This document shows positions 1 to 64,000 of a stretch of 64,000 bases of DNA, one piece after another. Each line of letters opens with the position of its first letter. Within the stretch, counting starts at the first letter, position 1. A program made the position numbers and the translations under genes. The notes under the pieces were generated by a model that had not been told where the DNA came from, made no database searches, and saw nothing but the letters and a program-made list of their open reading frames with translations. The stretch is from the NCBI RefSeq assembly GCF_029581195.1, contig NZ_CP120737.1:4007001-4071000 (forward strand). Direction: 5' to 3'. The DNA comes from Solwaraspora sp. WMMD791 (GTDB taxonomy: Bacteria > Actinomycetota > Actinomycetes > Mycobacteriales > Micromonosporaceae).

Positions 1-1543
1 TGGCCGGTGCGAACCGGGGGTAGCCGCCACCGGGCAGCGGTTCGGCGTGGGCGGCGGTCGCGTAGGACGAGCCGGACCCGTTGATCGACGGCATCCAGGC
101 CCCGGTGTAGGCGGTGACACCCCAGGCGAGCAGCACCGCGAGCGGTGCGCCGACCAGCCCGACCGGTGGCACGACCCGCAGCCGACGCAACACCAGCGGT
201 ACGACGTGCACCAGGGTCAGCACCCCGGCGATCGCCAGCACGACGCCGTACAGCCGCACGGTGTAGTGGGCGAAGGCGGTGTGCCCGGTCAGCAGGAAGC
301 GGACCATCGACAACAGTCGGTACGCGAACGCGGCCCCGGCGATCAGCAGCAGCGGAGGCGCCCACCAGGTGCGGCGGAGCAGCCACACGAGGCCGATCAT
401 GCCGACCAGTTGCAGGGCCCGCAGCAGGACGTTGCTGCCGTCGGCGGACTGGATGTCCAGGAACGGCAGCAGCCCGGAGAGGTAGTACGGCGAGGTGTAC
501 AGGTCGGAGACCAGCTGCCCGCCGCCGTCGGTGAGCAACGTCCAGCCGTACGGCAGCACGTACCAGGACGAGGTGACGGTGGCGACGACCGCGACGCCCA
601 CCAGCCGGCGGACGTACGCCCAGCGGTCCGGCTCGGCCCGCCAGGCCAGCACGATGATCACCATCAGCCCGAGCGCGGCGTAGACCAGCCAGGCCTGGTA
701 GAGCACAACCAGCAGGCCCCCGAGCAGCCCGGAGGTCAGCCAGTGCAGGCGGTTGCGCGGCGGCCGGGTGAAGGTCTCCAGCACCCAGGGGATGAAGATC
801 ACCAACGCCAGGACCTCGTACGCCTTGCGCGGGTCGGACCAGGCGAGCACCGCGACACAGGAGATCGCGAACGCGGTCCAGGCCCCCGCCTGCCGACGCC
901 ACAGTAAGAAGCCGGCCAGCAGTGACGCGGAGATGAACAGCACCTCGGCATCGGCCAGCAACCGCCAGGCGGGCTGGTCGAGCAGCACCGAGGCCCGGCC
1001 GACCAGCCAGGCGTACAGCGGCGGGTACTCCGACGGCAGCCCGACGATGTTGGTGTCCGCGCTGGCGGTGGTGACCGTGTAGCGGGTCACCGACGCGGTC
1101 ATCCTCAGCATGTCGCCGCTGAGGCCGCCGAAGCCGAACGGGGTGCCGTACAGCGCGGACCGCAGCACCAGCACCAGCCAGGCACCGGCCAGTCCGGCAC
1201 TGGCCCCGGCCAGGGCGTCCATCGCCGTAGGCACCCAGCGACGGGCGACCGCCGCAGCGGCCAGCACCGCCGACACCAGCAGCAGGCCGCTGGCCACCGG
1301 CAGCGCGCGGCCGGCGACGGTGAACGGATCCTTGCCGACGATGCCGGGCAGTACGAAGGCCACCGGGGTGGCGACCAGCCAGGCCAGCACCGCGACAAGG
1401 CCGGGATGGCGCAGGACCGCGCGCAGCTGTCGAGGACCGCGCCGGGCCGCAGCCGTACGGTCGGCGGCGGCCACGACGCCCGGCGTAGGCCTGGCCTCGT
1501 CCGGCGCCTCGCCGAGATCGGCCGGGGTTGTCTCGACAGTCAT
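1..1543 (-). CDS. AftA-like arabinofuranosyltransferase, partial
   Basis: The minus-strand frame stays open from an ATG at 1543 to the window edge, so about 514 N-terminal residues are visible. After a cytosolic N-terminus rich in Ala and Pro come repeated hydrophobic segments, and a loop carrying GLPSEYPPLYAWLVGR at about residue 185. That acidic first extracytoplasmic loop is the pattern of the GT-C arabinofuranosyltransferase AftA family, which moves arabinose from decaprenyl-phosphoarabinose onto cell-wall galactan. Actinomycetes with arabinose-containing walls carry such enzymes. The neighbouring GT2 gene, 62 bp upstream on the same strand, fits a polyprenyl-phosphate sugar pathway. The catalytic assignment comes from family resemblance, and the C-terminal domain is not in view. 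Confidence 0.7.
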   Translation of the reverse strand, partial: MTVETTPADLGEAPDEARPTPGVVAAADRTAAARRGPRQLRAVLRHPGLVAVLAWLVATPVAFVLPGIVGKDPFTVAGRALPVASGLLLVSAVLAAAAVARRWVPTAMDALAGASAGLAGAWLVLVLRSALYGTPFGFGGLSGDMLRMTASVTRYTVTTASADTNIVGLPSEYPPLYAWLVGRASVLLDQPAWRLLADAEVLFISASLLAGFLLWRRQAGAWTAFAISCVAVLAWSDPRKAYEVLALVIFIPWVLETFTRPPRNRLHWLTSGLLGGLLVVLYQAWLVYAALGLMVIIVLAWRAEPDRWAYVRRLVGVAVVATVTSSWYVLPYGWTLLTDGGGQLVSDLYTSPYYLSGLLPFLDIQSADGSNVLLRALQLVGMIGLVWLLRRTWWAPPLLLIAGAAFAYRLLSMVRFLLTGHTAFAHYTVRLYGVVLAIAGVLTLVHVVPLVLRRLRVVPPVGLVGAPLAVLLAWGVTAYTGAWMPSINGSGSSYATAAHAEPLPGGGYPRFAPA

Positions 1544-1605
1544 CGTGCTCCGTCAGCTGTCGCCGTTGTCAGGATCGGTCGCCGCGCCCGGCCCGGGCGC
1601 CTCGC

Positions 1606-2820
1606 TCAGTTGGCGCTCGCGGCCAGGGTGCTCGGCGACGGGGTCTCCTGGTCGGCGACCGCGGCGGAGACCCGTCGCAGGCTGAGCAGGCTGGAGAAGA
1701 GCCCGGCGAAGATGAGTGTGGCACCCAGGCCGATCGCCGTCGAGGAGGGCAGCACCACACGCATCGTGGCGCTCACGTCCTGGGCGCCGAATCCGGTCGC
1801 TCCCCAGGTCGCGACGGCGACGATGGTCCCGACGAGGCCGAGCAGGATCAGCGCGACGCCCCCGGCGGTGCAGGTCTCGAACCGGATGTAGCGGCCCCAG
1901 CGGTCGGCCTGTTGCAGGTTGGTGATGCCCTCGTACCTGCCGTAGATCAGCGCGAACGCCCCGAACAACAGCAGCTGCGCGCCGACCAGCATCGCGAGAC
2001 AGGTGTAGACGAGGGTGCTCACGTCGAAGCCGATGCCGGCGACGACGAGCGGGCCGAGAACGAGGGTCGCGGTGCCGACCAGGCCGAGGAGGAACAGCGC
2101 CGCACCTGGCCAGATGAGCGTCTTGCGCGGCGCGAAGACCAGCAGGAAGCGCAGGTGCCGCCAGCCGTCGCGCCAGGTCCGCAGGTGCGGTGGGCGGCTG
2201 CGCCCGTCCGGGCTGAGCGTGGTCGGCACCTCGACGATGTCGTATCCGTTGAGCGCTGCCCGGACCACCAGCTCGGAGGCGAACTCCATGCCCGGCATGC
2301 ACAGCTGCAGCTGCCGGATCCGGTCCCGGTTGAACCCCCGGATGCCGCAGTGGAAGTCGCCGACCTTCAGGTTGAACAGCCGCCGGCCGAGCCAGGAGAG
2401 CACCGGGTTGCCGAGGTACCGGTGCAGGAACGGCATGGCACCCGGAGCGATGCCGCCCCGGAAGCGGTTACCCATGACGACATCGTGACCGGAGCGCAAC
2501 GCCTGAATGAACGGCTCCAGCGTGGACAGGTCATAGGAGTCGTCGGCGTCCGCCATGATCACGTATTGACCGCGGGCCTGCTCGATTCCGTTGATCAGGG
2601 CACCGCCGTAGCCGCGGATCGGGGCATGCGAGACGCGGGCCCCGGCCCGCACCGCGATCTCCTGGGATCCGTCGGTGGAACCGTTGTCGCTGACCAGCAC
2701 CTCGCCCTGGACGCCCAACTCGTCGAGCGCCTGGCGGGCCTTACGGATGCAGACCTCCAGGGTCTCCGCCTCGTTGAGGCAGGGGAGCAGGACGGTGACC
2801 TCGACCTGGTCGCTGCGCAC
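1606..2820 (-). CDS. GT2 family glycosyltransferase (polyprenyl-phosphate type)
   Basis: A 404-residue protein with an N-terminal GT-A domain. The nucleotide-sugar motif LLPCLNEAETL lies near residue 10, a DNGSTDGS motif near 45 and the metal-binding MADADDSYD near 88. The second half has four predicted membrane segments, at about 235, 275, 325 and 370. This architecture is typical of enzymes that load a sugar onto a polyprenyl phosphate (dolichol-phosphate mannosyltransferase-like). It starts with GTG behind a G-rich stretch and is co-directional with the downstream AftA-like gene, so it may supply or modify lipid-linked sugars for the wall. The sugar donor cannot be read from the sequence. 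Confidence 0.85.
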   Translation of the reverse strand: MRSDQVEVTVLLPCLNEAETLEVCIRKARQALDELGVQGEVLVSDNGSTDGSQEIAVRAGARVSHAPIRGYGGALINGIEQARGQYVIMADADDSYDLSTLEPFIQALRSGHDVVMGNRFRGGIAPGAMPFLHRYLGNPVLSWLGRRLFNLKVGDFHCGIRGFNRDRIRQLQLCMPGMEFASELVVRAALNGYDIVEVPTTLSPDGRSRPPHLRTWRDGWRHLRFLLVFAPRKTLIWPGAALFLLGLVGTATLVLGPLVVAGIGFDVSTLVYTCLAMLVGAQLLLFGAFALIYGRYEGITNLQQADRWGRYIRFETCTAGGVALILLGLVGTIVAVATWGATGFGAQDVSATMRVVLPSSTAIGLGATLIFAGLFSSLLSLRRVSAAVADQETPSPSTLAASAN

Positions 2821-3115
2821 GGGTGATACCCCCGAAAACTAGTGATGCCACGATCAGGCCAGCCCCGCGTCGACAGACGGTCCAGCCGGCGCGCCGTTAC
2901 GACAATGGCCTTCGGCTGCACTCTAACGTGGCCGTCATCCGACACGCGCTTGGACCCGGCGAAGAAACGCGGACCCAGCGGATGATTCGGATCGCGGAAC
3001 CGCCACCCTTTCAGGGTGTCACCCAGTTGTGCGGAAGCTTCGCATCGCGATGGCCGATCATCGCCCAGCTCACGGCGCTACTACTACGTCAGTGACGAAC
3101 GGTCGGTATCACCAC

Positions 3116-3865
3116 TCAGGGCGACACGAACGTTACAGTAACCGTTTCATAACCCAGAGAACGCAACAGCCCGGCCAACATCTTGCGGGTGTTGTCTTCG
3201 GCCCGCTCGGCGATCCCACTGTCCCGCGCGGCCGCCGCGATCCGCTCCTCGGCGAGCTGGTAGACCTGCCGCTGCCGGTTCGGGTCCCCACCGAACACCT
3301 CACTGAGCCGGTTGAGCAGACCGCGTTGTTCGGCGAAGACATAACTGTTGGCGAGGTCCAGGTCGGCATCGGTCAGCTGCGGCGCCGGCAACCGAATTTC
3401 TACGGAAAGACCGTCTTCAGCAACAACGATCGCATCTTCGCCGATCTGTCCGAAATCAACATATGCCTCGACTGCGCCGACACCGACAAAAAGGGTGCGC
3501 TGGTTGAGCAGAAAGTCCGGAACGTACCGTCGGTCCTGTTCCAGATCCACGACCACCTGGAAGGTGCCCTCCGCCGCGACGAACCGGCTCAGATCCTGGA
3601 TCGACTGCAGCACCGGCGGCTGGGTGCGGTCCGTCTCCTCCTGGGCGAAGGGGTTACGCCAACTGGGCAACATGCCGGCGGCCTGGGTGGTCAGCGCCAG
3701 CACCACCACCAGGCCGGCAGCGACCGCAGCCCAGAACATCCCCCGGCGCCAACCGCCGGGCCGTGGCTCGACAGGTGGTGCACCGGCGGCCTGCGGATCC
3801 CCCCCACCGCCCGAATACTCCGGAAACTCCCGGGTCGCTGCGTGGCCATCGCCGTCACGGGGCAT
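3116..3865 (-). CDS. DUF4230 family membrane-anchored protein
   Basis: A 249-residue protein read from the internal ATG at 3865; an upstream ATG at 3952 is possible but would add an unlikely basic tail. A Gly/Pro-rich N-terminus precedes one membrane segment at about residues 42-62. The outer part matches the DUF4230 pattern: a short beta-rich domain (VEAYVDFGQIGEDAIVV) followed by a helical region ending in AGLLRSLGYETVTVTF. DUF4230 proteins are widespread single-pass proteins of unknown function. The C-terminus ends in a beta strand and the gene stands alone, about 120 bp downstream of the small gene at 3989-4300 on the same strand. Confidence 0.75.
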   Translation of the reverse strand: MPRDGDGHAATREFPEYSGGGGDPQAAGAPPVEPRPGGWRRGMFWAAVAAGLVVVLALTTQAAGMLPSWRNPFAQEETDRTQPPVLQSIQDLSRFVAAEGTFQVVVDLEQDRRYVPDFLLNQRTLFVGVGAVEAYVDFGQIGEDAIVVAEDGLSVEIRLPAPQLTDADLDLANSYVFAEQRGLLNRLSEVFGGDPNRQRQVYQLAEERIAAAARDSGIAERAEDNTRKMLAGLLRSLGYETVTVTFVSP

Positions 3866-3988
3866 CTGGATCACCGTCCTCACCAGACGACGGCCCACTG
3901 TCGGGTCGTCTGGGCACACCGTACGACCCCGGTACGACAAGCGCATCCGCAAGCGGCCCCGCCATCGGCCGGCCGGCGACGCTACTCC

Positions 3989-4300
3989 TCAACCGGCGAG
4001 ACGCTCGGCGGCGAGCAGGTAGACCCGGGCGTGGATCTGGTTGCGCTGCTGCAGCGCGGCCCGCAACGCCCGGTGCAGGCCGTCCTCCAGGTAGAGCGCG
4101 CCGTTCCACTGCACGACGTGTGGAAAGAGGTCCCCGTAGAAGGTCGAATCCTCGGCGAGGAGCTTGTCCAGCGCCAACTCACGCTTGGTGGTGATCAACT
4201 GATCCAGCCGTAACGGCCGGGGTGGAATCTCGGCCCACTGCTTGAGCGTCAGCCCGTGCTCGGGGTAGGGACGGCCGTCCCGCACCGCTTTGAAGATCAC
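3989..4300 (-). CDS. Small conserved protein with ParB-like signature
   Basis: A 103-residue soluble protein starting at GTG 4300, with GGGAGGAG some 11 bases upstream. The middle reads as an extended segment with ITTKRELALDKLLAEDSTF followed by VVQWNGALYLEDGLHRAL. The LEDGLHRALRAAL stretch resembles the D-G-H-R core of ParB/sulfiredoxin-fold proteins. No DNA-binding helix-turn-helix follows, so this would be the fold alone. Proteins like this are common in actinomycetes as unannotated short ORFs. It lies between the DUF4230 gene and the nitroreductase on the same strand. The fold call is inference from one motif. Confidence 0.6.
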   Translation of the reverse strand: MIFKAVRDGRPYPEHGLTLKQWAEIPPRPLRLDQLITTKRELALDKLLAEDSTFYGDLFPHVVQWNGALYLEDGLHRALRAALQQRNQIHARVYLLAAERLAG

Positions 4301-4489
4301 GACGGCGCGCTCCTCCCATGTCGCCTACCGAACGATGTGCCCACTCGCAACCCCTTGCCACTGCCGCCGCCACCCGGCACGACCCGTCGGACACCACCCG
4401 ACCGGACCGCCACCATACGTCGGCGCGACTGCCAGACTAGCGAGTTCGTCCGACCGACCGGGCTGATCCTCGCTGTCGGCTTCACCGCA

Positions 4490-5110
4490 CTAGGCACCCC
4501 ACCGCCCCCGGTGGACCACCTCGTCGACCGGTCGTCGCCCCCGCCGCAGCGACGCCGACCGGGTGTCCGGCGCCGGATAGCCGACGGTCAGCGCGCCGAT
4601 CGGGGTGAAGTCGTCCGGTACGCCGAACGCCGTCCGGTAGTGGCCCGTGCGCTCCGGCGGGATGCCGAAGAAACACGCGCCCAGCCCCTCGTCGACCGCG
4701 GTCAGCAGCATCAGCAACGCGGCGAACCCGGTGTCGATGTGCCAGTACGGCACCGGCCACCGGGCCTCGTCCCGATCGGTCCAGCCCTTGTCGGGTTGGG
4801 CGTACCGGTCGAGATAGGCCGACCGGTTGGCGTGCGGGACGATGATCAGCGGAGCCCGGCTCATCCCGGTCAACCAGCGGCTGCGCCGCGCGCTGTCCGG
4901 ATCCCCGGCGACCGGCGTCGTCGCCGTCCAGAACAGCTCCCGGTCGGCCGGGGTCTCCAGCACCAGGAAGCCCCAGCCCTGGGAGAAACCGGCGGACGGG
5001 GCCCGGATCGCATGCTCCAGTAGCCGCTGCACGACCTCGGGCTCCACCGGGCGGTCCGGATCGTAGTTGCGCACCATCCGCCGACGGCGGATCACCTCCC
5101 GCAGCTGCAT
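4490..5110 (-). CDS. Nitroreductase family protein
   Basis: A 206-residue flavoprotein of the nitroreductase fold. The N-terminus holds the FMN phosphate-binding arginines (REVIRRRRMVRNYD), followed by EHAIRAPSAGFSQGW, the usual active-site loop. Later comes the AVDEGLGACFFGIPPE helix and a VGYPAPD turn near the C-terminus. Members reduce nitro groups, quinones or flavins using NAD(P)H; the true substrate is unknown. The start codon overlaps the stop of the aldose epimerase gene in a TGATG arrangement, so the two are translationally coupled. The length is typical for the family. Confidence 0.85.
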   Translation of the reverse strand: MQLREVIRRRRMVRNYDPDRPVEPEVVQRLLEHAIRAPSAGFSQGWGFLVLETPADRELFWTATTPVAGDPDSARRSRWLTGMSRAPLIIVPHANRSAYLDRYAQPDKGWTDRDEARWPVPYWHIDTGFAALLMLLTAVDEGLGACFFGIPPERTGHYRTAFGVPDDFTPIGALTVGYPAPDTRSASLRRGRRPVDEVVHRGRWGA

Positions 5111-6060
5111 CAGCGCGCGCCCGGACCCGCCTCGGGGCGGATGCCCCAGCTGGCCTGCCAGGTCTCGGCCGGCGCCAGCACGATCAGATCGCGCCCGGAC
5201 CGGAACGCGTCCGGCGGGCAGGTCATCGGCTCCACCGCGATCGACCGGCGGTAGCGCGGCGGCGCGAAAGTGTCCCCACTGAACAGTTGCCACCAGCCGA
5301 AGGCCGGATCGGCCCAGATCGTCACGGCCGCCGAACCATCCGCAGTAGACAGCCGGGCCGCCGAACCACCGGACGGGTCGCGGTCCAGGTCGCCGAAGGC
5401 GGTGTCCAGCACCGTGGCGCCGACCCGTCGACCCGAGGTGAAGTCGAACTCGCTGCCGGCCACCTTCGCCGTACCGATCGGCAGCAGCCGGCCGTCGACC
5501 AGGACCCGGCTGCGGGCCGGCAGCCGCACGACGGTGTCGTCGGCGTCGGTGTCGGGCAACCGCAGGTACGGATGGACCCCGAGGCCGAACGGCGCCGGCT
5601 CGGCGCTGGCGTTGGTCGCCTGGTGGGTCACCCGCAACCCGTCCGCGCCGACCTGCCACCGGGTACGCAGCACCAACGTCCACGGGTATCCGGGGGTGGC
5701 GGGCAGCGTCGTCCCGATCACCACCTCGTCGGCTGCCTTGGACACCAACTGCCAGGGCAGCCAGCAGACCAGGCCGTGCAGGGCGGTGTGTCGGGACGGC
5801 TCCGACAGGTGCAGTTGGCGATCGACCCCGTCGAAGGTGTAGCGGCCGTCCCGGATCCGGTTCGGCCAGGGGATCAGCACCTGGCCGGCGCCGCCCACGC
5901 AGAGTTCGTCCTCGGCGTACCCGTCGACGTAGTCGAATCCACCGGCCCGGTAGGCCCGCAGGCCGCCACCCACCTCGACCACGACGGCCTCGTGCCCGTG
6001 TGCCGTGATCGTCCACTGCGCTCCGGACGGTGGGCCCGGACGTGCATCGACGTTGTCCAT
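5110..6060 (-). CDS. Aldose 1-epimerase family protein
   Basis: A 316-residue protein starting at ATG 6060. It has the galactose-mutarotase beta-sandwich motifs: NRIRDGRYTFDG near residue 65, HTALHGLVCW near 88 and GVHPYLRLP near 163, whose histidines would act on the sugar ring oxygen. A late Glu in SIAVEPMTCPPDAF would be the general base. Mutarotases interconvert alpha and beta anomers of free sugars. Many actinobacterial copies are uncharacterised paralogues of GalM, so the substrate is open. It is first in a coupled pair with the nitroreductase, and no shared pathway is obvious. Confidence 0.85.
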   Translation of the reverse strand: MDNVDARPGPPSGAQWTITAHGHEAVVVEVGGGLRAYRAGGFDYVDGYAEDELCVGGAGQVLIPWPNRIRDGRYTFDGVDRQLHLSEPSRHTALHGLVCWLPWQLVSKAADEVVIGTTLPATPGYPWTLVLRTRWQVGADGLRVTHQATNASAEPAPFGLGVHPYLRLPDTDADDTVVRLPARSRVLVDGRLLPIGTAKVAGSEFDFTSGRRVGATVLDTAFGDLDRDPSGGSAARLSTADGSAAVTIWADPAFGWWQLFSGDTFAPPRYRRSIAVEPMTCPPDAFRSGRDLIVLAPAETWQASWGIRPEAGPGAR

Positions 6061-6145
6061 GCGGCGACGATATCGGGTCGATCCACGCATCGCCGCACCC
6101 GTGACCCCATGATCCACAACAGCTAAGCGTAAATTAAAGGTCGCT

Positions 6146-6805
6146 CTACGGCGCGAGTCGCTCGATCGACCAGCCGCCGGTCGGCTCCCGCCGGTACCGG
6201 AACCGGTCGTGCAGTCGACTTGCCCGGCCCTGCCAGAACTCGACAGTCTCGGGCACCACCCGGAAGCCGCCCCAGTGGGGCGGCGGAGGTACCGCCGCCG
6301 GCCCGGGGAACCGCCGGTCGGCCTCGGCCAGACCGGCCTCGACCGCCGCACGGTCCGCCATCACCTGCGACTGCGGGCTGGCCCACGCCCCCAGTTGGGA
6401 GCCGCGCGGCCGGGTCGCGAAGTACGCCTCGGTCTGTGTCCGGGGCACCTTGACCACCGATCCGCACACCTCGACCTGCCGGGACATCGGATACCAGGGA
6501 AAGAGCAGACTCGCCGCGGGATTGACGACGAGCTGCCCACCCTTTCGTGACCGGTAGTTGGTGAAGAAGATCAGCCCGGTCTCGTCGTACCCTTTCAGCA
6601 ACACCGTCCGGGTGCTCGGCCGACCGTCGGCGTCCGCCGTCGCGAGAACCATCGCGTTCGGCTCGGCGATTCCGGCCGCGACCGCCTCGGCGAACCAGCG
6701 CGCGAACTGGGTGTGCCAGTCGCCGGCGAGACTGCTGCGACGCAGCTCGGGGGCGTCGCGATAGTCCCGACGCATCGGGCCCGGTCGTGGTGTGTCTCCC
6801 GTCAC
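6146..6805 (-). CDS. pdxH: Pyridoxamine 5'-phosphate oxidase
   Basis: A 219-residue enzyme that oxidises pyridoxamine or pyridoxine 5'-phosphate to PLP using FMN and oxygen. Landmarks are MRRDYRDAPELRRSSL at the N-terminus, the FMN-binding RPSTRTVLLKGYDETGLIFF, the TNYRSRKG loop, and WASPQSQVM with the C-terminal PPPHWGGFRVVPETVEFWQG and RLHDRFRY. The GTG at 6805 is chosen because AGGAGA sits five bases upstream; an in-frame ATG at 6775 is the alternative. The gene is divergent from citrate synthase 2 across 226 bp. Several PLP enzymes in the window (SerC, tryptophanase) would use its product. Confidence 0.95.
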   Translation of the reverse strand: MTGDTPRPGPMRRDYRDAPELRRSSLAGDWHTQFARWFAEAVAAGIAEPNAMVLATADADGRPSTRTVLLKGYDETGLIFFTNYRSRKGGQLVVNPAASLLFPWYPMSRQVEVCGSVVKVPRTQTEAYFATRPRGSQLGAWASPQSQVMADRAAVEAGLAEADRRFPGPAAVPPPPHWGGFRVVPETVEFWQGRASRLHDRFRYRREPTGGWSIERLAP

Positions 6806-7031
6806 GTCGCTCTCCTGGTCTAGGGCTACCCCGGCACTCGAACCTAGGCTGGTTACCCACCGGACACGAGGCCGAGTGACCACGTCACCGATACGGCACG
6901 GCCGGACACCAGACAGGCAACAACGCGGGCACCATAAAGGCAACACGTACGTAGCAGCCGTCAGGGCCGCCTGAAGCAGTTCTACCGGGCGTTCGGGCCG
7001 GACCACCAAAATCCCCACCCAGGAGAGCCAT

Positions 7032-8138
7032 ATGTCCGACTTCAAGCCAGGACTCGAAGGTGTGATCGCATTCGAGACGGAGATCGCCGAACCTGACAAA
7101 GAAGGCGGTGCGCTGCGGTACCGCGGGGTCGACATCGAAGACCTGATCGGGCAGGTCTCCTTCGGCAACGTCTGGGCGCTGCTGGTCGACGGCCGGTTCG
7201 GGCCGGGTCTTCCGCCGGCCGAGCCGTTCCCGGTGCCGGTGCACTCCGGCGACATCCGGGTCGACGTGCAGTCCGCGGTCGCCATGCTCGCCCCGTACTG
7301 GGGGTTGTCGCAGCTGCTGGACATCTCCGACGAGCAGGCCCGCGCGGACCTGGCCCGGGTGTCGGTCACCGCGTTGTCGTTCGTCGCCCAGTCGGCCCGG
7401 GGGCTCGGACTGCCGGCCGTGCCGCAGAAGGAGATCGACAAGGCGCAGACCATCGTCGAGCGCTTCATGCGCCGGTGGCGGGGCGAGCCGGATCCGCGGC
7501 ACGTCAAGGCGGTCGACGCGTACTTCATCTCCGCCGCCGAGCACGGCATGAACGCCTCCACCTTCACCGCCCGGGTGGTCGCCTCCACCGGGGCCGACGC
7601 CGCCGCCTGCATCTCGTCGGGCATCGGCGCGCTCTCCGGGCCGCTGCACGGCGGCGCCCCGTCGCGGGTGCTGCACATGATCGAGGGCGTGGAGCGCAGC
7701 GGTGACGCCGAGGCGTACGTCAAGGGCGTGCTCGACCGTGGCGAACGGCTGATGGGCTTCGGGCACCGGGTGTACCGGGCGGAGGACCCCCGTGCCCGGG
7801 TGCTGCGGCGTACCGCCAAGGAGCTGGGTGCCCCCCGCTACGAGATCGCCGAGGCGCTGGAGAAGGCCGCCCTGGAGGAGCTGCACAACCGCAAGCCGGA
7901 CCGGGTGCTGGCCACCAACGTCGAGTTCTGGTCGGCAGTGGTGCTCGACTTCGCCGAGGTGCCGGCGCACATGTTCACCTCGATGTTCACCTGCGCCCGG
8001 ATGGGCGGCTGGAGCGCCCACATCCTGGAGCAGAAGCGGCTCAAGCGGCTGGTCCGCCCGTCGGCGCGCTACGTCGGCCCGGCCCCACGCAAGCCGCACG
8101 AGGTCGCCGGCTGGGACGCCGTACCGCACGACGTCTGA
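7032..8138 (+). CDS. citA: Citrate synthase 2
   Basis: A 368-residue citrate synthase of the short actinobacterial type, condensing oxaloacetate with acetyl-CoA to enter the TCA cycle. Active-site elements are visible: the substrate His in GPLHGGAPSRV (about residue 210), the second His in GFGHRVYRAEDPRA (about 245), and the catalytic Asp in VVLDFAEVPAHMF (about 305). The C-terminal RPSARYVGP loop is the usual CoA/oxaloacetate arginine region. AGGAGAG lies four bases before the ATG. A hairpin at 8159-8199 probably ends the transcript. Confidence 0.93.
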   Translation: MSDFKPGLEGVIAFETEIAEPDKEGGALRYRGVDIEDLIGQVSFGNVWALLVDGRFGPGLPPAEPFPVPVHSGDIRVDVQSAVAMLAPYWGLSQLLDISDEQARADLARVSVTALSFVAQSARGLGLPAVPQKEIDKAQTIVERFMRRWRGEPDPRHVKAVDAYFISAAEHGMNASTFTARVVASTGADAAACISSGIGALSGPLHGGAPSRVLHMIEGVERSGDAEAYVKGVLDRGERLMGFGHRVYRAEDPRARVLRRTAKELGAPRYEIAEALEKAALEELHNRKPDRVLATNVEFWSAVVLDFAEVPAHMFTSMFTCARMGGWSAHILEQKRLKRLVRPSARYVGPAPRKPHEVAGWDAVPHDV

Positions 8139-9425
<1,287 letters not shown>

Positions 9426-9441
9426 GCGAAATCGGATGACA

Positions 9442-9478
9442 CGGTCGGTTCAGTCACTGATTGTGGCTGAACCGACCG
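9442..9478 (+). terminator. serC terminator hairpin
   Basis: A perfect 12-bp inverted repeat, CGGTCGGTTCAG and CTGAACCGACCG, with a 13-base loop, begins 16 bases after the serC stop. Confidence 0.75.
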
Positions 9479-9705
9479 ATTTGCCGTAGAATCCCGGTCG
9501 GCGATCTCACCATCCGTGATCGCCGGTCCTCGATCACTGTCGACCACCCGACTCGCCGGCCGGGGCGGATCCGGGCAGCTCACTCGACATGCCCGGCGTG
9601 GCCTACTCCCATCGGATGACTTATCGGCGTACCGTGTGCCTGAGGACGCCGGGGGGCGAGGTCGGTCTACGGCGTGGGGCAGCTCGGCGGGACGGAGGCA
9701 ACGCG

Positions 9706-10773
9706 ATGCGCCCAGTACGCTTCGTCGCCCTCTCCGAGGACGGACAGGCCCTGGTCCTCGCTGACGAGGTCGGCCGACTGCTCGCCCTACCCATCGACGA
9801 CCGGGTCTCCACCGCCGTGCAGGCCGATCCCGGCACCAGCCCCACCACGCTGGCCGTCGCCGGCGCGCCGGGCGACCCGAAGCCGTCGCTGTCGCCGCGG
9901 GACATCCAGGCCCGGATCCGGGCCGGCGAGTCCGCCGACGACGTCGCCCGCATCGCCGGGGTGCCGGTCGACCGGGTCCTGCGGTACGCCGGCCCGGTGC
10001 TGCAGGAGCGGGCGATGCTCGCCCAGCACGCCCGCCGGACCCGACTGAAGAACTCCGAGAAGGGTGCCCCGCTGGCCGAGGTCGTGGACGGGCGACTGGC
10101 CCAGCACGGCATCGACGCGGAGAAGATCTCCTGGGACGCGTACCGGCGCGACGACGGCACCTGGCGGATCATCGCCACCTGGCCGTCCGGCAAGGCCACC
10201 GCCCAGGCCATCTGGGAGCTCGACAAGAGCCGCCAGGTGATCTCGCCGCACGACGACATGGCGCAGTACCTCTGCACCGAGCGGCCCACCCAGATCCTCG
10301 GTCAGGAGCCGGCAGCGGAGCGCGGCGGCCACGCCCTGCCCGGTCCGTCCCGGGGTGAGCTGGGTCGCGGGCACGCGCTGCCCGCCGCCCCCGGCGACCC
10401 GCCCCGACCCTCCCGGGACCCGATCCGCGCCGGTCGGGACGCGCTGCTCGCGTCGCTGGACCGTCCGCTGGGTTCGGCCGCTGGTCGCGGTCTGGAGCCG
10501 GCGGCCAACGCGGAGACGCCCCGGCAGCGGCCGGTGGCCGGTGGTGCGGCCGCGCTGCTCGGCGGCGGTGCCGGATCGGCCTTCGACGACGACGCCGATG
10601 CGCCCAAGGAGGTCCCGGCCGTGCCGTCGCTGGCGGTGCTGCGGCCCCGTCGCGCCACCACCGGCAGCGGCGGCGAGACCCCGGCCGATGGCACCGGCAA
10701 GCCCCGCAAGCGGCTGCCCAGCTGGGACGACGTGCTGTTCGGCAGCGGCCCGGCCGACCGCGCCAGCTCCTGA
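9706..10773 (+). CDS. sepH: Septation protein SepH
   Basis: A 355-residue cytoplasmic protein starting at ATG 9706, eight bases after GGAGG. The N-terminal DUF3071 domain begins MRPVRFVALSEDGQALVLADE and contains a helix-turn-helix-like segment (SADDVARIAGVPVDRVLRYAG, about residues 70-90). A low-complexity linker follows, and the protein ends in a basic motif (KPRKRLPSWDDVLFG). In Streptomyces and mycobacteria SepH binds FtsZ and stimulates its assembly during septation; the domain order here is the same. The C-terminal basic motif is a known conserved feature of the family. It converges on the MFS gene at 10820. Confidence 0.92.
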   Translation: MRPVRFVALSEDGQALVLADEVGRLLALPIDDRVSTAVQADPGTSPTTLAVAGAPGDPKPSLSPRDIQARIRAGESADDVARIAGVPVDRVLRYAGPVLQERAMLAQHARRTRLKNSEKGAPLAEVVDGRLAQHGIDAEKISWDAYRRDDGTWRIIATWPSGKATAQAIWELDKSRQVISPHDDMAQYLCTERPTQILGQEPAAERGGHALPGPSRGELGRGHALPAAPGDPPRPSRDPIRAGRDALLASLDRPLGSAAGRGLEPAANAETPRQRPVAGGAAALLGGGAGSAFDDDADAPKEVPAVPSLAVLRPRRATTGSGGETPADGTGKPRKRLPSWDDVLFGSGPADRASS

Positions 10774-10805
10774 CGACCCCGCCAGCTCCTCACCCCGCCA
10801 GTCGG

Positions 10806-10869
10806 CGACGATCTTGCACTTATCGACGGACAAACTCGACATTTGCTCTCGATAACTGCAAGATCGTCG
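10806..10869. repeat. 64-nt palindromic repeat, copy 1
   Basis: An imperfect palindrome opening CGACGATCTTGCACTTATCG and closing CGATAACTGCAAGATCGTCG, exactly 64 nt long. Two further 64-nt copies lie at 39519 and 53000. This copy lies between the convergent sepH and MFS genes, and its left arm supplies the TAA stop and the last residues of the MFS protein. Confidence 0.9.
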
Positions 10870-12184
10870 TGGGTGGGGCGGGGAGGACGTAGAACTTCGG
10901 CAGCGGAGCCCAGCGCAGCCGCAGCCGACTGCCGGTGCGGCGCAGCTGCCACAGCAGCGCGGCAGCGGCGGTGAGGAACGACAGCGCGCCGCCGAGCCAG
11001 ATACTCGCCCCGGCTCCGAGGTGTTCGGCGACCCAGCCGATGGCCGGCGCACCGACCGGGTTGGTGCCCAGGAAGACCAGCACCCACAGAGCCATCACCC
11101 GGCCGCGGAACGCGGCGTCGACGCCGAGCTGGACCCGCTGGTTGGATGCCTGCGCGAAGTAGACCATGAAGAATCCGGTCGGCACCAGCAACGCCACCAC
11201 CAGCCAGTACGTCGGCGCCAGCCCGACCAGGGTGGCGAGGCCGGCGAAGGCCAGCGCGCTGCCGAGCACCACGTAGACCGACGGGCGGCCACGCCGGCCG
11301 CTGGCGGCGAGCGCGCCGGCCAGCGCGCCGGTGGCCAACGCGGTGGTGAACAGCCCGAACGACGCCGCCCCGGTGTTGAACACCGTCTTGGCCAGCGCGG
11401 CGAGGGTGATCTGGAAGTTGAACAGCAGCAGCCCCATGACGGCCATCAGACCCATCGGCAGCATCAGGTCGGGCCGGCGGGCGACGTAGCGCAGCCCGTC
11501 GGCGACCTTCGCGCCGTCGCGGGCCCCGCCGACGGGCAGGTCGGCACGGTGCAGCTCGCTGGCGCGCATCTGGATCAGACCCACCAGCGGGGCGGCCGAC
11601 GCGATCGCGCTGATCAGGAAGACCGGGCCGACGTCGAACGCGGCGATCGCCAGGCCGGCGACGGCCGGCCCGACGATCCTGGCGGTGTTGAACGTCGCCG
11701 AGGACAGGCCGAGGGCGTTGGGCAGCAGCGGGGTGCCGACCAACTCGGAGACGAAGGCCTGCCGGACCGGGGTCTCCAGGGCGTTGCCGACGCCGAGCAG
11801 TCCGGCGAAGACGAACACGTGCCACAGTTGCACGGCGCCGGTCAGGACCAGCACGCTCATGCCGAGGGCGAGCACGAACCACATCGCGTTCGCGACGAAC
11901 AGCAGCATCCGCTTGTCGTAACGGTCGGCGAGCCGGCCGAAGACCAGGGTGAACAGCAGCACCGGGGTGAACTGCAGGGCGACGACCACGCCGAGCGCGG
12001 TGGCGGAGTCGCCGGACAGTTGCAGGACGAGCCAGTCCTGCGCGATGAACATCATCCATACGCCGATCAGCTTGATCAGCTGACCGGTGGCGAAGATCCG
12101 GTAGTTCCGGACCCGCAGGGACTGGAAGGTGGTGGTCAGTTTCGCCCGCACTCGGGGTGCGCCTCCTCGGATCGTACGCGTCAT
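10820..12184 (-). CDS. MFS transporter (EntS/MFS_3 type)
   Basis: A 454-residue, twelve-helix major facilitator. A cytosolic N-terminus leads into LRVRNYRIFATGQLIKLIG and WMMFIAQDWLVLQL, the signature of the enterobactin-exporter-like MFS_3 family. The loop GRLADRYDKRMLL is the MFS motif A between helices 2 and 3. Such proteins usually export small molecules or drugs. The C-terminus (ILQLSRANVEFVRR) is encoded by a 64-nt dispersed repeat, so the final residues are probably non-native. The MarR gene lies 42 bp upstream on the same strand, so the pair looks like a repressor-controlled efflux operon. The substrate is unknown. Confidence 0.88.
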   Translation of the reverse strand: MTRTIRGGAPRVRAKLTTTFQSLRVRNYRIFATGQLIKLIGVWMMFIAQDWLVLQLSGDSATALGVVVALQFTPVLLFTLVFGRLADRYDKRMLLFVANAMWFVLALGMSVLVLTGAVQLWHVFVFAGLLGVGNALETPVRQAFVSELVGTPLLPNALGLSSATFNTARIVGPAVAGLAIAAFDVGPVFLISAIASAAPLVGLIQMRASELHRADLPVGGARDGAKVADGLRYVARRPDLMLPMGLMAVMGLLLFNFQITLAALAKTVFNTGAASFGLFTTALATGALAGALAASGRRGRPSVYVVLGSALAFAGLATLVGLAPTYWLVVALLVPTGFFMVYFAQASNQRVQLGVDAAFRGRVMALWVLVFLGTNPVGAPAIGWVAEHLGAGASIWLGGALSFLTAAAALLWQLRRTGSRLRLRWAPLPKFYVLPAPPTTILQLSRANVEFVRR

Positions 12185-12226
12185 CCACGTGGGACGAAGC
12201 GGACCCGGTGGCCGACGAGCGGCGCG

Positions 12227-12658
12227 TCAGGCGCGCGACACCTGCTGCAGGATCTCTGCGGCCTGGCGCAGCGTGTCGCGTTGGTCGGGGCTCAGCGCGT
12301 CGAGCCGACTGGCCAGCCACTCGTCACGTATCCGCTCGAACGCGGCGAGCACCTCGCGGCCCGATTCGGTGGCCGACAGGATCACCTGCCGACCGTCGGT
12401 CGGGTGCGGGGTACGCCTGACCAGTCCGCGCTCTTCGAGCTTCGCGACGATCTTGGTCATCGTCGGCGGCTGGACCCGCTCGATCTCGGACAGCTCCCGC
12501 GGGGTCAGCGCACCGGCCAGCTGCAGGCTGGTGAGCGCGGAGAGCTGGGTGACCGTCAGGTCGCCGACCGGGCGGGCCTGTCGGACCCGTCGGTTGAGTC
12601 GGGTGATGGCGTCGCGCAACGACACGGCCAGCTGCGCGGCTGAGACCTGCTCTCCCAT
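12227..12658 (-). CDS. MarR family transcriptional regulator
   Basis: A 143-residue winged-helix regulator, read from ATG 12658; a longer frame exists but would cover the operator. The core has LTVTQLSALTSLQLAGALTP, the recognition-helix region PPTMTKIVAKLEERGLV, and the wing RRTPHPTDGRQVILSATESG. MarR proteins repress their own operon until a ligand binds. It is followed by the MFS exporter on the same strand and preceded by a perfect 9-bp inverted repeat at 12677-12699. Autorepression of an efflux operon is the simplest reading. Confidence 0.9.
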   Translation of the reverse strand: MGEQVSAAQLAVSLRDAITRLNRRVRQARPVGDLTVTQLSALTSLQLAGALTPRELSEIERVQPPTMTKIVAKLEERGLVRRTPHPTDGRQVILSATESGREVLAAFERIRDEWLASRLDALSPDQRDTLRQAAEILQQVSRA

Positions 12659-12676
12659 CACCGCCCACTCCGTCAC

Positions 12677-12699
12677 GTTCGTTAGCCTAACTAACGAAC
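12677..12699. promoter_or_regulatory. MarR operator candidate
   Basis: A perfect inverted repeat GTTCGTTAG-CCTAA-CTAACGAAC lies 18 bases before the MarR start, in AT-richer sequence than its surroundings. Its size and position fit a MarR dimer site covering the promoter. Confidence 0.75.
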
Positions 12700-12784
12700 C
12701 ACCTGATCGCCCAGCCGTTATGACCACCGTCACCGGCGGCCCCCAGGGTACCGCCGGCGCCAAGGATCGGGCGGGCCCGGCTGG

Positions 12785-14248
12785 TCAGCCGATCAGCAAC
12801 TCCAACGGGTGACGCAGGAAGTAGAGGGTGAACAGCACGGCCACCCCGTACAGCAGCGGGTGCACCGCCGCCGCGCGACCCTTCACCAGCTTGATCAGCA
12901 CGAAGGTGATCACCCCGGCGCCGATGCCGTTGGAGATCGAGTAGGTGAACGGCATCAGCACGATCGTCAGGAACGCCGGAATGGCGATCTCGTAGTCGGT
13001 CCAGTCGATGGTGCGCACCGCGGTCAGCATCAGGAACCCGACCACCACCAGCGCGGTCGACGCGGCCTCGAACGGCACCACCTCGACCAGCGGCGACAGG
13101 AAGACCGCGAGCAGGAACAACCCGCCGGTGACCAGGTTGGCCACCCCGGTGCGGGCACCCTCCGCGACCCCGGCGGCACTTTCGATGTACGAGGTGTTGC
13201 TCGACGTACTCGCCATGCCACCCGCCGCCGCCGCGATCGAGTCGACGACCAGGATCTCCTTGGTCCTCGGCGGCATCCCCTCGTCGTCGAGCAGACCGCC
13301 CTCCTGGCCGACAGCCACCATGGTGCCCATCGTGTCGAAGAAGTCCGTCAGCAACAGCGTGAACACGAACATCAGGGCGACCAGCCAGGTCGCCGACTCC
13401 CATGCGCCGAGCACGCTGAAGTTGCCGAGCAGCGACAGGTCCGGCATCCCGAAGACCTGGTCCGGCAGGCTCGGCACGGTCAACGCCCAGCCACCGGGCC
13501 GGCCGTCCGGGCCACCGGCCGGGCCGAACCGGCCGATCGCCTCGACGACGATGGCCAGCACCGTGGAGCCGAGGATGCCGATCAGGATCGCGCCGCGTAC
13601 CTTGCGGACCACCAGCACCAGGGTGAGCAGCAGACCGAGCACGAAGACGAACGCCGGCCAGGTGGCGATCACGCCGTTGACGCCGAGGCCGAGCGGCGGC
13701 GACGCGGTGCCACCGGTGACGAACCCGGCGTTGACGAAGCCGATCAGCGCCAGGAACAACCCGATGCCGACCCCGATCGCGGTCTTCAGCTGGGTCGGCA
13801 CCGCCCGGAACACGGCGGTCCGCAGCCCGGTCAGCACCAGCACCAGAATGATCACGCCCTCGATGACCACCAGCCCCATGGCGTCGGCCCAGGTCATCTG
13901 CGGCGCGATCTCGAAGGCGACCAGGGCGTTCACGCCGAGGCCGGCGGCCAGCGCCAACGGGAACCGGGCGACCACCCCCATCAGCAGGGTCATCACCCCG
14001 GCTACCAGGGCGGTCGCCGCAGCGATCGCCGGGATTGCCAAGGTGGCCCCCGCGCCGTCCACGGCGCTGCCCAGGATCAACGGGTTGAGCACGACGATGT
14101 AGGCCATCGTGAAGAAGGTGGCCAGCCCGCCGCGTACCTCCCGACCCGGGGTCGAGCCCCGGGCGGTGATCTCGAAGAACCGGTCGAACACATTACGCGG
14201 GGTGCGGTCCGGGGTGGGCCCGGTCGTCTCCGCCGGTACTGTCGCCAT
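12785..14248 (-). CDS. NCS2 family purine permease (AzgA-like)
   Basis: A 487-residue membrane protein of the NCS2 (nucleobase-cation symporter) family, AzgA branch. Landmarks are RGGLATFFTMAYIVVLNPLIL at the start, ALAAGLGVNALVAFEIAP near residue 100, and the transporter core DFFDTMGTMVAVGQEGG and STSSNTSYIESAAGVAEGAR. AzgA proteins take up hypoxanthine, adenine or guanine with protons. It is transcribed away from the DUF2530 gene and stands alone downstream of no enzyme gene, so salvage genes must lie elsewhere. The exact base specificity cannot be read. Confidence 0.9.
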   Translation of the reverse strand: MATVPAETTGPTPDRTPRNVFDRFFEITARGSTPGREVRGGLATFFTMAYIVVLNPLILGSAVDGAGATLAIPAIAAATALVAGVMTLLMGVVARFPLALAAGLGVNALVAFEIAPQMTWADAMGLVVIEGVIILVLVLTGLRTAVFRAVPTQLKTAIGVGIGLFLALIGFVNAGFVTGGTASPPLGLGVNGVIATWPAFVFVLGLLLTLVLVVRKVRGAILIGILGSTVLAIVVEAIGRFGPAGGPDGRPGGWALTVPSLPDQVFGMPDLSLLGNFSVLGAWESATWLVALMFVFTLLLTDFFDTMGTMVAVGQEGGLLDDEGMPPRTKEILVVDSIAAAAGGMASTSSNTSYIESAAGVAEGARTGVANLVTGGLFLLAVFLSPLVEVVPFEAASTALVVVGFLMLTAVRTIDWTDYEIAIPAFLTIVLMPFTYSISNGIGAGVITFVLIKLVKGRAAAVHPLLYGVAVLFTLYFLRHPLELLIG

Positions 14249-14424
14249 GGGTCCTCACAGCTGATCATAAGGATGGATGGGCGCATCGTCTCAGATCAAC
14301 TGTTACCGAGGAAGGTCATCCCGGTTACGTCCAGCAACAGGGGGGCGGTGAGCCGGTCGACGACACCGTGACGGCGGACTCATCCGTACCCCCGAGGTGA
14401 TCAACCAGGACGTACGCTGGCCTG

Positions 14425-14748
14425 GTGCCCGAATCGCCGTCGCTGAACCCGCCGGACACCGGCGGCGGCCGTGTCCTGCCGCTGCGGTCGGCGCCCCGGC
14501 CGGAGCCGCTCGACCCGCCGATGGTGCCGATCGCCGTCGGCGGCCTGATCGCCTGGGCGATCGCCGGGCTGGTCTGCCTGCTGGCCCGCGACTGGCTGGC
14601 CGACACCGGGCGGACCGACTGGTTATGGACCTGCCTCGCCGGACTGCTGGTCGGGCTGCCCGGCCTCGCGGTGATGCTGCGGCACGACGCCCACCGACGC
14701 CGCCGCCAGGGGCGGGTCAGTCCTGCGGAGCCGCCGACGGCGTCGTGA
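14425..14748 (+). CDS. DUF2530 domain membrane protein
   Basis: A 107-residue protein starting at GTG 14425. A Pro-rich N-terminus is followed by LDPPMVPIAVGGLIAWAIAGL, the first of two membrane helices, and by TDWLWTCLAGLLVGLPGLAVM, the second. It ends in a basic HDAHRRRRQGR tail. DUF2530 proteins are small actinobacterial two-helix proteins of unknown role. Its 3' end overlaps the convergent DUF3027 gene by 32 bp, an arrangement I recall as common in the order. Confidence 0.8.
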   Translation: MPESPSLNPPDTGGGRVLPLRSAPRPEPLDPPMVPIAVGGLIAWAIAGLVCLLARDWLADTGRTDWLWTCLAGLLVGLPGLAVMLRHDAHRRRRQGRVSPAEPPTAS

Positions 14749-15508
14749 CGTCGACCGTCTCCACCTCGCCGTCGTCATAGATGGTCGGCAACTCGTCGAC
14801 CGGCGTCTCGACCGGGCCGGACAACGCCTCCGAGTGCGCCCCGCAGCCGTGGTCCACGCTCACCACCCGGCCGTCGTCGGGCGCGTACACGTTGCCGCAC
14901 ACCCCGAAAGCCTGCCGCAACGCCCCGGCCAGCTGCAGGTAGAAGCCGCAGGTGCCGCAGCGGGCGGTGGCCGGGGCAGCGGTCGAGATGGGTGCCTGCG
15001 GCCCGTGCTCACCGTCGTACCAGCGCTGTGCCGTGTCGGCCCGCCCCTGCCGGGACATCACCCGGCTGCGGCCGAGGCCGAGCTCCCAGCTGACCTCCTC
15101 CACGGCGGGGTCGTCGGACTGCAGGTAGCCGGGGGCGAGCCGGTCGTCGTCGAACGACGTCGGCAGCAGATCGCCGACGCCGAGGTCGCCCGGCTGCAGG
15201 CGCTCGTGCCAGGGCAGCCAGCCAGGGGCGAGCAGCGCGTCCGGACCGGGCAGCAGCACCGTCTCGCAGACGGTCACCTGGCGGCTGCGCGACACCCGGG
15301 TGACGGTGACCGCCCAGCGCCAGCCCTGGTAGCCGGACAGCCGGCACTCGAACAAATGGGTGACCAATCTCTCACCCTCCGCAACCACCTGCAGATGGTC
15401 GCCGATCTCGGCCGGGTCCACCGCCTCGGCAAGCGCCGCGTAGGCGACGTCGACAGCCTTGGCACAGACCGCATCGAGGCGGGAGGCGCGAGCGGTGCTC
15501 CTGGTCAC
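14717..15508 (-). CDS. DUF3027 domain protein
   Basis: About 263 residues from GTG 15508; the start is uncertain because GGGAGG abuts it directly. The protein is soluble. Its core has FECRLSGYQGWRWAVTVTRV and the LPWHERLQPGDLGVGD segment, both typical of DUF3027. Near the C-terminus a CGTCGFYLQLAGALRQAFGVC segment with a later GCGAHSE gives four cysteines that could bind zinc. The family is actinobacterial, usually next to DUF2530 or cold-shock genes, and its function is unknown. The acidic tail ends at 14717. Confidence 0.85.
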   Translation of the reverse strand: MTRSTARASRLDAVCAKAVDVAYAALAEAVDPAEIGDHLQVVAEGERLVTHLFECRLSGYQGWRWAVTVTRVSRSRQVTVCETVLLPGPDALLAPGWLPWHERLQPGDLGVGDLLPTSFDDDRLAPGYLQSDDPAVEEVSWELGLGRSRVMSRQGRADTAQRWYDGEHGPQAPISTAAPATARCGTCGFYLQLAGALRQAFGVCGNVYAPDDGRVVSVDHGCGAHSEALSGPVETPVDELPTIYDDGEVETVDVTTPSAAPQD

Positions 15509-15647
15509 CCTCCCATTGTTGCCTACCGGCCGGCGTCGACGACAGGCACTCCCCGACCGGTCCGTACCGCCGCCGCACCCGCCCACTCACGCCGGATTTC
15601 CGGTACAGCCCGAGACGGGGCGTGTGCGGATGGGTGAGGATGAGCAC

Positions 15648-17522
15648 ATGGGGCTGTTCCGCTCGATCGGGCACACCACCGGGACCGCTGTCCGCGGCAC
15701 CCGCGCCGTGCTGCGCGGCACCGCGTACAGCAGTCGGTGGGCGGGGCGCAAGGTCCTGCAGGTACGCCAGCGCGGCGCCGGCGGCGAACCGGGCATGACC
15801 CGGCTGTTCGACCTGCACGCCACCTCCTGCGCCGGCGACACACTGATCACCATCGGGCTCGCCGGCACGATCTTCTTCAGCGCCCCGCTGGGCGAGGCCC
15901 GCAGCAGCGTCGCGCTCTACCTGCTGGTCACCATGGTCCCGTTCGCGCTGCTGGCGCCGGTCGTCGGTCCGGTGCTGGACCATTTCCGGCACGGCCGGCG
16001 GTACGCCCTGGCCACCACCATGCTGGGCCGGGCGTTCCTGGCCTGGCTGATCGCCGACCACCTCAACGGCTTCGGGTTGTACCCGGCGGCGTTCGGAGTG
16101 CTGGCCCTGTCCCGCGCGTACGGCGTCGGCCGCTCGGCCGCCGTACCCCGGCTGCTGCCACCCAATCTGGGGCTGTCCCAGGCCGGGGCCCGGGCCAGCG
16201 TCTACGGCACGATCGCCGGCGCCGTCGTGGCCCCGCTGGGATTGGCGGCCTTCTGGTTCGGGCCGCAGTGGCCGCTGCGGGTCGCCTCGGTGATCTTCCT
16301 GGTCGGCATGGTCATCTCGTTGCGCCTGCCGCCCCGCGCCGACTCGGACCCACCGGAGCGGGTGCCCCGGGCGTTGCGCGTGTTCGGGCTGCGTCGGGAG
16401 GCACACCGGCAGCGGATCCTCACCGGCCGGCTGGTGGTCGCCACCCTGATCGGCAGCGCCACGTTGCGCTGCCTCTACGGCTTCCTGCTGCTCTACCTCG
16501 CCTTCGCGATCAAGGCCGGCGACCTGACCACCGTCGTGCTTGGCCGTGACCTCGGCGACGAGGGCGCGCTCGGAGTGGTCGGTGCCGCGCTGGCCGCCGG
16601 CAGTTTCATCGCCACCGCGATCGGCAGCCGGATGCGCATCCACCGACCGCTGGCGCTGCAGTCCAGCGGACTGGTGATCGTCGCCGGCGTCGGGGTGCTC
16701 GCCATCGTGCAGTTCTCCCTGCCGATGGTGGCGCTGTTCTGTTTCGTCACCGCCGTGATCAGCGGAATCGCGAAACTCGCCGTGGACGCCACGATTCAGG
16801 AACGGATCGCCGAGCGGCAGCGGGCCAGCGCCTTCGCCCACTCCGAGACGATCCTGATGCTGGCCTTCGTGGCTGGTGGGGCGCTCGGCCTCATCCCGAT
16901 GGACGGGCGGATCGGGGTCGCGGCGGCGGCCGGGTTCGCCGTGCTCGCGGCGGCCAGGGCGGCGTTCGTCGCCAGCCGGCACCGGCAGGAGCGGCTCAAC
17001 GGTCGCCCGGCCGACGACAGCCCGACCCATGGAGGTCCGGCCCACGACGGTCCGGCCCACGACGGTCCGGCCCACGACGGCGAGGTCGACGACGCCACCG
17101 GCACCGACTCCGTCGGGACCGGCCGCGACGGGCCCGCCGACAGCGCTGCGGCCGCCCCGGTGCGGGCGGTCGGGCCGGGCGCCGTGCCGCCGCGGGCCCG
17201 TCGGTCCATCTTCCCGGCCCGGCCCCGGCCCCGCGCCCGGTCCGCGCCGCCGGCACCGGTCACCGCCGGATCGGCGGGCGCCTCGGTCACCGGGGCCGAA
17301 CAGGCCACGTCGGCAGCCGCTACCGGGCCAGCGGCCACCGGGGCCGCTACCGGGCCGGCCGGCACCGCCGGTGAGGCGACCGCCGCGCCAGCCGGTACCG
17401 ACGTCGGGCAGGATGACGCCGACGACGCCACCCCACCCGGCTTCCACATCTACCGACCATCGTCGGCCCGGCCACGCCCCGACGGGGCGGGCCCGACCAA
17501 CGGGCCGGCACCGGGCCGGTGA
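15648..17522 (+). CDS. MFS transporter with long low-complexity tail
   Basis: 624 residues from ATG 15648, with GAGGA nine bases upstream. The first about 430 residues form an MFS fold (DLHATSCAGDTLITIGLAG, TMVPFALLAPVVGPVLDHF, AYGVGRSAAVPRLLP). The last about 190 residues are Ala/Gly/Pro-rich and disordered. They include a 15-bp tandem repeat encoding GPAHD three times around 17037-17085. The tail ends in a short FHIYRPSSARPRP motif. The gene is followed within 17 bp by mqnB, suggesting co-transcription. The transported substrate is unknown; a link to menaquinone synthesis would be guesswork. Confidence 0.85.
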   Translation: MGLFRSIGHTTGTAVRGTRAVLRGTAYSSRWAGRKVLQVRQRGAGGEPGMTRLFDLHATSCAGDTLITIGLAGTIFFSAPLGEARSSVALYLLVTMVPFALLAPVVGPVLDHFRHGRRYALATTMLGRAFLAWLIADHLNGFGLYPAAFGVLALSRAYGVGRSAAVPRLLPPNLGLSQAGARASVYGTIAGAVVAPLGLAAFWFGPQWPLRVASVIFLVGMVISLRLPPRADSDPPERVPRALRVFGLRREAHRQRILTGRLVVATLIGSATLRCLYGFLLLYLAFAIKAGDLTTVVLGRDLGDEGALGVVGAALAAGSFIATAIGSRMRIHRPLALQSSGLVIVAGVGVLAIVQFSLPMVALFCFVTAVISGIAKLAVDATIQERIAERQRASAFAHSETILMLAFVAGGALGLIPMDGRIGVAAAAGFAVLAAARAAFVASRHRQERLNGRPADDSPTHGGPAHDGPAHDGPAHDGEVDDATGTDSVGTGRDGPADSAAAAPVRAVGPGAVPPRARRSIFPARPRPRARSAPPAPVTAGSAGASVTGAEQATSAAATGPAATGAATGPAGTAGEATAAPAGTDVGQDDADDATPPGFHIYRPSSARPRPDGAGPTNGPAPGR

Positions 17523-17539
17523 CCCCGGAAGGACACCGC

Positions 17540-18202
17540 GTGCCACTGCTGATCGTGACGGCGGTCGACGCCGAGGCCGCCGCCGTACGCCACGGGCTGA
17601 CCGCGGCACCCGGTACGCCGCCGGAGGTGGTCGCCGTCGGTGTCGGTGCCGCAGTGGCGGCAGCCGCGACCAGCCGGCAACTGGCGCTCGCGGCCAGCGC
17701 CGGGCGGCCGTACCAGGGGGTGCTCTGCGCCGGGATCGGCGGCGGCTTCGTCGGCCGGATCGACCTGGGACAGACCACCGTCGCGACTCGCAGCGTCGCC
17801 GCCGACCTCGGCGCGCAGTCCCCGGACGGCTTCCTCAGCCTGGACGAACTCGGCTTCGGCAGCGCGGTCGCGGCCACCGACGGTCGGCTCACCGGCTGGC
17901 TGCGCGCTGCGCTGCCGCAGGCCGTACCCGGGACGGTGCTGACCGTCAACACCGTCACCGGCAGCGCCGCGACCGCCGCCGCTCTCGCCGACCGCTACCC
18001 GGACGCCACCGCCGAAGCCATGGAGGGTTTCGGGGTGGCCGCTGCGGCCCGGCTGTTCGGCCTGCCCTTCGCGGAGCTGCGGACCATCTCCAACCCGGTC
18101 GGCCCGCGCGACCGCGCCGCGTGGCGCATCCCACCGGCGCTGGCCGCGTTGACCGACGCCACCGCCGCGCTCACCCGCCGGTACGCCGACTACCGTGGCT
18201 GA
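17540..18202 (+). CDS. mqnB: Futalosine hydrolase
   Basis: 220 residues from GTG 17540, chosen over GTG 17519 because GGAAGGA lies eight bases before it. It has the nucleoside phosphorylase fold: LLIVTAVDAEAAAV at the N-terminus, GVLCAGIGGGF in the middle, and the catalytic region EAMEGFGVAAAARLFGLPF with ELRTISNPVGPRDR. MqnB cleaves futalosine to hypoxanthine and dehypoxanthine futalosine in the alternative menaquinone pathway. Its stop overlaps the start of mqnD, the later enzyme of the same pathway, which supports the call strongly. Confidence 0.93.
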   Translation: MPLLIVTAVDAEAAAVRHGLTAAPGTPPEVVAVGVGAAVAAAATSRQLALAASAGRPYQGVLCAGIGGGFVGRIDLGQTTVATRSVAADLGAQSPDGFLSLDELGFGSAVAATDGRLTGWLRAALPQAVPGTVLTVNTVTGSAATAAALADRYPDATAEAMEGFGVAAAARLFGLPFAELRTISNPVGPRDRAAWRIPPALAALTDATAALTRRYADYRG

Positions 18203-19049
18203 CGTGGCTCTGCACCTGGCGTTCTCCCCCTGCCCCAACGACACGTTCGTGTTCCACGCCCTGGTGCACGGCCAGGTGCCGGGCGCGCCACCGGTCACCG
18301 TCACCTACGCCGACGTGGACGTCACCAATACTGCCGCCGCGCGGGGCGAGTTCGACCTGGTGAAGGTCAGCTACGCGGCGTTGCCGTGGCTGCTCGACAA
18401 GTACGAACTGCTGCCCTGCGGTGGGGCGCTCGGCCGGGGCTGCGGCCCGCTGCTGCTCGCCGCGGGCGACCAGGCCGGCGATGCCCGAGCCGGCCGTGCC
18501 CTGGCCGCCGGTGACCTCACCGGGGCGACGGTCGCCGTACCCGGTGAACGGACCACCGCGTACCTGCTGTTGCGACTCTGGTCGGCGGACCGGCCGCCGG
18601 CCCGGATCGAGGTCGTGCCGTTCCACGAGATCATGCCCGGGGTCGCCGCCGGTCGCTACGACGCCGGCCTGGTGATCCACGAGGCCCGGTTCACCTACCC
18701 CCGGTACGGACTGACCGAGCTGGTCGACCTCGGCGCCTGGTGGGAAGCCGACACCGGACTGCCGATCCCGCTCGGGGCGATCCTGGCCCGCCGTGCGACG
18801 GTCGACGCGCGGCAGGCCGCCGACTGGGTACGCGACTCGGTCCGCCGGGCCTGGGCCGACCCGGCCGCCTCCCGGGACTACGTGCTGCGCCACGCCCAGG
18901 AGATGGAGCCGGAGGTGGTGGACCGGCACATCGGGCTGTACGTCAACGAGTTCACCGAGGACCTCGGCACCGACGGGCGGGCCGCGGTGACCGCCCTACT
19001 GGAACGGGCGGCAGCGCAGGGACTGACCCCGCCACTGCCGCCCGGCTGA
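18195..19049 (+). CDS. mqnD: 1,4-dihydroxy-6-naphthoate synthase
   Basis: A 284-residue enzyme of the MqnA/MqnD family (periplasmic-binding-protein fold) that turns cyclic dehypoxanthine futalosine into 1,4-dihydroxy-6-naphthoate for menaquinone. The N-terminal LAFSPCPNDTFVFHALVHG is the MqnD signature, distinguishing it from MqnA. A GEFDLVKVSYAALPWL segment follows, and FHEIMPGVAAGRYDAGLVIHE lies in the C-terminal half. Its GTG start overlaps the mqnB stop by eight bases; a GTG nine bases downstream is an alternative. The other mqn genes are not in the window. Confidence 0.93.
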   Translation: MADVALHLAFSPCPNDTFVFHALVHGQVPGAPPVTVTYADVDVTNTAAARGEFDLVKVSYAALPWLLDKYELLPCGGALGRGCGPLLLAAGDQAGDARAGRALAAGDLTGATVAVPGERTTAYLLLRLWSADRPPARIEVVPFHEIMPGVAAGRYDAGLVIHEARFTYPRYGLTELVDLGAWWEADTGLPIPLGAILARRATVDARQAADWVRDSVRRAWADPAASRDYVLRHAQEMEPEVVDRHIGLYVNEFTEDLGTDGRAAVTALLERAAAQGLTPPLPPG

Positions 19050-19083
19050 TCCGGCTACCGCCCGGCTCGCGCCCGGCTACCGC

Positions 19084-19470
19084 TCAGGTCTCCAGCTCGC
19101 GGGCGACCGCGTGCACCAACTGGGCGACCGTCTGCGCGGTCCGGCGGTCCGGGAACCGCCCCCGGCGCAGGTCCGGCTGGACCTTCGCCTCCAGCACCTT
19201 GATCATGTCCTCGACCAGCCCGTGCAGCTCCTCCGGTGGCCGGCGACGCAGCTCCGCGACGGACGGCGGTGCCTCGAGCAGCTTCACACCGAGCGCCTGG
19301 GCGCCGCGCCGGCTGTCGACCACGCCGAACTCCAGCCGTTGACCGGACTTGAGGTCGGTGACGCCGGCTGGCAGCGCTCCCTTCGGCAGGAACACGTCGC
19401 CGCCCTCGTCGCTGGTGACGAAGCCGTAACCCTTCCCTGCGTCGTACCACTTCACTCGACCCGTCGGCAC
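19084..19470 (-). CDS. Cold-shock domain protein with C-terminal extension
   Basis: 128 residues from GTG 19470, six bases after GAGG; GTG codons at 19473 and 19488 are alternatives. The first 65 residues are an OB-fold cold-shock domain with both RNA-binding motifs (KGYGFVTS and DVFLP). A roughly 60-residue helical tail follows (RRRPPEELHGLVEDMIKVLE), longer than in the 67-residue Csp proteins. Such extended forms are conserved in actinomycetes, and their tail has no assigned function. The cold-shock domain binds single-stranded RNA or DNA. It lies between mqnD (convergent) and the HAD gene. Confidence 0.9.
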   Translation of the reverse strand: MPTGRVKWYDAGKGYGFVTSDEGGDVFLPKGALPAGVTDLKSGQRLEFGVVDSRRGAQALGVKLLEAPPSVAELRRRPPEELHGLVEDMIKVLEAKVQPDLRRGRFPDRRTAQTVAQLVHAVARELET

Positions 19471-19503
19471 CACTGACCTCGACTTCACTTGGGTGGATTT
19501 ACC

Positions 19504-20118
19504 TCACCAGGCTAGCCGGAGCGGACCATCGAGCGCCGCTGGGAATCCGGTCAGGTCGTCGATGACCGCCGCCGCCCCGGCGGCCAGCAGATCCGCCGCC
19601 GGACAGGGCCCGGAGGCGACACCCAGGCCGGGGATGCCGGCGGTCCGCGCGGCCACCATGTCCGCGGTGTGATCACCCACATAGACCTGTACGTCGTGCT
19701 CCCGCAGGGCCGCCGCCTTGCCCTCGGCGAACAGGTCCCCGGCGAGCACGTCCACCGACAGCCCCAGGTGGTCCAGGTGCAGTTGGGCGAGCCGGCCGAG
19801 TTTGGAGGTGACCACCACCACCCGGCCGCCCCGGTCGTGGACCAGGTCGAGGGCGGCGACCGCGCCGGGCAACGGCAGCGACGGCGCGACCGCGTACCGG
19901 GGGTAGAGCGCCCGGAACTGCTCGACCGCGGCGTCGACCTGCTCGGGTGGGAACCACTGGCCGATCTCGTGACGCAGCGGCGGACCCAGCCGGGACACCG
20001 CGACGGCGGCGTCGACGTGCACCCCGGTCCGCGCGGTCAGCGCCCGGTAGGTCGCGGCGATCCCCGGCCGTGAGTCGATCAACGTCATGTCCAGGTCGAA
20101 TCCGACCACCAGTGGCAT
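19504..20118 (-). CDS. HAD family hydrolase (phosphoglycolate phosphatase-like)
   Basis: A 204-residue haloacid dehalogenase-fold phosphatase. Motif I is GFDLDMTLID, with the nucleophile Asp and the acid/base Asp two residues on. Motif II/III is VVVVTSKLGRLAQLHL with the conserved Lys, and motif IV is VYVGDHTADMVAARTAG. The cap domain sits between motifs I and II, as in subclass I enzymes such as Gph. The substrate cannot be deduced. The next gene downstream is the cold-shock-domain gene, 33 bp away on the same strand. Confidence 0.88.
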   Translation of the reverse strand: MPLVVGFDLDMTLIDSRPGIAATYRALTARTGVHVDAAVAVSRLGPPLRHEIGQWFPPEQVDAAVEQFRALYPRYAVAPSLPLPGAVAALDLVHDRGGRVVVVTSKLGRLAQLHLDHLGLSVDVLAGDLFAEGKAAALREHDVQVYVGDHTADMVAARTAGIPGLGVASGPCPAADLLAAGAAAVIDDLTGFPAALDGPLRLAW

Positions 20119-20227
20119 CGCCCCGCTCCCCTCCCCAGGCAGGCGGCCATCGTCGCACGGGCCACTCGGCCCACTGCGGCACGGCCGGGGCCACGGCCGG
20201 CCGTCGGCGGGCTAGCGTGGAACGACG

Positions 20228-22690
20228 ATGACCACCACACTTGCCGACCACCTGCGGTCCCGCTCCGACGCCGAGCTGGGTGACCTGCTACGGCTGCGTC
20301 CGGATCTGGTCGTACCGGCGCCGACCGACCTGGCGACACTGGCCGCCCGCGCGCAGTCGCGGATCTCCACCGCCCGTGCCCTCGACGACCTCGACGAGTT
20401 CACCCTGCGGATCCTCGACGCGGCGCGGCTGTCCCGGGATCCGTCCGACGGGGTCACCTCGGTCGACGCGGTGCTGGCGATGGCGGTCGCCCCAGGCGGC
20501 GCGGCCGACGCCGATCAGGTACGGCAGGCGCTGGACCGGCTGCTGGCCCGCTGCCTGCTCTACGGGCCGCCGACCGGGCTGCGGGTGGCCGGCGGAGTGG
20601 ACGAGGCGGGTTCGCCGTACCCGGCGGGGTTGGGCCGACCCGCCGCGGAGCTGGACGACCGGGTGGCGCGGCGGTGCGCGGACCCGGCACAGCTGCGCCG
20701 TACCCTGCTCAGCGCCGCACCGCCGGCGCGGGCGGTGCTCGACCGGCTGGCCGCCGGGCCGCCGCTGGGCACCGTCGGGTCCGGCACCGGCGGCCCCGAG
20801 ACCGGGCCCGGCCAGCCGGGTCCGGTGCGATGGCTCGTCGACGCCGGGCTGCTGGCCGTGGTCACCGACGTGCCGGCGGCCGAGCGCGGCCAGACCGTCG
20901 AGCTGCCCCGGGAGGTCGGGCTGCTGCTGCGCCGGGAAACCGGACCGCTCGGGGTGCTGCGCCCCGACCCGCCGCCGGTCACCGCCCCCGGTCGGCCGCC
21001 GAAGACCGTCGACGCGGCCGGCTCCGGTCAGGCCATGGAGTTCGTCCGGCACGCCGGAGACCTGTTGGAGGCGGTGGCGACGGAGCCGGTGCCGATGCTG
21101 CGCACCGGCGGCATCGGCGTACGCGAACTGCGGCGGCTGGCCCGCGTCGGGGGCATCAGCGAGCAGCTGGCCGGGCTGGTGATCGAGGTCGGGTACGCCG
21201 CCGGGCTGATCGGCGAGGTCGACGCCGCAGGTTCGGCCAACCGGGCCGCCGTCGACCAGCAGCTGCTGCCGACCACCGGCTACGACCTGTGGTGCGTCCG
21301 GCCACCGGCCCGCCGGTGGGAGCAGCTGGCGCAGGCGTGGCTGGCGATGACCCGCCGGCCCGGTCTGATCGGTGGCCGCGACGACCGGGACCGGGCGATC
21401 ACCGCCCGGTCGCCGGCGGTGGAACGGGCCGGCGCGCCGACGGTACGCCGTACCGTGCTGGGGGTGCTCGCCGGGCTCGCGCCGGGGGCCGCGCCGACCG
21501 CCGACGACGTGCTGACCCTGCTCGCCTGGCAGGCGCCGCGCCGCAGCCGGGGCCGCGACGAGCTGCACCGCGAGGTGCTCGACGAGGCGGCCCAGCTGGG
21601 CGTCACCGCGCTCGGGGCGTTGACCGGGTACGGCCGGCTGCTGCTGCTCGCCGAGGATCCGTCGACCGGTCCGGCGGGCGGGGTGGACGACGACCCGCTC
21701 GGGGTTCGGTCGACCGAGCGGGAGCACCGGGGTGAGGCGTCTGCTGTGGAGCGGGCGTTGGCGGCGCTGCTGCCCGACCCGGTGGACCACTTCCTGGTCC
21801 AGGCCGACCTGACCGTGGTGGTGCCGGGCCCGCCGGATCCGTCGCTCGCCGCCGAGTTGGAGGTGGTGGCCGAGCCGGAGTCCACCGGGGCGGCGAGCGT
21901 GCACCGGGTCACTCCGGCCAGTGTCCGGCGTGCCCTGGACGCCGGCTGGTCCGCCGGCGATCTGCACGAGCTGTTCGCCCGCCGGTCCCGCACCCCGGTG
22001 CCGCAGGGGTTGACCTACCTGGTCGACGACACCGCCCGTACCCATGGTGGGCTGCGGGCCGGTTCGGCCGGCGGGTACCTGCGCAGCGACGACGAGGCGC
22101 TGCTGGCCGAGGTGCTGGCGGACCGCCGGCTCGGCGGGCTGGTGTTGCGGCGGCTGGCGCCGACGGTGCTGGTCAGCGCGGCGACGGCCGGCCGGTTGGT
22201 GGACGCGCTGCGGCAGGCCGGCTACGCGCCGACGGTGGAGGACGGTTCCGGGGCGGCGCTGCGGCGACCGCCCCGGGTACGCCGTGCGCCGGCACCGCAT
22301 CCGGCGACGATGCGCCCGGTCGACCCGTTGGCGGCGCCGCCGTTGACCGGTCCCCGGATCGAGGCGCTGGTGGAGCAGTTGCGGCGCGGCGAGGCGGCGG
22401 TCCGGGCGGCGCGGCGGACCCCCGGGCCCGTCCGGGCGGCCAACGGACAGCCGGTCGACGGGCTGGCGGCGGTGCAGGCGCACGCGCAGGCCCTGGCCGT
22501 GCTGCAGCAGGCGGTACGGGACAAGTCGCTGGTCTGGGTTGGTTACGTGGACGCCCATGGGGCCGCCGCGTCACGGCTGGTCCGGCCGGTGTCGATCGGG
22601 GCCGGCTTCCTGCGGGCCGAGGACGAGCGGACCGAGACACTGCACACTTTCGCGTTGCAGCGGGTGACGGCCGCCGTGGTCCACGACTGA
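20228..22690 (+). CDS. Helicase-associated protein with C-terminal WYL-like domain
   Basis: An 820-residue protein starting MTTTLADHLRSRSDAELGDLL. The N-terminal two thirds match the XPB/Ssl2-like helicase-associated domain (Helicase_C_3) found in actinomycetes. The C-terminal 60 residues (DKSLVWVGYVDAHGAA, LVRPVSIGAGFLRAEDER) look like a WYL domain, which binds nucleic acid or ligands. No Walker motifs are present. In many actinobacteria this gene lies beside an XPB helicase gene; here the helicase is at 37799, with about 15 kb of carbohydrate genes between them. The function is unknown, but DNA repair with XPB is the usual suggestion. Confidence 0.88.
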   Translation: MTTTLADHLRSRSDAELGDLLRLRPDLVVPAPTDLATLAARAQSRISTARALDDLDEFTLRILDAARLSRDPSDGVTSVDAVLAMAVAPGGAADADQVRQALDRLLARCLLYGPPTGLRVAGGVDEAGSPYPAGLGRPAAELDDRVARRCADPAQLRRTLLSAAPPARAVLDRLAAGPPLGTVGSGTGGPETGPGQPGPVRWLVDAGLLAVVTDVPAAERGQTVELPREVGLLLRRETGPLGVLRPDPPPVTAPGRPPKTVDAAGSGQAMEFVRHAGDLLEAVATEPVPMLRTGGIGVRELRRLARVGGISEQLAGLVIEVGYAAGLIGEVDAAGSANRAAVDQQLLPTTGYDLWCVRPPARRWEQLAQAWLAMTRRPGLIGGRDDRDRAITARSPAVERAGAPTVRRTVLGVLAGLAPGAAPTADDVLTLLAWQAPRRSRGRDELHREVLDEAAQLGVTALGALTGYGRLLLLAEDPSTGPAGGVDDDPLGVRSTEREHRGEASAVERALAALLPDPVDHFLVQADLTVVVPGPPDPSLAAELEVVAEPESTGAASVHRVTPASVRRALDAGWSAGDLHELFARRSRTPVPQGLTYLVDDTARTHGGLRAGSAGGYLRSDDEALLAEVLADRRLGGLVLRRLAPTVLVSAATAGRLVDALRQAGYAPTVEDGSGAALRRPPRVRRAPAPHPATMRPVDPLAAPPLTGPRIEALVEQLRRGEAAVRAARRTPGPVRAANGQPVDGLAAVQAHAQALAVLQQAVRDKSLVWVGYVDAHGAAASRLVRPVSIGAGFLRAEDERTETLHTFALQRVTAAVVHD

Positions 22691-22726
22691 CCCGGCAGCG
22701 ACCGGAGTGCCGTGATCAGCTGCCGG

Positions 22727-22990
22727 TCAGCCGGGGCGGGGTCCGCCGTCGTGCCGGTGCCGGCGGGCGGCTTCGATCACCGACACGGCCAGCAGCAGCG
22801 TGAAGCCGGTGCCGAGGGCTTCGCCAACGGAGTCGACGAAGCCCTGGCGCAGGACCAGCCAGCCGAACAGGAACCAGCCGACGAGCAGGGTCGACGCGAA
22901 CGCGTACCAGAAGAGGGTGGCCCGCGAGACCGGCCCGGGGTAGCTCCGGTCGGCCGGCCCTGGTCGATCCGCCTTGTCGTTGACCGTCAT
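22727..22990 (-). CDS. Small two-helix membrane protein
   Basis: An 87-residue protein starting at ATG 22990 with a GGAGGC run about seven bases upstream. A hydrophilic N-terminus is followed by one clear helix (LFWYAFASTLLVGWFLFGWL) and a second (GTGFTLLLAVSVIEAA), then a basic His-rich tail. I do not recognise a family. It lies between the helicase-associated gene (convergent) and the 3' end of the xylanase operon. Confidence 0.65.
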   Translation of the reverse strand: MTVNDKADRPGPADRSYPGPVSRATLFWYAFASTLLVGWFLFGWLVLRQGFVDSVGEALGTGFTLLLAVSVIEAARRHRHDGGPRPG

Positions 22991-23133
22991 GACCGCCTCC
23001 CGGCCCGATCGTTACCGCCGCTGTCTCCAGACTGGCAGGTTGGAGCGGGATCGGACAGCAACCGGCGGTGGCCGACGTGTCCGAGGTCGGCTGCGTCGCA
23101 CGGTGCCGGCGGGAGGTCCGGTGCCGGCGACCT

Positions 23134-23171
23134 CCGGTGCCGGTGCGGGCCGCGGCCCGCACCGGCACCGG
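23134..23171 (-). terminator. Perfect 38-nt palindrome ending the xylanase operon
   Basis: Seventeen-base arms (CCGGTGCCGGTGCGGGC and its complement) meet around CGCG, itself self-complementary, so all 38 nt form one palindrome. It begins seven bases after the GH30 stop and is the obvious terminator for the GH43-GH10-GH30 transcript. Confidence 0.8.
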
Positions 23172-23177
23172 GTGGCC

Positions 23178-24908
23178 TCAGTGGGTGAGCACGACCGTGG
23201 AGATGCTGCGCGCGCCGACGTTGACGGTGACCTGGTTACCGTTGACGCCGACCGACTGGCTGGCCGCGTTGGAGTACTGCGAGGTGAGGAGGTGCTCGGC
23301 CCGCGTGACGTTCTGCGGGGCCGCGACGACCGCACCGTTGACGGCGCTGTTCGACCGGTTGAGGATCACCAGGGTGGTCTTTCCACCGCCGGTGTAGGCG
23401 GTCACCTCCAGCGGTGACGCCTTGGAGCTCTTGGTCAGGGCGACCCGCTGGTAGCCGGGGCGCACGTACTTGGCGTACTGCGAGAAGGCGTACCCGCGCT
23501 TGAGTGGCGCCCCGGCCGTGGTACCGAAGGCCGACTCACCGTCGCCGATGAAGGAGTAGTACCGCTTGCCGTACCACCAGATGTAGGCGCTCCAGTTGGC
23601 CTCCATCGACCGGTGCACCGTACGCATGATGTCGTCGAGGGTCTCGTTCCAGACGGTCTGGTTGCTGGGGTTGCCCCAGATGTTGGAGCCGCTTCCGTCG
23701 GCCTCGTGGAGGTTCCACTCGGTCATCCACACCGGCTTGCCGTGCTGGTTGGCGAGGTTGTACGGCCCCAACCGGCCCGACGCCTCGGTGCCGTACAGAT
23801 GGCCGCCGATGTAGCCGATGTTGTTGCGGGCGGTCGCGTCGTTGAGGGTCGGGTCGGTGTAGCTGTAGTTCAGGTTGACCGCCTCGGCGACCATCAGCCG
23901 GGTGTTCTGCACCCGCCACCCGTGGTCGCGGACGAAGTTGCGCAGCTCGGTGCCGTTCCAGTCCATCGAGTCGTAGCTCGGGTGCCAGTCCGGCTCGTTC
24001 TGCACCGAGGTGACGTCGACGGTCACGCCCTGGTTGCGCATGTACTGGACATAGCTGTTCAAATGGTTGGCGTAGTCGTCGTAGTAGTCGGTGCGCAGCT
24101 TGCCGCCGTTGATCCGGCTGTTGTTGGTCTTCCAGGCCGCCGGTGCCGTCCACGGTGACGCCAGGATCTTCACGTCCGAGCCGTACGACTTCGCCGTGCG
24201 CAGGGCGTTGACCTGGATCGGCCACTCGCCGGACTCCGGCGAGATGCCGGTCCGGATGATCGACAGGCCCAGCTGGTTGGGGCCCAGTCCGACCAGGGTC
24301 TGGGTCTCCGCCGTCGACCAGGTCCCGTTGCCCCAGATCCAGGTGGCGGCTCCGAATCCGTCGACCGTCTGGTACCTGGTGCCGGTGTTCACTGTGATGT
24401 CCGCCGGCCCGGTCGGCGGCGGCGTGGTCGGCGGCGCCGTCGTGGGCGGAGCGGTGGTCGGCGGAGCGGTGGTCGGCGGCGCCGTCGTGGGCGTGGTGCT
24501 GCCGGTGCAGGCCACGCCGTTCATCGTGAAGGCGGTCGGTACGGGGTTGCTGCCGGTCCACGAGCCGTTGAAGCCGAACGACGTCGTCCCGTTGGTCGGG
24601 ATGGCACCGTTGTAGCTGACGTTTCTCGCGGTGACGGTCGCCCCACTCTGGGTGAGTGTGGTGTTCCAGGCCTGGGTGACGGTCTGCCCGGCACCGAAGC
24701 TCCAGTTCAGCGTCCAGCTCGTCACCGCGTCACCGAGATTGGTGATGGTGACGCTGGCACCGAACCCGCCCGGCCACGACGACGACACCGCGTAGTTCAC
24801 CGAGCAGCCAGCGGCGGCCGAGGCCGGCACGGCTGCGGCGACGGCCGCCGAGGCCAGCAGCACGGCACCGGTGGACACGATGGCGGCGTTGGTTTTCAGT
24901 CTTCCCAT
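23178..24908 (-). CDS. Secreted CBM2-GH30 glucuronoxylanase-like enzyme
   Basis: 576 residues from ATG 24908 (GAGGAC nine bases upstream). The order is a signal peptide ending near ASAAA, an N-terminal CBM2 (GCSVNYAVSSSWPGGFGA to NGVACTG), a (TTAPP)n linker around residues 135-165, then a GH30 domain and its beta-sandwich. The catalytic acid is in TSVQNEPDWHP and the nucleophile in KPVWMTEWNLHEA. GH30 enzymes of this kind (subfamily 8) cut glucuronoxylan beside glucuronic acid branches. It is last of three co-directional xylan genes, 25 bp after GH10. Confidence 0.93.
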   Translation of the reverse strand: MGRLKTNAAIVSTGAVLLASAAVAAAVPASAAAGCSVNYAVSSSWPGGFGASVTITNLGDAVTSWTLNWSFGAGQTVTQAWNTTLTQSGATVTARNVSYNGAIPTNGTTSFGFNGSWTGSNPVPTAFTMNGVACTGSTTPTTAPPTTAPPTTAPPTTAPPTTPPPTGPADITVNTGTRYQTVDGFGAATWIWGNGTWSTAETQTLVGLGPNQLGLSIIRTGISPESGEWPIQVNALRTAKSYGSDVKILASPWTAPAAWKTNNSRINGGKLRTDYYDDYANHLNSYVQYMRNQGVTVDVTSVQNEPDWHPSYDSMDWNGTELRNFVRDHGWRVQNTRLMVAEAVNLNYSYTDPTLNDATARNNIGYIGGHLYGTEASGRLGPYNLANQHGKPVWMTEWNLHEADGSGSNIWGNPSNQTVWNETLDDIMRTVHRSMEANWSAYIWWYGKRYYSFIGDGESAFGTTAGAPLKRGYAFSQYAKYVRPGYQRVALTKSSKASPLEVTAYTGGGKTTLVILNRSNSAVNGAVVAAPQNVTRAEHLLTSQYSNAASQSVGVNGNQVTVNVGARSISTVVLTH

Positions 24909-24933
24909 CTGCGTGTCCTCATCCTGTCCAGGC

Positions 24934-28325
<3,392 letters not shown>

Positions 28326-28719
28326 TGCCGTTCATCTCCTCGCGGGATCGGTGAGGTGCGGGACCGGCACCCCGACGGTCGCCGCCGGATCCGGTGGTGC
28401 GGTCCGGTGCTGCCGGCGATGCGCACCGGCGATACGGACGGGCACGCCGGGTCGCCCGTCGGTGGCGGATCGACGGTCGAGGTGACAGGTGGGGCCAGAG
28501 GCGACAGTGCTGGCGGGTCACCGGCGTGCACACGGGTGGACACGCAGGTGAACCGTCAGCGGGACGGAGGTGTCTGCCGTCGGGCCCGGATCGACGGCGG
28601 GCGTCCGACACTGCGGCCCGGAAAGGCGGCGTCTGACGCTGCTGGTGCCGACTCCACCGGGTCACGGGGGCCTCGACGGAGTCACGGAGCGTGCCCTGCG
28701 CTCTCGAACAGGAGCATAG

Positions 28720-28735
28720 TTGTGATCGCTAACAA
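28720..28735. promoter_or_regulatory. Candidate operator of the xylan operon
   Basis: TTGTGATCGCTAACAA reads as TTGTnAnC-GnTnACAA, a 16-bp imperfect palindrome with a central CG, the usual LacI-family form. It lies about 385 bp upstream of the GH43 start and differs from the GCTAAA-type operators nearby, so a different regulator is likely. Confidence 0.45.
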
Positions 28736-28899
28736 CCACAAGGGATCGAGCAGTGACAATCGCTCAGCGCGCTGCTGAAACGGTTCAGTCAGGGAAGAAT
28801 CCTGCTTGTGGGCATTTGCCTGACGACCCAGCCACGCCCACCGCGAACACCAAATGTTGACGATAACAGCGAATCCACGAACCGTTTCGACGACGAACA

Positions 28900-28939
28900 G
28901 CGACCCGCCCGCCACCAGATACGGTGACGGGCGGGTCGC
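28900..28939 (-). terminator. Terminator of the secreted hydrolase gene
   Basis: GCGACCCGCCCG pairs perfectly with CGGGCGGGTCGC around a 16-base loop that pairs further (CACC with GGTG). It lies 38-77 bases after the stop at 28977. Confidence 0.7.
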
Positions 28940-28976
28940 CCGGTAGGGCGGGTGACTTCGGTCCCAGCCTGGCTGG

Positions 28977-30281
28977 TCAGCCGTCCTTGCGCTGGCTGAG
29001 CACCCACTTCAGGATGCTGCGGTCGGCGTACGTCGGACCGTAGGCGGCGTGGTAGTCCGGGATCGAGAACGACTCGTTGTCGTACTCGGTGTAGCGCAAC
29101 AGGTCGGCGATCTCCTGTTCGGTCTTGCCGTCCTCGGTGTACGCGGCGGTCAGCGCCGCCCGGGAGTTGCGCGCCAGCGAGATGTTGAGCAGGTGGTCGT
29201 TGACCCCGTGGGTGATGTAGACCGGGATCTCAGCCTCGGCGATCGCGGCGGCCTGGGTCGCGTTGACCTGGAAGCCGCCGGTGATCAGGCCGGCCGCCCA
29301 CAGGTCGGACCGCTTGGCGAAGGCCTCCCACGCCAACTGCGAGCCGTAGGAGACGGTCGTGGCGTAGACCCGGCTGGTGTCGACGCTGTGGTCGGCGATG
29401 AACTGGTCGATCAGCTTGACCAGCAGATCGGCCTCGGCGACGGCACCGACCCGCTGGTTCTGCGGGGCCAGCACGATGACGTCCTCGTCGCTGCCGGTCC
29501 AGCTGCGCTGCAGCCAGGCCACGGCCGGGATGTCCGCCGCGATCTGCACGCCGGTGTTGACCCCGTCCCAGCCCATGCCGTGGCCGGGCAGGACCACCAT
29601 CAGCGGGTACTTCCTGGCCGGGTCGTAGTCCGCCGGCAGGTGGTAGTGGTACGGCAGCACCATGCCGCCGCTGAGGAAGGCGTCGTAGGCGAACTCGTCG
29701 ACGAGCAGGTTCACCGGCTCGTTGGTCATCGCACGGACCCGGTTCGGGGTGCCGGGGGCGAGCATCGGCCCACCGTTGCCCAGGGCCCGTACCGGCTTGC
29801 GCTGGGTCAGCGTGGTCGGCAGCTCCGGGTTGACCTTGACCGTGCACAGGAACGTCGGGCACTTGGAGACGATCACCGTCCACCCGCCGACGTCGGCCGG
29901 GTCCAGCTCGATGATGACGTACCTGCCGTTGACGGACTGCTTGTCGTGCCGGGTGTGTGCCCGGCTGTTGGTGTAGACGTCGGTGATGGTCCGGTCGGCC
30001 ATCTTCGACAGGTCGTCGATCGGGTTGAACCGGAAGTTGTACACCGTGTCGGAGACGGTGAAGGACTTCAGGTCGACCGATGCGGGGTCGACGTTGGCGC
30101 TGTACTCGACGGCGACCGCGGAGACCCGCTGGCCGTACGTGTAGACCTCGGTGATCGGGGTGATGCTCTGGATCCCGGTGACGACGCTCGCGTTGCCGCC
30201 GCCCTGAGCGTATGCCGCTCCGGCGCTGGTCAGCACTGCGGCCGTAGCCAGCAGCGCGACCGCTCTCCTGCTGAAGGTCAC
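28977..30281 (-). CDS. Secreted alpha/beta hydrolase with N-terminal Ig-like domain
   Basis: 434 residues from GTG 30281, nine bases after AGGAA. A signal peptide ends near GAAYAQ. Residues about 45-165 are beta-rich and resemble the Ig-like N-terminal domain of EstA-type esterases. An alpha/beta hydrolase domain follows: YHYHLPADYDPARKYPLMVVLPG with a GHGMGWDG oxyanion region, and a nucleophile serine probably in TTVSYGSQLAW. VYITHGVNDHLLN carries the likely Asp, and the His may be in DYHAAYGPTYAD. It may remove acyl groups from polysaccharide. Its promoter carries the GCTAAA-type operator at 30393, tying it to the LacI regulon. Confidence 0.8.
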   Translation of the reverse strand: MTFSRRAVALLATAAVLTSAGAAYAQGGGNASVVTGIQSITPITEVYTYGQRVSAVAVEYSANVDPASVDLKSFTVSDTVYNFRFNPIDDLSKMADRTITDVYTNSRAHTRHDKQSVNGRYVIIELDPADVGGWTVIVSKCPTFLCTVKVNPELPTTLTQRKPVRALGNGGPMLAPGTPNRVRAMTNEPVNLLVDEFAYDAFLSGGMVLPYHYHLPADYDPARKYPLMVVLPGHGMGWDGVNTGVQIAADIPAVAWLQRSWTGSDEDVIVLAPQNQRVGAVAEADLLVKLIDQFIADHSVDTSRVYATTVSYGSQLAWEAFAKRSDLWAAGLITGGFQVNATQAAAIAEAEIPVYITHGVNDHLLNISLARNSRAALTAAYTEDGKTEQEIADLLRYTEYDNESFSIPDYHAAYGPTYADRSILKWVLSQRKDG

Positions 30282-30392
30282 TGCGTCCGTTCCTTTCCGC
30301 GCATGCGCGTGTGCCCAGCCAGGCCACCACCGGGTCGACACCGGAGGCGAAGGGGGTTGGCCCGAAGACCCCTGAGCTGGTCGTAGATCGAC

Positions 30393-30442
30393 GCTAAACT
30401 GATTTAGCTCGGAGCATGCTCGCCATGATCAGCCGCTGTCAA
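30393..30442 (-). promoter_or_regulatory. LacI-regulated promoter of the secreted hydrolase
   Basis: On the minus strand TTGACA (30437-30442) is followed after 17 bases by GCATGC/CATGCT (30414-30420), and then by the operator, which reads GCTAAACTGATTTAGC on the plus strand (30393-30408). The same arrangement recurs at 34962-35009. The operator sits just downstream of the -10 region, the classic repression position. Confidence 0.75.
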
Positions 30443-30530
30443 GACACCGGCTGGAAATCGGCTGGAAATACGAACGATGCCGGTGGGACGGCTGATACCG
30501 CATCAGACGACCCCCGCAAGCACGACGAAA

Positions 30531-30575
30531 CGCCGGGTGGAGCGGATCCGTGGTACGGATCCGCCCCACCCGGCG
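30531..30575 (-). terminator. Terminator of the ABC-importer operon
   Basis: CGCCGGGTGG-A-GCGGATCCG pairs with CGGATCCGC-C-CCACCCGGCG across a five-base loop. It lies 27 bases after the serine hydrolase stop. Confidence 0.8.
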
Positions 30576-30601
30576 CGCCGGTCAAGGACAGGTACGGCAG
30601 G

Positions 30602-31759
30602 TCAGTCCAGACAGCCCCGCAGCGCCTCGGTGAGCCGGTTCGCCCGATCGTCGACCGGGCCGCCCATCTGGTTGAGCACGTACCCGAAGCCGACCCGGTA
30701 CCGGTCGTCGGCGAACGCCAGGTGACCCCCGGCCCCGTCGTGGCCGAAGCTGCGGTCACTGAGCATCGGGCGGACCCGTGGCGAGCGCAGCAGGAACCCG
30801 GTCCCCCACCGCTGGCCGGCGTCCGGTCCGCCGTACCGCTGCTGGCCCTGGACCCGGACCACGACGGCGTCGTCGACCGACGCCGTGCTCAGCAGCGGCG
30901 CGCCGGCGACCTCGGAGACACAGGCGGCGTACAGCCGGGACAGCCCGGCGGCCGAGCTCACCCCGCCGGCGCCGGGAATCCCGGCGGCCTGGATCGCCGG
31001 GTCGTTGAAGCTCACCAGCCCGTCGGCGTCGGCCGGGAAGTCGAACGCCCCACCCATGGTCAGCGACCGTTCGCTGACCTGGTCGGGGAAGGGCACCGGG
31101 CCGCCCGGCGGGGCCAGGGTCCAGGCGACCGCGTCGCGCTCGGCCGCCGGCAGGCCGATCCAGGTCCGCAGCCCGAGCGGCCCGGCGAGGGTACGGCGGA
31201 AGTACTCCCCCGCTGGCAGTCCGGTGACCCGCCGGATCAGCTCACCGACCAGCCAGCCGTACGTCAGGGCGTGGTAGGTGTACGCCGTCCCTGGCTGCCA
31301 CAGTGGTCGCTGCTGTTCGATCGCCTCGATCACCGGCCGTTCGGCGATGACCTCGGCCCGGGTCAGGTCCCGGTCCAGCGCGGGCAGCCCGGCCTGGTGG
31401 GTGAAGAGCCACCGGACCGGGATGTCCGCCTTGCCGTTGGCACCGAACTCCGGCCAGTAGCGGGTGACCGGTGCCGACAGGTCGAGCTGGCCGGACTGCA
31501 CCAGCAGGTAGGCGCAGACCGCCAGGATCCCCTTCGTGCAGGAGAAGACGACCGCCGGGGTCTCCCGGGTCCAGGCCCGTCCGGTACGCGGATCGGCCAG
31601 GCCGCCGTACAGGTCGACGACGACCCGGCCGTCGACGTGCACGACCAGGCCGGCGCCCACCTCGCCGCGGGTGGCGAAGTTGTCCCGGAACACGTCGGCC
31701 ACCGGGCCGTAGCCGTCGGCCACGTCCCCGTGCACCGCAGTGGTTGTCGGCACGCTCAT
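30602..31759 (-). CDS. Serine hydrolase (beta-lactamase/EstB-like)
   Basis: A 385-residue protein without a signal peptide. The catalytic SxxK is in VVFSCTKGILAV (about residue 72), a Tyr motif in AYTYHALTYGWLVGELIRRV (about 165), and a late GHDGAGGHLAFAD replaces the KTG triad. This matches class C-type esterases and peptidases such as EstB or LAE6. Its ATG overlaps the stop of the MalG-like permease gene (ATGA), so it is made with the sugar importer. An intracellular deacylase or esterase acting on the imported sugar is a reasonable inference; the substrate is unknown. Confidence 0.85.
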   Translation of the reverse strand: MSVPTTTAVHGDVADGYGPVADVFRDNFATRGEVGAGLVVHVDGRVVVDLYGGLADPRTGRAWTRETPAVVFSCTKGILAVCAYLLVQSGQLDLSAPVTRYWPEFGANGKADIPVRWLFTHQAGLPALDRDLTRAEVIAERPVIEAIEQQRPLWQPGTAYTYHALTYGWLVGELIRRVTGLPAGEYFRRTLAGPLGLRTWIGLPAAERDAVAWTLAPPGGPVPFPDQVSERSLTMGGAFDFPADADGLVSFNDPAIQAAGIPGAGGVSSAAGLSRLYAACVSEVAGAPLLSTASVDDAVVVRVQGQQRYGGPDAGQRWGTGFLLRSPRVRPMLSDRSFGHDGAGGHLAFADDRYRVGFGYVLNQMGGPVDDRANRLTEALRGCLD

Positions 31760-32580
31760 CCTTTGACCGACCCTTGCAGAAGGGCCTTGATGAACTGGCG
31801 CTGGAAGATGAGGAACACGATCAGGGTCGGCGTCAGGATCAGCAGCGATCCGGCGCAGAGCAGCACCTGGTCGGTGCCCCACTGGCCCTGGAAGGCACCG
31901 AGCGCCCCGGCCATGGTCCGCTTGGTGCCGTCGTCGACGAGCACGATGGCCAGCAGGAACTGGTTCCAGGTCCACAGGAACAGCAGGATCGTCAGCGAGG
32001 CGATCGCCGGGCGGGCCAGCGGCAGATGGATCCGCCAGAACAGCTGCCAGGTGGTGCTGCCGTCGACCCGGGCCGCCTCGGACAGCTCCGGCGGCACGTT
32101 GATGAAGTGGGTACGCATCCAGAACACGCCGAACGGCATGAACAGCCCGATCAACGGCAGGATGATCGCCCACCTGGTGTTGAGCAGCCCGAACGACTGG
32201 ATCTGGTAGTAGATCGGGGTGATCACCGCCTCGAAGGGCATCGTCAGGCCGAGCAGGAAGAAGACGAAGACGAACCGGGCACCGGGGATCTTGAGATGGC
32301 CGAGACCGAAGCCGGCCATGGTGGCGATGACGACGGCGACCGGCACGACACCGGCGACGATCAGCCCGCTGGACTTCAGCAGTGCGCCCATGTTGGCGAC
32401 GGTGAAGGCCTCGGCGAAGTTGCCCCACTGCGGGTCCGACGGCCAGGCGAGCCCGGTGGGGACGGTCCCGCGCGGCTGCAACGCCGCCGAGAGCATGCTG
32501 ACGAACGGCAGCAGGGTGACCAGGGCCAGCAGGATCAGGAAGATCCGCCCGGTCAGCTGCTCGCTGCGGCTGAGCCTCAT
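31756..32580 (-). CDS. Carbohydrate ABC transporter permease (MalG type)
   Basis: A 274-residue inner-membrane permease with six helices. The cytoplasmic EAA loop is ELSEAARVDGSTTWQLFWRIHLPLARPA, which contacts the ATPase. It starts with ATG 32580 overlapping the stop of the upstream MalF-type gene, and its stop overlaps the serine hydrolase start. It is one half of the membrane channel for the sugar bound by the lipoprotein at 33500. No ATPase gene lies in the operon; actinomycete CUT1 importers commonly share a single MsiK-type ATPase encoded elsewhere. Confidence 0.93.
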   Translation of the reverse strand: MRLSRSEQLTGRIFLILLALVTLLPFVSMLSAALQPRGTVPTGLAWPSDPQWGNFAEAFTVANMGALLKSSGLIVAGVVPVAVVIATMAGFGLGHLKIPGARFVFVFFLLGLTMPFEAVITPIYYQIQSFGLLNTRWAIILPLIGLFMPFGVFWMRTHFINVPPELSEAARVDGSTTWQLFWRIHLPLARPAIASLTILLFLWTWNQFLLAIVLVDDGTKRTMAGALGAFQGQWGTDQVLLCAGSLLILTPTLIVFLIFQRQFIKALLQGSVKG

Positions 32581-33503
32581 CCCTTTTCCTCCCGGGTCAG
32601 TCGCTGGATCGGCAGCACGCAGATCAGCACCAGCGCCATGAGGACGATGCCCAGCGCGGAGGCCAGCCCGACCTGCCGTTGCGCGAAGGCGAGCCGGTAG
32701 ATCTCCAGACCCGGCACCGTGGTCTGGTAACCCGGACCACCGCTGGTGGAGATGTAGACGATGTCGAAGCTGGCCAGCGCCGCGATGACGGTCACCGTCA
32801 GGCAGACGCCGATCTCCCGGCGCAGGCCGGGCAGGGTCACCGCGAAGAACTCCCGGACCGGTCCGGCGCCGTCCATCCGGGCGGCTTCGTACAGGCTCGG
32901 GTCGATCTTGCCGATCCCGGTGATCAGCAGGATGGTGCAGAGGCCGAGGGAGACCCAGGCACCGATGACACCGACCGACGGCAGGGCGGTGTCGAAGTCG
33001 CCGAGCCACGGCCGGGCCAGCCCGCCCAGGCCGACCGCGCGCAGCGCCTGGTTGACCACGCCGGTCGAGGAGAGCAGCCAGCTCCACGCGATACCGGCGG
33101 CGACCAGCGGGATGACCTGGGGCAGGAACAGGATCGTCCGGATCGAGGTGCCGAACAGTCCGGTGGCCATCCGCCGGACCAGGCTGGCCACCAGCAACCC
33201 GACGGTGACCGGGACGAAGCTGAAGAAGATGATCAGGATGAAGGCGTTGCCGATGATCTTCAGTAGATCGGAGTCGGTGAACACCGTGACGTAGTTGTCC
33301 AGACCGGCCCAGCGCGCGGCGCCGATGCCGTTCCAGTGGTAGAGCGAGTACTGGAAGGTCAGCGTCAGCGGCCGGATCACGAACACCACGTACATCACCA
33401 GCGCCGGCACCACCCACAACCAACCGGACCAGCGGCCCGGGCGGGCCCACCGTGTCCGGTGGGTCCGCCCGGGGGTTGCGCTGCCGGTGGCGCGCAGGGT
33501 CAT
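32577..33503 (-). CDS. Carbohydrate ABC transporter permease (MalF type)
   Basis: A 308-residue permease with six predicted helices. A basic N-terminus leads to WLWVVPALVMYVVFVIRPL. The EAA loop is DPSLYEAARMDGAGPVREFF. The segment SFDIVYISTSGGPGYQTTV is typical of CUT1 permeases. It partners the MalG-type protein and is linked by ATGA overlaps to both neighbours, so stoichiometric synthesis is likely. The sugar is unknown; the surrounding xylanases suggest a plant cell-wall oligosaccharide. Confidence 0.93.
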   Translation of the reverse strand: MTLRATGSATPGRTHRTRWARPGRWSGWLWVVPALVMYVVFVIRPLTLTFQYSLYHWNGIGAARWAGLDNYVTVFTDSDLLKIIGNAFILIIFFSFVPVTVGLLVASLVRRMATGLFGTSIRTILFLPQVIPLVAAGIAWSWLLSSTGVVNQALRAVGLGGLARPWLGDFDTALPSVGVIGAWVSLGLCTILLITGIGKIDPSLYEAARMDGAGPVREFFAVTLPGLRREIGVCLTVTVIAALASFDIVYISTSGGPGYQTTVPGLEIYRLAFAQRQVGLASALGIVLMALVLICVLPIQRLTREEKG

Positions 33504-34861
33504 CGAGACAGTTCCTCTTCGTACTGGGCCTGGACCGCCTTGACGTACCCCTCCGGGGTCTGCTGGCCGACGATCAGCTTCTGCAGTTCCGGGGTGATCG
33601 CCGAGGCGAAGATCGAACCCGTCGCGTTGGCGGTGAAGTCCACCGCGCCGTTCTCCTCGGCCAGCTGGTTGCTGGCGGCGAGGGTCTCGGCGAGCACGGT
33701 GCCCTCGGCCGGGACCGGCACCTCCAGGTCCGCCGGGCCACCCGGGCTGGAGCCGCCGACCTGCACGGAGATCTGCCGGGCGGTCTCGTTGGTGTGCACC
33801 CAGTTCAGGAAGAAGGCGGCCGCGTCGGCGTTCTTGGCCTTGGCGCCGATGCCGAAGGTGTTCGGTGCCGACATCGCGACCCGGTTGGCGCCCTCGGTCT
33901 CCCCCGGGAAGAGGAAGAAGCCGACGTTGCCGGTCATGTTCGCGTCCAGGTTGCCGGACTCCCAGTCACCGTTGAACATGAACAGGCCGTTGCCCTCCTG
34001 GAACTGGCCCATCATGTTCGTGTAGTCGATGGCGTTGGCGTCCGCCGGGAAGTAGCCGGCCTGGGCCCACTTCTCGATGGTCTGGGCCGCCTTGAGCGCC
34101 GCCTCGGTGTCGAAGGTCGCGCCCTCCTTCTGGAAGATCCAGTCGGCGATCTCCTGCTGGTCGCCGTACTGGTTCTGCAGGGCCTGGTACGGGAAGTTGA
34201 TCCCGGCGGTGTCCTGGTTGAACTGCATGATCGGCTGGATGCCGGCGGCCTTCGCTTCGGCCAGCAGCTCCTCGAACTCGGCGATCGTCGCCGGCGGCTC
34301 GGTCATCCCGATCTGCGCGGCGAGCTCCTTGTTGTAGAACACGCCGGTGACGCTGTAGCCGAGGCCCATGCCGTAGAGCGAGCCGCTGCCCCGTGCCCCG
34401 TCCTCGGTGATCCGCAGCTGCTCCAGCTGCGAGGCGGGGAAGCTGTCCCAGCCGTACGCCTCGAAGTAGGGGTCCAGGTTCTTCAGCAGGCCGTCCTTGA
34501 CCAGGTCGACCATGGTGGGCAGCCGGATGATGTCGGGCGAGTTGTCGCCGGCGAGCACCCGGGGGGCGTTCTCGACGATGACGGTGAACTGGTCCTCGCG
34601 CACGTTGAACGTGACGTTCGGGTACTGCTTGCTGAACTCGTCGGCGAGCGCCTTGGCCAGCGGGAAGCCGGTCTCGGCGTACATCTCGATGGTGATCGGG
34701 TCGCTGCCGAGCTCGGTGCTGACCTCGGTGTCGCCGTCGTCGGTGGCGACCGGGTCGGAACCGGGCGGCGAGCAGGCGCTGACTGCGAGGGCCGCCGCCA
34801 TCAGCGGCGCCAGCACCACTGCCGGGCGACCGGCGTGGAGCTTCCGCGCGAAACTACGCAT
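33500..34861 (-). CDS. Sugar ABC transporter substrate-binding lipoprotein
   Basis: A 453-residue extracellular solute-binding protein, family 1. The signal peptide ends in the lipobox AALAVSAC, so the Cys near residue 30 is lipidated. The mature part has DPITIEMYAETGFPLAKALA, FSKQYPNVTFNVRED, the hinge segment NGLFMFNGDWESGNL and a C-terminal TFGIGAKAKNADAAAFFLNWV. It captures a sugar and delivers it to the two permeases downstream. First gene of a four-gene operon controlled by the operator at 34962. Confidence 0.92.
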   Translation of the reverse strand: MRSFARKLHAGRPAVVLAPLMAAALAVSACSPPGSDPVATDDGDTEVSTELGSDPITIEMYAETGFPLAKALADEFSKQYPNVTFNVREDQFTVIVENAPRVLAGDNSPDIIRLPTMVDLVKDGLLKNLDPYFEAYGWDSFPASQLEQLRITEDGARGSGSLYGMGLGYSVTGVFYNKELAAQIGMTEPPATIAEFEELLAEAKAAGIQPIMQFNQDTAGINFPYQALQNQYGDQQEIADWIFQKEGATFDTEAALKAAQTIEKWAQAGYFPADANAIDYTNMMGQFQEGNGLFMFNGDWESGNLDANMTGNVGFFLFPGETEGANRVAMSAPNTFGIGAKAKNADAAAFFLNWVHTNETARQISVQVGGSSPGGPADLEVPVPAEGTVLAETLAASNQLAEENGAVDFTANATGSIFASAITPELQKLIVGQQTPEGYVKAVQAQYEEELSR

Positions 34862-35231
34862 ATCGGGACTCCTTGAGTTCTCACCAGTTGCGCCGATCCC
34901 ACGCGGCGCAGCGGTTGTTTCGGTTCACCGGCCGACGGCCGAGGCCGTCGGGAACTCCCTAGCTAAACTGATTTAGCAGAGCATGCTTCCGATTGCTCAC
35001 TGCTGTCAAGGACTAGTTGGCAACGGTCCGGAAACGGCTCGTTCACACTGGACCGGCCGCCCCGGCACACCCGCCCCGTCGACCACTGCCCGGCCACCGG
35101 TTCGGCCGACGCCACCCCGGCGGACCGGCCGCTACCAGCGATCCGGTCCCGCCACGGCCGTGACCCGCCGGTGACCCGGCCGGCCCACCATCGCATCATT
35201 GAGCATGGGCCTGACCGGCGGAGGCAATGCT
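34862..35231. other. Divergent intergenic region, importer operon and LacI gene
   Basis: A 370-bp region without a gene. It holds the importer promoter and operator (34962-35009). The part from 35010 to 35231 leads to the LacI gene on the other strand; I see no second GCTAAA-type site there, so autoregulation would have to use the distant site. Confidence 0.7.
34962..35009 (-). promoter_or_regulatory. LacI-regulated promoter of the sugar importer
   Basis: The operator GCTAAACTGATTTAGC (34962-34977) is identical to that at 30393. On the minus strand TTGACA (35004-35009) lies 17 bases from GCATGC (34981-34986), and the operator follows three bases later, about 100 bp before the lipoprotein ATG. 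Confidence 0.8.
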
Positions 35232-36290
35232 GTGGACAAAGAAACCTCACCTAACGGATCAACACCTCGAAATCGGGCGACACTGGCAGATGTCGCCCGA
35301 CGCGCCGGTCTGTCCAAGACCGCTGCCTCGATGGTGCTGAACGGACGGGAGGGCACGCGCCTGTCGGTGGAGGCACATCAGCGCGTCTTCGCCGCCGCCG
35401 AAGAACTAGGCTACCGCCCCAACGTCGCCGCACGAAGCCTCAGGACCAGAAAAACCGCCACCATTGCCTTCGTGTCCGACATCGTGGCTACTACCCGATT
35501 TGCCGGTGGGTTGATTCGGGGCGCGCTGGACGCCGCCCGGGAGCGCGACCACGTCCTGCTGATCACCGAGACCCAGGGCGACGCGGCCTTCGAGCGGTAC
35601 GCGATCGAGGCCATGCTGGACCGCCAGGTCGACGGGGTGATCTACGCCGCGATGGCGACCCGCCGGCTGACCGTGCCGCCGGCGATCCTGGGCGGACCGG
35701 TGGTGCTGCTCAACGCCACCAGCGCCGACGACCTGCCCTGCGTCGTCCCCGACGACGAACAGGCCGGCCGGGCCGTCACCGAGGCCCTGCTCAAGCAGGG
35801 CCACCGGCACCGGATCGCGCTCATCGGGCGCAACCGGCTCAAGGAACGGGACCCGGAGGTCTCCCTCGCCGCCGAGGCCCGACTGCGGGGCATCCGGCAC
35901 GCGCTGTCCGCCGCCGGAGCCACGCTGTACGCCGAGCCGTCCTGCCGGGAATGGCTGCCCGAACACGGCTACACCACGATGCGCGGCATCCTCGACCGGC
36001 CCGACCGCCCCACCGCCGTGATCTGCATGAACGACCGGCTCGCCTTCGGCGCGTACCAGGCAGTCGCCGACGCGGGCCTGACCGTCCCGACGGACATCTC
36101 GATCGTCTCGTTCGACGACGACCCGATCGCCACCTGGCTGCGCCCGGGGCTGTTCACCGCGGCCCTGCCCCACGAGCAGATGGGCCGTCGGGCGGTGGAG
36201 ATCCTGCTCGACGGCGAGCCCGGCACCCCCTGCGTGGTGCCGATGCCGCTGCGCCGCCGTAAGTCGATCGCCGCCCCCCGGCCGCACTGA
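35232..36290 (+). CDS. LacI family transcriptional regulator
   Basis: 352 residues from GTG 35232, seven bases after GGAGG; earlier in-frame ATGs lack such a site. The N-terminal helix-turn-helix reads ATLADVARRAGLSKTAASMV with the hinge-helix region VAARSLRTRKTATIAFV. The rest is a periplasmic-binding-like sugar domain (DRQVDGVIYAAMATR, ISIVSFDDDPIATWLRPGL). LacI proteins release DNA when a sugar binds. It stands between the importer operon and the propeller glycosidase. Near-identical palindromes at 30393, 34962 and 36394 are its likely targets. Confidence 0.92.
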   Translation: MDKETSPNGSTPRNRATLADVARRAGLSKTAASMVLNGREGTRLSVEAHQRVFAAAEELGYRPNVAARSLRTRKTATIAFVSDIVATTRFAGGLIRGALDAARERDHVLLITETQGDAAFERYAIEAMLDRQVDGVIYAAMATRRLTVPPAILGGPVVLLNATSADDLPCVVPDDEQAGRAVTEALLKQGHRHRIALIGRNRLKERDPEVSLAAEARLRGIRHALSAAGATLYAEPSCREWLPEHGYTTMRGILDRPDRPTAVICMNDRLAFGAYQAVADAGLTVPTDISIVSFDDDPIATWLRPGLFTAALPHEQMGRRAVEILLDGEPGTPCVVPMPLRRRKSIAAPRPH

Positions 36291-36388
36291 CGGCAGGCCG
36301 GGTGCGCCCGTGCGGGCACCAGCGGCACCAGCGGCACCAGCGGCACCAGCGCGATCCTGCGTGGGACCGGTCCGGACCAGTCCCACGC

Positions 36389-36417
36389 TTGGCGCTAAAC
36401 CGATTTACTGTTAGGTT
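36389..36417 (+). promoter_or_regulatory. Promoter with operator between -35 and -10
   Basis: TTGGCG (36389-36394), 17 bases, then TAGGTT (36412-36417). The spacer holds the operator variant GCTAAACCGATTTACT (36394-36409). The ATG at 36425 is only seven bases after the -10, so the transcript should start at or beside it and be leaderless. Confidence 0.65.
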
Positions 36418-36424
36418 CCAACGC

Positions 36425-37441
36425 ATGCTTCGGCTATCGGACCACTGGGTGTGGGACAGCTGGTACGCACGGGACGACGACGGCCTGTGGCACGCGTTCT
36501 TCCTGCGCGCCTCCCGAGCCTTGCTCGACCCGCACCGCCGCCACCACCGCGCCACCATCGGCCACGCGGTCTCGACGGACCTGCACGACTGGCGACTGGT
36601 CGCCGACGCGCTGGTCCCCGCCGACGCCCCCGCCTGGGACGACCTGGCCACCTGGACCGGCAGCACGGTACGCGGTCCCGACGGCCGGTGGTACCTGTTC
36701 TACACCGGGGTCAGCCGGGCCGAACAGGGCCTGGTCCAACGGATCGGCCTGGCCGTCTCCGACGACCTGGTCAGCTGGCACCGCCACGGCGACGGCCCGC
36801 TCGTCGAAGCCGACCCCACCTGGTACGAACTGCTCGACCGGGACGCCTGGTACGAGCAGGCCTGGCGGGACCCGTGGGTCTACCCGGACCCGGCCGGCAA
36901 CGGCTGGCACATGCTGATCACCGCCCGAGCCCGCGACGGCGTGGCCGACTCGCGCGGCGTCATCGGCCACGCCACCTCCGACGACCTGCTCACCTGGCAG
37001 GTACGGCCGCCGGTGTCCACCCCGGCGGGCTTCGGCCACCTCGAGGTGCCGCAGGTGGTGGTGATGGACGGCCAGCCGTTGATGCTGTTCTGCACCAACT
37101 CGGTCACCGCCGACCGGGGTGGTCCCGACGCGGCCCAGGTCTGGGTGGCGCCCGGGACCTCCACCACCGGCCCGTGGGACGTCGCCGCCGCGATGCCGTA
37201 CGCCCATCCGAGCCTCTACGCGCCGCGCCTGCTGCCCGACGGCGTCGGCGGTTGGCAGCTGATCGGCTTCCGCGACCACGAGGACGGCCGGTTCGTCGGG
37301 GAGATCACCGACCCGGTCCCGGTCCGCTACGTACCCGGAGTCGGCCTGGTGCCGACCGGTCCGGGCACATCGGCCACCCCCCGGACGCCCACCGCCCCGG
37401 CACAGACTGCCGTCGCTCACGCGGAGACCGTCGTCCGCTGA
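36425..37441 (+). CDS. Five-bladed propeller glycoside hydrolase (GH32/43/68 clan-like)
   Basis: 338 residues from ATG 36425, with no signal peptide, so probably cytoplasmic. Repeated blades read WVWDSWYARDDDGLWHAFF, TWTGSTVRGPDGRWYLFYT and WVYPDPAGNGWHMLI. WRDPWVY matches the RDP motif of GH32/GH68, and GHLEVPQV supplies a candidate acid Glu. WVWDSWY may hold the nucleophile Asp. The precise family and substrate are open. It would act inside the cell on the oligosaccharide brought in by the neighbouring ABC importer. An operator overlaps its promoter. Confidence 0.8.
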   Translation: MLRLSDHWVWDSWYARDDDGLWHAFFLRASRALLDPHRRHHRATIGHAVSTDLHDWRLVADALVPADAPAWDDLATWTGSTVRGPDGRWYLFYTGVSRAEQGLVQRIGLAVSDDLVSWHRHGDGPLVEADPTWYELLDRDAWYEQAWRDPWVYPDPAGNGWHMLITARARDGVADSRGVIGHATSDDLLTWQVRPPVSTPAGFGHLEVPQVVVMDGQPLMLFCTNSVTADRGGPDAAQVWVAPGTSTTGPWDVAAAMPYAHPSLYAPRLLPDGVGGWQLIGFRDHEDGRFVGEITDPVPVRYVPGVGLVPTGPGTSATPRTPTAPAQTAVAHAETVVR

Positions 37442-37474
37442 CGACCGACCTGGTCGGTCGTCAGCGGACGACGG
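37428..37474 (+). terminator. Perfect 23-bp hairpin overlapping the stop codon
   Basis: A 23-base arm (37428-37450) and its exact complement (37452-37474) are separated by a single T. The arm includes the last codons and TGA of the glycosidase gene. It is the strongest hairpin in the window. Confidence 0.8.
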
Positions 37475-37798
37475 CCGTACGGTGCCGGCTGGGCGCCGCC
37501 CACGGACCGCTCGCCCCCGTTGCTCCGCCCGCCGCGCCGCACTCTCCGGCCGGCGCTGCCGCCCGGGGTGGGTCGCTGTGCGGATCGAACGCGTCCCGCG
37601 ACATCCACCGACCACCGTGACGGACGCACCCGACCGGGACGGCCGTCGTGGTTAGAGACGCGACACCGGCCAGGTCGGTTGCGTAATCCGAACGATTCTC
37701 TTCAATCGGGACTCCGACAGTGGCGTCGGTCACCGCAAGCGGGGCGGGCAGCCGGCCGGTGTGCCAAACTGGCAGGTCGGCCACAAGGGGGGACTGAC
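37475..37798. other. Intergenic region before the XPB helicase gene
   Basis: 324 bp with no supported gene. The first 150 bp look like former coding sequence in composition. The rest carries the XPB promoter region and the AAGGGGGG ribosome binding site at its end. This is the right boundary of the carbohydrate block. Confidence 0.6.
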
Positions 37799-39469
37799 GT
37801 GCACAACGGCCCGCTCATCGTCCAGTCGGACAAGACCCTGCTGCTGGAGATCGACCATCCGGACGCCACCGCCTGCCGGATGGCCATCGCACCCTTCGCC
37901 GAGCTGGAACGCTCCCCGGAGCACGTACACACCTACCGGCTCACCCCGCTCGGGCTGTGGAACGCCCGCGCCGCCGGGCACGACGCCGAGAGCGTCGTCG
38001 ACGCGCTGCTGAAGTTCTCCCGGTACCCCGTACCGAACGCGCTGCTGGTCGACGTCGCCGAGACCATGGACCGGTACGGCCGGCTGCAACTGGTCAACGA
38101 CCCGGCGCACGGGCTGGTGCTGCGGGCCACCGACCGGGCGGTGCTGACCGAGGTGGTCAAGAGCAAGAAGCTCGCCGGCATGTTCGGCGCGAAGATCGAC
38201 GACGACACCGTCGCGGTGCACCCGTCCGAACGGGGTCGGCTCAAGCAGGGCCTGCTCAAGCTGGGGTGGCCGGCCGAGGACCTGGCCGGCTACGTCGACG
38301 GCGAGGCGCACCCGATCGAGCTGGCCACGGCCGGCGGTGACGGGCAGCCCGGCTGGACGCTGCGCTCGTACCAGCGGGAGGCGGTGGAGCAGTTCTGGGC
38401 CGGCGGATCCGGGGTGGTGGTGCTGCCCTGCGGCGCCGGCAAGACCCTGGTCGGCGCGGCGGCGATGGCGCAGGCCAAGGCGACCACGCTGATCCTGGTC
38501 ACCAACACGGTCGCCGGCCGGCAGTGGAAGCGGGAGCTGATCGCCCGGACCTCGCTGACCGAGGAGGAGATCGGCGAGTACTCCGGCGAACGCAAGGAGA
38601 TCCGCCCGGTCACCATCGCGACGTACCAGGTGCTGACCTCACGGCGTAAGGGTGCGTTCACCCACTTGGACCTGTTCAACGCCCGCGACTGGGGCTTGGT
38701 CGTCTACGACGAGGTGCACCTGCTGCCGGCGCCGATCTTCCGGTTCACCGCCGACCTGCAGGCCCGTCGGCGGCTCGGGCTGACCGCCACCCTGGTCCGT
38801 GAGGACGGCCGGGAAGGTGACGTCTTCTCGCTGATCGGCCCGAAGCGCTACGACGCGCCGTGGAAGGACATCGAGGCGCAGGGCTGGATCGCCCCGGCCG
38901 AGTGCGTCGAGGTCCGGGTCACCCTGACCGACGCGGAACGGATGGCGTACGCGGTCACCGAGACCGAGGAGCGGTACCGGTCGGCGGCGACCGCGCGCAC
39001 CAAACTGCCGGTGGTCAAGGCGCTGGTGCAGCGGCATCAGGGCGACCAGGTGCTGGTCATCGGGGCCTACATCGACCAGTTGCACGCTCTCGGCGAGTAC
39101 CTCGACGCCCCCATCGTGCAGGGCGCGACGACCAACAAGGAGCGGGAACGGCTGTTCGACGCGTTCCGCCACGGCGAGATCCCGACGTTGATCATCTCCA
39201 AGGTCGGCAACTTCTCGATCGACCTGCCGGAGGCGGCGGTGGCGATCCAGGTCTCCGGCACGTTCGGCTCCCGGCAGGAGGAGGCGCAGCGCCTCGGTCG
39301 GGTCCTACGGCCCAAGGCCGACGGCCGGCAGGCGCACTTCTACACCGTGGTCTCGCGGGACACCGTCGACACCGAGTACGCCGCACACCGGCAACGGTTC
39401 CTCGCCGAGCAGGGCTACGCGTACACGATCGTCGACGCCGACGACGTCCTCGGCCCCGCCCTCCCCTGA
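37799..39469 (+). CDS. XPB/ERCC3-like DNA repair helicase
   Basis: 556 residues from GTG 37799, six bases after a G-rich Shine-Dalgarno sequence. An N-terminal damage-recognition-like region (residues 1-180) is followed by the SF2 helicase core: Walker A VLPCGAGKTLVGAAA, motif II VVYDEVHLLP (DEVH), motif III LGLTATLVREDGREGD, and motif VI QEEAQRLGRVLRP. Bacterial XPB proteins unwind DNA 3' to 5' and are thought to act in repair. The partner helicase-associated gene, usually adjacent, is at 20228 with 15 kb between. Ends 50 bp before the second 64-nt repeat. Confidence 0.93.
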   Translation: MHNGPLIVQSDKTLLLEIDHPDATACRMAIAPFAELERSPEHVHTYRLTPLGLWNARAAGHDAESVVDALLKFSRYPVPNALLVDVAETMDRYGRLQLVNDPAHGLVLRATDRAVLTEVVKSKKLAGMFGAKIDDDTVAVHPSERGRLKQGLLKLGWPAEDLAGYVDGEAHPIELATAGGDGQPGWTLRSYQREAVEQFWAGGSGVVVLPCGAGKTLVGAAAMAQAKATTLILVTNTVAGRQWKRELIARTSLTEEEIGEYSGERKEIRPVTIATYQVLTSRRKGAFTHLDLFNARDWGLVVYDEVHLLPAPIFRFTADLQARRRLGLTATLVREDGREGDVFSLIGPKRYDAPWKDIEAQGWIAPAECVEVRVTLTDAERMAYAVTETEERYRSAATARTKLPVVKALVQRHQGDQVLVIGAYIDQLHALGEYLDAPIVQGATTNKERERLFDAFRHGEIPTLIISKVGNFSIDLPEAAVAIQVSGTFGSRQEEAQRLGRVLRPKADGRQAHFYTVVSRDTVDTEYAAHRQRFLAEQGYAYTIVDADDVLGPALP

Positions 39470-39518
39470 CCCCTGCCCCCTGCGCCCACGCCCACGCCCA
39501 TGATCGCGCCCATGATCG

Positions 39519-39582
39519 CGACGATCTTGCACTCGTCGCGAGGATATGTCCACTTTGTTCCACGATAACTGCAAGATCGTCG
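39519..39582. repeat. 64-nt palindromic repeat, copy 2
   Basis: It begins CGACGATCTTGCACTCGTCG and ends CGATAACTGCAAGATCGTCG. It is closest in its centre to copy 3 (shared CGCGAGGAT and CCACGATAA). It lies between the convergent XPB and LigD-polymerase genes, three bases from the stop codon of the latter. Confidence 0.9.
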
Positions 39583-39585
39583 GGA

Positions 39586-40527
39586 TCATGAGGGGACGGG
39601 TGGGCCGACGGTGAGCAGGTCGGCGAGCAGGTCGCCGTACTCGTCGATCCGGTCCAGCACCTCGGCGGCGGTGAACTGGCGCACCACACCGGGGTCCCCC
39701 GCCGCCGCGGCCTCCACCTCCGGCCAGGTCAGCGGGGTCGAGGCGGCCGGGACCGGGCCGGCCCGCAGCGAGTACGGCGCCACCGTCGTCTTCGCCGCGT
39801 TGTTCTGACTCCAGTCGATGAAGACCCTTCCCGGGCGCAGCCGCTTCGCCATCCTGGAGGTGACTTCCTGCGGGCGGGTGCGTTCCAGTTCCTCGGCGAC
39901 CTGCTTGACGTACCTCGAGATCACCTCGGCCGACTGGGTGGCGGAAACCGGCGCACACAGCTGCATGCCCTTGCGGCCGGAGGTCTTCGGCCAGCAGGCG
40001 ATGCCGTCGTCGGCGAACCGGTCCCTGATCGCCACCGCGACCACGCAGCACTGCTCGATCCCGGCCGGCGCCCCCGGATCGAGGTCGACGACCAGCAGAT
40101 CGGGGTCGGCGCCGACCCGCCACTGCGGGGTGTGCAGCTCCAGCGCGGCCAGGTTGGCCAGCCAGACCAGGGTGGGCAGGTCGTCGGCGACGACGAAGTC
40201 GATCTCCTCGCGGCCGCGCGAGGACCCAGGGGTCGGCAACCGGGCGGTACGCACCCAGTCAGGGGTGCTGGCCGGGGCATTCTTCTCGAAGAAGAACTGC
40301 CCGTCGACCCCGTTCGGGTAGCGGATCCGGGTGAGCGCCCGGTCGGCGAGGTGCGGCAGCAGCACCCCGGAGACCCGGGTGTAGTAGTCGATCACCTCGC
40401 CCTTGGTGAACCCGGCCGCCGGGTAGAGCACCTTGTCGAGGTTCGACAGCTCCAGCGCCCGACCGGCCACCTCCACCCGGATCCGCCCGGCCGCCCCCGG
40501 TCCCCGGTCAGCCGGCATCGGCGGCAC
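39586..40527 (-). CDS. NHEJ polymerase (LigD polymerase domain, stand-alone)
   Basis: 313 residues from GTG 40527 (ATG 40518 is possible). It is an archaeo-eukaryotic primase-like polymerase of the LigD type: LSNLDKVLYPAAGFTKGEVIDYY, the catalytic aspartates in LLVVDLDPGAPA, GRKGMQLCAPVSAT and the late RVFIDWSQNNAAKTTVAPYS. These enzymes fill gaps and add nucleotides at double-strand breaks with Ku. In mycobacteria the polymerase, phosphoesterase and ligase are fused; here polymerase and ligase are separate genes and no phosphoesterase domain is seen. The ligase lies 42 bp upstream on the same strand. Confidence 0.93.
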   Translation of the reverse strand: MPPMPADRGPGAAGRIRVEVAGRALELSNLDKVLYPAAGFTKGEVIDYYTRVSGVLLPHLADRALTRIRYPNGVDGQFFFEKNAPASTPDWVRTARLPTPGSSRGREEIDFVVADDLPTLVWLANLAALELHTPQWRVGADPDLLVVDLDPGAPAGIEQCCVVAVAIRDRFADDGIACWPKTSGRKGMQLCAPVSATQSAEVISRYVKQVAEELERTRPQEVTSRMAKRLRPGRVFIDWSQNNAAKTTVAPYSLRAGPVPAASTPLTWPEVEAAAAGDPGVVRQFTAAEVLDRIDEYGDLLADLLTVGPPVPS

Positions 40528-40587
40528 CCGACCTCAGGTCACCCCGCATCGGCGGCACCCCACCTCAGGTCAGCCGGCATCGGCGGC
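40507..40587. repeat. 31-bp tandem repeat across the ligase/polymerase junction
   Basis: Units of 31 bp begin at 40507, 40538 and 40569 (third incomplete). Each holds CATCGGCGGCAC, i.e. a GTGCCGCCGATG start-like sequence on the minus strand. Unit 1 gives the polymerase start and unit 3 the ligase stop. Confidence 0.85.
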
Positions 40588-41541
40588 CTCGGCGTCGACG
40601 TCGGTGGCCGGCACGTCCGGGCGGATCCGCAGGAAGCGTGGGAAGCGCAGCCGCCCGTCCGGGGTCTGCTGGCCGTACCGTACTTCGATCACGACCTCGG
40701 GGCGGACCCAGATCGCGCCCTTGGCGTCCTCGCGCGGCAGCGGCCTGTCGAACGGCGACCCGTCGGTACGCAGCGGTTCGAGCGCGGCCAGCAGGGCGCG
40801 CTCGGCGGCCGCCCCGATGCCGCCACCGACCCGGCCGGTGAACCGCAGGGCACCGGTCGCCGCGCCGGCCGGGTCCCGCCCCGGTACGCCGACCAGCAGC
40901 CCGCCGACGCGCCGCACCCCGGGCCGCCAGCCGCCGACGACGAAATCCCTGGTCAGCTCGATTTTCACCTTGACCCAGTCAGGGCTGCGCACCCCTGGAC
41001 GGTAGATCGCGTCGTGTCGTTTGGCGACCACGCCCTCCAGGCCGTGCTCGGCGGCGGCGGCCCGGGTGGCCGGCCCGTCGGCGAAGCTGGGCGGCACCGC
41101 CCAGGCCGGCCCGGCCAGGCCGAGGGCTTCCAGCGCGTGCCGGCGGTCGTGGTACGGCCAGCCGGTCAGGTCCGCGCCGCGTAACCGCAGCAGGTCGAAG
41201 ATCATGTACGTGGCCGGGGCTCCGGCGGCCAGCCGGGCGGCCCGCGCCGGGTCCCGTACGTGCATCCGCTCGGCGAGCGCGGTGAACGACGGCCGGCCGG
41301 CGGCGTCGAGCAGCACCATCTCCCCGTCGAGCAGGGCGTCGTCCAGGGTACGGGGCAGCCCGGACAGCTCCGGGTAGGCCACCGTGATCTCGGCGCCGGA
41401 GCGGGCGTACAGCCGCTGCCCGCCGCCGGAGATGTCGGCCAGCGCGCGGACCCCGTCCCACTTGAGCTCGTACCGCCAGCCGGGGCCTGTGGGCAGCTCC
41501 CCGGTCGTCGCGAGCATCGGCCGCAGCGGTCCACCCGGCAC
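40570..41541 (-). CDS. ATP-dependent DNA ligase (NHEJ type)
   Basis: 323 residues from GTG 41541, or ATG 41517. The motifs of ATP-dependent ligases are in order: motif I YELKWDGVRALA with the adenylated Lys, motif III LLDGEMVLLD, motif IV EGVVAKRHDAIYR and motif V DWVKVKIELTRDFVVGG. The C-terminal OB-fold ends RYGQQTPDGRLRFPRFLRIR. It would seal breaks with the LigD polymerase and Ku encoded beside it. Ku is divergent across 148 bp. Without polymerase and phosphoesterase domains it resembles LigC or the ligase part of LigD. Confidence 0.92.
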   Translation of the reverse strand: MPGGPLRPMLATTGELPTGPGWRYELKWDGVRALADISGGGQRLYARSGAEITVAYPELSGLPRTLDDALLDGEMVLLDAAGRPSFTALAERMHVRDPARAARLAAGAPATYMIFDLLRLRGADLTGWPYHDRRHALEALGLAGPAWAVPPSFADGPATRAAAAEHGLEGVVAKRHDAIYRPGVRSPDWVKVKIELTRDFVVGGWRPGVRRVGGLLVGVPGRDPAGAATGALRFTGRVGGGIGAAAERALLAALEPLRTDGSPFDRPLPREDAKGAIWVRPEVVIEVRYGQQTPDGRLRFPRFLRIRPDVPATDVDAEAADAG

Positions 41542-41689
41542 CCTGCCACTGTAAAACCAGCAACGAAGCGGTCGCGCTGAGTTCGCTCGGATGCGATCCT
41601 GAAGCAACACCGGGCCGACCTGGCGATCTTGACCTTGGGGAAGGGCGGGACAGGGCGGCGGCCGCCGGTGGTGGCGAAGGGGACTCACC

Positions 41690-42823
41690 ATGCGCGCGAT
41701 CTGGAAAGGCGCGGTGTCGTTCGGCCTCGTGTCGATCGGGGTACGCCTGTACTCCGCCACGGAGGAGAAGGACATCCGGTTCCACCAGGTGCACCGCACC
41801 GACGGCGGCCGGATCCGGTACAAGCGGGTCTGCTCGGTCGACGGCGAGGAGGTCAGCTACGACGACATCGCCAAGGGCTACGACCTCGGCGGTGGCGAGA
41901 TGGTGATCCTGACCGACGAGGATTTCTCGGATCTGCCGCTGAGCACGTCGCGGGCGATCGACGTACTGGAGTTCGTGCCGGCCGACCAGGTCGACCCGAT
42001 CCTCTACAACAAGGCCTACTACCTGGAGCCGGAGGGCACGGCGACCAAGCCGTACGTGCTGCTGCGCGACGCTCTGGCCGACTCCGACCGGGTGGCGATC
42101 GTCAAGGTGGCGCTGCGGCAGCGGGAGCAGTTGGCCACCCTGCGGGTCCGCGACAACGTGCTGGTGCTCAACACGATGCTCTGGCCGGACGAGATCCGCC
42201 AGGCGTCGTTCGGTTTCCTCGACGACGACGTGCAGGTCCGGCCGCCGGAGCTGGCGATGGCGGCCTCGCTGATCGATTCGATGGCCGGCGAGTTCGCCCC
42301 GGACGAGTACACGGACGACTACCGGGCCGCCTTGCAGGAGGTCATCGACGCCAAGGTGGAGGGCAGGGAGATCGTCGCGCCGGAGGAGGAGGCGGAGGCA
42401 CCGCCGGCGGCGGTGGACCTGATGGCGGCGTTGCGGGCCTCGGTGGAGCGGGCCCGGGTGGCCCGTGGCGAGGCCGCCGACGAGGCTGCCGACAGCGACC
42501 GGGCCCCGGCCGAGCCGACCCCGATCACCTCGGCGAGGAAGGCGGGCGGCAAGGCCCCGGCGGCGCGTCGGACCGCCGCGAAGAAGGCCGAGCCAGCCAA
42601 GCGGGCCGAGCCGGCGAAGAAGGCTCAGCCAGCGAGGAAGGCCGAGTCGGCCGGCAAGAGCGAGCCGGCGAAGAAGGCTGCCGCCGACACGAAGGACGCC
42701 GCCAAGCAGAGCGGCGGCACGAAGACCGCCGCCAAGAAGGCCGGTGCCAAGCAGGCTGCCGCCAAGAAGGCCAGCTCCCGCAGCTCGACAGCGAGGAAGA
42801 CCGCCGACCGCAAGTCGGCCTGA
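41690..42823 (+). CDS. ku: Ku protein, NHEJ
   Basis: A 377-residue prokaryotic Ku. The core begins MRAIWKGAVSFGLVSIGVRL and continues through DGGRIRYKRVCSVDGEEV, YLEPEGTATKPYVLLRDAL and LRVRDNVLVLNTMLWPDEI. It forms the ring that threads onto broken DNA ends. Residues about 265-377 are a Lys/Ala-rich tail (AAKKAEPAKRAEPAKKAQP), as in the long Ku forms where the basic tail binds DNA and helps ligase. Divergent from the ligase-polymerase genes, completing an NHEJ locus. Confidence 0.95.
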   Translation: MRAIWKGAVSFGLVSIGVRLYSATEEKDIRFHQVHRTDGGRIRYKRVCSVDGEEVSYDDIAKGYDLGGGEMVILTDEDFSDLPLSTSRAIDVLEFVPADQVDPILYNKAYYLEPEGTATKPYVLLRDALADSDRVAIVKVALRQREQLATLRVRDNVLVLNTMLWPDEIRQASFGFLDDDVQVRPPELAMAASLIDSMAGEFAPDEYTDDYRAALQEVIDAKVEGREIVAPEEEAEAPPAAVDLMAALRASVERARVARGEAADEAADSDRAPAEPTPITSARKAGGKAPAARRTAAKKAEPAKRAEPAKKAQPARKAESAGKSEPAKKAAADTKDAAKQSGGTKTAAKKAGAKQAAAKKASSRSSTARKTADRKSA

Positions 42824-42855
42824 TCGGCGGTCGGCGGTCGGCGGTCGGCGGTCGG
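42824..42855. repeat. 7-bp tandem repeat after ku
   Basis: TCGGCGG repeated four times plus TCGG, starting immediately after the ku stop codon. The copy number is likely variable between strains. Confidence 0.85.
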
Positions 42856-42888
42856 TAACCCGAACGCAGGTTCCCGCCGAGGATCATT

Positions 42889-42916
42889 CCTGTGTGGAAC
42901 ATGTGTTCCACACAGG
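42889..42916. promoter_or_regulatory. Perfect 13-2-13 palindrome
   Basis: CCTGTGTGGAACA-TG-TGTTCCACACAGG. The two-base centre is too tight for a good RNA hairpin loop, and no U-tract follows, so a dimeric regulator site is more likely than a ku terminator. It lies about 290 bp before the prenyltransferase start. Confidence 0.6.
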
Positions 42917-43202
42917 AGTCTGCGCTGGTCGCAGTACGTGCCCCCACCGAGCAGCAACGTTGCACCACAGCGCATCAAACTTGGTCAATCCCACTATTCG
43001 ACACAGTCGCCCCAGGTCCACTACTCCCGCATAGGACGGATTCGTCCACCGCGCCAAGCTGGCAATTCACCCATCCTGACAATCCACTCAGGATCAGTGA
43101 AATTTGTCTCACTCGACAACTACCCCGGCCAGAGATCACTATGTGAAGTCGGATGATCACCAAAGGGCCAGGATGTTGCGGGGGCGCGGCGGAAGGCGAC
43201 AC

Positions 43203-44312
43203 ATGCACGGAACCTCCCTGTTGGACCGACTGGCCGGACAGTTGACTCGGCTCTGCGCGGTCGTCGACACCGATCCGACCATCCCCCGGCAGCTCGTTGC
43301 CGACCTGCTCGGCCCGGCCGCGACCCGACCCGTCGACCAGCCACCGGCCTGGCCGTCCGACATCGCCGACGACCACACCCCGGTCGAGTACTCCGTCGCG
43401 TTCAACGAGGCCGAACCGCCGACCCTGCGGATCCTCGCCGAGGCCCAGGCCGCCACCGGAGACCTCGCCGCGCACGCCCGGGCCGCGTACCGCTTCCTGG
43501 ACCGCCAGGTCGACCGGTTCGACCTGGCCACCAGCCGGTTCGACGCGGTCCGCGAGGTCTTCGAGACCGACCAGCCGCGCGGCGCCTTCGCGCTGTGGTA
43601 CTCGCTGGTCTTCCGCAGCAGCCGCCGACCCGAACTCAAGGTCTACTTCAACCCGGCGGTACGCGGCGAGGAGCACAGTGCCGCGCTGGTCGTCGAAGCG
43701 CTACGAAAGCTGGGGCTCGACGCCGCGTACCCGATGATGGTCGACGGCGGCCTGCGCCCCGGTGAGCTGGGCCGACGCGACCAGCTGACGTTCTTCGCGC
43801 TGGACCTGCACGACGGCGACCAGGCCCGGGTCAAGCTCTACGTCAGCCAGTACGACGCGACCGCCGACGACGCCGTCCGCGCCGCGACCGTGGTCGACGG
43901 CATCGACCCCGAACAGGTCGCTGACTTCTGCACCACCGCGGCCGGCGGCCCCGGCCCTTACGCGCGCCGCCCCCTGGTCAGCAGCTACACCTTCACCACC
44001 GGCGCCACCCAGCCGGTCGGCTACAGCCTGTACGTGCCGATCCGCGACTACGTCGACGACGACGTCCAGGCCCGCGACCGGGTCCACGAACTGCTCGACC
44101 GGTACGGCCTCGACGCCAGCCGGCTCGACCCGGCAATCGACGCGGTCACCGACCGGCCGTTGGCCGACGGCGTCGGCCTGATCGCGCACGTGTCACTGCG
44201 GGTCGGCCGCCCTCGCCCCGGCATCACCGTCTACCTGTCCGCCGAAGCCCACCAGGTCGCCGCGGCGCGACCCGGGCGACACCGTACGCCGATGAACGCC
44301 GGGAGCATGTGA
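43203..44312 (+). CDS. Indole/tryptophan prenyltransferase (DMATS-type)
   Basis: 369 residues from ATG 43203, seven bases after GGAAGG; an in-frame ATG about 30 bases earlier is an alternative. The sequence follows the ABBA-fold aromatic prenyltransferases of the dimethylallyltryptophan synthase group: HTPVEYSVAFNEAEPPTLRI, ELKVYFNPAVRGEEHS, RVKLYVSQYDAT and QPVGYSLYVPIRDYV, with alternating strands and basic pyrophosphate-binding residues. It would transfer dimethylallyl to an indole ring carbon. The stop overlaps the tryptophanase start. Bacterial pairs of this kind make prenylated indoles; the regiospecificity cannot be read. Confidence 0.88.
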   Translation: MHGTSLLDRLAGQLTRLCAVVDTDPTIPRQLVADLLGPAATRPVDQPPAWPSDIADDHTPVEYSVAFNEAEPPTLRILAEAQAATGDLAAHARAAYRFLDRQVDRFDLATSRFDAVREVFETDQPRGAFALWYSLVFRSSRRPELKVYFNPAVRGEEHSAALVVEALRKLGLDAAYPMMVDGGLRPGELGRRDQLTFFALDLHDGDQARVKLYVSQYDATADDAVRAATVVDGIDPEQVADFCTTAAGGPGPYARRPLVSSYTFTTGATQPVGYSLYVPIRDYVDDDVQARDRVHELLDRYGLDASRLDPAIDAVTDRPLADGVGLIAHVSLRVGRPRPGITVYLSAEAHQVAAARPGRHRTPMNAGSM

Positions 44313-45700
44313 TGCAGCCAGCCGACCGACGCACCACCCTGCCGCCGTACCGGATCAAGGTGGTGGAGCCGATCCCGTTCCTGACCGCAGACGAGCGACG
44401 CGCCGCGCTGGCCGACGCCGGTTACAACCCGTTCAATCTGCGGGCCGACCAGATCACCATCGATCTGCTCTCCGACTCCGGCACCGGGGCCACCTCCACC
44501 CTGCAGGAGGCTGCGGCGGCGCTCGGCGACGAATCGTACGCCGGGGCCCGCTCCTGGTTCCGGTTCCGCGACGAGATCCGCGACCTGACCGGCTACCCGC
44601 ACGTGCTCCCGGTCCACCAGGGCCGGGCCGGCGAACGGATCCTCTTCGGTGACCTGCTGAAACCCGGCCAGATCAGCATCAGCAACACCCACTTCGACAC
44701 GACCCACGCCAACGTGGTGCTGGCCGGCGCGCAGGCGGTCAACCTGCCCTGCGCCGCCGCCACCGACCTGGACGACGACGCACCGTTCAAGGGCGACATC
44801 GACCTCGACGCGCTGGAGCGGACCCTGACCGGCCCGGACGGGCACCGGGTCGGCGTGGTGCTGATGACGATCACCAACAACGGGCTCGGCGCGCAGCCGG
44901 TGTCGATGGCGAACCTGACCGCCGTACGGGACCTGTGCCGCCGCTTCGACGTGCCGTTCTTCCTGGACGCGGCCCGGTTCGCCGAGAACGCCTGGCTGGT
45001 GTCGCAACGCGAGGAGGCGTACCGCGACAAGACTCCGCGCGAGATCGCCCGCGCCGCCTTCGACCTGGCCGACGGCTGCGTCATCAGCCTGAAGAAGGAC
45101 GGCCTGTCGGCGATCGGCGGGGTCATCGGACTGCGCGACGAGGCCCGGTACGCCGCCTGCGAGGCCAACCTGATCGCCACCGAAGGCTTCTCCACCTACG
45201 GCGGTCTCGCCGGACACGACCTGGAACGGCTCGCCCAGGGCGTACGGGAGGTGCTCGAACCGGCGTACCTGCGTTCCCGCGCGGCCTCGACCGCCCGGCT
45301 GGCCCGGCTGCTCGCCGACGCCGGGGTGGCCACGGTCGCACCCGCCGGCATCCACGCCCTCTACCTGAACGCGGGTCGGCTACTGCCGCACCTGGCGCCG
45401 CACCAGTTCCCCGGCCACGCCCTGGGCTGCCAGCTCTTCCTCGACGGCGGGATCCGCTGCGCCGAGCTGGGCTCGCTGTACCTGGGCGGGCTCGACGACG
45501 CCCACCAGCTGGTGACGCCGGCACCGTTCGAGCTGGTCCGGCTGGCGATCCCGCGCCGGGTCTACACCGACGCCCATCTGGAGTACGTCGCCGAGGTGCT
45601 GGCCGACATCGCCAAGGATCCGCAGCGGGTCGGCGGCTACCGGATCGTCTCCGCACCGCCGCTACTGCGCCACTTCAAGGTCCGGCTGGCCCCGGCGTAG
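44312..45700 (+). CDS. tnaA: Tryptophanase
   Basis: 462 residues from ATG 44312 (TGATG overlap with the prenyltransferase; GGGAG six bases upstream). A PLP beta-eliminating lyase: PYRIKVVEPIPFLTADERR at the start, PVHQGRAGERILFGDLLKPG, FDTTHANVVLAGAQA, and the Schiff-base lysine in GCVISLKKDGLSAIGG (SxKKD motif). TnaA splits tryptophan to indole, pyruvate and ammonia. Tyrosine phenol-lyase is the close alternative, but the prenyltransferase context favours tryptophan. Here it may release prenylindole from prenyltryptophan or supply free indole. Confidence 0.92.
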   Translation: MQPADRRTTLPPYRIKVVEPIPFLTADERRAALADAGYNPFNLRADQITIDLLSDSGTGATSTLQEAAAALGDESYAGARSWFRFRDEIRDLTGYPHVLPVHQGRAGERILFGDLLKPGQISISNTHFDTTHANVVLAGAQAVNLPCAAATDLDDDAPFKGDIDLDALERTLTGPDGHRVGVVLMTITNNGLGAQPVSMANLTAVRDLCRRFDVPFFLDAARFAENAWLVSQREEAYRDKTPREIARAAFDLADGCVISLKKDGLSAIGGVIGLRDEARYAACEANLIATEGFSTYGGLAGHDLERLAQGVREVLEPAYLRSRAASTARLARLLADAGVATVAPAGIHALYLNAGRLLPHLAPHQFPGHALGCQLFLDGGIRCAELGSLYLGGLDDAHQLVTPAPFELVRLAIPRRVYTDAHLEYVAEVLADIAKDPQRVGGYRIVSAPPLLRHFKVRLAPA

Positions 45701-45710
45701 CCGGGGCATC

Positions 45711-45742
45711 AAGGTCCGGCTGACCCGGCATAGCCGGACCTT
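45711..45742. terminator. Bidirectional terminator after tnaA
   Basis: AAGGTCCGGCT pairs with AGCCGGACCTT around ten bases, ten bases after the tnaA stop and 13 before the end of the convergent cvnD. The 3' end of tnaA carries a near copy (CAAGGTCCGGCTGG...TAGCCGG), so the hairpin seems to have arisen by local duplication. Confidence 0.75.
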
Positions 45743-45755
45743 GGGCGGGGCAGGC

Positions 45756-46310
45756 TCAGCTGGCCACCGGCAGCCGGCGCATCGCGTGCTTGACCAGCTC
45801 GATCAGGGTCTCCTTGCAGGAGGCCCGGTCCCGGGCGTCGGTCCACAGCAGCGGTACGGCCGGATCCAGCTCCAGCGCGCCCCGAATCTCCTCCTCGGTG
45901 TAGAGGCACTCACCGAAGAACTGGTTGACCGCGGCCACGAACGGGATGCCGCGTCGCTCGAAGTAGTCGATGGCGGCGAAGCTGCTGTCCAGCCGACGGG
46001 TGTCGACCAGCACCACGGCACCGATCGCCCCCTGGGCCAGCTCGTCCCAGATGAACCAGAAGCGGTCCTGCCCGGGGGTGCCGAACAGGTAGAGCACGAC
46101 GTCCTCGGCGATGGTGATCCGGCCGAAGTCGAGGGCGACGGTGGTGCTGGTCTTGTCCTCGATGCCGGTGACGTCGTCGACGCCGATGCTGGCCTCGGTC
46201 AGCACCTCCTCGGTGGTCAGCGGCGGAATCTCGCTGACCGAGCCGACCATGGTGGTCTTGCCCGTGCCGAATCCGCCAGCGACCACGACCTTGACCGATT
46301 TGCGATCCAC
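45756..46310 (-). CDS. cvnD: Conservon GTPase-like ATP/GTP-binding protein
   Basis: 184 residues from GTG 46310, nine bases after AAGGA. A small Ras-like GTPase: Walker A VVVAGGFGTGKTTMVGSVSE, a DFGRITIAEDVVLYLFGTPG switch II region ending in FGTPGQDRF, and AAVNQFFGE in place of NKxD. It is the fourth gene of a conservon, the actinobacterial module of a sensor kinase, Roadblock protein, DUF742 protein and GTPase that works like a membrane G-protein system. Spacing to cvnC is 19 bp. CvnD proteins are MglA-like switches. Confidence 0.92.
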   Translation of the reverse strand: MDRKSVKVVVAGGFGTGKTTMVGSVSEIPPLTTEEVLTEASIGVDDVTGIEDKTSTTVALDFGRITIAEDVVLYLFGTPGQDRFWFIWDELAQGAIGAVVLVDTRRLDSSFAAIDYFERRGIPFVAAVNQFFGECLYTEEEIRGALELDPAVPLLWTDARDRASCKETLIELVKHAMRRLPVAS

Positions 46311-46329
46311 GGTGATCAGTCCTTCTCGT

Positions 46330-46695
46330 CTACAGTCGCTGAAGGCCCGCGAGCACGGTCGCCAGCAGGTCACGGTCGGCGATCTTCTGCTGGGCCGGCG
46401 TACCGATGTCCAGGTAGCCCTGCTCGAGCAGCACGTCGACCATCACCTTGGTGATGGTGAGCGGGTGGTGCAGGTAGGCGCCGATCTCGGCGATCGACAT
46501 CCAGGTCGAGCAGCGCTCGACGATCTCCCGGTACTCCGGTTCCAGCCGCGACAGGTCGGCGGGCAGCGCCACCACCTGGGTGGCCAGGTCGAGGTTGGTG
46601 TTGCGTGGGCTGGTCCGCCCGTTGACCAGGATGTAGAGCGGGACCAGTCGGCCCGCCTCCGAGTCGTCGTCGCCGTCCCACACGTCGTGTGTCAT
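46330..46695 (-). CDS. cvnC: DUF742 protein of the conservon
   Basis: A 121-residue protein of the DUF742 family: AGRLVPLYILVNGRTSPRN at the N-terminus and a winged-helix-like C-terminal half (SIAEIGAYLHHPLTITKVMV, VLLEQGYLDI). Its ATG overlaps the stop of the Roadblock gene. CvnC proteins are constant members of conservons and are thought to couple the other components; DNA binding has been proposed from the fold but not shown here. Confidence 0.92.
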   Translation of the reverse strand: MTHDVWDGDDDSEAGRLVPLYILVNGRTSPRNTNLDLATQVVALPADLSRLEPEYREIVERCSTWMSIAEIGAYLHHPLTITKVMVDVLLEQGYLDIGTPAQQKIADRDLLATVLAGLQRL

Positions 46696-47123
46696 CGGCC
46701 CGGCCCGGGATTGCCGTTGATCTGCGTCACCGCGGTCCGTGGATCGGTGCTCAGGTACTCACCGATGCGGGTGACCAGCCGACTCATCTCGTACGCGACG
46801 GTGCCCATGTCGACGCTCTGCTCGCACAGGACGGCGAGCCGGGCGTTGTGCCCGGCGGCGGCGATGAACAGGCTCTGCCCCCGGTACTCGACGATGACCT
46901 GGTGCACCGGGCCGCTGTCGAACCGGCGACTGACCCCGGCGGCGACGCTGTGCAGCGACGACGCCCCGGCGGCGAGCAGTTCGGCCTGGTCCTGCGGCAG
47001 CGATGTGGACTTCTGGATGATCAGACCGTCGGTGGACAGGACCACCGCGTACAGGACGTCAGGGACCCCGACGAGGTCGTCCAACATCCAGGTCAGGTCG
47101 TTCTGCGGGTGAGAGTTGGTCAC
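46692..47123 (-). CDS. cvnB: Roadblock/LC7 domain protein of the conservon
   Basis: A 143-residue Roadblock/LC7 protein (LTWMLDDLVGVPDVLYAVVL, LIIQKSTSLPQDQAELLAAG, HNARLAVLCEQSVDMG). Proteins of this fold act as GTPase-activating or regulatory partners of MglA-like GTPases such as CvnD. The start overlaps the stop of the kinase gene (ATGA), and its own stop overlaps the start of the DUF742 gene, so the three are co-translated. Confidence 0.93.
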   Translation of the reverse strand: MTNSHPQNDLTWMLDDLVGVPDVLYAVVLSTDGLIIQKSTSLPQDQAELLAAGASSLHSVAAGVSRRFDSGPVHQVIVEYRGQSLFIAAAGHNARLAVLCEQSVDMGTVAYEMSRLVTRIGEYLSTDPRTAVTQINGNPGPGR

Positions 47124-49945
47124 GCGTTCCTGCCTTGATCATCATTAGTTGCCGGGGCGTCGTTGGCCGCCGCGTCGTCGCTGGCTGCCGCCTGACCGGC
47201 GCTCCAGGCCCGCTGGTACCGGCTGAATCGGTTTCTGGCCTCCTCCGGGGAGCGCATCGGTGTGGCGGCCGCACCAGGGTCACCGTCCGCCGCGATCTCG
47301 TCGCGCAGCTCCGGCGCGATGTGCTGCTGCGGTTGGCGGTGCGGCAGCGGCGGCCGGGCCGGCGGGGCGGACGGCGGCGTACCGGTGACCGGGGTGCCGT
47401 CGGCGGCGGCCGGGTCCGACTCGGCCGGCTCCGGGTCGAGCCGCCACTCCACCTGGGCGGCCCCGTTGCGCCGGTAGTCGGCCGGGTCGCCGGTACGGTA
47501 CGGATGTCCTGCCACGTCGCCTGTGCTCCGTCGTTCGTACACCGTGCCGCCGCCCACCGGGGCGGAGCCGGCCGTCGACGCCGGTCCGGGGATCACCGGG
47601 GCCGGCCCGACGGTGCTGCCGGGCGCCGCCGCGGTCGCGACGGCGTTCGTGGCCGCTGCCCCGGTCGTCCCGACGGTCGTCGGAACCGGTGTGGCCGAGG
47701 GTGCCTGCGGGTGTGCCGGCGTCTGCGGATGTGCCGGCGCGGTCGTGGTCGCCGATGCCTGCGCGGGTGCCGTCGTGGTCGTGGTCGCGGTGTTGGCGGC
47801 GGCCCGGGGGTGGTGCCGCAGCGCGTTCGGGCGGGCCACCGCCCCGGCCATCGCCGGGACGAGCCGTTCCTGCTCCAGGTCCCGGCCGGTCCGGTCGTCG
47901 GTGCGGCCGGCGAGCAGCCGTTCCGGCAGCAGCACGATCGCCAGCAGGCCGCCGTACGCCGAGGTCCGCAGGCTGACCTGGATGCCGTCCCGCTTGGCCA
48001 GCTCGGCGACGACGTGCAGACCGACCTGGGCACCGTCGCGCAGCGCCATCACGTCCGGGGTCGGCGCGGTGGCGAGCAGGTCGTTGGCCCGGTCCAGCGC
48101 CTCGCCGCGCATCCCCATGCCGGCGTCCTCGATCTCCACCGCAAGGCCGTGCTTGACCTCGTTGCAGGTCACCCAGACCATCGTCTCCGGCGGCGAGAAG
48201 GCCAGCGCGTTGTCCAGCAGCTCGGCGAGCAGGTGGATGGTGCCGGCGACGGCGTGCCCGTGCACCGCCAGGTCGGCGGCCTTGCGCAGGGTGATCCGCT
48301 GGTAGTGCTGCGACTCGGCGAAGGCGGCCAGCAGCACCCGGCGGACCGGGACGGGGTTCTTGAACCGGCGGCCGATCTGCCCACCGGCGAGAATGACCAG
48401 GTTTTCCAGGAAGCGCCGGGTCTGGGTGAGCTGGTGGTTGATGTCGAACAGCTCGCCCAGCAGCTTCTCGTCACCGATGCGACCTTGCAGGTCCTCGATG
48501 ACCCGCAGACCGCGCTGCAGTGGCCGCTGCGGGCGCCGGGCGACGCCCATCAGCATGGTGATACTCGACGTACGGGTCTGTGCCTCGTTGACGGCCGCAG
48601 CCGCCGCCGCCTGCAGCGACCGGTTGATGACCTGAGCCACCTGGCCGATCTCGTCGGCGCCGTAGTCCTTGGTGGCAAGCTCGGCGGAGAGGTCGACCTG
48701 TTCGCGGCGGCGCAGCCGGTCCATGACGGCCGGCAGCCGCTCGTCGACCATCGCGGAGGCGTCCTGGCCGAGCTGTGCCAGGCGCAGCGACAGCGCCTGG
48801 TCGACGAGGACCTGCGACTGCCGGACCGCCCAGACGGTCGCGGCGACCGCGACGGCCAGCGCGAGGAGACTGCCGAGCAGCGCCAGCAGCAGCTGGTTGT
48901 TACCGGTACGCAGGGTCTGCGCGGAGACCGAGTCGGCCTGCACGATGACCAGGTCGACCAGGTCGGCGGAGACCTGCGCGGTGAGTTCGGCCCACTGCGT
49001 ACGGTCGACGCCGAGCCCGCCGGGGACCGAGTTGCCCCAGGCACCGGCGGCGATCAGCTCGTTCTCGGCGGCCTGCAGCCGCTGCCAGGCGTCGCTGGCG
49101 ACGATCTCCTCGTAGCGCTGCTGGGCGTCGGGGCGCAGGTGCGGGGAGACGGCGGCCAAGGTGGCCCGGTAGGCACCGACCAGCTGGACAAAGGCGAGAT
49201 GTTCCTGCTCGGTGAAGGACCGGGAGCTGAACGCCTCGTCGCCGAGGGAGCCGGCCCGCGACATGAGGTCGCTGGAGAGGAACGCCTCGGTGGCGGCGAT
49301 ACCACCCTGGGCGGCGGTCACGTCGGGCACGATCCGGGCCTGGATGTCGAACATCTCGGTCGCGGCGTCGAGCAGGCCGTTGTAGAACTCGTACGCCTCC
49401 TGGCCACTGGCCGACCGGGAGTCGATGGTGGTCCGGATGCTGGGCAGCTGGTCCAGGTACCCGGTCAGGGTGTTCCACTGGTTGACGATCGAGTCGGGGG
49501 CGGCGGCGAGGGAGCCTTCGGCGACCGCCCGTAGCGCGGCCAGCTGCTCGTCGGTCTGCCGCCGCTGGTCGAGCAGTTCCTGCAGGTCGTTGTCGGACTG
49601 GGCCAGGTAGGCGATGCCGAGGCGGCGCTCCTCCTGGATGGAGGCCAGCGCCGGGACCGCCGGGATCGACACCTCGCGGACGCCGACGGCGACCTGTCGG
49701 TTGTAGAAACCCTGGAAGACCAGGTAGCCGGAGGCGGCGAGCCAGAGCGCCAGGGCGGCCACGCCGGGGATGAGGACCAGCCGGATGACCCTGCGCTTGA
49801 TCGACTGCTGACGGTCGTTGCCGCGTCGGGACTTCTTCGGCTGCTGGCCGTCGGCCTGTGTGCGTGCCAACTTGTATCCAATCGAATGGCGGCCTGAGTG
49901 GAGCAGCGCACGTCCACAGCTGGCCAACGCCGATGCGCGTGGCAC
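47120..49945 (-). CDS. cvnA: Conservon sensor kinase with nitrate/nitrite-sensing domain
   Basis: Up to 941 residues; the N-terminal start is uncertain (GTG 49945 or a TTG near 49870), since no clear ribosome binding site is seen. A basic leader precedes helix 1 (VIRLVLIPGVAALALWLAAS), an extracellular NIT-like domain, helix 2 (LLLALLGSLLALAVAVAATV) and a HAMP-like region. The dimerisation segment RRPQRPLQRGLRVIEDL lacks the usual phospho-acceptor His. The ATPase domain has the N box LLDNALAFSPPETMVWV and a G box DAGMGMRG. A 300-residue Pro/Ala/Thr-rich tail follows. First gene of the conservon operon. Confidence 0.9.
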   Translation of the reverse strand: MPRASALASCGRALLHSGRHSIGYKLARTQADGQQPKKSRRGNDRQQSIKRRVIRLVLIPGVAALALWLAASGYLVFQGFYNRQVAVGVREVSIPAVPALASIQEERRLGIAYLAQSDNDLQELLDQRRQTDEQLAALRAVAEGSLAAAPDSIVNQWNTLTGYLDQLPSIRTTIDSRSASGQEAYEFYNGLLDAATEMFDIQARIVPDVTAAQGGIAATEAFLSSDLMSRAGSLGDEAFSSRSFTEQEHLAFVQLVGAYRATLAAVSPHLRPDAQQRYEEIVASDAWQRLQAAENELIAAGAWGNSVPGGLGVDRTQWAELTAQVSADLVDLVIVQADSVSAQTLRTGNNQLLLALLGSLLALAVAVAATVWAVRQSQVLVDQALSLRLAQLGQDASAMVDERLPAVMDRLRRREQVDLSAELATKDYGADEIGQVAQVINRSLQAAAAAAVNEAQTRTSSITMLMGVARRPQRPLQRGLRVIEDLQGRIGDEKLLGELFDINHQLTQTRRFLENLVILAGGQIGRRFKNPVPVRRVLLAAFAESQHYQRITLRKAADLAVHGHAVAGTIHLLAELLDNALAFSPPETMVWVTCNEVKHGLAVEIEDAGMGMRGEALDRANDLLATAPTPDVMALRDGAQVGLHVVAELAKRDGIQVSLRTSAYGGLLAIVLLPERLLAGRTDDRTGRDLEQERLVPAMAGAVARPNALRHHPRAAANTATTTTTAPAQASATTTAPAHPQTPAHPQAPSATPVPTTVGTTGAAATNAVATAAAPGSTVGPAPVIPGPASTAGSAPVGGGTVYERRSTGDVAGHPYRTGDPADYRRNGAAQVEWRLDPEPAESDPAAADGTPVTGTPPSAPPARPPLPHRQPQQHIAPELRDEIAADGDPGAAATPMRSPEEARNRFSRYQRAWSAGQAAASDDAAANDAPATNDDQGRNA

Positions 49946-50022
49946 GATACCGCTGAGCTCGTAGTCAACACCACCCCTTCGGTGTCGATGGGTAGGGGGT
50001 CGCTCACCCTCGGCGCGACCTG

Positions 50023-50060
50023 GCTAAACCGGTCTACCAGGGAGTGTGGGAGCGCTCCCG
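50023..50060. promoter_or_regulatory. Paired sugar-regulator-like palindromes upstream of cvnA
   Basis: GCTAAACCGGTCTACC (50023-50038) matches the operator at 36394 in 13 of 16 positions. Eight bases further, TGGGAGCGCTCCCG (50047-50060) matches the CebR consensus TGGGAGCGCTCCCA except for the last base. Only the conservon lies downstream on the minus strand. Confidence 0.55.
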
Positions 50061-50164
50061 GCCAATAGTTGCGCCGGCAAATTGTGGCGTACACCACTGT
50101 CTAACTGAGAGTGACGGCGACCGGGACCGCTGCCAGCTGACGATCGCTGTCAGCGGGTCGTCGG

Positions 50165-51787
50165 TCAGCTGGCGGCGGTGGTCCAGTAGCGGCAGCCAGC
50201 GTGGTCGAGATGCGCCGCCGCGACCCGGCCGACCGCGTCGGCGGCCAGCGCGGTGAGCCGCCCGACGAGGTCCGGCACGACCGGCGGCACCAACTGCTGC
50301 GGCACCGGCACCGGCTGCGCCCGATCGGTCGGCACCGACTCGGCGGCACGCAGATCCAGGCGGTACAGGCAGTCCGCTACCGCCTGCTGCACACTCGCGC
50401 CCAACGGCCGTTCCAGCGGGGCCGACTCGTCGACCGGGACCGCCGCCGGCACCACGTCGACCGACCAGAACAGGCCGTACGACATCATCGGCTGGTCGAC
50501 CTGGCGGGGCAGTTCACAGGCGGTGACCCGCAGCGCCAGACCGAGCCCGACGACCAGCGCGGCGACGGCGTCGAAGGCCGGCAACTCGGCCCAGTCGGTG
50601 GCGTGCACCAGCAGCCGGGCACCGGGCCGGCCGGCGGCGGCCTCGGCAACGTACCGCCGGACCGGGTGCCCGAAACTGCCGGAGCTGCCGTCGCGCGCCG
50701 CGATGCCGTCACGCAGCCACAGCGACAGCACCCGCTCGTGGGTCAGATCCAGCAGGTCCACCGGCCGTACCCCGAACACCCCCGCCCACCGACCGAGCCG
50801 GAACCGCTCCGGCAACCGCTGGTCCCGCCACCGGTCCACACTGTCTGCGGTGACGGGGTCTGGGTCGCTGGTCGACGCCCGCCACTCGACGTGGGTCGCC
50901 CGGTCCCGCAGATTGGTGACGGTGACGACGGCACCGGCGTACCGCCGCCCGTGACCGCCGCAGCGCCGGCAGGTCAGCACCGGGTGCCGCCAACCGGTGG
51001 CGTGACAGTCCAGGCACGGCACCCCGAGGATCGGCTCGCCCCACCACGGTGGCGACGACGGCTGCTGAGCCCGGCACAGCAGCGGCGCGCGTTCCGGGAT
51101 CGCCGGACGGGGGCCGAGGATCCGCCGCAGCGAGGTGTGCCGCCAACGGCGGTCCCGCCAGATGGCCTGCGCCCCGGTCGTCGGTGGCCCGGTCGTCGGC
51201 GGCCCGTCGCCGCAGTCCCGGATGATCCGGCGTTCCAACTGGTCGGCGTCGATCGCCTCGGGCGGCAGCGTCGAACGGGCCTGCGGCCGCAGGAAGTACG
51301 CCGGCGCGGTCAACGACCGCTCGGCGAGCCCCGCCAGCGCGTCCAGCACGCTGGTGCGCTCCAGCGCGGCGGGCAGGCTGTCGGCGTACCCACGCTGGTC
51401 GCGTGGAACGGCCGCGCCGGGCACCTCGAACCGGATGTCCCAGTTCAGGCCGGCCGCGTACACGCCCCACCGGGCCTCGACGACCAGGTCCAGGCAGAGC
51501 AGGTCGGCGAGGGCGCAGAGCCGGCCGAGCCGGTCGTCGGCGCTGGCCGGCGCCGCCGCCACGGTCCGCCCGAGCAGGATCGTCCACGCCGGGTGGCGCA
51601 GCTCCCGCAGCGTCGAGCAGTCCACTTTGACCTGAGCGGCGAGTTCGTCGCGTACCGGCGCCAGCGGCAGCCGCCAGCCACCGCCGGAGTCGGCGTGGGT
51701 GCCGACGGCGACGCTGGCCGAGGCGACCACGCCGGCGTCCAGGTTCGCGACGGTCAACACCATGTGGGTACGCGGCCCGCCACTCAT
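50165..51787 (-). CDS. Uncharacterised protein with paired-Cys zinc-binding motif
   Basis: A 540-residue protein from ATG 51787, overlapping the stop of the DivIVA-like gene. I recognise no known family. The N-terminal 220 residues (LTVANLDAGVVASASVAVGT) may form one domain. In the middle CLDCHATGWRHPVLTCRRCGGHG is a DnaJ-like pair of CxxC motifs spaced 13 residues apart, likely to hold zinc. The remainder is Leu/Val/Ala rich without membrane segments. It sits directly upstream of the conservon on the same strand, 220 bp away. A role with the conservon is possible but unproven. Confidence 0.7.
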   Translation of the reverse strand: MSGGPRTHMVLTVANLDAGVVASASVAVGTHADSGGGWRLPLAPVRDELAAQVKVDCSTLRELRHPAWTILLGRTVAAAPASADDRLGRLCALADLLCLDLVVEARWGVYAAGLNWDIRFEVPGAAVPRDQRGYADSLPAALERTSVLDALAGLAERSLTAPAYFLRPQARSTLPPEAIDADQLERRIIRDCGDGPPTTGPPTTGAQAIWRDRRWRHTSLRRILGPRPAIPERAPLLCRAQQPSSPPWWGEPILGVPCLDCHATGWRHPVLTCRRCGGHGRRYAGAVVTVTNLRDRATHVEWRASTSDPDPVTADSVDRWRDQRLPERFRLGRWAGVFGVRPVDLLDLTHERVLSLWLRDGIAARDGSSGSFGHPVRRYVAEAAAGRPGARLLVHATDWAELPAFDAVAALVVGLGLALRVTACELPRQVDQPMMSYGLFWSVDVVPAAVPVDESAPLERPLGASVQQAVADCLYRLDLRAAESVPTDRAQPVPVPQQLVPPVVPDLVGRLTALAADAVGRVAAAHLDHAGCRYWTTAAS

Positions 51788-52113
51788 GCGTACATCCGGG
51801 TCTGGGCCGACTGCCATTCGCGCAGCGCACGCTTGATCCGCAGGTTCTCGTCGTCGGTGCGCCGCAGATCGTCCCGCAGGGCGGTCAGGTCCTCGGCGAC
51901 GTAGTGCAGGAAGGCGTACACCTCGTCCGGGTCGAGACCACGGCGGACCTCGCGGAACCGGCGGTCGCGGACCTGGCTGGGGTAGATCCGGGGCCGCAGC
52001 GGCGGGCGGCGGAACACCCCGGCGTTGCGGGGCCGCCCGGCCGGCTGCGGCTCGATGACGTGGTGGAGGCGGCGGCGGGGTCGACTGAAGATCCGGTGGA
52101 GAAGGTTGCGCAT
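51784..52113 (-). CDS. Small DivIVA-domain-like protein
   Basis: A 109-residue protein. A basic, Pro-rich N-terminus (RRRLHHVIEPQPAGRPRNA) is followed by RDRRFREVRRGLDPDEVYAF, the LDPxEV type of motif of DivIVA/Wag31 N-terminal domains, and then a coiled-coil-like helix (LTALRDDLRRTDDENLRIKR). DivIVA proteins mark curved membrane at poles and septa. The shortness and the lack of a long coiled coil suggest an accessory or adaptor form. It is translationally coupled to the zinc-ribbon gene. Confidence 0.75.
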   Translation of the reverse strand: MRNLLHRIFSRPRRRLHHVIEPQPAGRPRNAGVFRRPPLRPRIYPSQVRDRRFREVRRGLDPDEVYAFLHYVAEDLTALRDDLRRTDDENLRIKRALREWQSAQTRMYA

Positions 52114-52515
52114 CGCGGGGGTTCCCCTTCGTCAGGAGTTGGATGGGGCGACCCGCCGGCCGGGAAGGCGTATACGGGAGCGCTCGTAGCCGACGGGTCG
52201 CCCCAGCTCCGGCCGGTCGCAGCCTCATTCGGCGGGTACGACCCCGGAGCGGCTTCTGGTGGGTTTCCTGGGTACGGGTGTCGCGGGTTGCGGGTTTCGC
52301 AGGGGTTCACTCGGGTAGGGCGGTCGGGGCGGGCAGGCCGCGAGCCACCACCCCGCCCCGACCAGGGCACGAGCACTCCGTCGTTGCCACGCGAGGAGCG
52401 CCCGTGGAAGCAACTTATATGAGGAAGCCAAGTAACTCAAGTTCCATTGCTCGCGCACCTTCCTTGTGATCAAATTGGAGTCGCCACGCGAGGAGCCCCG
52501 ACATGCAGGAGCGTC
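52114..52515. other. 402-bp region between divergent DivIVA-like and GntR genes
   Basis: No annotated gene. It has an AT-richer stretch near 52410-52480 and a 14-bp direct repeat GCCACGCGAGGAGC at 52386 and 52483. A possible 21-codon ORF (GTG 52404 to TGA 52469) begins five bases after the first copy, and the second copy lies 19 bases before the GntR start. A GGGAGCGCTC half-palindrome is at 52173. Confidence 0.5.
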
Positions 52516-52755
52516 ATGCCTGCCAAGCCCGATTACCTGCGGGTCGCCGACAAGATCATGGCCGACATCCGCTCAGGTAAGTACCCGCCCGGCAGCAAGT
52601 TGCCGTCGATCGCCCAGTTCTGCGAGATCTACACGGTCAGTTCGTCCACCATGCAGCTGGTAAACGTCCGACTCGAAGCCCTTGCGGTGATCCGTCGCCA
52701 CCAGGGCAAGGGAATCTTCGCCACCGATCCGGCGACGTGGATGCGCAAGCCGTAG
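52516..52755 (+). CDS. Short GntR-family winged-helix protein
   Basis: 79 residues from ATG 52516, five bases after AGGAG. The whole protein is a GntR DNA-binding domain: DYLRVADKIMADIRSGKYPP, SKLPSIAQFCEIYTVSSSTM and the wing IRRHQGKGIFATDP. No ligand-binding domain follows, so it is an isolated HTH like some plasmid or phage regulators (YtrA/KorSA-like). The stop codon comes immediately after the domain, with no second domain visible downstream in any frame. Its targets are unknown; the nearby divergent DivIVA-zinc-ribbon genes are candidates. Confidence 0.75.
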   Translation: MPAKPDYLRVADKIMADIRSGKYPPGSKLPSIAQFCEIYTVSSSTMQLVNVRLEALAVIRRHQGKGIFATDPATWMRKP

Positions 52756-53095
52756 ACCATCGACCGGTCACCGGCGAGGATTGCCGAGTTGATGATCCAC
52801 TGCGCCTCGTCGACTGACACGCCGACGGCTCGTCAGCAGACACGCATCCGATCGCCATACCTCGACATCCATCGAGAAGGTTGCCGTGCCTCCACCCGCC
52901 CGACAGCCCCACTTTGCACGCTCAGCGACCTGAGCACCACGCTCAGTCAGACAACGCTGACCTGCGTTCGTCGCGAGGCGAGGCTGACACCTGCGATCTC
53001 GACGATCTTGCAGTTATCGCGAGGATTTGTCGGATTCGGTCCACGATAAGCGCAAGATCGTCGCGATCTTGGTGTCGGCTGTTCGACCGCCGAGC
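52756..53095. other. Gene-poor stretch with copy 3 of the 64-nt repeat
   Basis: 340 bp downstream of the GntR gene in which I find no gene with a clear ribosome binding site or family match. It contains the third 64-nt palindrome. Confidence 0.5.
53000..53063. repeat. 64-nt palindromic repeat, copy 3
   Basis: It begins CGACGATCTTGCAGTTATCG and ends CGATAAGCGCAAGATCGTCG (one arm mismatch). The arms extend outside the 64 nt as GCGATCT and GCGATCTT flanks. It lies in a gene-poor stretch away from recognised genes. Confidence 0.9.
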
Positions 53096-53488
53096 TCACT
53101 CCTGAGGTCGACGTACCCCGATCAGGGTCGACGCGCTCACCGAGGCATCCTTCTTGCCCACCCCTGCCGCTGCCCGCAAGGTCACCAAGGTCGTCACGTC
53201 CACCGCGTCCACTGCCCCCCGCCCCGGAGGGTCCGCCTCAGCTGTGGCGAGCTGGTCGACCACACGAACGCCCTGCTCCTGTGGCAGGAACACGCCCCCC
53301 GCCAGGCCGTGCTCGTTCGTACCCTCTTGTACACCCCGGAGGTGGGTCCGGACACCCGGCCGAAGCCGGAGCCTTGGGCAACGAAGACGCAGGTTAGTGC
53401 CCTTGAGAAGGCACCACAACTGGCGAGTCGGCCTACGTAGCGCTCGGTTGGGCCACATGGCCCGCACCGGGCACCCTGACGGCTCCAC
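53096..53488 (-). CDS. Doubtful ORF, hypothetical
   Basis: A 130-codon frame whose C-terminal half (VRVVDQLATAEADPPGRGAV, VTTLVTLRAAAGVGKKDASV) reads like a soluble protein with normal G-ending codons, while the N-terminal half is Arg/Pro rich and unconvincing. No ribosome binding site is clear and I recognise no family. It may be the truncated 3' end of a lost gene or noncoding. It stands alone between the third repeat and the secreted protein. Confidence 0.25.
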   Translation of the reverse strand: MEPSGCPVRAMWPNRALRRPTRQLWCLLKGTNLRLRCPRLRLRPGVRTHLRGVQEGTNEHGLAGGVFLPQEQGVRVVDQLATAEADPPGRGAVDAVDVTTLVTLRAAAGVGKKDASVSASTLIGVRRPQE

Positions 53489-53549
53489 TTGTCACGCTCG
53501 GTGACCCTACACGGGGTGGTGGTCGCTGCACCGACCCGAGATCACGCAC

Positions 53550-53604
53550 GAGGTGACGCTGACGCACGCCAAAGCGCGCTCGTAGGGTGTGTCAGCGTCA
53601 CCTC
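53550..53604. other. Long hairpin upstream of the secreted protein gene
   Basis: Eighteen-base arms (53550-53567 and 53587-53604, GAGGTGACGCTGAC and GTCAGCGTCACCTC at their outer parts, one mismatch) enclose 19 bases. It could be a terminator or a regulatory site. The region 53489-53816 otherwise shows no gene. Confidence 0.6.
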
Positions 53605-53816
53605 GATTGGTGGTCGTGTCGCCAAGGCGACGAGCGCGCGCGGACGTAGCGAAGGCTGTGTATGTTGGGAAACATCAGGTTACCGGGCCCATACCTGAAG
53701 TGGATCCACAAGTGAATAACGGGGTACCTCCCGTTCGTTGACGAACGAACTCTGCCTCGGGGGCACCGAGGTGTCGGCAGAAATTCGACGATCACGACGA
53801 GGAAGTAGGAACACAA

Positions 53817-54314
53817 GTGAAGATCCGTACCAGCCTGGCTGTGCTGTTCGCAGCAGTCACGGCCGCAGCGTTCATGGCCGCTCCAGCTTCGGCGACGCCG
53901 TCGGGCACGGCGGAGACGACCGTCGCCGTCGACCCGGCCAGCGTCGACACGATCACGTACGGCGCGAAGTCCAGCGCACCGGAACGCGCAACCGAGGTCG
54001 GACTGCTCTGGGAGCGGTGCCTGGTACAGGGCTCTACCGGCAACCAGGCGTGCTTCGAGGACTACGGCGACTGGTTCTACGTGTACGACGGCGCGTCTGA
54101 CGGCGCGTCGGGCGCCGCCTACTGGTGGACCGACTACGGCCGCTCCGGCATCTGCTACAACTCCAACGGTGCCGGCACCTGGGCGTCCTGCAACTACGAC
54201 ATGCGCGAGGACGGCATCGTCTACTGGAAGACGTGCTACCAGAACCGGTCCGCCGGTGGCGACCTGTACTGCACCCAGACAACGGTGTCCAAGGCCATCA
54301 ACGGCGACTGGTGA
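53817..54314 (+). CDS. Small secreted Cys-containing protein
   Basis: 165 residues from GTG 53817 with AGGAA about nine bases upstream. A signal peptide (RTSLAVLFAAVTAAAFMAAP) ends in ASA. The mature part is small, aromatic and acidic, with six cysteines in pairs (WERCLVQGSTGNQACFEDYG, SGICYNSNGAGTWASC, KTCYQNRSAGGDLYC) that probably form three disulfides. I do not recognise a family with confidence; the pattern recalls small secreted actinomycete proteins of the spore coat/inhibitor kind. A strong hairpin follows at 54348. Confidence 0.8.
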   Translation: MKIRTSLAVLFAAVTAAAFMAAPASATPSGTAETTVAVDPASVDTITYGAKSSAPERATEVGLLWERCLVQGSTGNQACFEDYGDWFYVYDGASDGASGAAYWWTDYGRSGICYNSNGAGTWASCNYDMREDGIVYWKTCYQNRSAGGDLYCTQTTVSKAINGDW

Positions 54315-54347
54315 TCGCCTGAGCTGAACTGACCTCGGGTTGCATTT

Positions 54348-54381
54348 GTGGGTGGGTCCGGGTTCGTCCGGACCCACCCAC
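54348..54381 (+). terminator. Terminator of the small secreted protein gene
   Basis: GTGGGTGGGTCCGG pairs perfectly with CCGGACCCACCCAC across six bases, 33 bases after the stop. Confidence 0.8.
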
Positions 54382-54539
54382 CACACGCGGTGGGCCGACA
54401 CCCCGTTGTGCATCGACGGTTACTAATGCCACGATGGGAGTGCCTACAGTGGCCTGGGCCGGCGGACAGCTGTGGGACCGTCCGTCCTGCCGGCCCGCCG
54501 GGTCGGCACGGGTACCTGGGATCGAAGGAGACCAGCCCC

Positions 54540-55673
54540 ATGTCGTTGTCGTTCACCCCACCGACGCACCCCCGTACCGATGAAGTGCCCCGCAGCTCCC
54601 GACGGACCTCGTGGTGGCGGGCCGCCGCCGGTGTCGCCGCCGCCGTGGTCCTGGCCGCCAGCGGTACGGCGGCGACCAGCGCCCCGGCGCACGCGACCGG
54701 CACGACCGCCGACGCCACCAGCAGCGCCGGATGCCTGACGGTGACAATCGAGAGCAGCTACTGGAACAACGGCCCGGACAGTGGCGGCGTCTTCCGCGAC
54801 ATCACCATCACCAACAACTGTGCCACGGCGGTCACCGGTTGGAAGCTGGTGCTGACCCTGCCGGCCGGCGAAACGGTCCAGCAGGGCTGGAACGCCAACT
54901 GGACGCTGGAGGGCAAGACCCTCACCGCCACACCGACGACGTGGAACAACGTCATCGCCGCCGGCCGGTCGGTCGAGATCGGGTACGTCGGCGCCTGGAC
55001 CGGCGGCCGACCGCAGGACCCGGGATGCACCATCAACGGCGACCCGTGCGACGGCACCGGGCCGGAACCGGCACCCGAGGTGACACTGACCAGCCCGCTC
55101 GACGGCAGCTACGTCGCCGGACTCTGCGCGGTCCGGATGACCGCCGATGCCACCACCAACGTGGGGACCATCGACCGGGTCGAGTTCTACATCAACGACA
55201 TCCTGGTCGGCAGCGACAGCAGCGCCCCGTACGGCATCGACGTCCCACCGGACCACCCGGCGCTGCGCACCGGCTCGCCGACCGTCCCCCGGCACACCGC
55301 CTACGCCCGGGTCGTCACGGTCGCACCGGCGGCGACCGCCGACTCGCCGAAGGTCGGCTTCACCCCGGCGCCGATCCCACCGGCGCTGATGGTGGTCGCC
55401 TGCCCATCACAGGTGCAGGTGCCGGCCGGCGGCACGACGACCATGGTGTTCACCCTGGCCGCCTGCACCGCCACCGCCGGGCTGACCCTGACCGTCACCG
55501 GTGACCCCCGGATCACCGTGTCGCCGCTGGTGCTGCCGGCCGGCACCCGGGAACGCCAGGTCACCGTCACCGCCGCCGTCGGCAGCGAAGGTGCGACGGC
55601 CCGGATCACCGCGACCGCCGACACCTCCTGCCTACCGGGCAGTGCCCAGGTCACCGTCGTCCCGGCGGTCTGA
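54540..55673 (+). CDS. Secreted CBM2 protein with Ig-like domains
   Basis: 377 residues from ATG 54540, with AAGGAG about ten bases upstream. A long signal peptide (SSRRTSWWRAAAGVAAAVVL, cut near AHA) is followed by a CBM2-like domain (GCLTVTIESSYWNNGPDSGG to DPGCTINGDPC). It keeps the Trp residues of cellulose binders. A bacterial Ig-like domain comes next (VTLTSPLDGSYVAGLCAVRM, VEFYINDILVGSDSSAPYGI), and a final beta-sandwich of about 90 residues. No catalytic domain is present, so it is a non-enzymatic carbohydrate-binding or surface protein. It stands alone. Confidence 0.85.
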   Translation: MSLSFTPPTHPRTDEVPRSSRRTSWWRAAAGVAAAVVLAASGTAATSAPAHATGTTADATSSAGCLTVTIESSYWNNGPDSGGVFRDITITNNCATAVTGWKLVLTLPAGETVQQGWNANWTLEGKTLTATPTTWNNVIAAGRSVEIGYVGAWTGGRPQDPGCTINGDPCDGTGPEPAPEVTLTSPLDGSYVAGLCAVRMTADATTNVGTIDRVEFYINDILVGSDSSAPYGIDVPPDHPALRTGSPTVPRHTAYARVVTVAPAATADSPKVGFTPAPIPPALMVVACPSQVQVPAGGTTTMVFTLAACTATAGLTLTVTGDPRITVSPLVLPAGTRERQVTVTAAVGSEGATARITATADTSCLPGSAQVTVVPAV

Positions 55674-55759
55674 CGGTCGACATCGACCCGGTGGTGTGGG
55701 CACGCTGTCGAGGTGACGCAACACCTGGCGACCACACCCCGGGTCGTGGCCGTGATCGG

Positions 55760-56311
55760 CTACCCGCTGACGGCGGCCAGGAGCAGGAAACCGAGCCCCA
55801 GCGGGACATCCAGCATGACGCAGAACTCGGCCAGCGACCGGGGCACCACCCGGTCCCGCCGGTAGTGCACGACGTCCCAGATGCCGTGCCCGGCCAGCGC
55901 CAACCCGGCCAGCACCATCCCTGCCGCCGGCGCGACCAGCACCGCGGCGACCGCGAGCCCGCCGTAGCCGAGCAGGGCGAGCGTCTGCGCGGTGAGCGGC
56001 ACCCGTGGCACCCCGGCGAGCAGCCCGGCCGCGACCAACGCCACGGCGACAACGCCGAGGCCGGCCCACCACGGCAGGCCGGCCACCTCGCTGGCGGCGA
56101 CCACCAGCGAGCCGACACCGACGCCGACCCAGGCCATCCAGCGCCGCCCCGTCGCGGCAGCGGTGAGGTAGCAGAACGCCGCGACACCGAGCACGATCGC
56201 CAGGACCGCCCGCTGCGCCCCGGTCGCCAACACCAGGACGGCACACCCCACGCCGAGCAGACTCGGCCAGCGGTGCAGCAAGGTCGAAGCCATACCTACC
56301 GTCGAAGTCAT
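55760..56311 (-). CDS. Uncharacterised polytopic membrane protein
   Basis: 183 residues with six to seven hydrophobic helices (VGCAVLVLATGAQRAVLAIV, WAGLGVVAVALVAAGLLAGV, FCVMLDVPLGLGFLLLAAVS). The HGIWDVVHYRRDRVVPRSLA loop carries most charges. ATG codons at 56323, 56311 and 56293 are all possible; an 18-bp direct duplication (GGTAGGTATG-CTTCGAC) produced two of them. The gene lies 37 bp after the old-yellow-enzyme gene and is probably the last gene of the MarR-controlled operon. Function unknown. Confidence 0.75.
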   Translation of the reverse strand: MTSTVGMASTLLHRWPSLLGVGCAVLVLATGAQRAVLAIVLGVAAFCYLTAAATGRRWMAWVGVGVGSLVVAASEVAGLPWWAGLGVVAVALVAAGLLAGVPRVPLTAQTLALLGYGGLAVAAVLVAPAAGMVLAGLALAGHGIWDVVHYRRDRVVPRSLAEFCVMLDVPLGLGFLLLAAVSG

Positions 56312-56348
56312 ACCTACCAGCATGCGACAGGACGACGCGACAGCTGCC

Positions 56349-57419
56349 TCAGCCCAGTGTCGGGTAGTCGATGTAGCCGGGTGCGCCGCCGCCGTACACC
56401 GTCGACTGGTCGACCTCGTTGAGCGGAGCCGACTCGCGCCACCGGCGTACCAGGTCAGGGTTGGCGATGAACGGCCGACCGACCGCGACCGCCGCCGCTT
56501 TTCCGCTGCGTACCAGGGTCTGCGCGGTGTCCCGGTCGGTGACCGACGCGAACCCGGTGTTGACGATGACCGGGCCACCGAAGCGGGCCGACAGGTCCGC
56601 CAGCAGCGGGTCTGCCGGGTCGATCGACAGGTGCAGGAACGCCAGGCCGAGTGGGGCGATCGCGTCGACCAGCGCCCGGTAGGTGGCGGCGGTCTCGGCC
56701 GGGTCGTCCTCGACCAGGCCGTTGGCCCCGTTCGCCGGGGAGATCCGCAGGCCGACCCGCTCCGGGCCGATCTCCTGGGCGGCGGCGGTCACCGCCTCGA
56801 CGACGAACCGGGCCCGCGCGGCCGGCGAACCGCCGTAGCCGTCGGTGCGCTGGTTCGTCGTCGGGGCGAGAAACTGGTGCAGCAGGTAGCCGTTGGCGCC
56901 GTGCAGTTCGACCCCGTCGAGGCCGGCGTCGACGGCCGCCCGCGCCGCCCGGCGGAACTCGTCGACCACCTGTGGCAGCTCGTCGGTGGTCAAGGCCCGA
57001 GGCGTCGGGTACGGCTGTTTGCCGCTCGCCGTGCCCATGGTGCCCTCGGCGGCGACGGCGCTGGGCGCGACCGTCTCCTGCCCGTGCTTGTTGTCCGGGT
57101 GGGCGATCCGGCCGGCGTGCATCAGCTGGGCGACGATCAGCCCACCGGCGGCGTGTACGGCGTCGGCGACCGCACGCCAGCCGTCGACCTGCTCGGGTGT
57201 GTGCAGACCGGGGGTGTTCGGGTAGCCCTGCCCGACGGCGCTGGGCTGCACGCCTTCGGTGATGATCAGGCCGGCGGTGGCCCGCTGCCGGTAGTAGGTG
57301 GCGGCGTGCTCGTTCGGCAGCCCGTCCGGTGTGGCCCGGGTCCGGGTCATCGGTGCCATGACGATCCGGTTGGGCAGGGTCCACTTGCCGATGTTCACCG
57401 GCTCGAACAGGTCAGGCAT
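56349..57419 (-). CDS. Old yellow enzyme family alkene reductase
   Basis: A 356-residue FMN oxidoreductase starting at ATG 57419, eight bases after GGGGAGA. Features are LFEPVNIGKWTLPNRIVMAP, with the FMN-binding Pro-Met-Thr, QLMHAGRIAHP, the substrate-binding HGANGYLLHQFLAP (His-Asn pair), DGYGGSPAARARFVVE, and GRPFIANPDLVRRW near the end. OYE enzymes reduce activated alkenes, nitro compounds or maleimides with NADPH. It is second in a co-directional set after DoxX, typical of MarR-regulated electrophile defence. Confidence 0.93.
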   Translation of the reverse strand: MPDLFEPVNIGKWTLPNRIVMAPMTRTRATPDGLPNEHAATYYRQRATAGLIITEGVQPSAVGQGYPNTPGLHTPEQVDGWRAVADAVHAAGGLIVAQLMHAGRIAHPDNKHGQETVAPSAVAAEGTMGTASGKQPYPTPRALTTDELPQVVDEFRRAARAAVDAGLDGVELHGANGYLLHQFLAPTTNQRTDGYGGSPAARARFVVEAVTAAAQEIGPERVGLRISPANGANGLVEDDPAETAATYRALVDAIAPLGLAFLHLSIDPADPLLADLSARFGGPVIVNTGFASVTDRDTAQTLVRSGKAAAVAVGRPFIANPDLVRRWRESAPLNEVDQSTVYGGGAPGYIDYPTLG

Positions 57420-57434
57420 GGTCAGGTCTCCCCA

Positions 57435-57547
57435 GGTGGTGGTGGCGGCCGGTCGTGGCGGTGGCAGGTGGTCGTGGCGGCGGCAGGTGGTCGTGGTGGC
57501 GGCAGGTGGTCGTGGTGGCGGTGGCGGTCGGTCGTGGCGGTGGCGGG
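57435..57547. repeat. Degenerate GGTGGTCGTGGCGG tandem repeat
   Basis: About five imperfect units of 19-21 bp (GGTGGTCGTGGCGGCGGCA type) fill the gap between the DoxX stop and the old-yellow-enzyme ribosome binding site. Confidence 0.8.
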
Positions 57548-57922
57548 TCAGAAGGCGTACGGGCCGAAGCGGCCCCAGGCGACGACGGCGGCCATGGCCA
57601 GGAGGACCAGGTTGGGCACGATGGCCGGGTACTCCTTGCGCTGGATGTGCACGATCGCGGCGCCGATCATCATCGCGACCAGGCCGAGTGCGGCCAGCGG
57701 GACGAAGATCGGGGCGATGCCGGTGACCGCCGGCAGGATCAGGCCGATCGCCGCGAGGATCTCCAGCGCGCCGATGGTCCGTACCAGGCCCATGGGGAAG
57801 TCGGCGGCGAAGCCCATGCCCTTCTCGACGAGCTTCTCCCTCGGTTGGCTGACCTTCATCAGTCCGGCGCCGAGGAACGCTGCGGCGAGCAGGCCGGCGA
57901 GCACCCACAGAACGATGTTCAT
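57548..57922 (-). CDS. DoxX family membrane protein
   Basis: 124 residues from ATG 57922, six bases after CGGAG. Four helices (MNIVLWVLAGLLAAAFLGAG, ALEILAAIGLILPAVTGIAP, FVPLAALGLVAMMIGAAIVH, NLVLLAMAAVVAWGRFGPY) with the usual KVSQPREKLVEKGMGFAADF loop. DoxX proteins are linked to redox stress and often sit beside MarR regulators. It is the first gene of the DoxX-OYE-membrane operon, divergent from the MarR gene across a region with a long perfect inverted repeat. Confidence 0.88.
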   Translation of the reverse strand: MNIVLWVLAGLLAAAFLGAGLMKVSQPREKLVEKGMGFAADFPMGLVRTIGALEILAAIGLILPAVTGIAPIFVPLAALGLVAMMIGAAIVHIQRKEYPAIVPNLVLLAMAAVVAWGRFGPYAF

Positions 57923-57977
57923 ATCTGTCTCCGATGTCGTCACACTTTAAGCTTGAAGCGAGGCTAGCCCGCGATGA

Positions 57978-58025
57978 CTTCAAGCGTCAAGTGACGCAGC
58001 TCTCGTGATCACTTGACGCTTGAAG
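57978..58025. promoter_or_regulatory. MarR/DoxX shared operator region
   Basis: A perfect 17-bp inverted repeat CTTCAAGCGTCAAGTGA ... TCACTTGACGCTTGAAG with a 14-base spacer. GCTTGAAGC occurs again at 57954. It lies between the divergent DoxX and MarR starts. Confidence 0.8.
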
Positions 58026-58039
58026 CTAGACTCGACGAC

Positions 58040-58525
58040 ATGGCCACCCCGACCGAGCAGCCGCACTGGCTCGACAAGGAGGAACTGGAGACCTGGTTCG
58101 CCCTCGTCGGCGTACTGGCCAGGCTGCCGGGCGCCCTCGACCGGCAGCTGCAGCGCGACGCCGGGATCAGCCACTTCGAGTACCAGGTGATGGCCGCGCT
58201 GTCCGAGACACCCGAGCGCACCATGCGGATGAGCCGGCTCGCCATGATCGCCGACGGGTCGCTGTCGCGGCTGTCACAGGTCGTCACCCGGCTGGAGAAA
58301 CGCGGCTGGGTCAGCCGCGCACCGGACCCGACCGACGGCCGCTACACGCTCGCGACGCTGACCGACGCCGGGTGGGACAAGCTGGTCGCCACCGCGCCCG
58401 GACACGTCGCCGAGGTACGCCGCCTCGTCTTCGACCCGATCACCAAGGCACAGTCCCGGCAGCTGCGCGACATCGGCCGACGCATCACCACCACCATCGA
58501 CCCCGACGACTCCTGCCTGCGCTGA
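58040..58525 (+). CDS. MarR family transcriptional regulator
   Basis: 161 residues from ATG 58040, 14 bases past the inverted repeat, so the transcript is probably short-leadered or leaderless. The winged helix includes ISHFEYQVMAALSETPERTM, RLAMIADGSLSRLSQVVTRL and the wing APDPTDGRYTLATLTDAGW. It is divergent from the DoxX-OYE operon. MarR proteins of this type sense oxidants or electrophiles and derepress both directions. Confidence 0.9.
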   Translation: MATPTEQPHWLDKEELETWFALVGVLARLPGALDRQLQRDAGISHFEYQVMAALSETPERTMRMSRLAMIADGSLSRLSQVVTRLEKRGWVSRAPDPTDGRYTLATLTDAGWDKLVATAPGHVAEVRRLVFDPITKAQSRQLRDIGRRITTTIDPDDSCLR

Positions 58526-58544
58526 GCACGGCCCGCACTGAGCG

Positions 58545-58592
58545 CTGAGCGCGGTCCGCCCGCCCTGTCCCGGGTACGCAGGCCGCGCTCAG
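58545..58592 (+). terminator. MarR gene terminator hairpin
   Basis: CTGAGCGCGG pairs with CCGCGCTCAG across 28 bases, starting 20 bases after the MarR stop. Confidence 0.55.
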
Positions 58593-58715
58593 TGGACGGT
58601 CACCCGATCGGGCCACCCGCCCTTCCAGCCATCCGGGCAATCATGGTTTCGTCCGCAGCTCCCGCATACAGGTCTGACACGAAAATCTCGGTGACTGGGC
58701 GCGGACCTGTTCGGG

Positions 58716-59573
58716 TCAGCTGGCTTGTGGGAGCGGGTCGAAGCGGACGGTCAGCCCGAGGCTGTTGGCCTCGCGGATCATCCGTTTCATGGCGCGTTCG
58801 GGGTCACGCTTGGTGAAGTAGTCGGCTCCGAGGTCGGTGAAGGTGGTCTTGTCGTGTAGGACGTGCCAGATCGCGATGGCCAGCTTGTGCATGACGGCGA
58901 CGAGTGCCTTCTTCCCGCCACGGCGGGCGGCGATCCGCCGGTAGTACACCCCGTAGTAGGAGTTCCTGTCGCGCAGGGCGGCGAGGGCCGCGACGCCGAG
59001 GATGCGTTTGAGGTTGGCGTTGCCGCTGCGGGTCCTGCCCGACATGGTGACCCCGGCTGACTCGTTCATCCCGGGACAGACACCGATCCACGAGGCCAGA
59101 TGCCCGGCGGTGGCGAACCGGGTCATGTCGCCGCCGGTCTCGGCGAGGATCACCTCCGCAGCGCGGCGGCCCACACCGGGCAGGGAGTCGAGGTTGTCGA
59201 TGTCGTCGTCGTGGCCGGCGGTCAGGTCGGCGATCCGCTGGTCCAACTGCCCGACGAGCCGGTCGAGGTGATCGATCCGGTCCAGGTAGTGCCGACACAT
59301 CCAGCCGTGGTGGTCGGTGAACGTGCCATCCAGGGCGGCGACCAGGTCGAGGGTCTTCTTCCGTGCCCGGCCGACAGCGAGTCCGGCCAGCACCTGCGGA
59401 TCGCGTTCGCCGGCGACGAGCGCGTCGATGATGGCCCGTCCGGTCGTACCGACCACGTTGGTGATGACACTGGTCAGCTTCATCCCGGTGTCCTCCAGTT
59501 CCTTCTCCAACCGCTGGATCTCCTGCCCACGGGCCACGGTCAGCTCGGTGCGGCGGCGGGTCAGGTCACGCAG
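58716..59573 (-). pseudogene. IS110 family transposase, truncated
   Basis: The C-terminal about 285 residues of an IS110/IS1111-type transposase. The Transposase_20 domain is visible in LDSLPGVGRRAAEVILAETG, FATAGHLASWIGVCPGMNES and SGRTRSGNANLKRILGVAAL, with GVYYRRIAARRGGKKALVAV further on. The N-terminal DEDD domain is missing: the reading frame runs into the left end of the IS3-type element at 59574, and its missing part is not on the other side. The last visible motif order is normal. The element is dead. Confidence 0.85.
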
Positions 59574-59603
59574 TGTCAAGCCCCGGGTTTGATGGAGAGT
59601 TGG

Positions 59604-60524
59604 TTAGCTGGTTTTCAGGGGTGCGGTGACCGGTTGGGTCATCGCGTGTAGTGCTTCGTACTCGGCGGGCGGGACGTGTCCGAGCTCGCCGTGGAGCCGT
59701 CGGTTGTTGTACCAGTCGATGTACTCGACGGTGGCCATCTCCAGGTCGTCGAGTCCGCGCCACGGACCGGTGTTGCGGACGAGTTCGGCCTTGTACAGGG
59801 AGTTGAACGCCTCGGCCATGGCGTTGTCGTACGAGTCCCCTTTGGATCCAACGGAGGTGACGGCGCCGGCCTCGGCGAGGCGTTGGGTGTAGCGAATCGC
59901 TCGATATTGGACTCCCCGGTCGGAGTGATGGACGAGTCCGCCCAGGTCAGCGCCCTGGTTCTCGCGGCGCCAGATCGCCATCTTCAGCGCGTCGAGCGCC
60001 AGATCCGTGTACAGCGACGTCGAGACCTGCCAGCCGACGATCATCCGGGAGTACACGTCGAGGACGAACGCGGCGTACACCCAGCCCACGCTGGTGCGCA
60101 CGTAGGTCAGGTCGGCGACCCACAGCTGGTTCGGCCGCACCGCGGTGAAGTCGCGGTTGACCAGGTCAGCGGGCCGGCTGGTCTCGGCGGCGGGCCGGGT
60201 CGTGCGCGGTGACCTGTCGCGTAGCAGCCCACGCAGTCCGGCGGCGCGCATCAGCCGCTCGACCGTGCACCGGGCCACGTCGACGCCTTGGCGGTGCAGC
60301 TCGTGCCAGATCTTGCGGGCCCCGTAGACGCCGTAGTTGGCCGCGTGGACCTGGGCGATCATCGCGGTGAGCTCGTCGTCACGTCTCGATCGGGCCGAGG
60401 CGGGGCGGGTTTTCGTGGCGTAGTAGGTCGATGGTGCGATCTCGGCTGGCGTGTCTTCAAGCGCCCGCAGGACCGGCTGGACACCGTGTTCGGCCTTCTG
60501 GGAGTCGACGAACTCCGCTCTCAT
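59604..60524 (-). CDS. IS3 family transposase OrfB
   Basis: A 306-residue DDE integrase-like transposase. The N-terminal HTH_21 region (AANYGVYGARKIWHELHRQG) is followed by the rve domain: the first Asp in LWVADLTYVRTSVGW, the second in LVHHSDRGVQYR, and the Glu in AMAEAFNSLYKAELV. In intact IS3 elements it is made as an OrfAB fusion by frameshift; here its ATG overlaps the orfA stop by ATGA. It looks intact, but orfA is interrupted, so the element is probably immobile. Confidence 0.93.
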   Translation of the reverse strand: MRAEFVDSQKAEHGVQPVLRALEDTPAEIAPSTYYATKTRPASARSRRDDELTAMIAQVHAANYGVYGARKIWHELHRQGVDVARCTVERLMRAAGLRGLLRDRSPRTTRPAAETSRPADLVNRDFTAVRPNQLWVADLTYVRTSVGWVYAAFVLDVYSRMIVGWQVSTSLYTDLALDALKMAIWRRENQGADLGGLVHHSDRGVQYRAIRYTQRLAEAGAVTSVGSKGDSYDNAMAEAFNSLYKAELVRNTGPWRGLDDLEMATVEYIDWYNNRRLHGELGHVPPAEYEALHAMTQPVTAPLKTS

Positions 60525-60796
60525 CGCGACGGACGGTCCAGCTCCGCCGCGAAGAAACTCGCGGCGGATTTCAGGATCTGGTTCGCCCGCCGCAGCTCAC
60601 GGACCTCCCGTTCCAGCGCGGCGATGCGGTCGGCGTCGCCGCTGGTGGTGCCCGGACGGTCACCGGCGTCGACCTCGGCCTTCTTCACCCAGACCCGCAA
60701 CGCCTCGGGATGCACCCCGAGTTGATCGGCGATCCGCCGGATCGCGCCGACAGCGGACGTCGGGTCCCGGCGCGCGTCGAGGGCCAACCGGGTCGC

Positions 60797-60817
60797 ACGC
60801 TCACGCAGCTCGTCGGA
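60797..60817. repeat. Target-site duplication, left copy
   Basis: 21 bp beginning ACGCTCACGCAG, identical to 62116-62136, directly abutting the 14-bp inverted end of the inserted element. Confidence 0.9.
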
Positions 60818-60982
60818 CCCGACTTGGGTCACGTTAATGATCATCTTCCGATCTCAGCGCTGCGACCTGCTGCGTTGCTCGCGATGCCGCCGGAATTTGC
60901 GCACTAACCGGCGCCACGGCCTCACCAAAAGGTCCTTTTTGGGTATTTTCTCACGCCTTCCCGGGAGGGCGAGACCATCCAA

Positions 60983-61901
60983 TGAGCCATTTTCATCCTG
61001 TGTAGCGGTTGGCTTCGACGTGGTGCAGGACGAGGATGGCCTGCACGATCGCGGTGGCGCGGTGTGGGCTGCAGCGCAGCTTGGTCAGGATCTTCCAGGT
61101 CTTGAGCGTGGCGATGGCCCGTTCGCCGTGTGCTCGGATCTTCGCGTGTGCCCGGTTGATCGTCTTCTGGCGGCGTGACAGCTTCGGCCGGGAGCGGTGG
61201 CGCTTGAACGGGGTGCGGACGGTGCCTCGGGCGCCCTGGTAGCCCTTGTCGGCGAAGGTCATCACCTGGGCGCTGGTCAGCGCGTGGGTGATGCCGTGGA
61301 CACGGGCGGCGGTGAGGTCGTGCGCCGAGCCCGGCAGTGTCCGGGAGGCCCAGACGAGCCGGCCGGCGGGGTCGGCGATGACCTGCACGTTCACGCCGTG
61401 GCGCCGGTGTTTGCCGGAGTAGTACGGCTTCTGGTCCGCCACGCGGTCGATCGGGATCAGCGTGCCGTCGAGGATCGTGTACGCCAGGTGTCGGATGCGG
61501 CGCATCGCCGTGGCCAGGTCCTCGGCGACCGCGGCGAGCAGGGCGATCGCTTCCTGCACGTACCGCCAGGCGGTGGCGACGCCGATGGCGAACCCGGCGG
61601 CGAGCCGGGTGTAGGTGTCGCCGTTGTGTAGGTGGGCCAGGGCGAGTAGTGCCTGGCGGCCGGGGTCGAGGCGCCGCCATCGGGATCGATGCTGGTTGCG
61701 GTGGGCTCGGATGAGGTCGGTGAGGTGGTTGAGGGTGCGGCTGGACAGCGGGATCGTGGAGGGGTAAGACAGCACGGGCGAGGCTCCCGGTCGGGGCATC
61801 GGATCTTGGTCGACTGCTGTCTTACCTGGAGCCTCGCCCTCATCGCTCTCCTGGCTTGCTGCGCCCGCCCTGACCTGCAAGATCAGCTTGGAAAAGGCTC
61901 A
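60983..61901 (-). mobile_element. IS5-type insertion sequence
   Basis: About 919 bp with imperfect inverted ends TGAGCCATTTTCA and TGAGCCTTTTCCA (11 of 13). It contains one transposase gene. No obvious target duplication was resolved. It is nested in the 60818-62115 element. Confidence 0.7.
60993..61775 (-). CDS. IS5 family transposase (DDE_Tnp_4 type)
   Basis: 260 residues from GTG 61775, eight bases after GGGAG (ATG 61799 is an alternative). An N-terminal helix-turn-helix region (LARLNN-like HLHNGDTYTRLAAGFAIGVA) precedes a DDE_4-type catalytic core: TILDGTLIPIDRVADQKPYY with the first Asp, MTFADKGYQGARG with the second, and HAKIRAHGERAIATLKTW with the Glu. Length and domain fit single-ORF IS5-group transposases. 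It appears intact. It is the only complete transposase of the nest that still has its own inverted ends. Confidence 0.9.
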   Translation of the reverse strand: MLSYPSTIPLSSRTLNHLTDLIRAHRNQHRSRWRRLDPGRQALLALAHLHNGDTYTRLAAGFAIGVATAWRYVQEAIALLAAVAEDLATAMRRIRHLAYTILDGTLIPIDRVADQKPYYSGKHRRHGVNVQVIADPAGRLVWASRTLPGSAHDLTAARVHGITHALTSAQVMTFADKGYQGARGTVRTPFKRHRSRPKLSRRQKTINRAHAKIRAHGERAIATLKTWKILTKLRCSPHRATAIVQAILVLHHVEANRYTG

Positions 61902-62115
61902 ATATAGATGGACAACCGAGACCGAAGAGCCCAGAGTCCCGACCGCGAGGCGTGGACCAGGGTCCACGCGAGCGGATGTCGAGTATCCGTCAAGCCGACG
62001 CGCCGCTATCCAGAACGAAGTTGTCCCTTCGGTTGGGGCGCTCAACGTGCGACACCGCGACCACCAGCGGAAACACTGCGCTGATCGTCGTACGCACTAA
62101 ATGACCCAAGTCGGG

Positions 62116-62136
62116 ACGCTCACGCAGCTCGTCGGA
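62116..62136. repeat. Target-site duplication, right copy
   Basis: Identical to 60797-60817; the sequence encodes SDELRER of IS3 OrfA on the minus strand. Confidence 0.9.
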
Positions 62137-62211
62137 GTACTTCTTCGGTGCGGGCATCGCTGGTGTTCCTCCCAGGTTTCGATGTCTCCATCAAACCCGG
62201 TGCGGAACACA

Positions 62212-62654
62212 CCGTGGTCACGGCCGCGAAGAGACCCGCACCGTCAAAGCCGTCACCGTCGCCACCCCGGTGGTATCGCCTTCCCACACGCCCGGCAGGC
62301 CGTGCGTGTCATCCGGACTCGCATCGTCGCTGGTAGGACCAGCAGGGAGACGGCCTACCTGACCGTGTCGCTGCCCGCCGGTGAAGCCTTGCCCCGTGAA
62401 CTGCAGAGCTGGATACGCCGGCACTGGCACATCGAGAACAGACTCCATCACGTACGAGACGTGACGTTCCGTGAAGACCTCCACCAGGCCCGGACCGTAA
62501 CAGGCCCACCGTTCTCGCGACGTTGCGTAACACCGCGATCGGCTGGCGCCGCACCACCGGAGCGACCAACATCGCGAGGGCAACCCGCCACGCCAACCGC
62601 CGATCACACGACCTGATCACCGCCGTGACCAGCAGTTACCCAACAACGCAATAG
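62212..62654 (+). pseudogene. ISAs1 family transposase remnant, frameshifted
   Basis: Three frame segments join into an ISAs1-type C-terminus: HGREETRTVKAVTVATP, then (frameshift near 62270) GGIAFPHARQAVRVIRTRIV through IRRHWHIENRLHHVRDVTFR and EDLHQART, then (frameshift near 62510) VLATLRNTAIGWRRTTGATN to a TAG at about 62652. The N-terminal part is lost at the IS3 boundary. HWxIENxLHxVRDVTFxED is the family signature. It is not functional. Confidence 0.8.
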
Positions 62655-62741
62655 CCCTGCGGACCACACCCAGGTCAAACACGGAAATCTACGCAATCCC
62701 AGTTCTCACTGAAGCTTGCGAAAACATTCTGATCTGACTTC

Positions 62742-63047
62742 TCATCGATACCGTCGTCGCAATTCGGATGCCAGTTCACGTAACTGCCCAAGAGCAACAT
62801 CGTCGGGTCGGACCGCAAGTCGACCCGCAATGAATTTGTCGACCGAACGACGCAGAGCGGCAACCAGCTCAAGCCGGCGGCCCAGGTCCACCTCATCGAT
62901 CCACAAGCAGTTTAGATCAATCGCATCCGCAACGACCTGACGGTCAGCAGGGTTACTGACGACAGAAAGAAGGTTATCCATTAGCACACCAAATGTAACA
63001 CTCCTGAGGAAAACCTCTCCATCTTCAAAAGCAACCATTGCCGACAC
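62742..63047 (-). CDS. Probable immunity protein for the adjacent toxin
   Basis: 101 residues from GTG 63047, seven bases after GAGG, which begins right behind the toxin stop codon (ten bases between the genes). The protein is small, acidic and helical (EVFLRSVTFGVLMDNLLSVV, DAIDLNCLWIDEVDLGRRLE, ALGQLRELASELRRRY). I recognise no named family. Its position directly downstream of a polymorphic toxin C-terminus, in the same lower-GC stretch, is the standard site of the immunity gene. GC content is visibly lower than in the rest of the window. Confidence 0.7.
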   Translation of the reverse strand: MSAMVAFEDGEVFLRSVTFGVLMDNLLSVVSNPADRQVVADAIDLNCLWIDEVDLGRRLELVAALRRSVDKFIAGRLAVRPDDVALGQLRELASELRRRYR

Positions 63048-63057
63048 TGCAACCTCA

Positions 63058-64000
63058 TCAATTCAGAATATCGGTGCCGTTGATAATCATTACTCGAACC
63101 TGGATTGATCGATCCAGGCCACTATAGTACCCCATCACATCATTCACCTGCGAAGGCGACGCGCCCGTCAGATCCACGACCGCAAAATCTGACTTGTACG
63201 CATGCCTCGGAATCTGAGCAAGAAACCGAGTTCGCTGCCTATCCCAGTTCGCGAAGGCACCAGGCGCACCCATTGCATCGTATTTCACACCATTACCATC
63301 GATAAAGTCCCCGTCAGGCGCGTTGATTCCGCGAATATCTTCTCCGGGGAATATTTTATTCATTCGCTCAAGAGTTGCCTGTTCAGCCGCATTCAGAATC
63401 GGCACTGACCGTGGACAATTGTGAACCAGCACCACCGCAGGACCAGCCGACACATAATAAGTGTGGATGTCGTCGATGGTGAGGTTGTGGACCGTACGGG
63501 TGTCGGTCCACTGGCGGATTGCAGTGACCTGGACGAAGATGCCGGCGGAGGTTTGCAGCCACTGGCCGGCTGTCAACTCTGCGGCGTCGAGCCACTCGCC
63601 TTCCTCCGGCACCCAGAACGGGTGAGTGTCGGTGGCGACCAGGACCCCTTCGGCGTCACCTCGGTTGCCATCTGTGTCGACGGTAATCTCGACCAGGTTC
63701 TTCTGTCCGTGGCTGGTGATAGTGGCGACGGTCGCCTTGGCAGCGGTCTCGCCGGTTTCTGGGTCGGTGGCCACCACTAGGTCACCGACGTCGAGTTTCT
63801 CGATCGGTTTAGTCGATCCGTCAGCGAGGAGCACCAGGGTGCCTGGCACGAAGCTGCTCGTCGCACACGTTCCCAAGTCGTCGAGCTTCTTTCGACTGCT
63901 GAAGAAGGTTCCGACAGCGTCCTTGAGCTTCCCGCCCAGGTTCCACAATCGCTCACCGATTTCCTTCAGCTTCCATGGCCTCGAACCGTACCGAAGAAGC
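63058..64000 (-). CDS. Polymorphic toxin C-terminus with HINT domain, partial
   Basis: The frame is open to the window edge, so the protein is longer than the 313 residues seen. A HINT (intein-like) protease domain begins with Cys in TCATSSFVPGTLVLLADGST, has the ATDTHPFWVPEEGEWLDA block and IDDIHTYYVSAGPAVVLVHN, and ends with His-Asn-Cys. The 120 residues after the cut form a variable toxin (FIDGNGVKYDAMGAPGAF, AYKSDFAVVDLTGASPSQV) resembling restriction-endonuclease-fold CDI toxins. HINT would release the toxin tip. An immunity gene follows directly. Confidence 0.85.
   Translation of the reverse strand, partial: LLRYGSRPWKLKEIGERLWNLGGKLKDAVGTFFSSRKKLDDLGTCATSSFVPGTLVLLADGSTKPIEKLDVGDLVVATDPETGETAAKATVATITSHGQKNLVEITVDTDGNRGDAEGVLVATDTHPFWVPEEGEWLDAAELTAGQWLQTSAGIFVQVTAIRQWTDTRTVHNLTIDDIHTYYVSAGPAVVLVHNCPRSVPILNAAEQATLERMNKIFPGEDIRGINAPDGDFIDGNGVKYDAMGAPGAFANWDRQRTRFLAQIPRHAYKSDFAVVDLTGASPSQVNDVMGYYSGLDRSIQVRVMIINGTDILN

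Follow-up and report, generated by a model that had tools for sequence, protein, structure and literature searches.

Transposases usually give target duplications of one fixed length. For the IS1634 family, a 2008 review (PMC2266710) lists AT-rich duplications of 5-6 bp in the family entry and tabulates a terminus of the form C-----YT; for IS1549 and IS1634 it gives duplications of 8-514 bp and states that no mechanistic model had been put forward for them. No account of a miniature element of this kind, nor of a mechanism for the long duplications, was found in those parts of the open-licence literature that were searched. The window analysed here, a 64,000-nucleotide stretch of the Solwaraspora sp. 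WMMD791 genome, holds such an element inside an IS3 copy. The original prediction raised the possibility of a new kind of element, but the terminus and the motifs inside the ends place this one in the IS1634 family, and we are confident that it is a miniature, transposase-less, IS1549-like derivative of that family; its mobilisation was probably in trans, by a transposase that this genome no longer has. It is a novel member, ordinary in kind: long variable duplications are already on record for the IS1634 family.

Structure of the insertion and its IS3 host

The element interrupts orfA of the IS3 copy and is itself interrupted by an IS5-family element (window positions and strand):

59604..60524, minus: host IS3 orfB (domain/family match)
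60521..60817, minus: 3' part of host IS3 orfA (HTH_Tnp_1; ORF list and domain match)
60797..60817, plus: left copy of the 21-bp target duplication, ACGCTCACGCAGCTCGTCGGA (direct-repeat comparison)
60818..62115, plus: whole inserted element, 1298 bp (378-bp core, nested IS5 and its 3-bp duplication)
60818..60831, plus: left terminal inverted repeat, CCCGACTTGGGTCA (same left terminus on the IS1634 element L058)
60863..60869, plus: left-end motif at element position 46 (CGACCTG here, TGACCTG in L006-L008)
60901..60907, plus: left-end motif GCACTAA at element position 84 (at the same position in part of the IS1634 relatives)
60981..60983, plus: AAT duplication of the nested IS5 (partner 61901-61903)
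60984..61900, minus: nested IS5-family element (transposase ORF 60993-61880, minus strand)
62094..62100, minus: motif TTAGTGC of the right end, 16 bases inside the terminus
62102..62115, minus: right terminal inverted repeat, complementary to the left at all 14 bp (100%)
62116..62136, plus: right copy of the target duplication, 100% identical to the left
62116..62157, minus: 5' part of host IS3 orfA, MPAPKKYSDELRER (ORF list, joined flanks)

The 14-bp inverted ends and the 21-bp duplication within IS3 orfA had been predicted from the window, and they are borne out in both coordinates and sequence. Is the repeat a product of the insertion? A comparison with empty IS3 copies, proposed with the prediction, gives a direct answer. 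An orfA probe run against 61 genomes matched eight, the element's own genome included; nine loci were fetched, one of them the window. In six of the other IS3 copies (L120-L124 and L127) the 21-mer is present once, with 0-3 mismatches, and doubled in none, and it runs straight into the orfA start (GTACT...); L125 and L126 hold no 21-mer within 4 mismatches, the L125 match spanning probe bases 1-105 alone. A single 21-mer in six other copies marks the window repeat as a true target duplication. The contrary reading, in which the direct repeats are a pre-existing tandem repeat of IS3, can hardly be entertained: all six informative copies speak against it, and the sister elements L007 and L008 lie in unrelated targets, each between its own perfect repeats. 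Excising the element together with one repeat was expected to restore OrfA, and the joined window flanks do give the protein originally named; orfA is intact in the relative L120. The translations beside the IS3 copy in L120 also show a regular peptide run resembling a CRISPR-type repeat array.

Subtracting the nested IS5 and its AAT duplication leaves a core of 378 bp, a slight correction to the first estimate of about 379 bp. The companion claim, that the core has no ORF, stands in the sense that none is conserved in the two sister copies compared: L007 has one frame open throughout (126 codons) and L006 has none. The nested IS5 transposase has a DDE_Tnp_4 match and scores 123 bits against NF033581, under its 140-bit cut-off. 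The outer duplication is 21 bp and that of the nested element is 3 bp, so the nested IS5 is not the mover of the outer element, as originally argued; assignment of the outer element to the IS5 family was rejected on its 21-bp duplication, IS5 being the nested element only. The exact 14-mer CCCGACTTGGGTCA occurs at just these two sites in the 6,929,721-base single-contig genome. One-mismatch matches at L003 and L004 in this genome have no partner with fewer than 4 mismatches within 1.5 kb; these and an exact 14-mer in L025, without a partner by the same measure, were set aside as chance matches.

A structured RNA was considered and rejected: in the consensus fold of three copies, 5 of 102 pairs are changed on both sides, with a covariation term of +3.02, and no RNA claim is therefore made for the element. 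A search of Rfam with L006 and L007 (E up to 1) was likewise empty. The plasmid and phage collections searched hold no DNA match to the element, and its end pattern occurs on no viral contig.

At least five IS types lie within this stretch. An IS110-family transposase (58716-59579, minus; NF033542, 158 bits) is found directly downstream of IS3 orfB, and a frame-broken ISAs1-type transposase remnant (62201-62660, plus; NF033564, 53.6 bits against a cut-off of 70) just past the IS3 end. Further along, a protein with a pretoxin HINT domain (63058-63948, minus; PF07591, 71 bits) is followed by a 101-aa ORF with no Pfam match (62742-63047, minus); the arrangement suggests the end of a polymorphic toxin and, next to it, a candidate immunity gene.

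Sister copies and placement in the IS1634 family

Copies of the same ends were expected elsewhere, and three full-length sisters, L006, L007 and L008, were found. The left part of the core, searched against 200 family genomes, matched 18 at E up to 0.01; four of these, the element's own included, hold real copies, and the other 14 matches were weak (E 7e-4 or worse) and were dropped, five of the 14 loci (L009, L010, L011, L013 and L014) being scanned and showing no end with fewer than 4 mismatches. The full L007 element, searched against 354 family genomes, matched seven at E up to 1e-6. Full-length copies are present in four of the 354 (own included), one per genome, and fragments in others. 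L007, from the same genus, is 380 bp long and lies within a perfect 38-bp duplication; L008, from Micromonospora halophytica, has a perfect 26-bp duplication and a different nested IS5-type element; L006, again from the same genus, is 379 bp long and has no duplication, nor any flanking repeat over 4 kb on each side beyond one 36-bp match of 86% that lies off the ends. The copies are 82-87% identical in the pairs scored. The element is thus short, with inverted ends and a target duplication, lacks a transposase and exists in more than one copy, which are the marks of a MITE.

Partial copies were seen as well. In three genomes (G316, G060 and G290) just a left end is seen (L075, L076 and L078): these pieces measure 85-91 bp, share 80-89% identity with L007, lack a partner end within 1.5 kb and have no match to an IS1634 transposase in their vicinity. 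L071 (G105:C1:271100-271197) resembles bases 198-304 of the L007 copy at 74% and is interior alone: neither element end was matched in the surrounding 5.5 kb.

To which family do these ends belong? The terminus CCCGACTTGGGTCA fits the IS1634 form C-----YT, with C at position 1 and T at positions 7 and 8, and the duplications of 21, 38 and 26 bp in the window, L007 and L008 (L006 has none) agree with those of the family, which are either 5-6 bp or long and variable (8-514 bp). Identical or near-identical ends occur on elements that carry an IS1634 transposase. L058, from Mycolicibacterium sp. CR10, has ends CCCGACTTGGGTCA and CCCGAGTTGGGTCA (14/14 and 13/14 matches to the left and right window ends), a perfect 76-bp duplication and an IS1634 transposase split by IS256 into pieces of 126 and 220 bits (NF033559). 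L059, from a Bifidobacteriaceae MAG, has the exact left end beside a 62-aa IS1634 transposase remnant that is 67.7% identical to L030; and L030 itself, from the same genus as the window, is intact, with ends CCCGAGTTGGCTCA (12/14), a 42-bp duplication and a transposase of 395 bits, for which no phage match was found at E up to 1e-30. The search for an autonomous relative, recommended at the outset, therefore succeeded in part: L030 and L058 are such relatives, but the exact 14-bp terminus did not turn up beside any complete transposase gene, that of L058 being interrupted and that of L059 a remnant. A scan of genome contigs with the terminus and the inner box gave five stretches, two of them already known (L060, which is L008, and L062). 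Besides L058 and L059, the scan yielded L061 in Kribbella albertanoniae (5056-5610), an element of 555 bp whose ends are related; its 48-bp duplication is decayed (85% identity), and it gave no match to an IS1634 transposase.

The internal motifs at the ends point the same way. Among 61 autonomous insertions, TGACCTG stands at left-end position 46 in 19, with 2 occurrences elsewhere in the first 100 bases; GCACTAA or TTAGTGC stands at position 84 in 10, with 14 more occurrences at 67-86; and TTAGTGC, absent from the remainder of the last 100 bases, lies 16-21 bases from the right end in 27, mostly at 17 or 20. All three motifs are present in L006 and L007 (positions 46, 84 and 16); L008 keeps both left-end motifs, the right one being cut by its nested IS; and the window copy has two exactly and the one at position 46 with one substitution (CGACCTG). 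The shared terminus and motifs, found on transposase-bearing elements, thus place the element in the IS1634 family, although the motifs occur in just part of the relatives, which counts against the assignment. Membership of another group is very unlikely. IS1202-like elements make 24-29 bp duplications and would fit by duplication length alone; a Tn3-type miniature or an IS5 derivative would bring duplications of 5 bp or 2-4 bp, which do not fit the 21, 26 and 38 bp observed; and for all of these, the terminus and end motifs match elements with an IS1634 transposase instead.

Which transposase moved the element? The original prediction that it is non-autonomous agrees with a core that has no conserved ORF and with the absence of any IS1634 transposase match in the window's own genome; such transposases are present in 24 of 121 related genomes. 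A further transposase search, which scored 3 of 9 candidates in the window's genome, returned no IS1634 match at E up to 1e-60. Judging by its ends, the IS1634-family derivative was probably mobilised in trans by an IS1634 transposase, and it is apparently stranded in a genome without its cognate enzyme.

Duplication lengths, junctions and a tentative model of insertion

The 21-bp duplication was initially judged unusual, but in the surveyed IS1634 clade 48 of 64 insertions have duplications of at least 21 bp. For this survey, 118 loci with a transposase match were examined, of which 70 reached an end score of 10.5; removal of nine duplicates and of L092 (doubtful ends) left 60, to which L058 and three miniature copies were added, giving 64 distinct insertions. 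Thirty-three other loci had no assigned ends; fifteen with good ends and no exact duplication, picked by eye, were considered apart, and L032 (20 bp, one mismatch) also lies outside the set. Duplications are 5 bp in 14 insertions, 6 bp in one, 11 bp in one and 21-1004 bp in 48, counts to be read with the fact that ends were chosen partly by duplication, which favours finding duplications. Eleven periods tried on the long lengths gave nothing convincing (lowest p 0.03). Among the fifteen set apart, BLAST found adjacent repeats at 98-99% identity in L154 (63 bp) and L081 (98 bp before the contig ends, for a full length of about 115 bp), and a 41-bp repeat with a 13-base shift in L191; in the other 12 copies BLAST found no adjacent repeat either.

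What sets the length? A tree of 39 transposase rows contains a clade of 33 around L030 (support 100/99), in which the 25 rows placed comprise 20 with long and 5 with 5-bp duplications; six more distant IS1634 rows have 4-7 bp duplications, some resting on doubtful ends, and carry a long-branch warning. The preponderance of long rows would suit a fixed, longer stagger, with the long duplication an intrinsic spacing of the clade, but that explanation is highly improbable: L148 and L163 in one genome, with transposases identical over the 480 residues compared, have duplications of 5 and 322 bp, L162 and L180 in another, identical over 480 residues likewise, have 5 and 72 bp, and the long lengths vary over 21-1004 bp. 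Identical transposases with short and long products indicate that length is set per event. The miniature copies show, in addition, that long variable duplication is independent of carrying the transposase gene. Their duplications (21, 26 and 38 bp) are shorter than the 45 autonomous long ones (median 94 bp; p 0.009), as they are when the Kribbella 48 bp is added (p 0.007) and as they were in a first comparison with 21 autonomous values, L032 among them (p 0.026); three or four miniature values make this no more than a hint. What the survey shows about long duplications is correlative and best regarded as a lead.

Base preferences at the junctions connect the two size classes in part. YCNGR describes the 5-bp targets of 14 insertions. 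The 48 long insertions provide 96 junctions, at which G is avoided at +1 (3 junctions, p 1e-12) and T favoured (42, p 3e-9), C stands at +2 in 48 (p 2.5e-4), and +5 is A in 43 (p 1e-9) and a purine in 74 (p 1e-7), A and purine fractions that no other position between -15 and +40 exceeds; the +5 preference returns in the 25 insertions that were not part of the discovery set (A in 24 of 50, p 1e-6; purine in 34 of 50, p 0.016). When a matrix was trained on the 5-bp sites alone and scored at offsets -12 to +12, its mean peaked exactly at the long junctions for both ends, the means being still negative there (-1.3 and -0.9, against about -3 to -5.5 at other offsets); at each end, 17 of the 46 sites scored rank within the top tenth of their neighbouring offsets. 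There is no enrichment of G at +4 (25 of 96 long junctions; 13 of 14 among the 5-bp sites; Fisher 2e-6). With this G missing and the matrix mean negative, a long junction can at most be a loosened 5-bp site; the consensus is poorly matched by the right-end junction in the window (ACGCT) and by the two junctions of L007 (TGGCG, TTATT). The 12 duplication-free copies keep the same preferences (+1 T in 15 of 24, +5 A in 12 of 24), and their junctions thus look like true insertion points.

How could one enzyme make both products? We propose, tentatively and at somewhat less than even confidence, that an IS1549-like transposase has two outcomes: concerted insertion at a 5-bp YCNGR site and split insertion at sites up to about 1 kb apart. 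In the first, one 5-bp site would serve both ends; in the second, which the junction preferences suggest is often the case, each end would be joined separately at its own 5-bp-type site; each appears to have met a site of 5-bp geometry at which the other end was not joined. The two related sites would be separated by tens to hundreds of bases and would lie either on opposite strands or, behind a replication fork, on the two sister duplexes. The stretch between them would then be filled in or copied to yield a long direct repeat; whether a duplication or a deletion results would depend on which site is used first. Split insertion predicts matching target deletions at copies without a duplication. 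Flanks of L110, L113, L114 and L176 were compared with plasmids, the best 15 of 16, 57, 33 and 28 records being considered; for L176, the sole one taken further, a relative matched one flank alone.

The possible fork setting, with one site on each sister duplex, recalls the IS1634-family transposase of Acidiphilium, which is reported to bind the beta clamp (PMC4549789). Such binding would fit a fork-linked process; the link is loose because a legend in the same paper lists 6-base repeats, there called inverted repeats, for three copies of that element. Sister molecules also figure in a competing explanation, which we consider unlikely: they would each receive an ordinary 5-bp insertion, at sites close together, and the two identical elements would then undergo homologous recombination. 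This route would put a 5-bp-type site at each junction, as is partly seen, and would allow lengths up to 1004 bp; it would also predict the full YCNGR, however, and the difference at +4 speaks against two fused 5-bp insertions. Moreover, long products outnumber 5-bp ones by 48 to 14 in the sample, and an element present as a single copy in its genome, such as that in the window, also shows a long duplication.

If separate joining of the two ends does occur, it would explain the long variable duplications left without a model in 2008, and the 8-514-bp puzzle would become a testable statement about how each end is joined. With the two sites on sister duplexes, IS1549-like elements would also be a source of tandem duplications. 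L135 (G093) is an IS1634-family copy between perfect 1004-bp direct repeats. In M. mycoides, 13-kb repeats flanked by IS1634 are described, the coordinates given placing them about 1.8 kb apart (PMC1798306), and a process of the L135 type at a larger scale is conceivable by analogy.

Comparison with described elements

MITECca01, derived from an IS982 (PMC9769881), is likewise a short non-coding derivative that bears the ends of its parental IS; it belongs to another IS family, the window element is low in copy number, and the text of that paper uses neither the term target site nor direct repeat. IS1549 and IS1634, compared here by description rather than by sequence, share with the window element the fit to C-----YT and the long variable duplications, and the relatives found here carry an IS1634-family transposase, whereas the window element has none; most autonomous relatives measure about 1.6-1.8 kb against its 378-bp core. 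L030 and L058, with 12 and (at the left end) all 14 of its 14 terminal bases, also resemble it; they have the long duplications, TTAGTGC near the right end and the TGACCTG box at position 46, and differ from the window element in possessing the transposase gene, intact in L030 and split by IS256 in L058.
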